This document shows positions 1 to 33,094 of a stretch of DNA of 33,094 nucleotides, one piece after another (within the stretch, counting starts at the first letter, position 1; each line of letters begins with the position of its first letter). Where the stretch lies: the NCBI GenBank assembly GCA_944393715.1, contig CALYBB010000046.1:1-33094 (forward strand), written 5' to 3'. The notes under the pieces were generated by a model that was not told where the DNA came from, ran no database searches, and saw only the letters and a program-made list of their open reading frames with translations. A program made the translations under genes and the position numbers. This stretch comes from an uncultured Alphaproteobacteria bacterium. Lineage in GTDB: Bacteria > Pseudomonadota > Alphaproteobacteria > RF32 > CAG-239.

Positions 1-2
1 CC

Positions 3-215
3 AGCGGTTGTTATTGGACATCTAACGAAGCTGACGCGGAAAAGGCTTTGGCTGTTAATTTTGATAGCGGCAAGGTTGAAGCAAAAAACAAAGAAAGCAC
101 CTGCCAGATGCCGACCTTTTTCTTTTATGGTCCTGATGTAACGACGGATGTGATAGACATTTTTGGAATGTGTAACTTTAAGGATAGTTATTATCCGATA
201 ATGCGCGGACAATAA
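3..215 (+). CDS. Secreted Lcl/DUF1566-like paralogue, 3' end only
   Basis: This is the last 70 codons of a gene that begins outside the window; the frame is open from base 3 and ends at a TAA at 213-215. The fragment contains CYWTSNE followed by a short acidic stretch and AVNFDSGK. This matches the WSSNE signature near the C-terminus of the complete paralogues at 15145, 26085, 27174, 30810 and 31753, and resembles the C-terminal part of Lcl/DUF1566 domains. The tail after the signature is longer than in the other copies and has two further cysteines (CQMP and GMCNF). It also lacks the TRC(A/V)xxY ending of the others, so it is a divergent member. Function unknown; probably exported. Confidence 0.6.
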   Translation, partial: SGCYWTSNEADAEKALAVNFDSGKVEAKNKESTCQMPTFFFYGPDVTTDVIDIFGMCNFKDSYYPIMRGQ

Positions 216-235
216 AAAACAGCTTAAGTTTAAAT

Positions 236-1456
236 TTAATCTTGAAATTTAAGCTTTTGTTTTAGGATGTTAATTTTGAACGCGCGAAAACGCCGGCCAA
301 AGCTTTTGTCTTTGGGCAGAGTGCTAAAATCCGGCATATCGGTTGCTTTGACAGCAGAGAGTATCTTATGGGCTTTTTGCAAAAGAGAAGCATTTTCATA
401 AAACTCGGTTTGCTCATTTTGGCTGAGTTTATATCCGCGGCCAAAAAAGTCGGCCTGACAGACGGTGATAAAGTCGTCGATATATTTGCCGAGAGATGTG
501 GTAAAATCGACTAGGGTTGAAGCACGCATTTGATGAAGCAAGTGCAATTTCATGTGATTTTGGCAGCACAAAATGGCAAAGTTTTTATATTCATGTGGTA
601 CTTTAAGACGCGAGCATATGCTTTTGATGAGCTCAGGTCCTGTTGCGTCATGACCATGGTGATGCGGCAAAGCATCTTTTGGGGTGAGGGTTTTGCCGAT
701 ATCGTGCAACAGGGTGGCAAATTTTATCTTGGGGCTTTGCAAAGCCACGTTTTTGAGGCAAAGCAGCGTATGCGCGCCGGAGTTGCCTTCGGGGTGGTAA
801 TCCAAGCGCTCGGGCGTTGCAAAAAGAGCTGAAATTTCAGGCATAATTTTATCTAAAGCGCCACAGTCTTGCATGGTGGTGATAAAAATATCAAAATTTT
901 TTGTCTCTAGGGCGCGATAAATCTCTTGCCAAACACGTTCTGCCGAAAGATGAGCCAGTGCACCATCCTTAACCATTTGGCGGGCAAGAGACATGGTCTC
1001 TGGCGCGATCTTAAAATTTAATTGTGCGGCAAAACGGCACATACGCAGAACCCTAAGCGGATCCTCTGCAAAATGCGGGCTGATGTGGCGGAGTATGCCC
1101 TCTTTAATATCTTTTTGGCCGTTGAAATAGTCGATTATTTGGTTGGTGTTGTTGTCTAACGCAAGAGCGTTGCAGGTGAAATCACGCCGGATTAAATCCT
1201 CTTTGAGGCTTATGGAGGGCGAAAATTCGAATTTAAAATCGCCATGTTTATTGCCCGATTTTTGCTCCTTGCGGGCGAGGGCATATTCCGAGCCGTTGTG
1301 AGGATTGATAAAAACCGGAAAATCTTTACCGACCTGCTTAAAACCCAAAGACAACATCTCTTCAATTGTCGAACCGATTACGACATAATCGATGTCGTGA
1401 GGCGGGATATTCATTATTTTGTCGCGGACGGAGCCTCCGACCTGATAGATTTTCAT
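236..1456 (-). CDS. cca: CCA-adding tRNA nucleotidyltransferase
   Basis: Adds or repairs the 3' CCA of tRNA using CTP and ATP. The 406-residue protein has the class II nucleotidyltransferase head: GGSVRD at 7-12, metal-binding DIDY at 21-24, RRDFTCNA at about 90-97 and EDPLRVLRMCRF at about 131-142. An HD phosphohydrolase motif (LLHDIGK, His-Asp at 251-252) follows, as in the long, E. coli-type enzyme of about 412 residues. I chose the ATG at 1454-1456 because the family starts right before the GGSxRD motif; the 20 in-frame codons upstream show no homology or signal. The encoded CCA of the one tRNA in this window means the enzyme serves mainly repair there. It stands alone on the minus strand. 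Confidence 0.92.
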   Translation of the reverse strand: MKIYQVGGSVRDKIMNIPPHDIDYVVIGSTIEEMLSLGFKQVGKDFPVFINPHNGSEYALARKEQKSGNKHGDFKFEFSPSISLKEDLIRRDFTCNALALDNNTNQIIDYFNGQKDIKEGILRHISPHFAEDPLRVLRMCRFAAQLNFKIAPETMSLARQMVKDGALAHLSAERVWQEIYRALETKNFDIFITTMQDCGALDKIMPEISALFATPERLDYHPEGNSGAHTLLCLKNVALQSPKIKFATLLHDIGKTLTPKDALPHHHGHDATGPELIKSICSRLKVPHEYKNFAILCCQNHMKLHLLHQMRASTLVDFTTSLGKYIDDFITVCQADFFGRGYKLSQNEQTEFYENASLLQKAHKILSAVKATDMPDFSTLPKDKSFGRRFRAFKINILKQKLKFQD

Positions 1457-1593
1457 TGTTTTTAACCTGAGATAATTTATTACCATGAATATAAAATACG
1501 GAGGCTTATTTGTCATCAGGAAAATTTATTTTGTTGATTTACACGCCGGTTTGATTGTGCTATCGTCGCTTTGTTGAATAAGGAGAAATTGAA

Positions 1594-1977
1594 TTGAAGC
1601 GGAAAGTAACAGCTTGTTTAATCGTTTTGCTGGCGGCTTGCTCAAAAACAGTGGTAACTGACGATGACAACGGCAAAACCATTGTTGTTGATGCGGGGCA
1701 TAAAGTTGAGATAAAACTTTCGGAGAATCCGTCAACCGGATATTCTTGGGCGATTGAACCCCAACCTGTGGGTGCAACCGAGTTTGAATGGAAAGAAGGA
1801 AAATATATACCGGATAAGAAAAATAAGAATATGGTTGGTGTCGGCGGAAAAAAGATGTTTGAGGTTCGTTTACCTAATCCCGGCAAATTGAAAATTGAAG
1901 GGTGTTATTTTCGTCCATGGGAAAAATGCGATATGCAAAAAGACAAAACTTTTAGGTTGTTGATTGAAGCAAGATAG
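1594..1977 (+). CDS. Chagasin-family (inhibitor I42) lipoprotein
   Basis: A 127-residue predicted lipoprotein: a short hydrophobic signal ends in the lipobox LLAAC with the cysteine at about residue 16. The mature part contains NPSTGYSW, the first loop signature of the chagasin/I42 cysteine protease inhibitor family. A Gly-rich GVGG loop lies where the second inhibitory loop belongs, followed by the last loop region RPWE. The start is a TTG at 1594-1596, supported by AGGAG at 1581-1585 eight bases upstream; no ATG lies nearby in frame. Members in bacteria inhibit papain-like proteases, and here it would face the periplasm. The next gene (gph) starts 9 bases later, so the two are probably co-transcribed, although no functional link is obvious. 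Confidence 0.8.
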   Translation: MKRKVTACLIVLLAACSKTVVTDDDNGKTIVVDAGHKVEIKLSENPSTGYSWAIEPQPVGATEFEWKEGKYIPDKKNKNMVGVGGKKMFEVRLPNPGKLKIEGCYFRPWEKCDMQKDKTFRLLIEAR

Positions 1978-1986
1978 GCAATAGAA

Positions 1987-2649
1987 ATGAAAAATACAGT
2001 TATTTGGGATATGGATGGTACGGTTTTGAACACGCTGGAAGATTTAAAGGACAGTGTTAATTATGCCTTGGTTAGCCATGGATTTAAGCCGTATAATCTA
2101 CAGGAGATTAAAGCCATGCTGGGCAACGGCGTTAGGGTGTTGATGGAGCTGGCCGTACCGGAAGGACTAAACAACCCGAAATTTGACGACTGCCTCAAAA
2201 CTTTTCAGGAATATTATCAGTTGCATATGAACGATAAGACCCGTCCTTATGAGGGGATTCCGGAAGTTATGAAGCTGCTTAAGGAAAAGGGATGGAAACA
2301 GGCTATTGTCTCTAACAAAATGGACAGCGCGGTGCAAAAACTGGCGGCGGCGTATTATCCTTTTGTTGATTTGGCTCTTGGCGAAACCGCCGGATTGAAA
2401 CGTAAGCCGTCTCCAGATATGGTATGGGCAGCGTTAAAAAGACTCGGCACGAGAAAAGAAGAGGCCGTTTATGTCGGCGATTCAGAGGTTGATTTGGCGA
2501 CGGCTAAAAATTCCGGCCTGGATTGTGTGAGCGTGGCTTGGGGGTTTCGTGAGGTAAAAAAGCTTAAGATAGTCGGCGCCAAAACAATTGTCGACAAACC
2601 AAAACAGTTGCTTAAAGTTTTGGATGATATGCAAAATATAAAGCGCTGA
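1987..2649 (+). CDS. gph: HAD hydrolase, phosphoglycolate phosphatase-like
   Basis: A 220-residue HAD-superfamily phosphatase. Motif I is DMDGT (8-12) with the nucleophile Asp8 and acid/base Asp10, motif II Ser109 in IVSNK, motif III Lys140 in KRKPSP, and motif IV GDSEVD at 164-169. The helical cap lies between motifs I and II (subclass I), as in Gph and PpaX. The most common role is removal of 2-phosphoglycolate produced during DNA repair, but HAD substrate range cannot be read from sequence. It follows the chagasin-like lipoprotein by 9 bases and converges with tadA, whose stop is 9 bases away. The gene symbol is the nearest family name, not a proven function. Confidence 0.8.
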   Translation: MKNTVIWDMDGTVLNTLEDLKDSVNYALVSHGFKPYNLQEIKAMLGNGVRVLMELAVPEGLNNPKFDDCLKTFQEYYQLHMNDKTRPYEGIPEVMKLLKEKGWKQAIVSNKMDSAVQKLAAAYYPFVDLALGETAGLKRKPSPDMVWAALKRLGTRKEEAVYVGDSEVDLATAKNSGLDCVSVAWGFREVKKLKIVGAKTIVDKPKQLLKVLDDMQNIKR

Positions 2650-2658
2650 TTTTAAAGC

Positions 2659-3126
2659 TTATCCTTTTGCCTGCCGGCGTTTTTTTCTAAAAAAATCCTT
2701 TAGGATTGCGGCGCAGTCGCTTTCGAGAATTCCGCCATAGACTTGCGGGCGGTGATGGCAGGTTGGTTGTTCATAAAAGCGGATGCCGTTTGTGACGGCA
2801 CCGCCTTTGGTATCGTAGGCGCCAAAATAAAGGTGTTTAATGCGTGCAAAGGAAATGGCCGCGGCACACATTGTGCAAGGTTCTAGCGTAACATAAATAT
2901 CTAAATCGCGCAGGCGGTTCTGATTGAGTCGGCGGCAGGCTTCGCGGATGGCGAGAATTTCGGCATGGGCTGAGGCGTCTTCGCTGTGCTGACTGAGGTT
3001 GTGTGTTGCGGCAATGATTGAATCTTTTTGGGGATTGACAATCAGACAGCCGATCGGAACTTCATCCGCGGCCGCCGCCTGTTTTGCCAATTCAAGAGCC
3101 TGGCGCATGTAGTCTTCAGGAGTCAT
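2659..3126 (-). CDS. tadA: tRNA adenosine(34) deaminase
   Basis: Converts A34 to inosine in the wobble position of tRNA-Arg(ACG). The 155-residue protein has the cytidine/deoxycytidylate deaminase fold signature: zinc ligand His54 and catalytic Glu56 in AHAEI, then PCTMC with zinc ligands Cys84 and Cys87. Length matches bacterial TadA. The ATG at 3124-3126 is preceded on the minus strand by an AAGG stretch. It is divergent from rluB with a 67-base shared promoter region. Confidence 0.92.
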   Translation of the reverse strand: MTPEDYMRQALELAKQAAAADEVPIGCLIVNPQKDSIIAATHNLSQHSEDASAHAEILAIREACRRLNQNRLRDLDIYVTLEPCTMCAAAISFARIKHLYFGAYDTKGGAVTNGIRFYEQPTCHHRPQVYGGILESDCAAILKDFFRKKRRQAKG

Positions 3127-3193
3127 GATGGTGCCTTTTTTGTTGTATTTTGACAGAATTATGCTAGAAGAAAGATAAAAAGGAAAGAAAAAA

Positions 3194-3916
3194 ATGACAA
3201 TGAGAATTGCGAAATTTATGGCTCATTCCGGTGTGTGTTCACGCCGAGACGCCGAAGAATTTATCAGGCAAGGGCGTGTGACGATTAACGGCGAAATAGT
3301 TGCAAGTCCGGCGGTTAATGTCGATGGCAGCGAAAAAATTTTGCTGGATGGTGAAAAATTGCCGCAGGCAGAACGAATCCGGCTGTGGTTGTATCATAAA
3401 CCGGCCGGATTGGTTACGACTCATAAAGACGAAAGAGGACGTCCAACAGTGTTTGAGTATTTGCCGAAATCGTTGCCGAGGGTTATTTCGGTCGGGCGGT
3501 TGGATTTGAATTCGGAAGGTTTGTTGTTGTTGACAAATAATGGTGAATTGTCGCGTCAGTTGGAACTTCCGAAAAATGGCTGGAGTCGGCGTTATAAGGT
3601 CAGAGTCTATGGTAATGTGCGGCCGGAAAAGCTGGCCGAGCTGCAAAGAGGGGTTATGGTTGAGGGTATTCAATACGGTGCGGTCAAAGCTGAAATTGAA
3701 AGTCGGCAAGGAGCTAATGTTTGGCTGAATGTTACGCTGACGGAAGGAAAAAATAGGGAAATACGCCGATTAATGAAATATCTGGGACTTGAGGTTTCGC
3801 GTCTTATTCGTTTGTCTTACGGACCTTTTCAACTTGGGAGTTTGCCTAAGGGGGCGGTTAAGGAAGTGCCGCAAAAGGTACTAAAGGAACAATTAGGGGG
3901 TAAATTGGCGTTATGA
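3194..3916 (+). CDS. rluB: rRNA pseudouridine synthase, RsuA/RluB family
   Basis: Isomerises a uridine to pseudouridine in rRNA, probably 23S (RluB type). The 240-residue protein has an N-terminal S4 RNA-binding domain (about 4-50, with SGVCSRRDAEE) and the RsuA-type catalytic core GRLDLNSEGLLLLTN with the catalytic Asp at 104. EGKNREIRRL appears near 190. AGGAAAG lies just upstream of the ATG. The last four bases overlap the start of rsmD (ATGA), so the two rRNA modification genes are translationally coupled. RluB, RluE and RluF types are hard to separate by eye, so the symbol is the likeliest of these. Confidence 0.85.
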   Translation: MTMRIAKFMAHSGVCSRRDAEEFIRQGRVTINGEIVASPAVNVDGSEKILLDGEKLPQAERIRLWLYHKPAGLVTTHKDERGRPTVFEYLPKSLPRVISVGRLDLNSEGLLLLTNNGELSRQLELPKNGWSRRYKVRVYGNVRPEKLAELQRGVMVEGIQYGAVKAEIESRQGANVWLNVTLTEGKNREIRRLMKYLGLEVSRLIRLSYGPFQLGSLPKGAVKEVPQKVLKEQLGGKLAL

Positions 3917-4452
3917 GAATTATCGGCGGAAAATATCGTGGTAAGAAGTTGATTTCGCCGATGTCCGCGGCAGTTCGTCCGACGGCAGATAAAACGAGAG
4001 AAGCGATATTTAATATTTTGCGTAATCGATTGGGGGGAGATTTCGGGCGTTTGCGGTTGGTTGATATTTTTTCCGGAAGCGGAGCTTTTGCTTTGGAAGC
4101 GGTGTCTCAAGGATTTGGCTATGTGACGATGATTGATATTGCTCCGGCGGATTTATTGAAAAATATTCGGTTATTTCCGGCAGAGGCAGAAAAAATCTGT
4201 GTTTTGACGGCTGATGCCTGTTGTTTGCCGCCGGTTGATGAAAAATTTGATGTCTTGTTTATGGATGCGCCGTATCATCAAGGATTGACAGAGCCAGCAC
4301 TGATTGAAGCTGAAAAAATATTGCAGACGGGTGCTTTGTGTTTGATTGAAGTTGAAAAGAACGAGGACTGCCGGCTGCCTCCAGCTTATGAACAGGTGGA
4401 TGAGCGGCGTTATGGTTTGGCCAAAGTCATAATAGCCAAATTTATTTTGTAA
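3913..4452 (+). CDS. rsmD: 16S rRNA (guanine966-N2)-methyltransferase
   Basis: Methylates G966 of 16S rRNA using S-adenosylmethionine. The 179-residue protein starts with the family hallmark MRIIGGKYRGKKL, then RPTADKTREAIFNIL, the SAM-binding DIFSGSGAFALEA (from 51), and a catalytic motif IV DAPY at 118-121 in place of the more usual DPPY. Start ATG overlaps the rluB stop by 4 bases. It converges with the DUF2125-like gene and overlaps its 3' end by 11 bases. Confidence 0.9.
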   Translation: MRIIGGKYRGKKLISPMSAAVRPTADKTREAIFNILRNRLGGDFGRLRLVDIFSGSGAFALEAVSQGFGYVTMIDIAPADLLKNIRLFPAEAEKICVLTADACCLPPVDEKFDVLFMDAPYHQGLTEPALIEAEKILQTGALCLIEVEKNEDCRLPPAYEQVDERRYGLAKVIIAKFIL

Positions 4453-5530
4453 AATCTTTTATTGTCAGATTTTCAATGGCTATTTTGCCATCTGAATAGC
4501 TGATCGGCGTTGATATTGTTAATTCTTCGTCATCAGGTTTAAGTTTGTAGGCTTTATTGGATAGCAAAATGTTGGCAACAAAAACGTTTTTGCTATCAAA
4601 AAAGCCGGTTTCATGCAGATCATTAATCAGCCGTAGGATACCTTTTGACGAAGTATTGAAGCTGATGCGTGGTGCGAATTTTTCGTTGAAAGCAATATTG
4701 CCGCGGCCGACAAGCATTAGGGGTTTCCACTGCACAATGAGGTTGGGGACATCAATGAAACCACCTTCTTTTAGCCATGTTTCAAGCGAAGTGAGAAAAT
4801 ATTCGTCAGGTTTGATGCGGCCGATGATATCGGCTTTGGTGTAGAAGAGGGTCAGATGTGAAGACAAGGGATAATCCAGTAAGCCGTTGATATCAACATT
4901 ATTGATCTCAAAAAAACTTTCGAAACTCGGTATGGTTGTTGAGTTGTTTAATTGCCGAGGAGGTAAGGCTTCTAATAGGTAGGCAATTTTTTTTATTTTG
5001 GCAAAATCGCGAATGTTAATGTCTTCAGCGTGAAACATCAGGTTTTTGAAAAGTCCATTTTTGCCGGTAATGTCTAAAAATGTTTGGCTGCTGTCCATCT
5101 CAGAAACAAAATCGTTGAAAGAAAATTTGCCCCCTTCAACCGATTCAAAACGGATGCGCGGCGAGCCAAAAATATTGGAAAAGCCTTCTATGCGGTTGAA
5201 ACCGATAGACCAGTTATTTAAGCCACGATTGTTGTATATGCGAAAATTGTCAATCGTTACCACAGGAGAAAAAAACATGGAATTGAACTCAATGTGGTCA
5301 TAAGCAATATCCAATCCTATTTCATTTATCCATGAAATTGTTTGAGCCAGTTGTGTGCGGATTTGTTTGATGGCAATATTGCGCGAAGCTATGATGTAAA
5401 TTGTGCCGAAAACAAGGCAAAACGAAAAAAAACAGGCCAAAACAGCCGCAGCTTTTTTCTTGATGCTGATTGAAAGATTTTTTAATGCGGAATATGCTGA
5501 CAAGACAATTTGATGAAATATGTGCGGCAA
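4442..5530 (-). CDS. Membrane-anchored DUF2125/AsmA-like protein
   Basis: Last gene of the ftsEX operon, 362 residues. There is one transmembrane anchor at about 28-50 (AVLACFFSFCLVFGTIYI), followed by a long periplasmic beta-rich region with repeated phrases of the type 'FF.P.VTIDNFRIY' and 'VDINGLLDY'. The position right after plsC and the overall pattern fit the alphaproteobacterial DUF2125 family, distantly AsmA-like and probably dealing with the outer envelope. The start is a TTG at 5528-5530: GGAG lies 8 bases upstream and the frame begins only 5 bases after the plsC stop. Function unknown; the family call rests partly on gene order. Confidence 0.6.
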   Translation of the reverse strand: MPHIFHQIVLSAYSALKNLSISIKKKAAAVLACFFSFCLVFGTIYIIASRNIAIKQIRTQLAQTISWINEIGLDIAYDHIEFNSMFFSPVVTIDNFRIYNNRGLNNWSIGFNRIEGFSNIFGSPRIRFESVEGGKFSFNDFVSEMDSSQTFLDITGKNGLFKNLMFHAEDINIRDFAKIKKIAYLLEALPPRQLNNSTTIPSFESFFEINNVDINGLLDYPLSSHLTLFYTKADIIGRIKPDEYFLTSLETWLKEGGFIDVPNLIVQWKPLMLVGRGNIAFNEKFAPRISFNTSSKGILRLINDLHETGFFDSKNVFVANILLSNKAYKLKPDDEELTISTPISYSDGKIAIENLTIKDFTK

Positions 5531-5535
5531 TTTGG

Positions 5536-6291
5536 TTACTCCGTATAAAGCATTTTTTGCAAGTGAGGAAATTCTTTAATTGTCTCCATATTAAGTTCTC
5601 GGCATTTTTGTTCAATGGAATTTTGCAATTTTTCCATAAAGGCTTGTTTGCTCAATCCGGCCTCGATCGGCGGCATAAATTCAAATATAATCTTTCCCGG
5701 GTAACGCAAAAAAGAATTTTTGGCCCAAAAGAAACCTGTGTTGGAGGCTATAGGGGTTACCGGCAGATTGAGGTGTTGATACAGGAGGGCGACTCCCGGT
5801 TTGTAAGCCGGCGGCTGCCCTGGTTTGCGGCGAGTGCCCTCAGGGAAGATGATGATAGGGCGGCGAGCTTTATTCATTTTTACGGCATGGCGCAGCATGT
5901 CCTTCATGGCGGCTGCTCCGGCTGAACGATTAATCGGGATCATGCCGTATAAGGCCTGTGCCCAGCCAAAAATCGGAATATAGGTTAGTTCTTTTTTCAT
6001 AACAAAAGTGGCGCGTTTGAGGTAGTTGCTTAAGACATAAGTCTCAACAGCCGATTCATGTTTGCCGGCATAGATGCCTCCGGTTTGGTTGAGGTATTGG
6101 GCACCGCGGATTTCGATTTGGATTCCGCCGATATATTTTAAAGACAAAACAAGAGCCGGAATAAAAGTATGATTCCAAAACCAGATGATAAACTCTCGTG
6201 AAAATAAACCGAGAAAGGAATTTAATATACAGCCGGCGGCGATAATACCGTAGACGGCGATGTTAAGAAACAAAGAACGAATAAACAGCAT
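5536..6291 (-). CDS. plsC: 1-acyl-sn-glycerol-3-phosphate acyltransferase
   Basis: Transfers an acyl chain to lysophosphatidic acid to make phosphatidic acid, the second step of phospholipid synthesis, at the inner membrane. The 251-residue protein has a hydrophobic N-terminus (about 5-50), the acyltransferase box H78-x4-E83 within GKHESAVET, and FPEGTR at 149-154. Many PlsC proteins have HX4D; the HX4E version in KHxSAxET is usual in alphaproteobacteria. Start ATG at 6289-6291 has AAAGG just upstream. It is the fourth gene of the ftsE-ftsX-DUF218-plsC-DUF2125 run, with an 18-base gap from the DUF218 gene. Confidence 0.88.
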   Translation of the reverse strand: MLFIRSLFLNIAVYGIIAAGCILNSFLGLFSREFIIWFWNHTFIPALVLSLKYIGGIQIEIRGAQYLNQTGGIYAGKHESAVETYVLSNYLKRATFVMKKELTYIPIFGWAQALYGMIPINRSAGAAAMKDMLRHAVKMNKARRPIIIFPEGTRRKPGQPPAYKPGVALLYQHLNLPVTPIASNTGFFWAKNSFLRYPGKIIFEFMPPIEAGLSKQAFMEKLQNSIEQKCRELNMETIKEFPHLQKMLYTE

Positions 6292-6309
6292 CGGACACCT
6301 TTCTTTATA

Positions 6310-6876
6310 TCAGAGTCGGCTTCGCAGATAAGCATACAAGAATTTATTATATTCTTTGAAAATAAGCGAGAAAGTTTGCCAACTCGTCCACCATTTTTTT
6401 TCAATATTTTCTGAATAAACCGGATGAAGAATAATTTCGAGATCCGGATTTTGTTCTTCAAATTCAACCAGAGAACGAAAAACATGATAGTTTGAGGTAA
6501 CCAGACGGATGGATTTTATATGGTTTTCGGCAACCCATTTTTGTGTTTCTTCGGCGTTTTCCAAGGTGTTTGATGCGTTGTGGCCGATATCAATGTTAAA
6601 CCGTTCGGCAACGTCTAGTTTTTGAGCTGTTTTTATGTTTTGCAGTGAAATATCTTTGTTGACGCCAGAAATAAAAAGGCGTTCGGATAAGCCTTGTTTG
6701 AGCAGTCGGACGGCTTCGGCAATACGGTTCCGGCCGCCGGTCAGAGCAATGATGGCGTCGGTTTTGCGCAGCGAAACAGCCGGAAAATTATTTATTTTCC
6801 ATGCAAACAGCAATAAACCTATTGCCCATGCCAGTCCGACGGCTGTTCCGGTTATCAGAATAATTTTTTTTGTCAT
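6310..6876 (-). CDS. YdcF/DUF218-type membrane protein
   Basis: A 188-residue protein with one N-terminal transmembrane helix (about 4-26) followed by a DUF218 domain. The domain shows DAIIALTGGRNRIAEA, LFISG, a polar turn GHNASNTLENA and LVTSNYHVFRS. DUF218 proteins (YdcF, SanA, ElyC) are implicated in envelope or peptidoglycan-lipid metabolism, and some bind S-adenosylmethionine; the exact reaction is unclear. Its ATG overlaps the ftsX stop by 4 bases (ATGA), showing translational coupling. The neighbourhood (divisome transporter, phospholipid synthesis) agrees with an envelope role. Confidence 0.75.
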   Translation of the reverse strand: MTKKIILITGTAVGLAWAIGLLLFAWKINNFPAVSLRKTDAIIALTGGRNRIAEAVRLLKQGLSERLFISGVNKDISLQNIKTAQKLDVAERFNIDIGHNASNTLENAEETQKWVAENHIKSIRLVTSNYHVFRSLVEFEEQNPDLEIILHPVYSENIEKKWWTSWQTFSLIFKEYNKFLYAYLRSRL

Positions 6877-7787
6877 AGCATTTTCTTTAAAGTTTTCTTA
6901 ACGGTGTAATAGGCTGTAAGCATGGCAATCAGCATGGAGAACAGGGGAAGAGACAATATCATTATCCAGCTGCCGACACTTAAGTTTGCTTCGCTGATAA
7001 TGCCGCCTTCGATGGCCAGAGCTAGGTTGCCGATAAAGAAAATGGCAGGGACGGCAAAAAACAGGCCGATGATACCACCGGTGAGACCCAGAAAGGCCAT
7101 GCGTCGGGCATATTGCTGAGCAATGTAGGCATCCTTGGCACCAATAACATGGAGTATTTCAATGATCTGACGATGCAATCCTAAGCTCATTTGGGTGGTG
7201 TAAAAGATAGCGCCGGAAGTGATGGCTGAAATCAAAATTAATATGGTTGAGGCTATGAGATTTAGTCCATCGGCAAAGGCAATGAGCTTGTTAAGCCAAA
7301 GTTTGTGATTATCCAGCGAGGCCTGAGGCGATGCGGCAGCCAAATCTTTGGCCAACTGGGCAAAATCAAATTCGGCATCGGGAGAGATGCGGACGTCAAT
7401 AATTCGCGGGGCGGGAAGTTCTGAAATATCAATGCCGTCGCCGAGCCATGGACGCAGAAGTTCGTTTAGTTGTTCATCGCTTAGTGCCGATACTCTCGTA
7501 ACACCATTGACAGATTTTAGAAATTCAACCGCTTTTTCTTCGTAAACCAGTGTTTCGGCGCGGGCTTTTTCTTTGTTGATGTCATTGACGGGGATAATTT
7601 GGACGGTAAGCGAGCCCAAAATGCTTTTGTTCCAACTATTGACAACCGAATCGACAGACAAGACGCCGGACAAAGTGATGGCAAAAATAAAGACGGCGAT
7701 GGAAATAATAACTTGCAGAAACAAGGAAGTATTTTCGCCTTTCAGCGGAAGTTCTTGTTTGCGAGCGATAAAAACATGGTCAGACAT
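6873..7787 (-). CDS. ftsX: Cell division protein FtsX
   Basis: Membrane partner of FtsE; the FtsEX complex links the divisome to peptidoglycan hydrolase activation. The 304-residue protein has the FtsX layout: a first transmembrane helix at about 24-46, an extracytoplasmic domain (about 47-170) with the SVNGVTRVSALSDEQL and PWLG region, then three helices near 176-200, 225-255 and 270-295. TTAGGAGGATTCC immediately before the ATG is a strong ribosome binding site. Its start lies inside the 3' end of ftsE (8-base overlap), and its stop overlaps the DUF218 gene, so expression is coupled on both sides. Confidence 0.9.
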   Translation of the reverse strand: MSDHVFIARKQELPLKGENTSLFLQVIISIAVFIFAITLSGVLSVDSVVNSWNKSILGSLTVQIIPVNDINKEKARAETLVYEEKAVEFLKSVNGVTRVSALSDEQLNELLRPWLGDGIDISELPAPRIIDVRISPDAEFDFAQLAKDLAAASPQASLDNHKLWLNKLIAFADGLNLIASTILILISAITSGAIFYTTQMSLGLHRQIIEILHVIGAKDAYIAQQYARRMAFLGLTGGIIGLFFAVPAIFFIGNLALAIEGGIISEANLSVGSWIMILSLPLFSMLIAMLTAYYTVKKTLKKML

Positions 7788-8493
7788 GGAATCCTCCTAA
7801 CGCGGAAGTGTCCGACGGATAATAGATGTGCAGACCGCGGTTTTGCAAATGCAGCCTCGGGTAGGCAAAGTCGTTGATAATTTTGTCGGAGTGGGTGGCA
7901 ATAACGACGGTTGTTCCAAGTTTATTAAGCTCTACAAACAATTTCATTAATTTGCCGGCAATAATGTTGTCAACATTTCCGGTTGGTTCGTCGGCCAAGA
8001 GAAGATCCGGACGGTTGATGACGGCACGAGCAATGGCTACGCGTTGTTTTTCACCGCCGGAAAGGGTTGAGGTTTTGTCGTGCATGTGGGCATCCAGCTC
8101 GACCCAAGTTAGAAGTTCGGTTACGCGTTTGCGGATCTCTTTTTCGTCCATGCCGCTGACGCGCAGAGGCAGCGCCACGTTATCAAAAGCCGACAAATGT
8201 TCAATCAGGCGAAAATCCTGAAATACGACACCTATGCGGCGGCGCAGAGACGCTAACTGGTCGCGGTTGGCAAAGCTCAGGTTGTGATTAAAGACGCTTA
8301 TTCGTCCGCGACTCGGCCGTTGGGCCAGATACATCAAACTCAGTAAAGACGTTTTTCCGGCTCCGCTTTGTCCTGTCAAAAAGTGGAAAGATCCGCGGGG
8401 AAGGGCTAATTTGATGTCGCTTAAAATTTCCGGCCCTTGGTCGTAGCGGATGCCAACGTTGTTCATTTCTATGATATTATCATTATCCGACAC
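7780..8493 (-). CDS. ftsE: Cell division ATP-binding protein FtsE
   Basis: ABC-type ATPase of the FtsEX complex. The 237-residue protein has Walker A GQSGAGKT (41-48), a Q-loop in VVFQDFRL (about 90), the ABC signature LSGGEKQR (144-151), Walker B LLLADEP (164-170) with its Glu, and switch His in ATHSD. The start is a GTG at 8491-8493, chosen because AGGAGG lies about 9 bases upstream and no better start precedes it. It is the first gene of a five-gene minus-strand operon and is divergent from the zinc-ribbon gene at 8614, an arrangement common in alphaproteobacteria. Confidence 0.93.
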
Positions 8494-8563
8494 GCAAAAA
8501 CCTCCTATGCAATCATAAGCTAAGATATAGGCAATTATTTATTTAATAAAGTATTTTTTTGCT

Positions 8564-8591
8564 TTGATTAAAATCTTTTTCATTTTATATT
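8564..8591 (+). promoter_or_regulatory. Predicted sigma70 promoter for the zinc-ribbon gene
   Basis: TTGATT (8564-8569), 16-base spacer, TATATT (8586-8591), placing the start of transcription about 15 bases before the start codon region of the 8614 gene. Pattern match only. Confidence 0.4.
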
Positions 8592-8613
8592 CAATTTTAG
8601 ATGGAGAATGTTG

Positions 8614-9570
8614 ATGCGCGTATATTGCCCTAATTGTCATGCGGGATATGAAATTGATGACCGGTTGATTGCCGATAGGTCACGAAGGCTGGAATGTAGC
8701 AGCTGTGGTGAGATTTTTACGGCGGAAAAGCTTTTGTTTGCGATTGATGGTTCCGATGCTGTTTCAGACACGAGGAATGCTTTTGATATGCTGCATGAGG
8801 CAATGAATGAGAAGGAAGAAAGCCCGACCGTGCAGGATATGTCTCAAAGCATGCCGCCGGAAAAGGATGAAGAAGATGTTGCCAAGATGAATGATAGAGC
8901 GGCAGCGGAAGAAATTGACCGGAAAGAGGAAGAGGCTGATGGTGTCGCTGTGCAAGAAGACGGAGATCCTGCTGTCGGCGAGAACGCGGATGAAAATTCG
9001 GCTGATGAAGAAAATGTTGATTTGGAAAAAATATTTGAACGGCTTTCGGATCATACTTCTCATTTGTTGGAGGAAGAAAAACAACTGCCTTTTTATGCTA
9101 AAGCATGGCTGCAGATAAAAAATATTTTAGGCTTTCATTTTAAGATAAGATGGTTTTATGTGGCGGCGTTTGTCGTGTTTTTTGTTGCTTTGTCGCTGTT
9201 TAATAATCGGTATCAGATTGTGCGCAAAGTTCCGTTTATGAATGTGGTTTACAAGGCTTTCGGCATTGAGGCCAAAATTCCGGGAGAGGGGCTTGAGTTT
9301 CAAAACGTTAGCTGGGATTTTATTGAAGATGACGAAGGGGCTCGTTTGGATATAAAAGGTTTTGTTTATAACCGGACAACTGATGAAATAGATATTCCGG
9401 TTGTTCATATTGAGATATTGGACAAGGATACGGTTCTGCTGCAGAGTCAGAATCGGGATATTGAAGAAGAAACTGCCGCACCGCAGGCGAGGATTCCTTT
9501 GAATTTGGAGATTAGGAATCCGGCTCCGACGGCAAAATATGTTTATCTGACGTTTATTAATAAAGATTAG
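8614..9570 (+). CDS. MJ0042 zinc-ribbon membrane protein with DUF3426-like domain
   Basis: A 318-residue protein with three parts. Residues 1-35 form an MJ0042-type zinc ribbon with two CxxC pairs (CPNC and CSSC). A very acidic Glu/Asp-rich linker spans about 60-150. A transmembrane helix (WFYVAAFVVFFVALSLF) lies near 190, followed by a periplasmic beta-rich C-terminal domain resembling DUF3426 (LDIKGFVYNRT, PVVHIEILD). I moved the start to the ATG at 8614: GGAG at 8603-8606 is 7 bases before it, while the ATG at 8608 is only 1 base from the same SD. The gene usually sits next to ftsE in alphaproteobacteria; its role is unknown but probably envelope-linked. Confidence 0.75.
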   Translation: MRVYCPNCHAGYEIDDRLIADRSRRLECSSCGEIFTAEKLLFAIDGSDAVSDTRNAFDMLHEAMNEKEESPTVQDMSQSMPPEKDEEDVAKMNDRAAAEEIDRKEEEADGVAVQEDGDPAVGENADENSADEENVDLEKIFERLSDHTSHLLEEEKQLPFYAKAWLQIKNILGFHFKIRWFYVAAFVVFFVALSLFNNRYQIVRKVPFMNVVYKAFGIEAKIPGEGLEFQNVSWDFIEDDEGARLDIKGFVYNRTTDEIDIPVVHIEILDKDTVLLQSQNRDIEEETAAPQARIPLNLEIRNPAPTAKYVYLTFINKD

Positions 9571-10460
9571 CAGCTGCGGCTGACGATAAAATCGGCCAAG
9601 GCTTTTAAGTTTTCAGCGCGGGGGGCGAACAATTGGAGAGATTGTTTGGCTTCGGTGATTAGTGTTTGAGCTTTTTCGCGCGCTTTTTCCAAGCCGTAAA
9701 GGGAAACAAAGGTCAGCTTGTCCTGCTTAGCATCCTTGCCGAGGGTTTTTCCCATTAAGACAGAATCGCCGACAACATCAAGGATATCGTCCGTAATTTG
9801 AAAGGCGATGCCGATTTTGCGGGCATAATTGGTCAGTGCGGCATATTCTTCTTCAGATGCTTGGCCGAGAATGGCGCCGGCTTGTACCGCATAAGCTATC
9901 AGACAGCCGGTTTTCATTTCTTCAATGTGCTTGATAATTTCTTCAGAAGACAATTCGGGCGATTTTTCGGTTTGCAAATCAAGCATTTGGCCGGCAATCA
10001 TGCCATTGAATGCGCCGGCACGTTCGGCTAAAAGAGAGCATAAGCGAAGCCGGATTTCCGGTGCGATGTCTGGAGCTTTAGCCAGAATTTCAAAGGCATA
10101 AGTTAACAAACCATCGCCGGCCAAGATGGCTGTTGCTTCGTCAAATTGTTTGTGACAAGTTGGTTTACCGCGACGCAAATCATCATTGTCCATGGCCGGC
10201 AGGTCGTCATGGATGAGAGAATAGGTGTGTAGCATTTCCAGTGATGTGGCAACAGGAATAGCTTTTTGCGGTGGGACGCCGAAAATGCCTGCCGTTTCGC
10301 AAACCAAAAACGGACGGAGTCTTTTGCCGCCATTACTCAAAGAATAAAACATTGCCCGAGAAACCTGTTGTTCTGAGCCCTGTGGAAAGTTAAAAAGACC
10401 GAGAAGTCCGGCGTTGAAATCTGCGCTGAATTTTTTGAGTATGGCGGCGAAGTCTGTCAT
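9567..10460 (-). CDS. ispA: Polyprenyl (farnesyl) diphosphate synthase
   Basis: Condenses DMAPP/IPP to geranyl and farnesyl diphosphate for undecaprenyl phosphate and quinone side chains. The 297-residue protein has the first aspartate-rich motif DDLPAMD (86-92) preceded by His85, GGKRLRP near 45, and the second motif DDILD (224-228). Length is typical of IspA. It starts 2 bases after the xseB stop, so the two are one operon, as often seen with dxs in other bacteria; dxs is not next to it here. It converges with the zinc-ribbon gene, overlapping by 4 bases. Confidence 0.9.
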   Translation of the reverse strand: MTDFAAILKKFSADFNAGLLGLFNFPQGSEQQVSRAMFYSLSNGGKRLRPFLVCETAGIFGVPPQKAIPVATSLEMLHTYSLIHDDLPAMDNDDLRRGKPTCHKQFDEATAILAGDGLLTYAFEILAKAPDIAPEIRLRLCSLLAERAGAFNGMIAGQMLDLQTEKSPELSSEEIIKHIEEMKTGCLIAYAVQAGAILGQASEEEYAALTNYARKIGIAFQITDDILDVVGDSVLMGKTLGKDAKQDKLTFVSLYGLEKAREKAQTLITEAKQSLQLFAPRAENLKALADFIVSRSC

Positions 10461-10462
10461 TT

Positions 10463-10714
10463 TCAGGCCTCTGGAACAATAAATTCGGATGAGGCGACTT
10501 TATCGTCCGGCGTGATTTCGATCTTTTCGATTTTTAGCTGGGCGGATTTAAGTTTTGTTTCGCATAATTGTTTCAGGGCAACGGCTTTTTCGTAGGCGGC
10601 TACGGCGTCGTCCAGTTTGGTGCGTCCGCTTTCAAGCTCGCGGACAATTGCCTCCAATCGTGCAAGTGCTTCTTCAAAACTCAAATTTTTTATGTCTTCA
10701 TTTTCCATTATCAT
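10463..10714 (-). CDS. xseB: Exodeoxyribonuclease VII small subunit
   Basis: Small subunit of ExoVII, which degrades single-stranded DNA together with XseA (not in this window). The 83-residue, largely helical protein has the family core SFEEALARLEAIVRELESG followed by LDDAVAAYEKA. I chose the ATG at 10712-10714, with GGGAA 5' of it; the ATG at 10706-10708 two codons later and one at 10739-10741 are alternatives. Spacing to ispA is 2 bases. Confidence 0.88.
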   Translation of the reverse strand: MIMENEDIKNLSFEEALARLEAIVRELESGRTKLDDAVAAYEKAVALKQLCETKLKSAQLKIEKIEITPDDKVASSEFIVPEA

Positions 10715-10817
10715 GTTCCCGAAAAAATGCTCTCTAATCATCGGCGATACTAGCTGATTAAATTTGATTTAGCAATACCTAAGTATTATCTATTAAATGC
10801 TGTTATGCCTCTTGTCA

Positions 10818-10826
10818 TGGTATAAT
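10818..10826 (+). promoter_or_regulatory. Extended -10 promoter before the ArsR-type gene
   Basis: TGGTATAAT is an extended -10 element (TGn + TATAAT). A clear -35 hexamer is not visible at 16-18 bases. Transcription would start about 25 bases before the start codon, so an ArsR dimer bound near here could repress its own gene (inference). Confidence 0.5.
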
Positions 10827-10857
10827 TAATTCCTAAATTGGAGGTATGAAAGGAAAG

Positions 10858-11136
10858 ATGATGAATAATCAGGAAATTATCAAAGCGACACGGTTGTTAA
10901 AGGCAATGGCCAATGAAAAAAGGCTGAAAGTGTTGTGCTATATTGCCGAGAAGGAAGCCTGCGTCGGCGAGATTGAAAAAGTTGTTGACTTAAGTCAGTC
11001 GGCATTGTCTCAACATTTGGCGGTTTTAAGAGTTTGTCGTTTGGTCAAGACCAGACGACGAGCCCAAACGATTTTTTATAGCCTTCGGGAGGAAAGAGCA
11101 AGAAAAATCCTTGAATTGCTGCAACGGTTATTTTGA
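10858..11136 (+). CDS. ArsR-family HTH transcriptional regulator
   Basis: A 92-residue single-domain winged helix protein. The core LKAMANEKRLKVLCYI (helices 1-2), the recognition helix LSQSALSQHLAVLRVCRLV and the wing RRRAQTIFYSL are typical of ArsR/SmtB regulators. There is no CxC metal site in the recognition helix; single cysteines occur at CYIA, EACVG and VCRLV, so sulfur, redox or metal sensing cannot be assigned. Start: the ATG at 10858 (or 10861) follows AAGGAAAG; the ATG at 10846 is only 1 base after GGAGG and is less likely. The 3' end overlaps rnd by 9 bases on the opposite strand. No obvious target gene is adjacent. Confidence 0.82.
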   Translation: MMNNQEIIKATRLLKAMANEKRLKVLCYIAEKEACVGEIEKVVDLSQSALSQHLAVLRVCRLVKTRRRAQTIFYSLREERARKILELLQRLF

Positions 11137-12285
11137 AATGTCGATAAATTCAAAATGTCTGAGATCGGGGTTGTATGTCAGAGCTGTTTTTCCGCGGCTG
11201 ATTTTTTCGGCATCGCGGCCAAAAATTTCGTAGCGCCAACCGCTCATGAAAGAGACGGTGGCAGGCGGATGCTGGCAGAATTTTTTTAAATCTTCTTCCG
11301 AGGCCAGCAGATGGGGGACTATTTTTTGTTTTTGAGCTGTAATTTTGAGCAGTAACTTCAAGAGCTCATATAAAGAAGAATCAAAAATATCCGGTTTGAT
11401 CTTTGGCGGAATAACATAATCTTTTTTATTCATGGATTTGACTTTTTGCAGGACGGCAATGATTTCGTCGCCGACTTTGCCAGAAGCCAAATCGGGGCGG
11501 ATGCCGCGAACCGCGGCAAGTTCTTGTTTGTCTTTGGGGCGGGCAGCGCAAATGTTTAGCAATAAATCATCTTTTATTAGAGACTGGCGTGGGGTGTTTT
11601 TGGTGATAGCTCTTTGTTCGCGCCATGCAGCTAACTCTCTTAAAATCGTTAAAAATAGGGCATTGTGCGAGCGGTGGCGGATTCTTTTCCATGCATCATA
11701 AGGAGCGACATGATAAAGGTGCGGGTCGGACAGATTTTTCAGGTCGTCGGCTATCCAGTTAAACCGGTTTTGCCGCAGCAGTTCATTATGCAAATATTGA
11801 TAGATGTGAACCAAATGAGTGACGTCAGATAAGGCGTAGTCAAGCTGTTCTTTTTTTAACGGGCGTTTGCTCCAATCGGACAATCTGGAAGATTTGTCAA
11901 GTTCGATGTGCAGAATTTCGTTTACCAGAGATTCGTAGCTGACTGCTTCTCCGAATCCGAGTGCTTGAGCGGCAATTTGGGTGTCAAACAGAGGTGCGGG
12001 GATTTTACCGCTTAGGTGATGGATGATTTCGATATCCTGTCGTCCGGAATGAAAAACCTTTATGACAGAAGGATTTTGCATTAAATCAAAAAAAGGGGAC
12101 AAATCAATATTTGGCGCCAGAGGGTCAATAATGACGGATTCGGACGCAGAAGCAATCTGGATGGAACAAAGTTTGGCAAAGTAGGTGTGCTCGCGCAAAA
12201 ATTCCAGATCAATGCAAATAAAATCTTTGTCGCTTAATTTTTTGCAAAAAGTTTTTAAATCTTCGTTTTTTTCAATCAACAGCAT
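11128..12285 (-). CDS. rnd: Ribonuclease D
   Basis: 3'-5' exoribonuclease used in tRNA 3' maturation. The 385-residue protein has DEDD exonuclease motifs: ExoI DLEFLREHTY (Asp26, Glu28), ExoII in VFHSGRQDIEII, and ExoIII YALSDVTHLVHIY. An HRDC-like helical region follows (about 205-285, AAWREQRAITKNTPRQ). Typical RNase D length. The ATG at 12283-12285 begins right before the conserved exonuclease fold. It converges with the ArsR-type gene. Confidence 0.9.
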   Translation of the reverse strand: MLLIEKNEDLKTFCKKLSDKDFICIDLEFLREHTYFAKLCSIQIASASESVIIDPLAPNIDLSPFFDLMQNPSVIKVFHSGRQDIEIIHHLSGKIPAPLFDTQIAAQALGFGEAVSYESLVNEILHIELDKSSRLSDWSKRPLKKEQLDYALSDVTHLVHIYQYLHNELLRQNRFNWIADDLKNLSDPHLYHVAPYDAWKRIRHRSHNALFLTILRELAAWREQRAITKNTPRQSLIKDDLLLNICAARPKDKQELAAVRGIRPDLASGKVGDEIIAVLQKVKSMNKKDYVIPPKIKPDIFDSSLYELLKLLLKITAQKQKIVPHLLASEEDLKKFCQHPPATVSFMSGWRYEIFGRDAEKISRGKTALTYNPDLRHFEFIDISK

Positions 12286-12370
12286 GTTTTTTTGATGTTT
12301 TTTGGTTAGCCTATTTGCTCAATCTAACTTACCAAGTTTAAGATTTTTTTAATTTGATGCAAAAAAAAGC

Positions 12371-12398
12371 TTGCTTTTGTCTGACAGCGGATTATAAA
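12371..12398 (+). promoter_or_regulatory. Possible promoter upstream of the orphan gene
   Basis: TTGCTT (12371-12376), 16-base spacer, TATAAA (12393-12398). An AGGAGG follows at about 12398-12403 but no start codon fits it. The rest of the 12286-12519 spacer is very AT-rich and shows nothing else I can name. Confidence 0.3.
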
Positions 12399-12519
12399 GG
12401 AGGCACATTAATTATAATTTATATAGAAATTTTGACATATATTTCCTATACGGAAAAAGAGATAAAAAAGAGGTTCTTAGGAGCCTTGTTGTTTATTGTT
12501 TAATTAATTATTTTATCCT

Positions 12520-13110
12520 ATGGTAAATGAAGCATTGCAGATGTATGCTTTAATAGATGCATCTGCCGCACCTGAGGTGCTGGAGACAGTAAAAAGAGTC
12601 GTTTCGACTTATGGTAGGCGAATCCGCAACGGTTTCGTAGTTACGCCGCATGGAGAAGATAAGGTCATCTTTTTCGAAATTAAGAAAAAGGAATGTCCTA
12701 TTGTTGAAATCTTGTCGATGCTGGCGGAGAAGTATTCTCTCTATCCGGCTTATGTCGTGCAGGAGAACAAAGATCATCTGCCTAAGCGTTCTCGCAACGA
12801 ATGGTATATGGTGGATGAGGTGAAGTTTGAACTGCCCAATATGGATGTTGAGAAGTTCAATGTGTGGAAGGCTGCTTATGCGCAAATGTTAAAAACGATT
12901 TATCGCGATAATTCCGTTTTTATCAAGTCGTTTGTTTATTTGGGCAAAAGTGGGACTGTGCATGTTATGAGCTTTAATTCGGAGAGAGCGCCGAAGTACA
13001 GAGGGATGATGCTTGGGGTTCCGGAATGGAATGATACAATGGATGGTATCATCAAATGGGCGGAGCCTGAGCGTGTCACGAAAATGTCCGTGCGGTATAC
13101 CAATCTGTAA
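12520..13110 (+). CDS. Conserved-looking protein of unknown function
   Basis: A 196-residue soluble protein that I do not recognise. It has no signal peptide or transmembrane helix, is mixed alpha/beta by eye, and is rich in Lys/Glu. Phrases such as GRRIRNGFVVTPHGEDKV and SVFIKSFVYLG suggest a folded globular protein. The first ATG (12520) has no clear SD; the in-frame ATG at 12541 (MYALIDASA) is an equally likely start. The gene has normal codon use for the window and ends just before a strong terminator, so it is probably real and monocistronic. Confidence 0.65.
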   Translation: MVNEALQMYALIDASAAPEVLETVKRVVSTYGRRIRNGFVVTPHGEDKVIFFEIKKKECPIVEILSMLAEKYSLYPAYVVQENKDHLPKRSRNEWYMVDEVKFELPNMDVEKFNVWKAAYAQMLKTIYRDNSVFIKSFVYLGKSGTVHVMSFNSERAPKYRGMMLGVPEWNDTMDGIIKWAEPERVTKMSVRYTNL

Positions 13111-13124
13111 GAGCACGAAAGAAA

Positions 13125-13167
13125 AAAAAGAGACTGTTTTCTTGGAAAAGAGAGACAGTCTCTTTTT
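13125..13167 (+). terminator. Intrinsic terminator after the orphan gene
   Basis: A 13-bp perfect stem (AAAAAGAGACTGT at 13125-13137 with its complement at 13155-13167), a 17-base loop and a T-run at the end of the second arm. The A-run on the other side could make it work on both strands, but here only the plus strand has an upstream gene. Confidence 0.75.
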
Positions 13168-13258
13168 GTGTGCTGCAGAAGTGTTTTTTTGAGTTGATTT
13201 TTGGCTTTTTTGAGACTAAAACTAAGAGACTTAAATAATATAAAGCATAGGGATTTTT

Positions 13259-15028
13259 ATGATGCAAACTTATCGGACCCATACCTGCGGAGAACTCAGG
13301 AAAGAGGATATAGGCAGAAAAGTTAAGCTGGCCGGCTGGGTACAGCGTAAACGCAACCTTGGCAATTTATGTTTTGTTGATTTGCGCGACCATTACGGTG
13401 TTACGCAATGCGTGTTTGACAGTCGTTCCGATTTGTTTGCAAAAATCGAGGCCATTCGTCCGGAATCGGTTATTGGTATTGACGGCGAGGTTGTCTTGCG
13501 CGAAAGCATCAACAAGAATATGCCGACCGGCGATATTGAAATTAAAGTTACCGGTTTGGTATTACATTCGGCGGCGGAAGTTTTGCCTTTCCAGATTGCG
13601 GTGGAAGACGATGCTCCGGAAGAAATCCGCCTGAAATACCGTTTTTTGGATTTACGCAAAGAACGGATTCATAAAAACATTTTGCTGCGTTCGGCGGTGA
13701 TTCAGCGTTCGCGTGAGTTAATGCGCGAGCAGGGGTTTACGGAGTATCAGACACCGATTTTGACGGCGTCGTCGCCGGAAGGTGCGCGCGACTTTTTGGT
13801 GCCGTCGCGTTTGAATCCGGGCAAATTTTATGCTTTGCCGCAGGCGCCGCAGCAGTTTAAACAGCTGTTGATGGTTTCGGGTTTTGACAAGTATTTTCAG
13901 ATTGCACCGTGTTTTCGTGACGAAGATCCGCGTGCTGACCGCAGTCCCGGCGAATTTTATCAGATGGATATGGAGATGAGTTTTGCCACGCAGGAGGATG
14001 TGTTTGAAGTGATTGAGCACACACTGGGGGCGATATTTAATGAGTTTGCTAACGGCAAAACGGTTGATCAAGCGCCGTTTTTGCGTATTCCGTTCCGTGA
14101 GGCGATGGCTAAATACGGATCGGATAAGCCGGATTTGCGTAATCCGCTGGTGTTGCAGGATGCGACGGCGTTCTTTGGCAACAGCGGGTTTGGGGTTTAT
14201 GATACTTTTGCCAAAGAGGGCAAGGTTATTAAGGCAATGACGGTTAAAGGTATTGCCGAAAAGCCGCGCTCGTTCTTTGACAAGCTGGATGCTTATGCCA
14301 AAGAAGAAAATATGGGCGGTATTGCGTATGTGGCGTTTGCGGCTGCCGGCGCTAAAGGAATTGCTAAGCTTTTGAGCGAGGCTAAATTGAATGAATTGAA
14401 GGAGAAGTTCGGCGTTGGAGAAGGCGATGCCGTTATCTTTATGACCGGCAAAGGTGTGAGGTTTGATAAGTTCAGCGGTCGGCTGCGTAACAAAGTCGGC
14501 GGCGAGCTTGGTTTGGTTGACGCTAACAGCTTTAAAATGTGCTGGATTGTTGATTTTCCGTTTTATGAAGAAAATGAGGAGACCGGAAAGGTTGAATTTT
14601 CGCACAACCCGTTTTCGATGCCTCAAGGCGGAATGGATGCGTTGCTTCATCAAAATCCGCTGGATATTTTGGCGTATCAGTATGATTTTGTTTGCAACGG
14701 GGTCGAGTTGTTGTCGGGCGCGGTCAGAAACCATCAGCCGGAGATTATGTACAAGGCTTTTGAAATCGCCGGATATGACAACAGCGTGGTGGACAATAAG
14801 TTTGGTGGCATGATCAATGCTTTTAAGTTTGGGGCGCCGCCGCACGCCGGTTCGGCTTATGGTATTGACAGGTTGGTTATGCTGTTGCTTGATGAAGAGA
14901 TTATCCGCGACGTTATTGCTTTTCCGCTCAATGGAAAGGCGCAGGATTTGCTGATGCAGGCGCCGAATACGCCGACCGAAGAACAGCTGAAAGAATTGCA
15001 TATTAAGCTTGATTTGGGCGATAAATAA
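13259..15028 (+). CDS. aspS: Aspartyl-tRNA synthetase
   Basis: Charges tRNA-Asp, and tRNA-Asn too if the cell uses the indirect amidation route. The 589-residue protein has the N-terminal OB-fold anticodon domain (about 1-110, with [19 protein letters not shown]). The class II catalytic core follows, with motif 2 [19 protein letters not shown] near 222, the bacterial GAD insertion (about 290-415), and motif 3 [18 protein letters not shown] near the end. Length fits the bacterial-type enzyme. Two adjacent ATGs (13259 and 13262) both follow AGGGA at a good distance. It is followed by a large hairpin and converges with a secreted paralogue. Confidence 0.95.
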
Positions 15029-15065
15029 GGAATAGTGCTGGAATTTTGGCGCCGTCGATGTCAAA

Positions 15066-15104
15066 TTGAACCGCCGTGTTTTTAGCCAAAACACGGCGGT
15101 TCAA
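15066..15104. terminator. Perfect 17-bp hairpin between convergent genes
   Basis: TTGAACCGCCGTGTTTT (15066-15082) pairs perfectly with 15088-15104 across a 5-base loop. It lies between aspS and the convergent gene at 15145. There is no long T-run outside the stem, but each arm has four T/A at the loop side, and the position fits a shared transcription end. Confidence 0.55.
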
Positions 15105-15144
15105 GAGGTTTTGAGAACAGAACAAATTGGCTCCAGAGGCAACC

Positions 15145-15885
15145 CTAGTAGGCGTAGACACAGCGCGTGAGCACAAAAGAGTAGGTTTTGTCTTTATAGT
15201 TAAAGTAGAAGGAGCCGTCTGATAAATTCATAGTATGCGCGGAAATATCTCCAATCTCGTTTGATGACCACAAATAATTGGTGTTGCCGATCAAAATAGT
15301 GTCGGGATTAGGCAGGGTCTGAATGGCGTTGTTGACATATGTTTTGTTGCTGTATAGCATTTTTAGCTCGTACATGCTGGGCAGAAAGCCGCCTTCTTTG
15401 GCGCAAAAACCGGCGGCATGAGCGGAGCCGTAGATTTTGGCGTTAATTATTTGGGTATTGACTTGACCATCAATGTCACATGTTCTGTAGTTTTCCGCAA
15501 TACAGTTTGTTAAATTGCTTATGTCGGTACCGTAACCCCCCCACGGAAGAGACGGGACGGGTGCGGTTAGGGATACGGCGCGGCGTTTGTACGAGTCAAA
15601 CACGATACCGAGCGGGGTTTTGCCGCTAGGAGTGCCGTCATAACATTTTTTGTCGTCGTACAAAATCGAGCCAACCAGGCAAGTTGTCTGTTTGAGCGGT
15701 TCGGGGCAGAAGACTTTGGTTGTGTCAAAAGGGCATCTGAGCATTCGCTGTCCGGAACACGCATCTTCGCTTTCGGAATATCCGAGAGCATCGCAACTCG
15801 GCGGCGTGCTGCAATCAACTGCGGCATTGGCAGCAGAGCATAGGCCTAGGAAGACAGCGCCGGTCAGTAATAAAATTTTTTTCAT
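15145..15885 (-). CDS. Secreted Cys-rich Lcl/DUF1566-like protein (paralogue A)
   Basis: A 246-residue exported protein. The signal peptide is MKKILLLTGAVFLGLCSAANA. The Cys-rich N-module reads VDCSTPPSCDALGY...C...LRCPFDTTKVFC. Next comes the family hinge VGSILYDDKKCYDGTPSGK, then LGIVFDS, FLPSMYELKMLY, the LWSSNE signature and a C-terminal TRCVYAY. The last features resemble Lcl C-terminal/DUF1566 domains found in bacterial surface proteins. The start ATG at 15883-15885 follows GGAGAGGAGGAC. A conserved promoter (15944-15972) and palindrome (15903-15934) lie directly upstream. Role unknown; exposure on the surface or in the periplasm is inferred from the signal peptide. Confidence 0.75.
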   Translation of the reverse strand: MKKILLLTGAVFLGLCSAANAAVDCSTPPSCDALGYSESEDACSGQRMLRCPFDTTKVFCPEPLKQTTCLVGSILYDDKKCYDGTPSGKTPLGIVFDSYKRRAVSLTAPVPSLPWGGYGTDISNLTNCIAENYRTCDIDGQVNTQIINAKIYGSAHAAGFCAKEGGFLPSMYELKMLYSNKTYVNNAIQTLPNPDTILIGNTNYLWSSNEIGDISAHTMNLSDGSFYFNYKDKTYSFVLTRCVYAY

Positions 15886-15902
15886 CTTTTGTCCTCCTCT
15901 CC

Positions 15903-15934
15903 TGTTGCAAAAAAAGGTTCCTTTTTTTGCAACA
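15903..15934. repeat. Palindrome P1 upstream of paralogue A
   Basis: Two 15-bp arms, TGTTGCAAAAAAAGG (15903-15917) and its exact reverse complement (15920-15934), separated by TT. It abuts the ribosome binding site of the 15145 gene and begins about 9 bases after its -10 box, so the transcript would start with, or just before, this hairpin. Confidence 0.9.
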
Positions 15935-15943
15935 CTTTTCTTT

Positions 15944-15972
15944 ATGATAACATATAAGAGTTAAAAAAACAA
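15944..15972 (-). promoter_or_regulatory. Conserved promoter of paralogue A
   Basis: On the minus strand: TTGTTT (-35, 15967-15972), 17-base spacer, TATCAT (-10, 15944-15949). The -35 sits in ATTATTGTTTTTTTAAC, also found in the promoters at 26991 and, with one change, at 32785. All three are followed 5-9 bases later by the palindrome. Confidence 0.7.
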
Positions 15973-16074
15973 TAATGTTTTCTGAACAGCTTGATTTTAT
16001 TGATTCTTTATTGTTGTCTCTTTTGCAGACTGAAAAAACATAATATAGAGTTAGCTTTAAGTCCGATTATTTGC

Positions 16075-16102
16075 TTGACTTTTAAAGATGTTGCGTCATT
16101 AT
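16075..16102 (+). promoter_or_regulatory. Predicted promoter of the MerR-type gene
   Basis: TTGACT (16075-16080), 16-base spacer, CATTAT (16097-16102), about 30 bases before the MerR start. The spacer is not the 19 bases of classic MerR-activated promoters. Confidence 0.45.
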
Positions 16103-16133
16103 GGCGTAAAATATGGTGAGAGGAGTTGCAAAT

Positions 16134-16562
16134 ATGGGGTATTCTATTGGGCAGACGGCCAAAATGATGAATGTGACGACGCATACGTTGCGTTATTATG
16201 AAAAAGAAGGACTGCTGCCGTTTGTACGTAAAAATGCTTCGGGTTTGAGGGTTTTCAGCGATAATGATTTGGGCTGGCTGGCAATGATTGAATGCCTGAA
16301 AGAGACTGGAATGCCGCTTAAAGGCATTAAACAATATATTGACTGGTATATTGAAGGCGATGCGACCCTGCAACAGCGGTTGGATATGTTTAAGGCACAA
16401 AAACAAAAAGTGGAGGAACAAATTGCTCTTTATCGCAAACATCTGGACAAAATTAATTACAAAATCAATATGTATACGGAAGCGGTTAAAAGAGGCTCTT
16501 GGGATAAGATGATGGAGGAAAAACTCTTGGCCGAAGAAAAGAAAAAGCGATTTGGCAAATAG
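16134..16562 (+). CDS. MerR-family transcriptional regulator
   Basis: A 142-residue regulator with an N-terminal MerR winged HTH (GYSIGQTAKMMNVTTHTLRYYEKEGLL, then GLRVFSDNDL). A helical region (about 60-85) and a long coiled-coil dimerisation helix (about 90-125, KAQKQKVEEQIALYRKHLDKI) follow. There are no C-terminal cysteines of the metal-sensing kind, so it is closer to the generic small-molecule MerR group. The start at 16134 is set by AGGAG at 16121-16125, 8 bases upstream; the ATG at 16113 lacks an SD. It ends before a strong terminator and the tRNA-Thr element, so no target gene is adjacent. Confidence 0.85.
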   Translation: MGYSIGQTAKMMNVTTHTLRYYEKEGLLPFVRKNASGLRVFSDNDLGWLAMIECLKETGMPLKGIKQYIDWYIEGDATLQQRLDMFKAQKQKVEEQIALYRKHLDKINYKINMYTEAVKRGSWDKMMEEKLLAEEKKKRFGK

Positions 16563-16587
16563 GGATGTTTGGGAGCCTTTTGCCGAC

Positions 16588-16620
16588 CATAAAAAAACGC
16601 CTGAAAGGCGTTTTTTTATG
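16588..16620. terminator. Bidirectional terminator, probably the original tRNA-Thr/merR end
   Basis: A 14-bp stem (CATAAAAAAACGCC at 16588-16601 with its complement at 16607-16620) around a 5-base loop, with T-runs on both strands. It ends the MerR gene. Before the element inserted, it would also have ended tRNA-Thr coming from the other side, because the duplicated tRNA 3' end begins at 16619. Confidence 0.85.
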
Positions 16621-16665
16621 GTGCCGACAGAGAGACTTGAACTCCCGACCCACTGATTACAAATC
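16619..16665 (-). repeat. Left att repeat: tRNA-Thr 3' fragment
   Basis: 47 bases identical to 20583-20629. After base 16665 the sequence no longer matches the tRNA, so this is not a functional tRNA gene but the duplicated attachment core. Confidence 0.9.
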
Positions 16666-16803
16666 GACTGCGTTTGTAAAATATTCTCTTTATAAATCAA
16701 TATGTTAATCTTAAAATTTTAGCGATTTTTTGCCGAACTACCACGCTAAAATAAGCTACTTCCAGCTTATTACAGACTATATTAAATATAAAAGAATCTG
16801 ATT

Positions 16804-17091
16804 TTAATTAAAATAGCCTGCGAGGTTTGCCATTTGTAAATTCGGGGAATCCCAAGTGGAAAAGATTTCTCCCGATAAGCTATTACTGTGAATAACGCGA
16901 ACAATAAGGCCTAATAAGCTAAGTTGCGTATAAGTCATGCAGACACATATCTCATCAATATCTTTGGCCTCCATATCTAATCTGCCGCCCAGCTTTTCAA
17001 TCTCTCGATTTTGCTGACATTTAACCCATCCCAAAACCATAGCTCCAGATCCACAGGTTGGTTCGCCAACGCGGCAATATTCTATGTTAAC
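16804..17091 (-). pseudogene. 5'-truncated N-6 adenine DNA methylase remnant
   Basis: The minus-strand frame is open from about 17118 but has no usable start with SD. It contains GEPTCGSGAMVLG, the SAM-binding motif I of N6-adenine methylases (compare DPxCGSGG). Next come DIDEICVCMTYTQLSLLGL and VIHSNSLSGEIFSTWDSPN, which match the later part of phage/plasmid-type DNA methylases (acidic residue, 'M-Y-QLSL-G', 'hgNtL' and 'W-TP' patterns). The upstream half, and downstream catalytic DPPY-type residues, are not visible, so I read it as a decayed gene fragment near the left end of the element. Confidence 0.6.
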
Positions 17092-17355
17092 ATATCTAAG
17101 GAGAAACGCAAGTGCTTTTCAGAAAAATATTATTGTTTTTCAATTTATTATGTTGTTTTAGGTAATAATTTATTGCGAAAATAGAAATTTTCAGGTACAA
17201 AAGAATGAATTAATTATGGCTTTTTATTTTGACAAAATTTAATTATTAATTAGTTTGCAGTTGCAAAAATTTAATATTTACTGATTTGATTGCATTTAAG
17301 TTTAGATATTGTTTGATAAGCTTTTATTAGAGATTAGGTTTTCAAAAAGTCAAAA

Positions 17356-17619
17356 TTGCAGAGTGAGGTATTGACATTTAAGTCTTTGCTCGGTGCTATC
17401 AATCAATTTTATAGAGAAAATCTATTAGAAATTCAAAGAGAGGGTATCCGTTGTGCAAAAATTGCTGGCAAATATTCAAAAGAGCGTAAGAAAAAACTAT
17501 CAGCAGAGCAAATAAAAGAAATACAAAATAGAATGAATGATAGAAAAACCAATGCCACAGCATTAGCAAAAGAATATGGAATTAGTAGAGGTTTATTATA
17601 TCAAGTATTAAAAGCGTAA
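17356..17619 (+). pseudogene. C-terminal remnant of a serine recombinase
   Basis: The 87 codons resemble the last third of resolvase/invertase proteins. First comes the end of the long E-helix (LLGAINQFYRENLLEIQREGI), then the linker CAKIAGKYSKERKKKLSAEQI, then a Hin-type helix-turn-helix (ATALAKEYGISRGLLYQVLK). The catalytic N-terminal domain with the nucleophilic serine is missing, and the only start is a weak TTG at 17356 without a clear SD. It cannot recombine DNA; it might still bind DNA if translated. An intrinsic terminator follows at 17625. Confidence 0.65.
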
Positions 17620-17624
17620 TATAG

Positions 17625-17650
17625 GGCGGATTTATTCCGCCTTTTGTTTT
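17625..17650 (+). terminator. Intrinsic terminator after the recombinase remnant
   Basis: GGCGGA (17625-17630), 5-base loop, TCCGCC (17636-17641), then TTTTGTTTT. Separates the remnant from the lipoprotein operon. Confidence 0.75.
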
Positions 17651-17751
17651 AGATAAATTAGATATTTTGTTGATTTTTAATTATTTATATTTTAGTGTGT
17701 TGTAATATATTTTTCTATGTTGTTCTAAAATGTTAAATTCTGGGAGATGGT

Positions 17752-18156
17752 ATGATAAAAAAAGGACTTATGCTTCTATTAACAATAACTTTAATGGGGT
17801 GTGCTACTGTTATGCGTGACAGTAGTCAGATTATCCCCATTCAAGCAAATATAGATAATGTTGATATTGAAATTACGAATTCTGATGGAGCTGTTGTTTA
17901 TACAGGAAAAACACCAACAACTGTTTGGTTAAAAACAGCAAAAAAAGGATATTTTAGTCCTGAAAAATATTATGTAAAAGCATCAAAAAACGGTTATGTC
18001 ACTCAATATACAACAATTGATTGGCATATAAGTAATTGGTATTGGTTTGGTAATTTCGTATTTGGTTTTATAGCAGGATGGTTTTTTGTTGACCCTCTAA
18101 CTGGAAAAATGTATTATCTTGATGATATTGCCACCATACAAATGCCTAAATCATAG
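17752..18156 (+). CDS. PEGA-like lipoprotein, first gene of cargo operon
   Basis: A 134-residue predicted lipoprotein: signal MIKKGLMLLLTITLMGC with lipobox LMGC (Cys17). The mature part has VDIEITNSDGAVVYTGKTPTTVWL, the pattern of a small beta-sandwich PEGA-type surface domain, followed by KKGYFSPEKYYVKASKNGY. A hydrophobic stretch near the end (WYWFGNFVFGFIAGWFFVDPLTG) could be a second membrane contact. GGGAG lies 5 bases before the ATG. The next gene begins 14 bases after its stop. Low GC like the rest of the element. Function unknown. Confidence 0.7.
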   Translation: MIKKGLMLLLTITLMGCATVMRDSSQIIPIQANIDNVDIEITNSDGAVVYTGKTPTTVWLKTAKKGYFSPEKYYVKASKNGYVTQYTTIDWHISNWYWFGNFVFGFIAGWFFVDPLTGKMYYLDDIATIQMPKS

Positions 18157-18170
18157 CAAGAGGTATAAAA

Positions 18171-18323
18171 ATGAAAAAAGTTTTTTTATTGTTTGTAATA
18201 GTTTTATTATCAGGATGTAATAGTTTTAGATGTGAATTTACTCATCCAAATAATATGACACCCGCAATGTTAGAATATTGTAAAGCAGCAGCAAGTTCGT
18301 CTGATGTATATGTAGCGAAGTAA
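18171..18323 (+). CDS. Small lipoprotein, 50 residues
   Basis: A short gene that starts MKKVFLLFVIVLLSGC, a clear lipoprotein signal with lipobox LLSGC (Cys16). A mature peptide of about 35 residues with two more cysteines (FRCEF and EYCKAA) follows. AAGAGG lies about 7 bases before the ATG. It sits between the PEGA-like lipoprotein (14-base gap) and the NERD gene (10-base gap), so the three are very likely one operon. It resembles small entry-exclusion or lysis-type lipoproteins only in size; no family is recognised. Confidence 0.65.
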   Translation: MKKVFLLFVIVLLSGCNSFRCEFTHPNNMTPAMLEYCKAAASSSDVYVAK

Positions 18324-18333
18324 TATACATAAT

Positions 18334-19059
18334 ATGTCTGAATTACTTGTTGTTATACTAATTTTCTTTTTAATTGGCTATATCTCATATAAGAAAGCCA
18401 AAAGGGATGTTATACGAGAGCAATTACAACGACAAGAAAACATTGATTTAATTAGTAGTGTAACACCTATATTTAGAGGGACATCTACCGAAAGATTCCT
18501 AATTTTAACTTTATTAAAATACGGTATAAATTCAAAAACTATATTTCACGACCTATACATATTTAAACCAGATGGAAAAACATCTCAAATTGACCTTGTT
18601 GTCGCTACAAGTGTTGGTATAATTGTTTTTGAAGTAAAAGATTATAGTGGTTGGATATATGGAAAAGGTAATCAACAAAAATGGACGCAGGTATTATCTT
18701 ATGGTAGAGAAAAACACCGCTTTTATAATCCTGTATTACAAAATAAATCTCATATATCTCAATTACAAAGAATTTTGAAAGAAAAAGTCCCTTTTTATTC
18801 TGTTATTGTCTTTTATGGTAATTGTAGATTAGAAGATATTAGTTTTATCCCTCAAAACACATTTATTACTAAATCTTATAGAGTTCTTGATGTTGTAGAA
18901 AGTATATTACAAAATAATCCTGTTGCTAATTATAAAGATAAACGTAATGTTGTAAATCTTTTGAAAAAAGCTGTTGCGAATGGGGGTAAAGATAATATTG
19001 AAGAAAAACATATTGATAATATTAAAAATATGTTAGGAGATGATAGAATTTTCAAATAA
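18334..19059 (+). CDS. Membrane-anchored NERD-domain (nuclease-related) protein
   Basis: A 241-residue protein with one N-terminal transmembrane helix (about 3-18, ELLVVILIFFLIGYI) and a NERD domain. The domain shows STERFLILTLL, QIDLVVATSVGIIVFEVKDYSG with Asp87, Glu100 and Lys102 forming a PD-(D/E)xK-like constellation, and YNPVLQNKSHI. NERD proteins are predicted nucleases or nucleic-acid binders, common on plasmids and mobile elements. The membrane anchor suggests action at the inner face of the cytoplasmic membrane. It is the third gene of the lipoprotein operon. A defence or DNA-entry role is inference only. Confidence 0.75.
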   Translation: MSELLVVILIFFLIGYISYKKAKRDVIREQLQRQENIDLISSVTPIFRGTSTERFLILTLLKYGINSKTIFHDLYIFKPDGKTSQIDLVVATSVGIIVFEVKDYSGWIYGKGNQQKWTQVLSYGREKHRFYNPVLQNKSHISQLQRILKEKVPFYSVIVFYGNCRLEDISFIPQNTFITKSYRVLDVVESILQNNPVANYKDKRNVVNLLKKAVANGGKDNIEEKHIDNIKNMLGDDRIFK

Positions 19060-19063
19060 ATTC

Positions 19064-19249
19064 CTACATTTCCACCACCGAATATTTCCCATTAAAATAT
19101 TTAACAATAGCAAAATTATGTTTATTTAGGGCTTGGAATACTACAATCCAAGCCCAATTATTATTGAATACAATTTTACCATCGCTTTGGATATATGAAT
19201 ATTTTTTATTGTATGTCATTAGTTGCTGATATGCTCTGATTATTTCCAT
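19064..19249 (-). CDS. Small hypothetical protein of the element
   Basis: 61 residues, ATG at 19247-19249 preceded by AAGGAT at a good distance. The sequence has aromatic-rich beta-like segments (NNWAWIVVFQAL, FAIVKYFNGKYSVVE) and no signal peptide. It converges with the NERD gene, with 4 bases between the stops. No family recognised. Confidence 0.5.
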   Translation of the reverse strand: MEIIRAYQQLMTYNKKYSYIQSDGKIVFNNNWAWIVVFQALNKHNFAIVKYFNGKYSVVEM

Positions 19250-19319
19250 TTTTTATCCTTAATTTTCTTTTATAAAAATTAAAATTCACCAATTAACGAA
19301 AATTGAATGTAGGGTTATT

Positions 19320-19794
19320 TTATAGATATTTTAGTAATTTTTGAGTGATTAGCTGATTACCTCGGTTAATGAGAATATCTAAATAATTGCTGATGGTATA
19401 TTTTTCTTCATATAACGGCTGAATTTGAATCAGATTTTGAACTAATCTATGTAATATGTTAATGGGTGGTTGTCTTCTTTCACAGATTAGCATACCTAAA
19501 TAATCTTGGCTTTTATTTAAAAATTGTTGGCTGAATTGCCTTTGACTTTTTACTATCCCTAATTTTTGAAGATATTGACAGCATTCTCTAATAAATTCGG
19601 CATCTTCTTCTTGCTCTAAATTATAGCGTTTAGTTCTGGCTTGTCTTAATTCGTCATTGTTTTTAGATTTTTTATCTGTTAATGCCTTTTTTTCGCTCTC
19701 TGGTGAGGTATATTTTAGTTTGTCGTTGGATCGCCTTATTATCCTTCATTAGTGCTGCTATGCGGTCATTTATTGCGGTTTTCTCTAAATTCAT
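19320..19794 (-). pseudogene. Frameshifted DUF6626-like gene
   Basis: A good start (ATG at 19792-19794, AAGGAG upstream) opens a frame of 40 codons that stops early. The rest of the protein continues in another frame to the stop at 19320-19322. The switch can be placed in a run of seven A (T-run 19687-19693 on the plus strand); removing one A joins both parts into a protein of about 157 residues. The second part has a helical core with GIVKSQRQFSQQFLNKSQDYLGML, reminiscent of DUF6626-type small proteins of alphaproteobacteria. This is either a decayed gene, a slippage-controlled gene or a base-calling error. Confidence 0.55.
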
Positions 19795-19817
19795 ATATTC
19801 TCCTTTTTGTATATTTA

Positions 19818-20228
19818 TCAATTAAAATCTGTAATTGGCAAATATAGGTCTGAATTTGTTGTGATAGATTGCCCCTCTTTTAGGCAATAAGCATAAACAT
19901 TTTGCTCGTCATATTTGCCAGATTTGATAATTTGGCAATCTGTGGTTAATGATGGATAAATGTTTTTAAGGTCGTTACTTAAAAAGTGGTGTAGTTCTTT
20001 GACCTTGTTTAGTGGTAAATCAATGATGATATGTAAATGTGGTTGTTTGAAGTCCCTAGACCCTACTTCTTGAAATACACCTATTTGATATTGTCTATCT
20101 TTGTGTTTATAATAGCGTGAGCCAAGTGTTTTTCTATAATATTTTTGTAGTGATTTTCTAAAATTTATCATTAAATTTCTTTGTGATAAATTTTCAATAT
20201 GTGGGTTAAATGTCATAAATATTTTCAT
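19818..20228 (-). CDS. Putative HUH-type replication initiator
   Basis: A 136-residue protein with the layout of small rolling-circle Rep proteins: a motif 1-like KIFMTFNP at the N-terminus, an HUH metal site HLH at residues 64-66 (QPHLHIIID), and a motif 3-like YAYCLKEG with Tyr112/Tyr114 and Lys117. AAGGAA lies 6 bases before the ATG at 20226-20228. No helicase domain is present, as in small single-stranded phage or plasmid Reps. It would nick the origin of the element, and several hairpins lie just upstream (20260-20369). The call is by motif only. Confidence 0.6.
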   Translation of the reverse strand: MKIFMTFNPHIENLSQRNLMINFRKSLQKYYRKTLGSRYYKHKDRQYQIGVFQEVGSRDFKQPHLHIIIDLPLNKVKELHHFLSNDLKNIYPSLTTDCQIIKSGKYDEQNVYAYCLKEGQSITTNSDLYLPITDFN

Positions 20229-20582
20229 AATAATTTCCTTTGGATAATAGTTTATAATAGCCGATGTTGTGTCGGCTTTTATTAAATTTGCTTTGAGCGG
20301 TGGGAGAATAACTACACCACCGCAATAAGTTTAGTTTATTAGGGAAGTCGGCTGATAATGGACTTCCCTTATCATAATCAACCACAAAAACATTTTAATA
20401 TGCTTGACCGTCAAAAAGCAAAATTAAAATGCTTGTTGAATCTATTTATCTAAAAGTGATTAAAGTTTGTAATTAGTTAGATTTTTTATAATTTTTTATA
20501 AAAAAGAGGATTTAAAAATGTAGCACCTGTGTAGCACCAAAAAAAATAAGGATTTCAGAAAACTCTGAAACCCTTGGAAAAC
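20229..20582. other. AT-rich spacer with hairpins, candidate replication origin
   Basis: No gene is visible. It holds three hairpins: AGCCGA/TCGGCT at 20259-20277; GCGGTGG/CCACCGC at 20297-20303 and 20317-20323; and a 9-bp stem AGGGAAGTC/GACTTCCCT at 20341-20349 and 20361-20369. It also holds a direct repeat TGTAGCACC (20519-20527 and 20530-20538) next to the attachment site. Clustered hairpins just upstream of a Rep gene fit a rolling-circle origin; the direct repeat could be integrase arm sites. Both are inference. Confidence 0.4.
20539..20570 (-). terminator. Element-borne terminator for tRNA-Thr
   Basis: On the minus strand, a 7-bp stem (TTTCAGA/TCTGAAA, 20553-20570) is followed 6 bases later by eight T (20539-20546). 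It lies 13 bases after the CCA end of the tRNA and would replace the terminator at 16588-16620 that the insertion moved away. Confidence 0.5.
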
Positions 20583-20629
20583 TGGTGCCGACAGAGAGAC
20601 TTGAACTCCCGACCCACTGATTACAAATC
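20583..20629 (-). repeat. Right att repeat (inside tRNA-Thr)
   Basis: 47-base direct repeat of 16619-16665, covering CCA, the T arm, the variable loop and the anticodon stem-loop of the intact tRNA. Confidence 0.9.
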
Positions 20630-20658
20630 AGTTGCTCTACCAACTGAGCTATGTCGGC
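20583..20658 (-). tRNA. tRNA-Thr (anticodon UGU)
   Basis: A full cloverleaf reads on the minus strand. The acceptor stem is GCCGACA/TGTCGGC, the D arm GCTC...GAGC, the anticodon stem ACTGA/TCAGT with loop TTTGTAA (anticodon TGT), and the T arm GGGAG/CTCTC with TTCAAGT. The 3' CCA is encoded. It is close to the E. coli tRNA-Thr(UGU) sequence. The gene hosts the integrated element at its 3' side and remains intact. Confidence 0.95.
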
Positions 20659-20673
20659 ATTGATTCTGCGGCT

Positions 20674-20702
20674 TTTATACCTGAGGGATCGGGCAAAGTC
20701 AA
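20674..20702 (-). promoter_or_regulatory. Promoter of tRNA-Thr
   Basis: Minus strand TTGACT (20697-20702), 17-base spacer, TATAAA (20674-20679), about 8 bases before the expected transcript start and 15 before the mature 5' end. Near-consensus, as expected for a tRNA gene. Confidence 0.8.
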
Positions 20703-20837
20703 TAAAAATGTTTTGTTCGTGAAAAATTAATCTCAGAAGCCGCAGCGGATAAATGGGATATTTTTCTTGGTATTTTGTATTTATTTGCGGTAGGATTAGG
20801 GTCTGTAGGTATTTTGGTTGAAAAAAAAGGAAAAAGC

Positions 20838-22193
20838 ATGGCGACGAATAAATGGTTTGGAACAGATGGTGTCAGGGGGGCGGCTAATGAGTTTCCGATG
20901 ACGGCTGATTTTGCGCTTAAACTTGGGTGTGCGGCGGCAGAGTTGATTTGTACCCAGCGGTGCAGAGTTGCAATTGCTAAAGATACACGGATTTCTGGTG
21001 ATATGCTTGAGGCGGCGCTGACAGCAGGGTTTACGGCTAAAGGCGTTGACGTTGTTCGGCTCGGAATTGTTCCGACTCCGGCCGTAACGACGCTTGCCGG
21101 ACAGCTGGATGTTGATATGGCGGTGATGATTACCGCTTCGCATAATCCTTATCAGGATAACGGAATTAAATTAATTTCTCCCGACGGCAGCAAGTTTTCC
21201 GATGAAACGACTGCGGCATTGGAGATGATGATTCTTAATAATGCTTTTTCTTTTGATGGTAGAAAAATCGGCCGAGTGATTGAGGATAAGACGGCCGGCG
21301 AACGGTATGAGCAGGCAGCGCTGAATATGTTTTCCGGTTTGGATCTGAAAGGAATGAAAATAGCCGTTGATTGTGCCAATGGTTGTTTCAGCGGAATATT
21401 GCCCAATGTTTTGCAGCGGCTTGGGGCAGATATTGTTGTCCTCGGCACAACGCCGGACGGAATGAATATTAACAGAGATTGCGGATCGCAGCATCCTGAG
21501 GCTTTGATGGATTTGGTCAAAGAACAACATGCCGATTTGGGTATTGCGACAGACGGCGATGGTGACAGAATTAAAATCTGTGATGATTCCGGAAGGCTGG
21601 TTAAGAGTGATCAGCTGTTGGCTTTTTTGGCCGAATATTTGCAAAAAACAGGCGAAAATCAATCACGGCCGATTGTTTCGACTAAATTATCCAATACCGG
21701 ATTGGAGCGCTATATTACAAAAATACTCGGTTTGCCGTATTTTATTACGCCGGTTGGCGAACGTCACGTAATCAGCCGGCTGCGCGATGAAGGCGGGGTT
21801 TGCGGCGGTGAAGAGTCGGGGCATCTGGTGTTGCTGGATTATGCTCAATCCGGCGATGCGATGATGGCTGCGCTGAAAGTGCTTCAGGGAATCGCGGCGA
21901 GCGGCAAAAAAGCTTCGGAAATTTTTCCGTTGTTTGAAGAAGATTTTGTGTTTTTTGAAAACTATAAGGTTGCTGATAACGCGCAGGTTAAAACAACGGC
22001 AGGAGATCCGACCCTTAAGGTGTTGGTTGACAAATTTGCGCAAGATATGGCCGGACATGGGCGGGTGGTGATTCATCCGTCAGGTACGGAGCCGAAAATC
22101 AGAATCTGGGTTTGCGGCGATGATGAAGCCAAAGTTAAAGCCTGTGGACAGGCTTTGTGGAATAAGATTGATGATTTGTGCCGCGGTGTATAA
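20838..22193 (+). CDS. glmM: Phosphoglucosamine mutase
   Basis: Converts glucosamine-6-phosphate to glucosamine-1-phosphate for UDP-GlcNAc, the precursor of peptidoglycan and lipopolysaccharide. The 451-residue protein has the family start WFGTDGVRG, the phosphoserine loop TASHNPYQDNG with Ser101, the metal loop DGDGDR (about 242), GGEESGH, and the phosphate-binding HPSGTEPKIR near the C-terminus. I used the ATG at 20838, which follows AAAAGG at 7 bases and gives the family length; the 21 in-frame codons before it are not conserved. Confidence 0.95.
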   Translation: MATNKWFGTDGVRGAANEFPMTADFALKLGCAAAELICTQRCRVAIAKDTRISGDMLEAALTAGFTAKGVDVVRLGIVPTPAVTTLAGQLDVDMAVMITASHNPYQDNGIKLISPDGSKFSDETTAALEMMILNNAFSFDGRKIGRVIEDKTAGERYEQAALNMFSGLDLKGMKIAVDCANGCFSGILPNVLQRLGADIVVLGTTPDGMNINRDCGSQHPEALMDLVKEQHADLGIATDGDGDRIKICDDSGRLVKSDQLLAFLAEYLQKTGENQSRPIVSTKLSNTGLERYITKILGLPYFITPVGERHVISRLRDEGGVCGGEESGHLVLLDYAQSGDAMMAALKVLQGIAASGKKASEIFPLFEEDFVFFENYKVADNAQVKTTAGDPTLKVLVDKFAQDMAGHGRVVIHPSGTEPKIRIWVCGDDEAKVKACGQALWNKIDDLCRGV

Positions 22194-22226
22194 ATTCAAA
22201 ATTAAACTTTTGTTTACTTTTAAGGC

Positions 22227-22244
22227 CTATGCTGTAAAGCATAG
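22227..22244. other. Hairpin downstream of glmM
   Basis: CTATGCT (22227-22233), GTAA loop, AGCATAG (22238-22244). No T-run follows, so it is not a standard terminator; it lies 12 bases before the SD of the next small gene and may affect read-through or translation. Confidence 0.4.
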
Positions 22245-22266
22245 TATTATGGCATAAGGAGCATGG

Positions 22267-22476
22267 ATGATGCGGCAAAAAATTGAAAAAGCCTTATTTG
22301 ACTGGAGCAGGGACAGAAATCCGCGGATTCAAAGCAGGGGGACGGTTGCTTTGTTGGCTCAGAGGGTTAAGATATCTGAAAATTCCAAGATGGCAGGGAC
22401 GACCCGATGCGTTTGGCCGACGGCTCCTGTTCGCGGCGAAACGCGTTATTTAAGCCGCCGGATTTGGATGAGTTGA
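22267..22476 (+). CDS. Small basic hypothetical protein
   Basis: 69 residues, rich in Arg and Lys, with an AAGGAG 5 bases before the ATG. Phrases include LFDWSRDRNPRIQSRGTVALLAQ. I do not recognise it. Towards its 3' end another frame also reads plausibly (MRLADGS...LFKPPDLDELRVVFS), so a frameshift or a different gene model is possible. It stands 13 bases before the next membrane protein gene and may be co-transcribed with it. Confidence 0.4.
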   Translation: MMRQKIEKALFDWSRDRNPRIQSRGTVALLAQRVKISENSKMAGTTRCVWPTAPVRGETRYLSRRIWMS

Positions 22477-22489
22477 GGGTTGTCTTTTC

Positions 22490-22810
22490 ATGTTTAAGGG
22501 GCTGATTGCGCTATTTACGTCCGGAGTTATTTTTAGCCCGTTTGTGCTTTTTGGCGTTTTTTCGGGCTTTTTTGCCATGTTTAAGATGACGCCGGAAGCC
22601 ATAGCCGGATTGTTTGGTGATTTTCGTTTTTACGGCGCTGTGGCTGTCGCGGCGGTTGTATGGACGCTGATGTTTGCAAAAGTCTACCGCGAAGGCGGCG
22701 TTGACGTCGACTGGTCAGCAACTGCCGGAAAAATCGTTTGGAATTTTGTCCGCTATTTTATTGCTTTTGTTCTGTCGATGTCATTTGTGATGATGATCAG
22801 TATTTTTTAG
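22490..22810 (+). CDS. Small integral membrane protein
   Basis: 106 residues with three predicted transmembrane helices: about 4-31 (LIALFTSGVIFSPFVLFGVF), 46-64 (FYGAVAVAAVVWTLMFA) and 83-105 (IVWNFVRYFIAFVLSMSFV). A short charged loop (YREGGVDVDW) lies between the last two. No family recognised. GAGGG lies about 10 bases before the ATG. Its 3' end overlaps by 4 bases the stop of the convergent small gene at 22807. Confidence 0.6.
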   Translation: MFKGLIALFTSGVIFSPFVLFGVFSGFFAMFKMTPEAIAGLFGDFRFYGAVAVAAVVWTLMFAKVYREGGVDVDWSATAGKIVWNFVRYFIAFVLSMSFVMMISIF

Positions 22811-22980
22811 ATGCTGAAATCAATGTTGGTGCCTTTGTCGGCAGAGGCAGAAACCATCCGGTTCGGATCAAGAAGAATTTCTACGACTTGTTGCTGCATC
22901 TCGGCATTTTGTTTGATGATGCTGAGTTGAATCTGTTGCATAGCCAGAGCATATGAGCTTAAAGATTCGATTTCTGCCAT
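22807..22980 (-). CDS. YjfB-like small putative motility-family protein
   Basis: 57 residues: MAEIESLSSYALAMQQIQ, then LSIIKQNAEMQQQVVEILL, then a polar Ser/Ala tail. Short helical proteins with this shape belong to the YjfB 'putative motility protein' family, often found in flagellated bacteria. AAGGAG lies 7 bases before the ATG at 22978-22980, a strong sign that the gene is real. No flagellar genes are in this window, so the link to motility is unsupported here. Confidence 0.55.
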   Translation of the reverse strand: MAEIESLSSYALAMQQIQLSIIKQNAEMQQQVVEILLDPNRMVSASADKGTNIDFSI

Positions 22981-23116
22981 TTCTTTTCTCCTTCATAACT
23001 TCTATAAGCATAACATAAAATTGATAAAAAAGCATTAAAAAAATTTTTTTAGAAAACATTTTTTAGCGCCGAGGACTGATTATATTACAATAATCAACTT
23101 TTTATCGGAGGTGATA

Positions 23117-23590
23117 ATGAGATATGGAATTTTGGCGCTGATTTTTGGCGGCGCTATTGTTTGGGCGTTGTTTGCCATGGCGCAGGAGCCTGAGAAGAAT
23201 GATTATCCGCCGACAGTCATTTTTGGTGCTGCGGCAACGGCAACCGGCGGGCAAAATGAATTTGTGGTTGAACAACCGGACGGTGCACCGAATCCGCTCG
23301 GAGATCCGATAGATGTCTCTGATACGCCGCCGCAGGTTGCGGATATTCCGGAGGAAATGAGTAATCGCTCGGTAAGGCAAAATGCTGATGATGCGGTATC
23401 GCAGCAAGCCGCGCAAAGCCAAGGAAATTTGCCGGCAGAATCGCAGGCTTTGGGGAAAGATTTTCAGAATACGCTGCTGGAAGCCAACGGGCGGGTATAT
23501 GATGTTCAGTCATATCCGGAGCAGGATTTTAATTTGATGGGAAATCCGGCAAATCCGCAAACGATTTATTCTCCAAATGTCAACAACTAA
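23117..23590 (+). CDS. Exported protein of unknown function
   Basis: 157 residues with an N-terminal signal peptide or anchor (MRYGILALIFGGAIVWALFAMA) and a low-complexity, Pro/Gln/Asn-rich acidic mature part. Two short ordered-looking phrases are TVIFGAAATATGGQNEFVV and GRVYDVQSYPEQDFNLMG. The start ATG at 23117 is set by CGGAGG 5 bases upstream; the GTG at 23111 overlaps the SD. It converges with the large Cys-rich gene, overlapping by 4 bases. No family recognised. Confidence 0.6.
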   Translation: MRYGILALIFGGAIVWALFAMAQEPEKNDYPPTVIFGAAATATGGQNEFVVEQPDGAPNPLGDPIDVSDTPPQVADIPEEMSNRSVRQNADDAVSQQAAQSQGNLPAESQALGKDFQNTLLEANGRVYDVQSYPEQDFNLMGNPANPQTIYSPNVNN

Positions 23591-25332
23591 AAAGAAGCGT
23601 CAGACGAGTCGCATTCTTGCTGCTCGTAATCCAATGAACGGCACTGCCAAGCATCTTCCATCAGGTTAGACGGCTCCAATACGGCGCTTTGCTCATCGGT
23701 GTTGACGGATGAACCCAAGTGGCGGATGTATTTGTCGTCGCAATTAATATTGTTGTTTTCGGCCAGCGGATATTCCGTATTGTCGTAGATGCTGACAAGT
23801 TTTGAATATCGATGCATGTGGAGGCTGCTTAGGGTGGTGGGCAGGTCGGGATTGTTGCTGGTTGAAATCAGTTTGATATAGGGCGAGTCTAGGATGGCCC
23901 GTTGTTTAACAACGATATTGGCGGTTTCGGCAATCAGGCCGCCGACAATTTTGGTGCGGGAGTTGCAGCCAAAGACGATACTCTCCGTGTCAAGGCTGCT
24001 GTTGGCGTTGTCTTTGTATTTCAAGATGCCTTTGATTAAGATCTCGGCATAAGGTTTGCTTTTGACGGTGCCGTTCAGATTGCCGCGGATACCCAATGAA
24101 GCATCTTTGCCGACGATAATATTGCCGTTGACATTGCCGGTCGTGATAAATTTTGACGACGGCTCTATATCAATATTGGCACGGATGTTTGGCACATTAA
24201 CCAAGCTGACGGTTCCACTGGTAGTGAGTTTTTGAGCCTCAAAAGGCGTGTCCGAGCTGTCGCCTTCTACGGTGATGCGGACATTGCGCAGGCTGCCGTT
24301 TATCGGTAAAGTAACGGGGGATTCAAAGACGAGGATGAAATTGACGTCGCTGATATTGCGGTTAAATATTTCAGAATACATTTTTAGAGAGGTTGCGTTT
24401 ATATTCAGCCTGATTTCCGGCCGAATGTTTGAGGTGCATTCGGGAGATATTGTCCCATAAAGAGAGCGGATTTTGGTTTTTGTCAGATCAAATACCGGAT
24501 TTTCCGCATCTTCGGCAATAATATCGGTATCGGGCATAAGCTCCTGTGCCAGTTTGTAACAGTTGGTGGTGCATTTTTTGAAATTTGGTTGCTCGGGGCA
24601 ATCTTCGGCATCTTCGCTGGTTTGGCAAGCCGAATGAGAGAATCCTTTTTCTTTGCAGACCATTTCTGCCGTTTTGCAGGCGGTATAAAGCATTTGCTTA
24701 CCTTTTAGGCAGGAAGGGGTTTGCGGAGACAGGGCGCCATATTGGCACGACATATAACCATCGCAAGGGGCTTCCGTGATGTTGGTTTTGACAACGCCGG
24801 CACAGGTTGTGCAGGTTTCTCCGTCGGCAATGTAGCCGGCCGGTATTTTATCCAGCTCGTGAGAGAAGCTCGGGCATTCGTCGCAACATTTGCCGTAATC
24901 GGAATTATAGGGGCAGCGTTTGTCGGTCAGCTGGCAGTCGGTTTTTGATTTGTAACCGGCATCGCGGCAGGCTTTATCAATGTCTTCCTGACAAGCGCGA
25001 TACATCGGGTATTTGTTGTCGCAAAGTTTGACGGGATAGGTCGGCAGTTTGCAATCGTCTTTCAGAAAGGTGTAGTTGTTGTTGCGGCACCATTGCTCCT
25101 GTGAACAACTGCGATAGTAGGCATCATGATAAGGGCAGCGGTCGGCCGGCGCCGTTTGATTTGAGCAGTTGGCATAAGTGATTTTGTAGCCTTCGTCGAT
25201 ACATCTTTTTTCGGAGCGGGTCAGTGGATGTTCGACATAAGTGGTTGAAGCGTATTCCGGTGCGACGGCAGCATAAACCGGTGCTGCCCCAAAAAGAAAA
25301 GAATATAAAAGAAATTTGCTGAGTTTGGACAT
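23587..25332 (-). CDS. Large secreted Cys-rich / beta-solenoid-like protein
   Basis: A 581-residue exported protein with signal peptide MSKLSKFLLYSFLFGAAPVYA. Residues about 40-270 are very rich in Cys and hold at least three repeats of the form C-x3-(G/N)-Y...C...CPY/LCD...C (for example CIDEGYKITYANC and CRDAGYKSKTDC). This is the same style as the CPF module of the smaller paralogues. Residues about 300-500 are regular and beta-rich with TTGNVNGNIIVGKDASLGIRG-like rungs, suggesting a beta-solenoid. The ATG at 25330-25332 is used because only a TTG precedes it and the signal peptide starts there. A surface or outer-envelope role is inferred. Confidence 0.65.
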   Translation of the reverse strand: MSKLSKFLLYSFLFGAAPVYAAVAPEYASTTYVEHPLTRSEKRCIDEGYKITYANCSNQTAPADRCPYHDAYYRSCSQEQWCRNNNYTFLKDDCKLPTYPVKLCDNKYPMYRACQEDIDKACRDAGYKSKTDCQLTDKRCPYNSDYGKCCDECPSFSHELDKIPAGYIADGETCTTCAGVVKTNITEAPCDGYMSCQYGALSPQTPSCLKGKQMLYTACKTAEMVCKEKGFSHSACQTSEDAEDCPEQPNFKKCTTNCYKLAQELMPDTDIIAEDAENPVFDLTKTKIRSLYGTISPECTSNIRPEIRLNINATSLKMYSEIFNRNISDVNFILVFESPVTLPINGSLRNVRITVEGDSSDTPFEAQKLTTSGTVSLVNVPNIRANIDIEPSSKFITTGNVNGNIIVGKDASLGIRGNLNGTVKSKPYAEILIKGILKYKDNANSSLDTESIVFGCNSRTKIVGGLIAETANIVVKQRAILDSPYIKLISTSNNPDLPTTLSSLHMHRYSKLVSIYDNTEYPLAENNNINCDDKYIRHLGSSVNTDEQSAVLEPSNLMEDAWQCRSLDYEQQECDSSDASF

Positions 25333-25413
25333 CTTTAATTTCCCGCAAAACAAAACTGCTTAAACCTATAAACCATTCTAAAATGCTCAATATTAACATA
25401 GAGTTAAAAATTT

Positions 25414-25443
25414 TTGACAAAATATGCGTTTTTTGACTAGATT
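25414..25443 (+). promoter_or_regulatory. Possible promoter of the CarD-type gene
   Basis: TTGACA (25414-25419), 18-base spacer, TAGATT (25438-25443). The -35 is perfect and the -10 weak; such promoters are the kind CarD proteins stabilise, so autoregulation is possible (inference). Confidence 0.4.
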
Positions 25444-25518
25444 TAAACCCGATTTTGTGGTATGGTAACGCCCGTAAAGGGAAAAAACAACCCATTAATT
25501 AACAACAGGCAGGAAGAT

Positions 25519-26025
25519 ATGAACAAAAAAATATCCGTAAAAAATCCGTATGTTACCGGCGAATATGTGGTTTATCCGGCGCACGGGGTCGGCAAAATAG
25601 CTGATGTTACCAAGCAGACTATTGCCGGAAGTGAGCTTGAGCTGATTGTGGTTAATTTTGACAAAGACAAAATGACGCTGCGTGTGCCGATGGCCAAGGC
25701 GGCAACGGCCGGCCTGCGCAAGATTTCGAACGCAGACACGATTGCCGATGCGATGAATACGCTGAAAGGCAAAGCAAAAGTCAAAAAGGTTATGTGGTCG
25801 AGGCGAGCTCAGGAATATGAGAACAAAATCAATTCCGGAAATCCGATAGCTATTGCCGAAGTTATCCGTGATTTGCATCGTAACGAAAATTTGGCAGAGC
25901 AGTCGTATAGCGAACGGCAGATTTATGAGCAGGCGCTTGACCGCTTGTCAAATGAGTATGCCGTGTTTGAAAATATTTCGGCGGCGGATGCCACCAAAAA
26001 GATTTTGGACATTTTGAACAAATAG
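25519..26025 (+). CDS. CarD-family transcriptional regulator
   Basis: A 168-residue protein that binds the RNA polymerase beta subunit and stabilises open complexes, especially at rRNA promoters. The N-terminal CarD/TRCF interaction domain has GEYVVYPAHGVGKI and the Tudor-like segment LIVVNFDKDKMTLRVP. The C-terminal helical domain (about 70-165) has VMWSRRAQEYENKINSG, with the tryptophan that inserts at the -10 minor groove. AGGAAG precedes the ATG at 25519. Alphaproteobacterial CarD proteins have this length. It is followed by a very strong bidirectional terminator. Confidence 0.9.
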   Translation: MNKKISVKNPYVTGEYVVYPAHGVGKIADVTKQTIAGSELELIVVNFDKDKMTLRVPMAKAATAGLRKISNADTIADAMNTLKGKAKVKKVMWSRRAQEYENKINSGNPIAIAEVIRDLHRNENLAEQSYSERQIYEQALDRLSNEYAVFENISAADATKKILDILNK

Positions 26026-26036
26026 CTTTATTGGTT

Positions 26037-26080
26037 CTTATCAAAAATCCCGAATCTTGAGATTCGGGATTTTTGATAAG
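26037..26080. terminator. Perfect 20-bp bidirectional terminator
   Basis: A 20-bp perfect stem (26037-26056 with 26061-26080) and a TTGA loop; AAAAATCCCGAATC in the left arm gives T-runs on both strands. It serves carD and the convergent paralogue at 26085. Confidence 0.9.
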
Positions 26081-26084
26081 CAAT

Positions 26085-26855
26085 TTAATAAATCAGGACA
26101 CATCGGGCATCGGCTTGTTTTTGATCTTTGGTAAGTTGATATTCCAAGCTGGGCAGGCTTATGGCGTAGGCATTAGTTGAACTACTTTCATTTGACGACC
26201 AAAGCCATCCATCAATTTTATCTTTGCCAATACTTTGCAGGGTCGCATTAACGGTGTCTAACTTTTGACCGAGAGTCCTCAACTGTTCAAGGCTTGGCAA
26301 AAACCAACTCTGAGGGCCATATTGTCTGAGGTAACAATGTTTGGCAGCAAAACCTCCGATGCTGCCGAAGGCTTCGACAATTTTTTTGGTGTTTTGGTAG
26401 CCATCAGTACCAAGACCTGCAATACTCTTATAACCGGCGCCTCGGGGACTCCAACTTGTATTGTGTGCGTCGGATGCTGTTTCTTCTACGGAAACAGCCA
26501 GCTTTTGGTTTACATCATAAACGACGCCGATAGCTTCCAGATTGGGCGTTCCGTCATAACATTGAAGATCCGAATACAAAACGGCACCGACATAACATAA
26601 TGCCGTTGAAGCTGCCGGCGGCGTTTCCGGTTCGGGTTCCGGCTCTGGTTCCGGTTCTGAAGTTTGGGTATCGGGAACACAAAAGAGTTTGCTGTAATCA
26701 AAGGGGCATTTCAGGCTGGCTCTGCCGGCGCAATCTGACGCGGTCAAAGTATAGCCGTATTCTTCACAATCGGGCAGGCTGCGGCAATCAACAGCAAAGG
26801 CGTTGCCGGCAAAGCATATTGCTCCGACGCTGGTCAGTAATAAAAATTTTTTCAT
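26085..26855 (-). CDS. Secreted Cys-rich Lcl/DUF1566-like protein (paralogue B)
   Basis: 256 residues, signal peptide MKKFLLLTSVGAICFAGNAFA. The Cys module reads VDCRSLPDCEEYGYTLTASDC...LKCPFDYSKLFC and is almost identical to that of paralogue C across the divergent spacer. A Pro-Glu repeat linker (EPEPEPEPEPE, about 72-85) separates it from the hinge YVGAVLYSDLQCYDGTP, then GVVYD, FLPSLEQL, LWSSNE and the C-terminal ARCVLIY. I used the ATG at 26853-26855 with AAGGAG before it; the 39 in-frame codons upstream run through palindrome P2 and are not coding. No good promoter of the conserved type lies directly upstream on this strand. Confidence 0.75.
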   Translation of the reverse strand: MKKFLLLTSVGAICFAGNAFAVDCRSLPDCEEYGYTLTASDCAGRASLKCPFDYSKLFCVPDTQTSEPEPEPEPEPETPPAASTALCYVGAVLYSDLQCYDGTPNLEAIGVVYDVNQKLAVSVEETASDAHNTSWSPRGAGYKSIAGLGTDGYQNTKKIVEAFGSIGGFAAKHCYLRQYGPQSWFLPSLEQLRTLGQKLDTVNATLQSIGKDKIDGWLWSSNESSSTNAYAISLPSLEYQLTKDQKQADARCVLIY

Positions 26856-26865
26856 AGCTCTCTCC

Positions 26866-26911
26866 TTTATTGTGTTGCAAAAAAAGGATCCTTTTTTTGC
26901 AACACAATAAA
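26866..26911. repeat. Palindrome P2, 46 bases, perfect
   Basis: A perfect palindrome centred on GGATCC, with arms TTTATTGTGTTGCAAAAAAA plus GGA and the complement. It ends at the ribosome binding site of paralogue B. Same core as P1, P3, P4, P5 and P6 but with its own symmetric flanks (TTTATTGTG). Confidence 0.92.
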
Positions 26912-26990
26912 AAAAAAGCAGAACAGAACAAGATGGCGATGAAAAACAAGGGGAAAAATCCGGACTAATCAAGGCATTCGGTTAAAATTA

Positions 26991-27019
26991 TTGTTTTTTT
27001 AACACTTTTGTGCTATACT
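26991..27019 (+). promoter_or_regulatory. Conserved promoter of paralogue C
   Basis: TTGTTT (26991-26996), 17-base spacer, TATACT (27014-27019) with an upstream TGC extended -10. It lies between palindromes P2 and P3 and points to the 27174 gene; P3 begins 8 bases after the -10. It matches the promoter at 15944 and the one at 32785. Confidence 0.75.
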
Positions 27020-27027
27020 AAATAAAA

Positions 27028-27061
27028 TTGTTGCAAAAAAAGGATCCTTTTTTTGCAACAA
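27028..27061. repeat. Palindrome P3, 34 bases, perfect
   Basis: Perfect palindrome with GGATCC centre and the GTTGCAAAAAAAGG core, flanked symmetrically by TT/AA. It lies at the predicted transcription start of paralogue C, 66 bases before a second copy (P4). Confidence 0.9.
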
Positions 27062-27125
27062 ATTCGTTTATAAGTTAAAAATCGTCTTTTCGTTGTTTTT
27101 GCTCATTTTTTATAACTTCCTATTG

Positions 27126-27156
27126 TGTTGCAAAAAAAGGATCCTTTTTTGCAACA
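27126..27156. repeat. Palindrome P4, 31 bases, one base asymmetric
   Basis: Same core with GGATCC centre but seven A in one arm and six T in the other. It lies just before the GGGAGAG ribosome binding site of paralogue C. Confidence 0.88.
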
Positions 27157-27173
27157 AAATGGGAGAGCAAAAG

Positions 27174-27905
27174 ATGAAAAAATATTTGTTATTTAGCGGC
27201 GCGGCGATTTTGGGGTTATGTTCAATGGCAAATGCGGCGGTTGATTGTCGCGACCTGCCTGATTGTGAAGAATACGGCTATACTTTGACCGCGTCAGATT
27301 GCGCCGGCAGAGCCAGCCTGAAATGCCCCTTTGATTACAGCAAACTCTTTTGTGTCGTTAAAGAACCAACCGGCAAGAATTGTGTTGTCGGAGCTCTTTT
27401 ATATGATGATTTGAATTGTTATAGATATACATCTGCTCCTTCCGGTAAAAATGCGATTGGTGTGGTGTTTGATACGACAAAAAGGTTGGCTGTTTTGTTG
27501 ACTCCACCACAAAAACGGAAATGGGGCGCAGAAGATCGAGGGTACATGGTAACCGATGTTACGTCTGGTGATTACACTTATACTAGCACGGATGGTCAAG
27601 AGAATACCCAAATACTTATCGGAGCAATGGGAAGCGGAACGGATACGGCGGCAGGGTATTGTTATGGTCTTGGTGGTTTTTTGCCAAGTGCAAGCGAATT
27701 GAAAACGTTGTATGATAATAAAGAAATAGTCAACAACAAACTGAATTCGCTGCCTAATTCCAGCACTATCCTCATCAGTGATATCTATTGGTCATCTAAT
27801 GGATATGGTAACAAAGCTGCAGCCGTGTTTAGTATGGATCATGGATCCTTAACGGGTTATCTGAGGACTGCTACTGTCAATACGCGGTGTGCCGTGGCGT
27901 ATTAG
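27174..27905 (+). CDS. Secreted Cys-rich Lcl/DUF1566-like protein (paralogue C)
   Basis: 243 residues, signal peptide MKKYLLFSGAAILGLCSMANA. The Cys module (VDCRDLPDCEEYGYTLTASDC...LKCPFDYSKLFC) is nearly the same as in paralogue B. The hinge VGALLYDDLNCY, GVVFDTTKRLAV, FLPSASELKTLYDNK, YWSSNG and the C-terminal TRCAVAY follow, giving close similarity to paralogue A in the C-terminal half. The ATG at 27174 follows GGGAGAG; the 27 upstream codons run through P4. It has a roughly 150-base leader with two palindromes and its own strong promoter. Role unknown; exported. Confidence 0.75.
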   Translation: MKKYLLFSGAAILGLCSMANAAVDCRDLPDCEEYGYTLTASDCAGRASLKCPFDYSKLFCVVKEPTGKNCVVGALLYDDLNCYRYTSAPSGKNAIGVVFDTTKRLAVLLTPPQKRKWGAEDRGYMVTDVTSGDYTYTSTDGQENTQILIGAMGSGTDTAAGYCYGLGGFLPSASELKTLYDNKEIVNNKLNSLPNSSTILISDIYWSSNGYGNKAAAVFSMDHGSLTGYLRTATVNTRCAVAY

Positions 27906-28290
27906 GTGTTTTTGTGAAAGAATTTGCATTAAAAAAGATCCTTCGCTGTGCTCAGGATGACAGAAATAAAAAAAGGCTCAGGATGACCGTAACATTTAAA
28001 CTGTCATGCCTCCGAGGCCTTAGGCCGAGGATCAGGCATCTTCAACTGTTTTTGATAAGCGGAAGATCGCTGACCTCGCTCATTACATTCGCTCAGGCGA
28101 TGACAGGTTTAAATAGAAGGGGGATGATATTGCTTTTGTCATTCTGAGGAAAGTTCTTTTTCTGTCATTCTGAGGAACATTTTTTCCTGTCATTCTGAGG
28201 AACGGAGTGACGAAGAATCGATATTTAATGAGATGTTTCGCTTACGCTCAACATGACGGTAAGGAGATCCTTCGCTGTGCTCAGGATGAC

Positions 28291-28388
28291 AGAAATAAAA
28301 AAAGCTCAGGATCAGAAATAAAAAAAGCTCAGGATCAGAAATAAAAAAAGGCTCAGGATGACAGAAATAAAAAAAGCTCAGGATGACC
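28291..28388 (+). repeat. Tandem array, 23-26-base units, four copies
   Basis: Units of the form AGAAATAAAAAAAG then CTCAGGAT start at 28291, 28314, 28337 and 28363. The units differ by one G and by GAC versus C at the end. A fifth, isolated copy is at about 27962. Confidence 0.85.
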
Positions 28389-28418
28389 GTAACATTTAAA
28401 CTGTCATGCCTCACTTTG

Positions 28419-28500
28419 TTCGGCGGCATGACATTATTGGGGATGTTCGGAGGCATGACATTATTGGGGGGGGTATTCGGAGGCATGACATTATTGGGGG
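28419..28500 (+). repeat. Tandem array with GGCATGACATTATTGGGG, three copies
   Basis: The unit TTCGGNGGCATGACATTATT plus a G-run of four, eight and five bases starts near 28419, 28446 and 28476. The changing G-run length suggests slippage. Confidence 0.8.
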
Positions 28501-28613
28501 TGTGCTTGGTTAAAGGCGAGGTGACAGGTTTAAATAGGAAGAATGTTTTAGTAGCTCTTTGTGCGGCGTTTTTGGTAAAAAACTCTTTTCTTAATCAAAT
28601 ATTGAATATATGA

Positions 28614-28622
28614 TGCTATAAA
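28614..28622 (+). promoter_or_regulatory. Extended -10 promoter before clpP
   Basis: TGCTATAAA, about 45 bases before the clpP start; no clear -35. A heat-shock sigma-type alternative cannot be judged by eye. Confidence 0.4.
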
Positions 28623-28667
28623 CTATGTTGAGAATCGACGCTTTTAATTGATGGAGAGAGTGCAGAC

Positions 28668-29282
28668 ATGATGAATGAAATCCGCGACAATTTGGTACCG
28701 ATGGTGATTGAACAGACTTCGCGCGGCGAAAGGTCGTTTGATATTTTTTCTCGGCTTTTGAAGGAACGAATTATCTTTTTGACAGGCGAGGTCAATGATG
28801 AGGTTTCGTCGTTGGTTTGTGCTCAACTGTTGTTTTTGGAGTCCGAAGACCCCAAAAAAGATATATTTCTTTACATTAATTCTCCGGGCGGCGTGGTTAC
28901 TTCCGGCATGGCGATGTATGATACGATGCAATATATATCCTGTGATGTCAATACGCTGTGTATTGGTCAGGCTTGCTCGATGGGGTCTCTGCTGTTGGCC
29001 GGTGGCGCCAAAGGAAAACGTTTTGCCCTGCCAAATGCGCGGATTATGATCCACCAGCCTTCCGGCGGGTTTAGAGGGCAGGCGACGGATATTGAAATTC
29101 ATGCCAAAGAGATTTTGGATATGAAAAAACGCCTGAATCAGATTTATGCCCAGCATACCGGAAAAAAACTGAGTGTTATTGAAGAGGCAATGGAGCGCGA
29201 CAATTTTATGGCGCCTCAGGAGGCTAAGAAATTTGGCTTGATTGATCATGTGGTTGCCTCACGCAACGATTTGAGCAAATAG
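28668..29282 (+). CDS. clpP: ATP-dependent Clp protease proteolytic subunit
   Basis: Serine protease that forms a double heptamer and degrades proteins fed by ClpX or ClpA. The 204-residue protein has catalytic Ser104 in [10 protein letters not shown], His129 in MIHQPSGG and an acidic partner near ERDNFM. No long propeptide. Two adjacent ATGs (28668, 28671); GGAGAG lies about 8-13 bases upstream. clpX starts 11 bases after the stop, forming the usual clpP-clpX operon. Confidence 0.95.
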
Positions 29283-29293
29283 GGAATAAGAAA

Positions 29294-30541
29294 ATGGCTG
29301 ACGATAAAGAAAAATTGCGTTGTTCGTTTTGCGGCAAAAGTCAGGACGAAGTTAAAAAGTTGGTGGCCGGTCGCGGCGTGTATATTTGTGATGAATGCAT
29401 TGAAGTTTGCATCAGTATTGTCTCTGATGAAATGAAAGAGATTGAGGAAAATGAAGGCAAGGTGATGTTTGACGGGTTGCCGTCGCCTTCAAAGATTAAG
29501 GAATTTTTGGATCAATATGTCATTGGACAAGATCTGGCCAAGAAGGTTTTGGCTGTGGCGGTTTATAATCATTATAAACGTTTGAATTCCAAAAAGGCCA
29601 GCAATGATGTTGAGATTGCCAAGTCAAACGTTATTTTGATCGGGTCTACCGGCAGCGGCAAGACATTGTTGGCGCAGACTTTGGCTAAGATTTTGGATGT
29701 TCCGTTTGCGATTGCTGACGCTACGACATTGACTGAGGCCGGATATGTCGGCGAGGATGTTGAAAATATTATCTTAAAATTGGTGCAGAATGCCAATTAT
29801 GATATTGAAAAAGCGCAGCGCGGCATTGTGTATATTGATGAGATTGATAAAATTACCCGCAAGTCTGACAGCGCTTCAATTACACGTGATGTCTCGGGAG
29901 AGGGGGTGCAGCAGGCATTGTTGAAAATTATTGAGGGGACGGTTGCCAATGTGCCACCGCAAGGAGGGCGCAAGCATCCGCAGCAAGAATTTTTGCATGT
30001 TGATACGACTAATATTTTGTTTATTTGCGGCGGTGCTTTTGCCGGATTGGAAAAAATTGTCGGTCGGCGCGGCAAAGAGACATCAATAGGTTTTGGCGCT
30101 AAAATCGCTCCAAAAGAAGAACGCAATGTCGGCGAAATTATTAAAGACGTGCAGCCGGAAGATTTGTTGAAGTATGGCATGATCCCCGAGTTTGTCGGGC
30201 GGTTGCCGATTATTGCGACTCTGGATGATCTGGATGAGGCGGCATTGGTCAGAGTTTTGACCGAGCCGAAAAATGCGCTGGTCAGGCAATATAAGGCTAT
30301 GTTTGATATGGAAGGGGTTACGCTTACTTTTACTGATGGCGCATTAAAAGCTATCGCTAAAAAGGCTATTGAACGCAAAACCGGTGCAAGAGGTTTGCGC
30401 GCGATTATGGAAGAGGCGCTTTTGGAGTTGATGTATGCGGTGCCGGATCAGCATGATTTGGAAGAAATTGTCATTGATGAAAAAGTTATTAATGACAAAA
30501 AAGAGCCCAAATTTATTCGCCAGAAGAAGAAAGCTGGTTGA
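29294..30541 (+). CDS. clpX: ATP-dependent Clp protease ATP-binding subunit ClpX
   Basis: AAA+ unfoldase that recognises and threads substrates into ClpP. The 415-residue protein has the N-terminal zinc-binding domain with Cys10, Cys13, Cys32 and Cys35, Walker A GSTGSGKT (117-124), Walker [11 protein letters not shown], the pore-loop GYVGED, and the sensor-2 GARGLR near the C-terminus. The ClpP-binding IGF-like loop reads SIGFGA. Typical length. After it begins a repeat-filled spacer; lon does not follow here. Confidence 0.96.
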
Positions 30542-30586
30542 GTTGCGGCTTGTAAAAGATCCTAATGATAAAAGGTGCATCACTCT

Positions 30587-30798
30587 TCCGAGGCCTTAGG
30601 CCGAGGATTAGGAATCTTCCGCTGTTTATAATAATTTGAAGATGCCTGAGCCTCACTTCGTTCGGCGGCATGACATTCTTTTTTTGTCATCCTGAGCGGG
30701 AGCGAAGAATCTCTTAGATTCTTCGGGACTTTCGTCCCTCAGAATGACAGAAGGGAAGGGCGCACCTCAGAATGACAGAAGGGAAGGGCGCACCTCAG
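30587..30798. repeat. Interspersed repeats downstream of clpX
   Basis: Contains another copy of CCGAGGCCTTAGGCCGAGGA (near 30587). It also holds a long unit from 30686 that reads GTCATCCTGAGCGGGAGCGA, then a self-complementary stretch AAGAATCTCTTAGATTCTT, then CTCAGAATGACAG. A 28-base tail is duplicated in tandem (30740-30767 and 30768-30795). The same long unit occurs at 32889 and 33006. Confidence 0.85.
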
Positions 30799-30809
30799 AA
30801 AACGATAAA

Positions 30810-31718
30810 TCAATCTAACTGCCATTCATTTTTGCACTTTTCTTCAAGCCAGGCGTCATCCTCCTGATTGGATTCATAGTAAAAAGCACATCGCGTAGAG
30901 CCTAAATTCATTTTGGGCATTAATTCGATGTTTCCCGTCGCCGCGGTTACAGCTATGCCATAATCCCGATTGGCTTCGTCTGACGACCAATAAAAGCCTT
31001 TGTTGCGTATTTCGCCAGAGGTATCAGTGAAATAACGCGAGCTATAATGCTTTCTGACTTGTTTAAGAGCCTCGTTAAATTGATCTTTTATGGCTAGTAT
31101 TTGCAGTAGCTCTTTAGCACTGGGGAGAAAAACGGTGTATGTTTCAGGATCATGCCCCGCGGAGTTACAAGCACCAAGTACGTAACCGTAATTTTGTTCG
31201 CCTCGGATTCCTGAAAGGTAGCTATTACAAACACCTAAAGAATTGCAGCCTTCAGCCGAAGAACAATTAGTTAATGGCGAATCCGTAGCCGTATATCGAC
31301 ACCAGTTATAATAGTCGTTTGTTTGACATTCACTCCAAAAAGTGTAGCTTCCCTCATCAAATGTTACAGCCAGTTTATTTTCGTCGTCGAAAACAACGCC
31401 TAAGGGAACCTTATTCGTCGGAAACCCCGTATAACACTTAAAATCATCGTATAAAATACTTCCGCTTTCGCAGTTAACCTCTTTAACTTCTTCCGGAATT
31501 TCTTCCGGTTCGGTTGAGCTGCCATTTCCGAGCGCGCAAAAATAATTTTCGCCAAAGGGGCATTTTAGCTTGGGTAAGTTGCCGCATTCAGAAGCTGTCT
31601 TATTATATCCCAGCTCGCTGCAGGACGGTGGAATTGAACAATCGATGGCGGCATAAGCTCCGCCGATTGCAGCACCGGTCAAAACAACACTGGTCAGCAA
31701 TAAATATTTTTTCATCAT
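30810..31718 (-). CDS. Secreted Cys-rich Lcl/DUF1566-like protein (paralogue D)
   Basis: 302 residues, signal peptide MMKKYLLLTSVVLTGAAIGGAYA. The Cys module reads IDCSIPPSCSELGYNKTASEC...LKCPFGENYFC. A short Glu/Pro linker leads into the hinge CESGSILYDDFKCYTGFPTNK, LGVVFDDENKLAVTFDEG, a variable Cys-containing middle, FLPSAKELL, the FYWSSDE signature and TRCAFYYE. The C-terminus is longer than in A-C, with an extra Trp/Lys-rich tail (WLEEKCKNEW). GAGGGAGAG precedes the ATG pair. It lies 34 bases after the stop of paralogue E and is probably co-transcribed. The gap still shows a degraded half of the palindrome (TTTTTTGCCGCAAATTGAGG). Confidence 0.75.
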   Translation of the reverse strand: MMKKYLLLTSVVLTGAAIGGAYAAIDCSIPPSCSELGYNKTASECGNLPKLKCPFGENYFCALGNGSSTEPEEIPEEVKEVNCESGSILYDDFKCYTGFPTNKVPLGVVFDDENKLAVTFDEGSYTFWSECQTNDYYNWCRYTATDSPLTNCSSAEGCNSLGVCNSYLSGIRGEQNYGYVLGACNSAGHDPETYTVFLPSAKELLQILAIKDQFNEALKQVRKHYSSRYFTDTSGEIRNKGFYWSSDEANRDYGIAVTAATGNIELMPKMNLGSTRCAFYYESNQEDDAWLEEKCKNEWQLD

Positions 31719-31752
31719 CTTATCTCTCCCTCAATTTGCGGCAAAAAACAAG

Positions 31753-32652
31753 CTATTTCTCTGTCCATTTATCTGAGCATTTTTCTTCGAGCCATGTATT
31801 ATCTTGATTGAGTGTGTCGTAATAAAAAGCACACCGTGTAGGGCCTGGAATTGCTTTTACTAGAAATTCATAGTCATAAGAGCTGGGTTTAAGGTTAGGT
31901 ACAGCGTTAGCATGATCTTCACCGTATACATCTGATGACCAATAGAAGCCTGTGGTGTGTATTTCGTCAGAGTTATAAGTGTCATAATACGAGCTATAAT
32001 GCTTTCTGACTTGTTTAAGAGCCTCGTTAAATTTATCTTTCATGTTGAATATTTTCAGTAGCTCTCTAACATTGGGCACAAAAGTAATATATCCTTTAGG
32101 ATCATGCCCCGCGGCGTTACAAGCATCAAGGACAGGACTTTTAGTAAATTCACCGCTTTCGAATTTGGGATGGTTAGTATTACAAATGCCCGAGCCTGAA
32201 CAGCCGCCAACAGCGTTGCACGCTTTAAATGGCATGTCCGCTGTATCGTATTGACATTCACTATTTTCTCCGAGATTGTTGATTGTTTTGCATTTTTCCC
32301 AAGAAGTATAATCCCCTTCATCAAATGTTACAGCCAGTTTATTTTCGTCGTCGAAAACAACGCCTAAGGGAACCTTATCCGTCGGAAACCCCGTATAACA
32401 CTTAAAATCATCGTATAAAATACTTCCGCTTTCGCAGTTAACCTCTTTGGCTTCTTCTAGTTCGGTCGGGCAAAAATAATATTCGCCAAAGGGGCATTTA
32501 AGCTTGGACATGTTGCCGCATTCAGAAGCTGTCATACTATATCCCAGCTCGCTGCAAGACGGCAGGGTCGAACAATCAATGGAGGCATAAGCCCCGCCGA
32601 TCGCAGCACCGGTTAAAACAACACTGGCCAGCAATAAATATTTTTTCATCAT
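31753..32652 (-). CDS. Secreted Cys-rich Lcl/DUF1566-like protein (paralogue E)
   Basis: 299 residues, signal peptide MMKKYLLLASVVLTGAAIGGAYA. The architecture is the same as paralogue D: Cys module IDCSTLPSCSELGYSMTASEC...LKCPFGEYYFC, hinge and LGVVFDDENKLAVTFDEG identical to D, a different middle, FVPNVRELLKIF, FYWSSD, TRCAFYY and a WLEEKC tail. About 129 bases around the hinge are identical to D except for one base, pointing to a recent duplication or gene conversion. GAGGGAGGG precedes the ATG pair, directly next to palindrome P5. No conserved promoter faces this gene in the present orientation; a weaker TTATCT-17-TATAAA is possible. Confidence 0.75.
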   Translation of the reverse strand: MMKKYLLLASVVLTGAAIGGAYASIDCSTLPSCSELGYSMTASECGNMSKLKCPFGEYYFCPTELEEAKEVNCESGSILYDDFKCYTGFPTDKVPLGVVFDDENKLAVTFDEGDYTSWEKCKTINNLGENSECQYDTADMPFKACNAVGGCSGSGICNTNHPKFESGEFTKSPVLDACNAAGHDPKGYITFVPNVRELLKIFNMKDKFNEALKQVRKHYSSYYDTYNSDEIHTTGFYWSSDVYGEDHANAVPNLKPSSYDYEFLVKAIPGPTRCAFYYDTLNQDNTWLEEKCSDKWTEK

Positions 32653-32662
32653 GTTATCCCTC

Positions 32663-32710
32663 CCTCAATATGTTGCAAAAAAAGGAACCTTTTTTTGCAA
32701 CATATTGAGG
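32663..32710. repeat. Palindrome P5, 48 bases
   Basis: Two 23-bp perfect arms around AA. The core GTTGCAAAAAAAGG is extended symmetrically by CCTCAATAT/ATATTGAGG, and the outer GAGG on the gene side is the start of the ribosome binding site of paralogue E. An RNA hairpin would partly cover the SD. Confidence 0.92.
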
Positions 32711-32754
32711 AAAGAGAAATTTGTTTATACACAGGAATTGCTGTGCAGATAAAG

Positions 32755-32772
32755 ATAGATTAATCAATCTAT
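32755..32772. promoter_or_regulatory. Small inverted repeat, possible operator
   Basis: ATAGATT (32755-32761), AATC, AATCTAT (32766-32772), lying between P5 and P6 just before the conserved promoter at 32785. Could bind a regulator; pattern only. Confidence 0.3.
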
Positions 32773-32784
32773 TATGCATTGTTA

Positions 32785-32813
32785 TTGCTTTTTTAACCAT
32801 TGCATGTTATCCT
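32785..32813 (+). promoter_or_regulatory. Conserved paralogue-type promoter pointing out of the window
   Basis: TTGCTT (32785-32790), 17-base spacer, TATCCT (32808-32813), within TTATTGCTTTTTTAAC, matching the promoters at 15944 and 26991. Palindrome P6 begins 5 bases after the -10. It points right, away from paralogue E, and no gene follows before the window ends. Confidence 0.65.
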
Positions 32814-32818
32814 GAGAG

Positions 32819-32858
32819 AAAATGTTGCAAAAAAAGGTTCCTTTTTTTGCAACATTTT
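32819..32858. repeat. Palindrome P6, 40 bases
   Basis: Two 19-bp perfect arms (AAAATG plus the common core) around TT. It lies at the predicted transcript start of the promoter at 32785. Confidence 0.9.
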
Positions 32859-32888
32859 TGTCTTTCCGTCATTCTGAGCTTTTTTATT

Positions 32889-33094
32889 GTCATCCTGAGC
32901 GGGAGCGAAGAATCTCTTAGATTCTTCGGGACTTTCGTCCCTCAGAATGACAGAAGGGAAGGACGCGCCTCAGAATGACAAAATGAAAAGGATGACTCTT
33001 TTCCCGTCATCCTGAGCGGGAGCGAAGGATCTCTTAGATTCTTCGGGACTTTCGTCCCTCAGAATGACAGAAGGGAAGGACGCGCCTCAGAATG
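32889..33094. repeat. Two copies of the long interspersed repeat
   Basis: The unit seen at 30686 occurs at 32889-32983 and again from 33006 to the window end. It reads GTCATCCTGAGCGGGAGCGA, then the self-complementary AATCTCTTAGATT stretch, then CTCAGAATGACA. The spacer 32653-33094 holds no gene, only P5, P6, the promoter and these repeats. Confidence 0.85.

Follow-up and report, generated by a model that had tools for sequence, protein, structure and literature searches.

Invertases of the Hin/Gin type act on a segment that is local to the invertase gene and use a Fis-bound enhancer; in the case of Hin, a promoter is switched between two genes. Strand exchange by serine recombinases (Hin/Gin, resolvases) takes place across a 2-bp core. 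Inverton arrays controlled by the invertase Mpi are best known in Bacteroides. In Bacteroides fragilis, one Mpi enzyme controls 13 regions (PMC4747536) and its repeat is ARACGTTCGTN (PMC8375218). In the cwpV switch of Clostridioides difficile, the inverted segment does not include the promoter, and the OFF transcript has been proposed to contain a terminator (PMC2784873), while the OFF state of the flg switch of the same organism is Rho-dependent (PMC7446863).

The window, which is the whole analysed stretch of 33,094 nucleotides from an uncultured alphaproteobacterium, is probably part of a multi-locus inverton array of the Mpi type, in which promoter cassettes adjoin leader switches similar to that of cwpV. 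A 30-bp dyad, GTTGCAAAAAAAGG-NN-CCTTTTTTTGCAAC, has 21 copies on 7 contigs of this 1.4-Mb genome (50 contigs), and these copies adjoin 12 secreted, adhesin-like genes of one family. Six copies are in the window (15904, 26874, 27030, 27127, 32672 and 32824), the other 15 elsewhere in the genome. At the main locus the order is gene B, P2, promoter cassette, P3, a 67-bp leader, P4 and gene C. The features of the window are:

15145-15885, minus strand: paralogue A
15904-15933: single site, core TT, between a leftward promoter at 15972 on the minus strand and paralogue A
26085-26855, minus strand: paralogue B, secreted Lcl-adhesin-like protein of 256 aa; own promoter not found
26866-26911: P2, putative recombination site (core 26874-26903, core dinucleotide AT); perfect 46-bp palindrome
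26904-27029: promoter cassette, P2 to P3
26933-26968, plus strand: small ORF MAMKNKGKNPD, within the promoter cassette
26991-27019, plus strand: conserved promoter TTGTTT-17-TATACT, directed towards P3 and paralogue C
27030-27059: core of P3, putative recombination site (core AT), common to promoter and leader cassettes
27060-27126: leader cassette, P3 to P4; orientation class 'home', with homologues elsewhere in both orientations
27068-27106, minus strand: small ORF MSKNNEKTIFNL, readable only with the leader flipped
27127-27155: P4, third putative site, 29 bp and short by one T; adjoins paralogue C
27174-27905, plus strand: paralogue C, 243 aa; SD predicted to be masked in the assembled leader orientation
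32672-32701: site, core AA, adjoining the family gene 31753-32652 (minus strand)
32785-32813, plus strand: promoter of a second cassette, directed away from the 31753-32652 gene
32824-32853: site, core TT, in inverted orientation to the site at 32672; a T-run comes next, and no family gene

The two palindromes P2 and P3, between which the sequence-only reading had placed an invertible promoter, are real: P2 is perfect over its 46 bp and P3 is 88% complementary over 27019-27070. The reversed dyad pattern, used as a control, had no matches, none of 100 dinucleotide-preserving shuffles of the window had matches like the P2/P3 dyad, and the exact site is absent from viral contigs. The arms of the sites are nearly invariant and differences are concentrated in the central 2 bp (AT, AA/TT and, once, AC); three sites are mutated outside the central 2 bp. 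Altered sites include 27127, L005 2799 and L006 (core AC). A serine-recombinase site is expected to have constant arms around a variable central 2 bp and, as judged from its sequence, the dyad has this anatomy. It shares with Hin/Gin, which are structural relatives, the small serine recombinase and the two half-sites around a 2-bp core; Hin/Gin segments are local to the invertase gene, whereas the sites here are many and remote. Of 11 pairs of adjacent sites, 10 agree in core class and one is mismatched, a result reached by 17 of 20,000 permutations. The direction of the AA/TT core was considered as proof of inversion and dropped: pairs with asymmetric cores are inverted in five cases and direct in one, which is not significant (p = 0.11). 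The bases flanking the sites extend the palindrome, with 84 matches of 126 versus 57 expected, and none of 5000 permutations in which the flanks were re-paired reached this number. The order of promoter, palindrome, SD and ATG that had been read at 15972-15885 is correct; this locus has no second site and looks locked ON. Several sites lie about 50 to 850 bases from contig ends (L009, the window's 32824, L117-L120 of the genome G067 and L121-L122 of G012), a pattern as from assembly breaks at repeats or from inversion polymorphism.

The statement that no complete recombinase is present was right for the window, but an intact invertase, the only one in this genome, is encoded on contig C41 (L012). 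It has 197 aa, its gene is flanked by groEL and an autotransporter-like gene, and NCBIfam places it in the Mpi family of master DNA invertases (NF009949, 295.6 bits versus a cutoff of 272); the active-site residues R7, S9, R72 and R75 are all present. Orthologues with 78-100% identity were found in three of 35 genomes of the genus (next best 64%). These three genomes hold 20, 14 and 8 sites and the other genomes of the genus between 0 and 2, so that site arrays co-occur with the Mpi orthologue and do so only in these 3 of 35 genomes; the three are probably close relatives, and the co-occurrence is therefore support and not proof. The sequence ARACGTTCGT is found exactly in 4 sites of the related genome G082 and with one mismatch in 13, while the sites of the window's genome have two to three mismatches. 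The C41 invertase may thus be the enzyme that acts on the dyad sites at present. The recombination could also be the work of another enzyme, either XerC/XerD or one that is missing from the assembly, and a gene could indeed be absent from an assembly of 50 contigs that is 96% complete. We consider this very unlikely, given the co-occurrence of orthologue and arrays and the match of the sister-genome sites to the Mpi consensus. XerC/XerD are also poor candidates: the two tyrosine recombinases are best described as XerD/XerC, just below the equivalog cutoffs, and fit the housekeeping pair.

A second serine-recombinase-like protein (L013, C20:20853-21395 of G000; also L149-L154 in relatives) has lost the active-site residues: the equivalents of R7, S9, R72 and R75 are mostly replaced, while length and C-terminal region are kept. 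In five relatives, a protein of this type adjoins a putatively active Mpi-family invertase and may be an accessory or regulatory partner.

Like Mpi of B. fragilis, which is of the same NCBIfam recombinase family, one enzyme would serve many remote sites close to genes for surface structures. The system differs from that of Mpi in its alphaproteobacterial host, in sites that are long palindromes, in the invertible leaders beside promoter cassettes and in its targets, which are adhesin-like proteins here and capsule operons in the case of Mpi.

The clearest sign of inversion comes from the leaders. The leader segment sits between promoter and gene and contains neither. In the promoter-to-gene direction, the leaders of seven paralogous loci in this genome fall into two orientation classes in a ratio of 4:3, the home class (C46_C, which is the leader in the window, C36, C27b and C34) and the flipped class (C27a, C4 and C28); the two orientations are from different paralogous loci, with one assembly per species, and never from one locus found both ways, and the counts are not independent as paralogous loci share ancestry. 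Class assignments agree in all 21 pairwise leader comparisons, several of which are weak singly; the strongest inverted pair, C34/C27a, has a score of 88 (z = 15 versus dinucleotide shuffles). In G082, leader L114 is flipped relative to L109, with 83% identity when inverted and 46% when compared directly. Flank complementarity, which is independent of the leader alignment, largely gives the identical split. Three of the four home loci have a complete flank match (6 and 6 of 6) that would drop to 1 and 1 with an inverted leader; the window's own leader is less clear, with 4 and 4 as assembled versus 2 and 4 if inverted. At the flipped loci, flank matches as assembled are 1 and 1, 1 and 0, and 3 and 1, and inverting the leader in silico mostly restores them (5 and 3, 3 and 5, 2 and 6). 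These data support inversion at the dyad sites, mainly of leaders of the P3-P4 type, and suggest that the sites may still be switching. A leader peptide similar to MSKNNGKNDF was considered as the main function of the leader, but is treated as secondary, as it is not conserved in the leaders of G082 and G067.

The P2-P3 promoter is enclosed by inverted repeats, and its position at 26991-27019, 8 bases from the extended P3 (27028), had been read correctly. A consensus promoter scan of 26700-27300 found no match on the minus strand, in agreement with the earlier view that paralogue B has no good promoter; the single match on the plus strand is not above chance and is not the TTGTTT/TATACT pair. 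The case for this pair comes from its conservation across 25 promoter-site units of three genomes, in which the -35/-10 block is at a constant distance from the site. Contig C43 carries a cassette that matches that of P2-P3 at 123 of 126 bases (98%), and the 60 bases beyond the sites are, with 55-58% identity between window and C43 versus 49-52% for shuffles, near background, indicating that a site-bounded cassette was copied or exchanged. The promoter of the C43 cassette (L011:6340-6700) faces a flgI (P-ring) gene, for which there is a separate sigma54-like promoter, TGGCAC-N5-TTGCAT; flgI may be insulated by a T-run that follows the site.

The sequence-only reading had proposed that inversion of the P2-P3 segment alone switches between the two secreted proteins. 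With the leader incidental, such a toggle between B and C would explain the sites at both ends, the promoter inside, the lack of a promoter of B's own and the site-bounded cassette common to C43. However, when orientations in relatives were compared, none of 12 cassettes from three species (4 here, 6 in G082 and 2 in G067) had its promoter aimed at the gene at the distal end. Furthermore, leaders with sites recur and do so in both orientations, and P4, of which the sequence-only reading made no use, intervenes: promoter and C are divided by a second site-bounded segment (27060-27126). A switch made by the promoter segment alone is thus quite unlikely. The broader proposal of an invertible-DNA system at the palindromes stands, with site anatomy, an Mpi-family invertase, two segment orientations and cassette boundaries on its side. 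Support for flipping of the P2-P3 promoter between B and C, as one component of the array, is indirect. With all 12 promoters pointing one way, either there is a strong OFF bias of the distal genes in these populations, or flipping of the cassettes is rare or absent. The reading frames of most distal genes are still open, which argues for their use.

The uniform orientation of the promoter cassettes would also fit a reading in which the inversions are old, caused by a recombinase or by homologous recombination between repeats, and regulation of the divergent genes is now static, with the palindromes serving as 5'-UTR hairpins or operators; the existence of mutated sites and the covariation of the flanks, as in RNA hairpins, point in the same direction. 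We regard this as unlikely: the invertase is intact, with its active-site residues, in three species, the arms are conserved in sequence without compensatory change, as expected of protein binding, repeats of 30 bp offer little length to homologous recombination, and the flipped leaders still fit the complementarity of their former orientation.

Among 25 promoter-site units of three genomes, with related loci and with classes assigned by inspection, a T-run of at least 5 T follows the site in 14 of the 16 units whose promoter is directed at a home leader or has no family gene ahead of it and in none of the 9 that lead to a gene, either directly or via a flipped leader (Fisher p = 2.7e-5). Split by leader class, the T-run is present in eight of nine home leaders and in none of four flipped ones, the exception being the window's own leader: the leader of C has no U-tract. 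Intrinsic terminators have the form of a hairpin with a U-tract behind it, and the site thus appears to silence any promoter that serves no gene. The SD is predicted to be less accessible in the home than in the flipped orientation at all seven loci (mean 0.13 versus 0.55, p = 0.016), and the effect is strong at the C locus of the window (0.015 versus 0.66). Besides promoter direction, termination and SD masking are probably part of how the switch works.

In the multi-locus array that we favour, the Mpi-family invertase from C41 would recombine the 30-bp dyads at their 2-bp core, genome-wide, and the locus in the window would consist of the P2-P3 promoter cassette and the P3-P4 invertible 5'-leader cassette between two divergent adhesin-like genes. 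With a home leader, transcription from the promoter would run into an intrinsic terminator made of the site hairpin and U-tract, and the SD would be taken up into the extended gene-proximal hairpin, so that the gene is off; flipping the leader would remove both the terminator-like and the SD-masking block. As assembled, B would be promoterless and C poorly translated. Inversion between P3 and P4 would turn C on, inversion between P2 and P3 would turn the promoter to B, and inversion between P2 and P4 would hand promoter and leader to B. The sites, the site-bounded cassettes, the leaders that lie in two orientations at different loci, the invertase gene and the joint occurrence of invertase and sites can be read from the assemblies; present action of this invertase on these sites and the expression output of each orientation state are what we infer from them. 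Tentatively, and with somewhat more doubt than assurance, we propose that the dyad may be invertase site, intrinsic-terminator stem and SD-masking hairpin in one: each inversion would change which flanks are joined to it, and through the shared middle site a divergent pair of adhesin-like genes could take on several heritable states, with a single master invertase in charge of many loci.

Such a leader switch would resemble cwpV in the promoter outside the inverted leader, the surface protein and the predicted terminator-like OFF structure; cwpV is a single locus with 21-bp repeats 195 bp apart, while there are at least 7 loci here and, unlike in cwpV, the recombination site itself is predicted to be the hairpin and SD masking is predicted in addition. 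As in flg, an invertible 5' leader is predicted to control read-through into the downstream gene, but the OFF state of flg uses Rho, whereas an intrinsic-type hairpin with U-tract is predicted here. In the open-access literature searched, neither a site that serves as hairpin nor promoter and leader cassettes with a common site were described. If true, a similar array in a gut alphaproteobacterium would mean that one enzyme sets the cell surface combinatorially, and the sites would combine DNA recombination with RNA termination or translation control.

The 12 family members that adjoin sites are secreted proteins of about 245-330 aa; a few others are found elsewhere in the genome. A Pfam search did not name the paralogues above the cutoffs; Lcl_C is matched weakly, by 9 of 13 members and at best with 8e-6. 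The AlphaFold model of B (mean pLDDT 80, pTM 0.65) matches a fimbrial protein of Bacteroides ovatus (E 2e-4) and the C-terminal domain of Legionella Lcl (E 4e-4), both with modest TM scores. The family is best described as adhesin-like.

The coding regions of B (26677-26795) and C (27237-27355) have an inverted tract of 119 nt in common that is 96% identical; gene conversion or homologous inversion across this tract would swap the regulatory region too. Neither an intact site nor a promoter accompanies the family gene 30810-31718: upstream, at 31720-31760 of the window, there are TTGCGGCAAAAAACAAGC-like remains, directly after the 31753 gene, and the 30810-31718 gene is perhaps a silent or co-transcribed copy. 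In another species of the genus (G122; L062, L146 and L147), a family gene is preceded by an inverted pair of different palindromes, GCGTTTAAACCACCGTTTAAACGC, 153 bp apart (C1:82813-82989): the layout is the same and the site is different. Dispersed repeats of the type GTCATTCTGAGG are found at 28130-28200 and 32870-33094 of the window and flank family genes here, in G082 and in G067.
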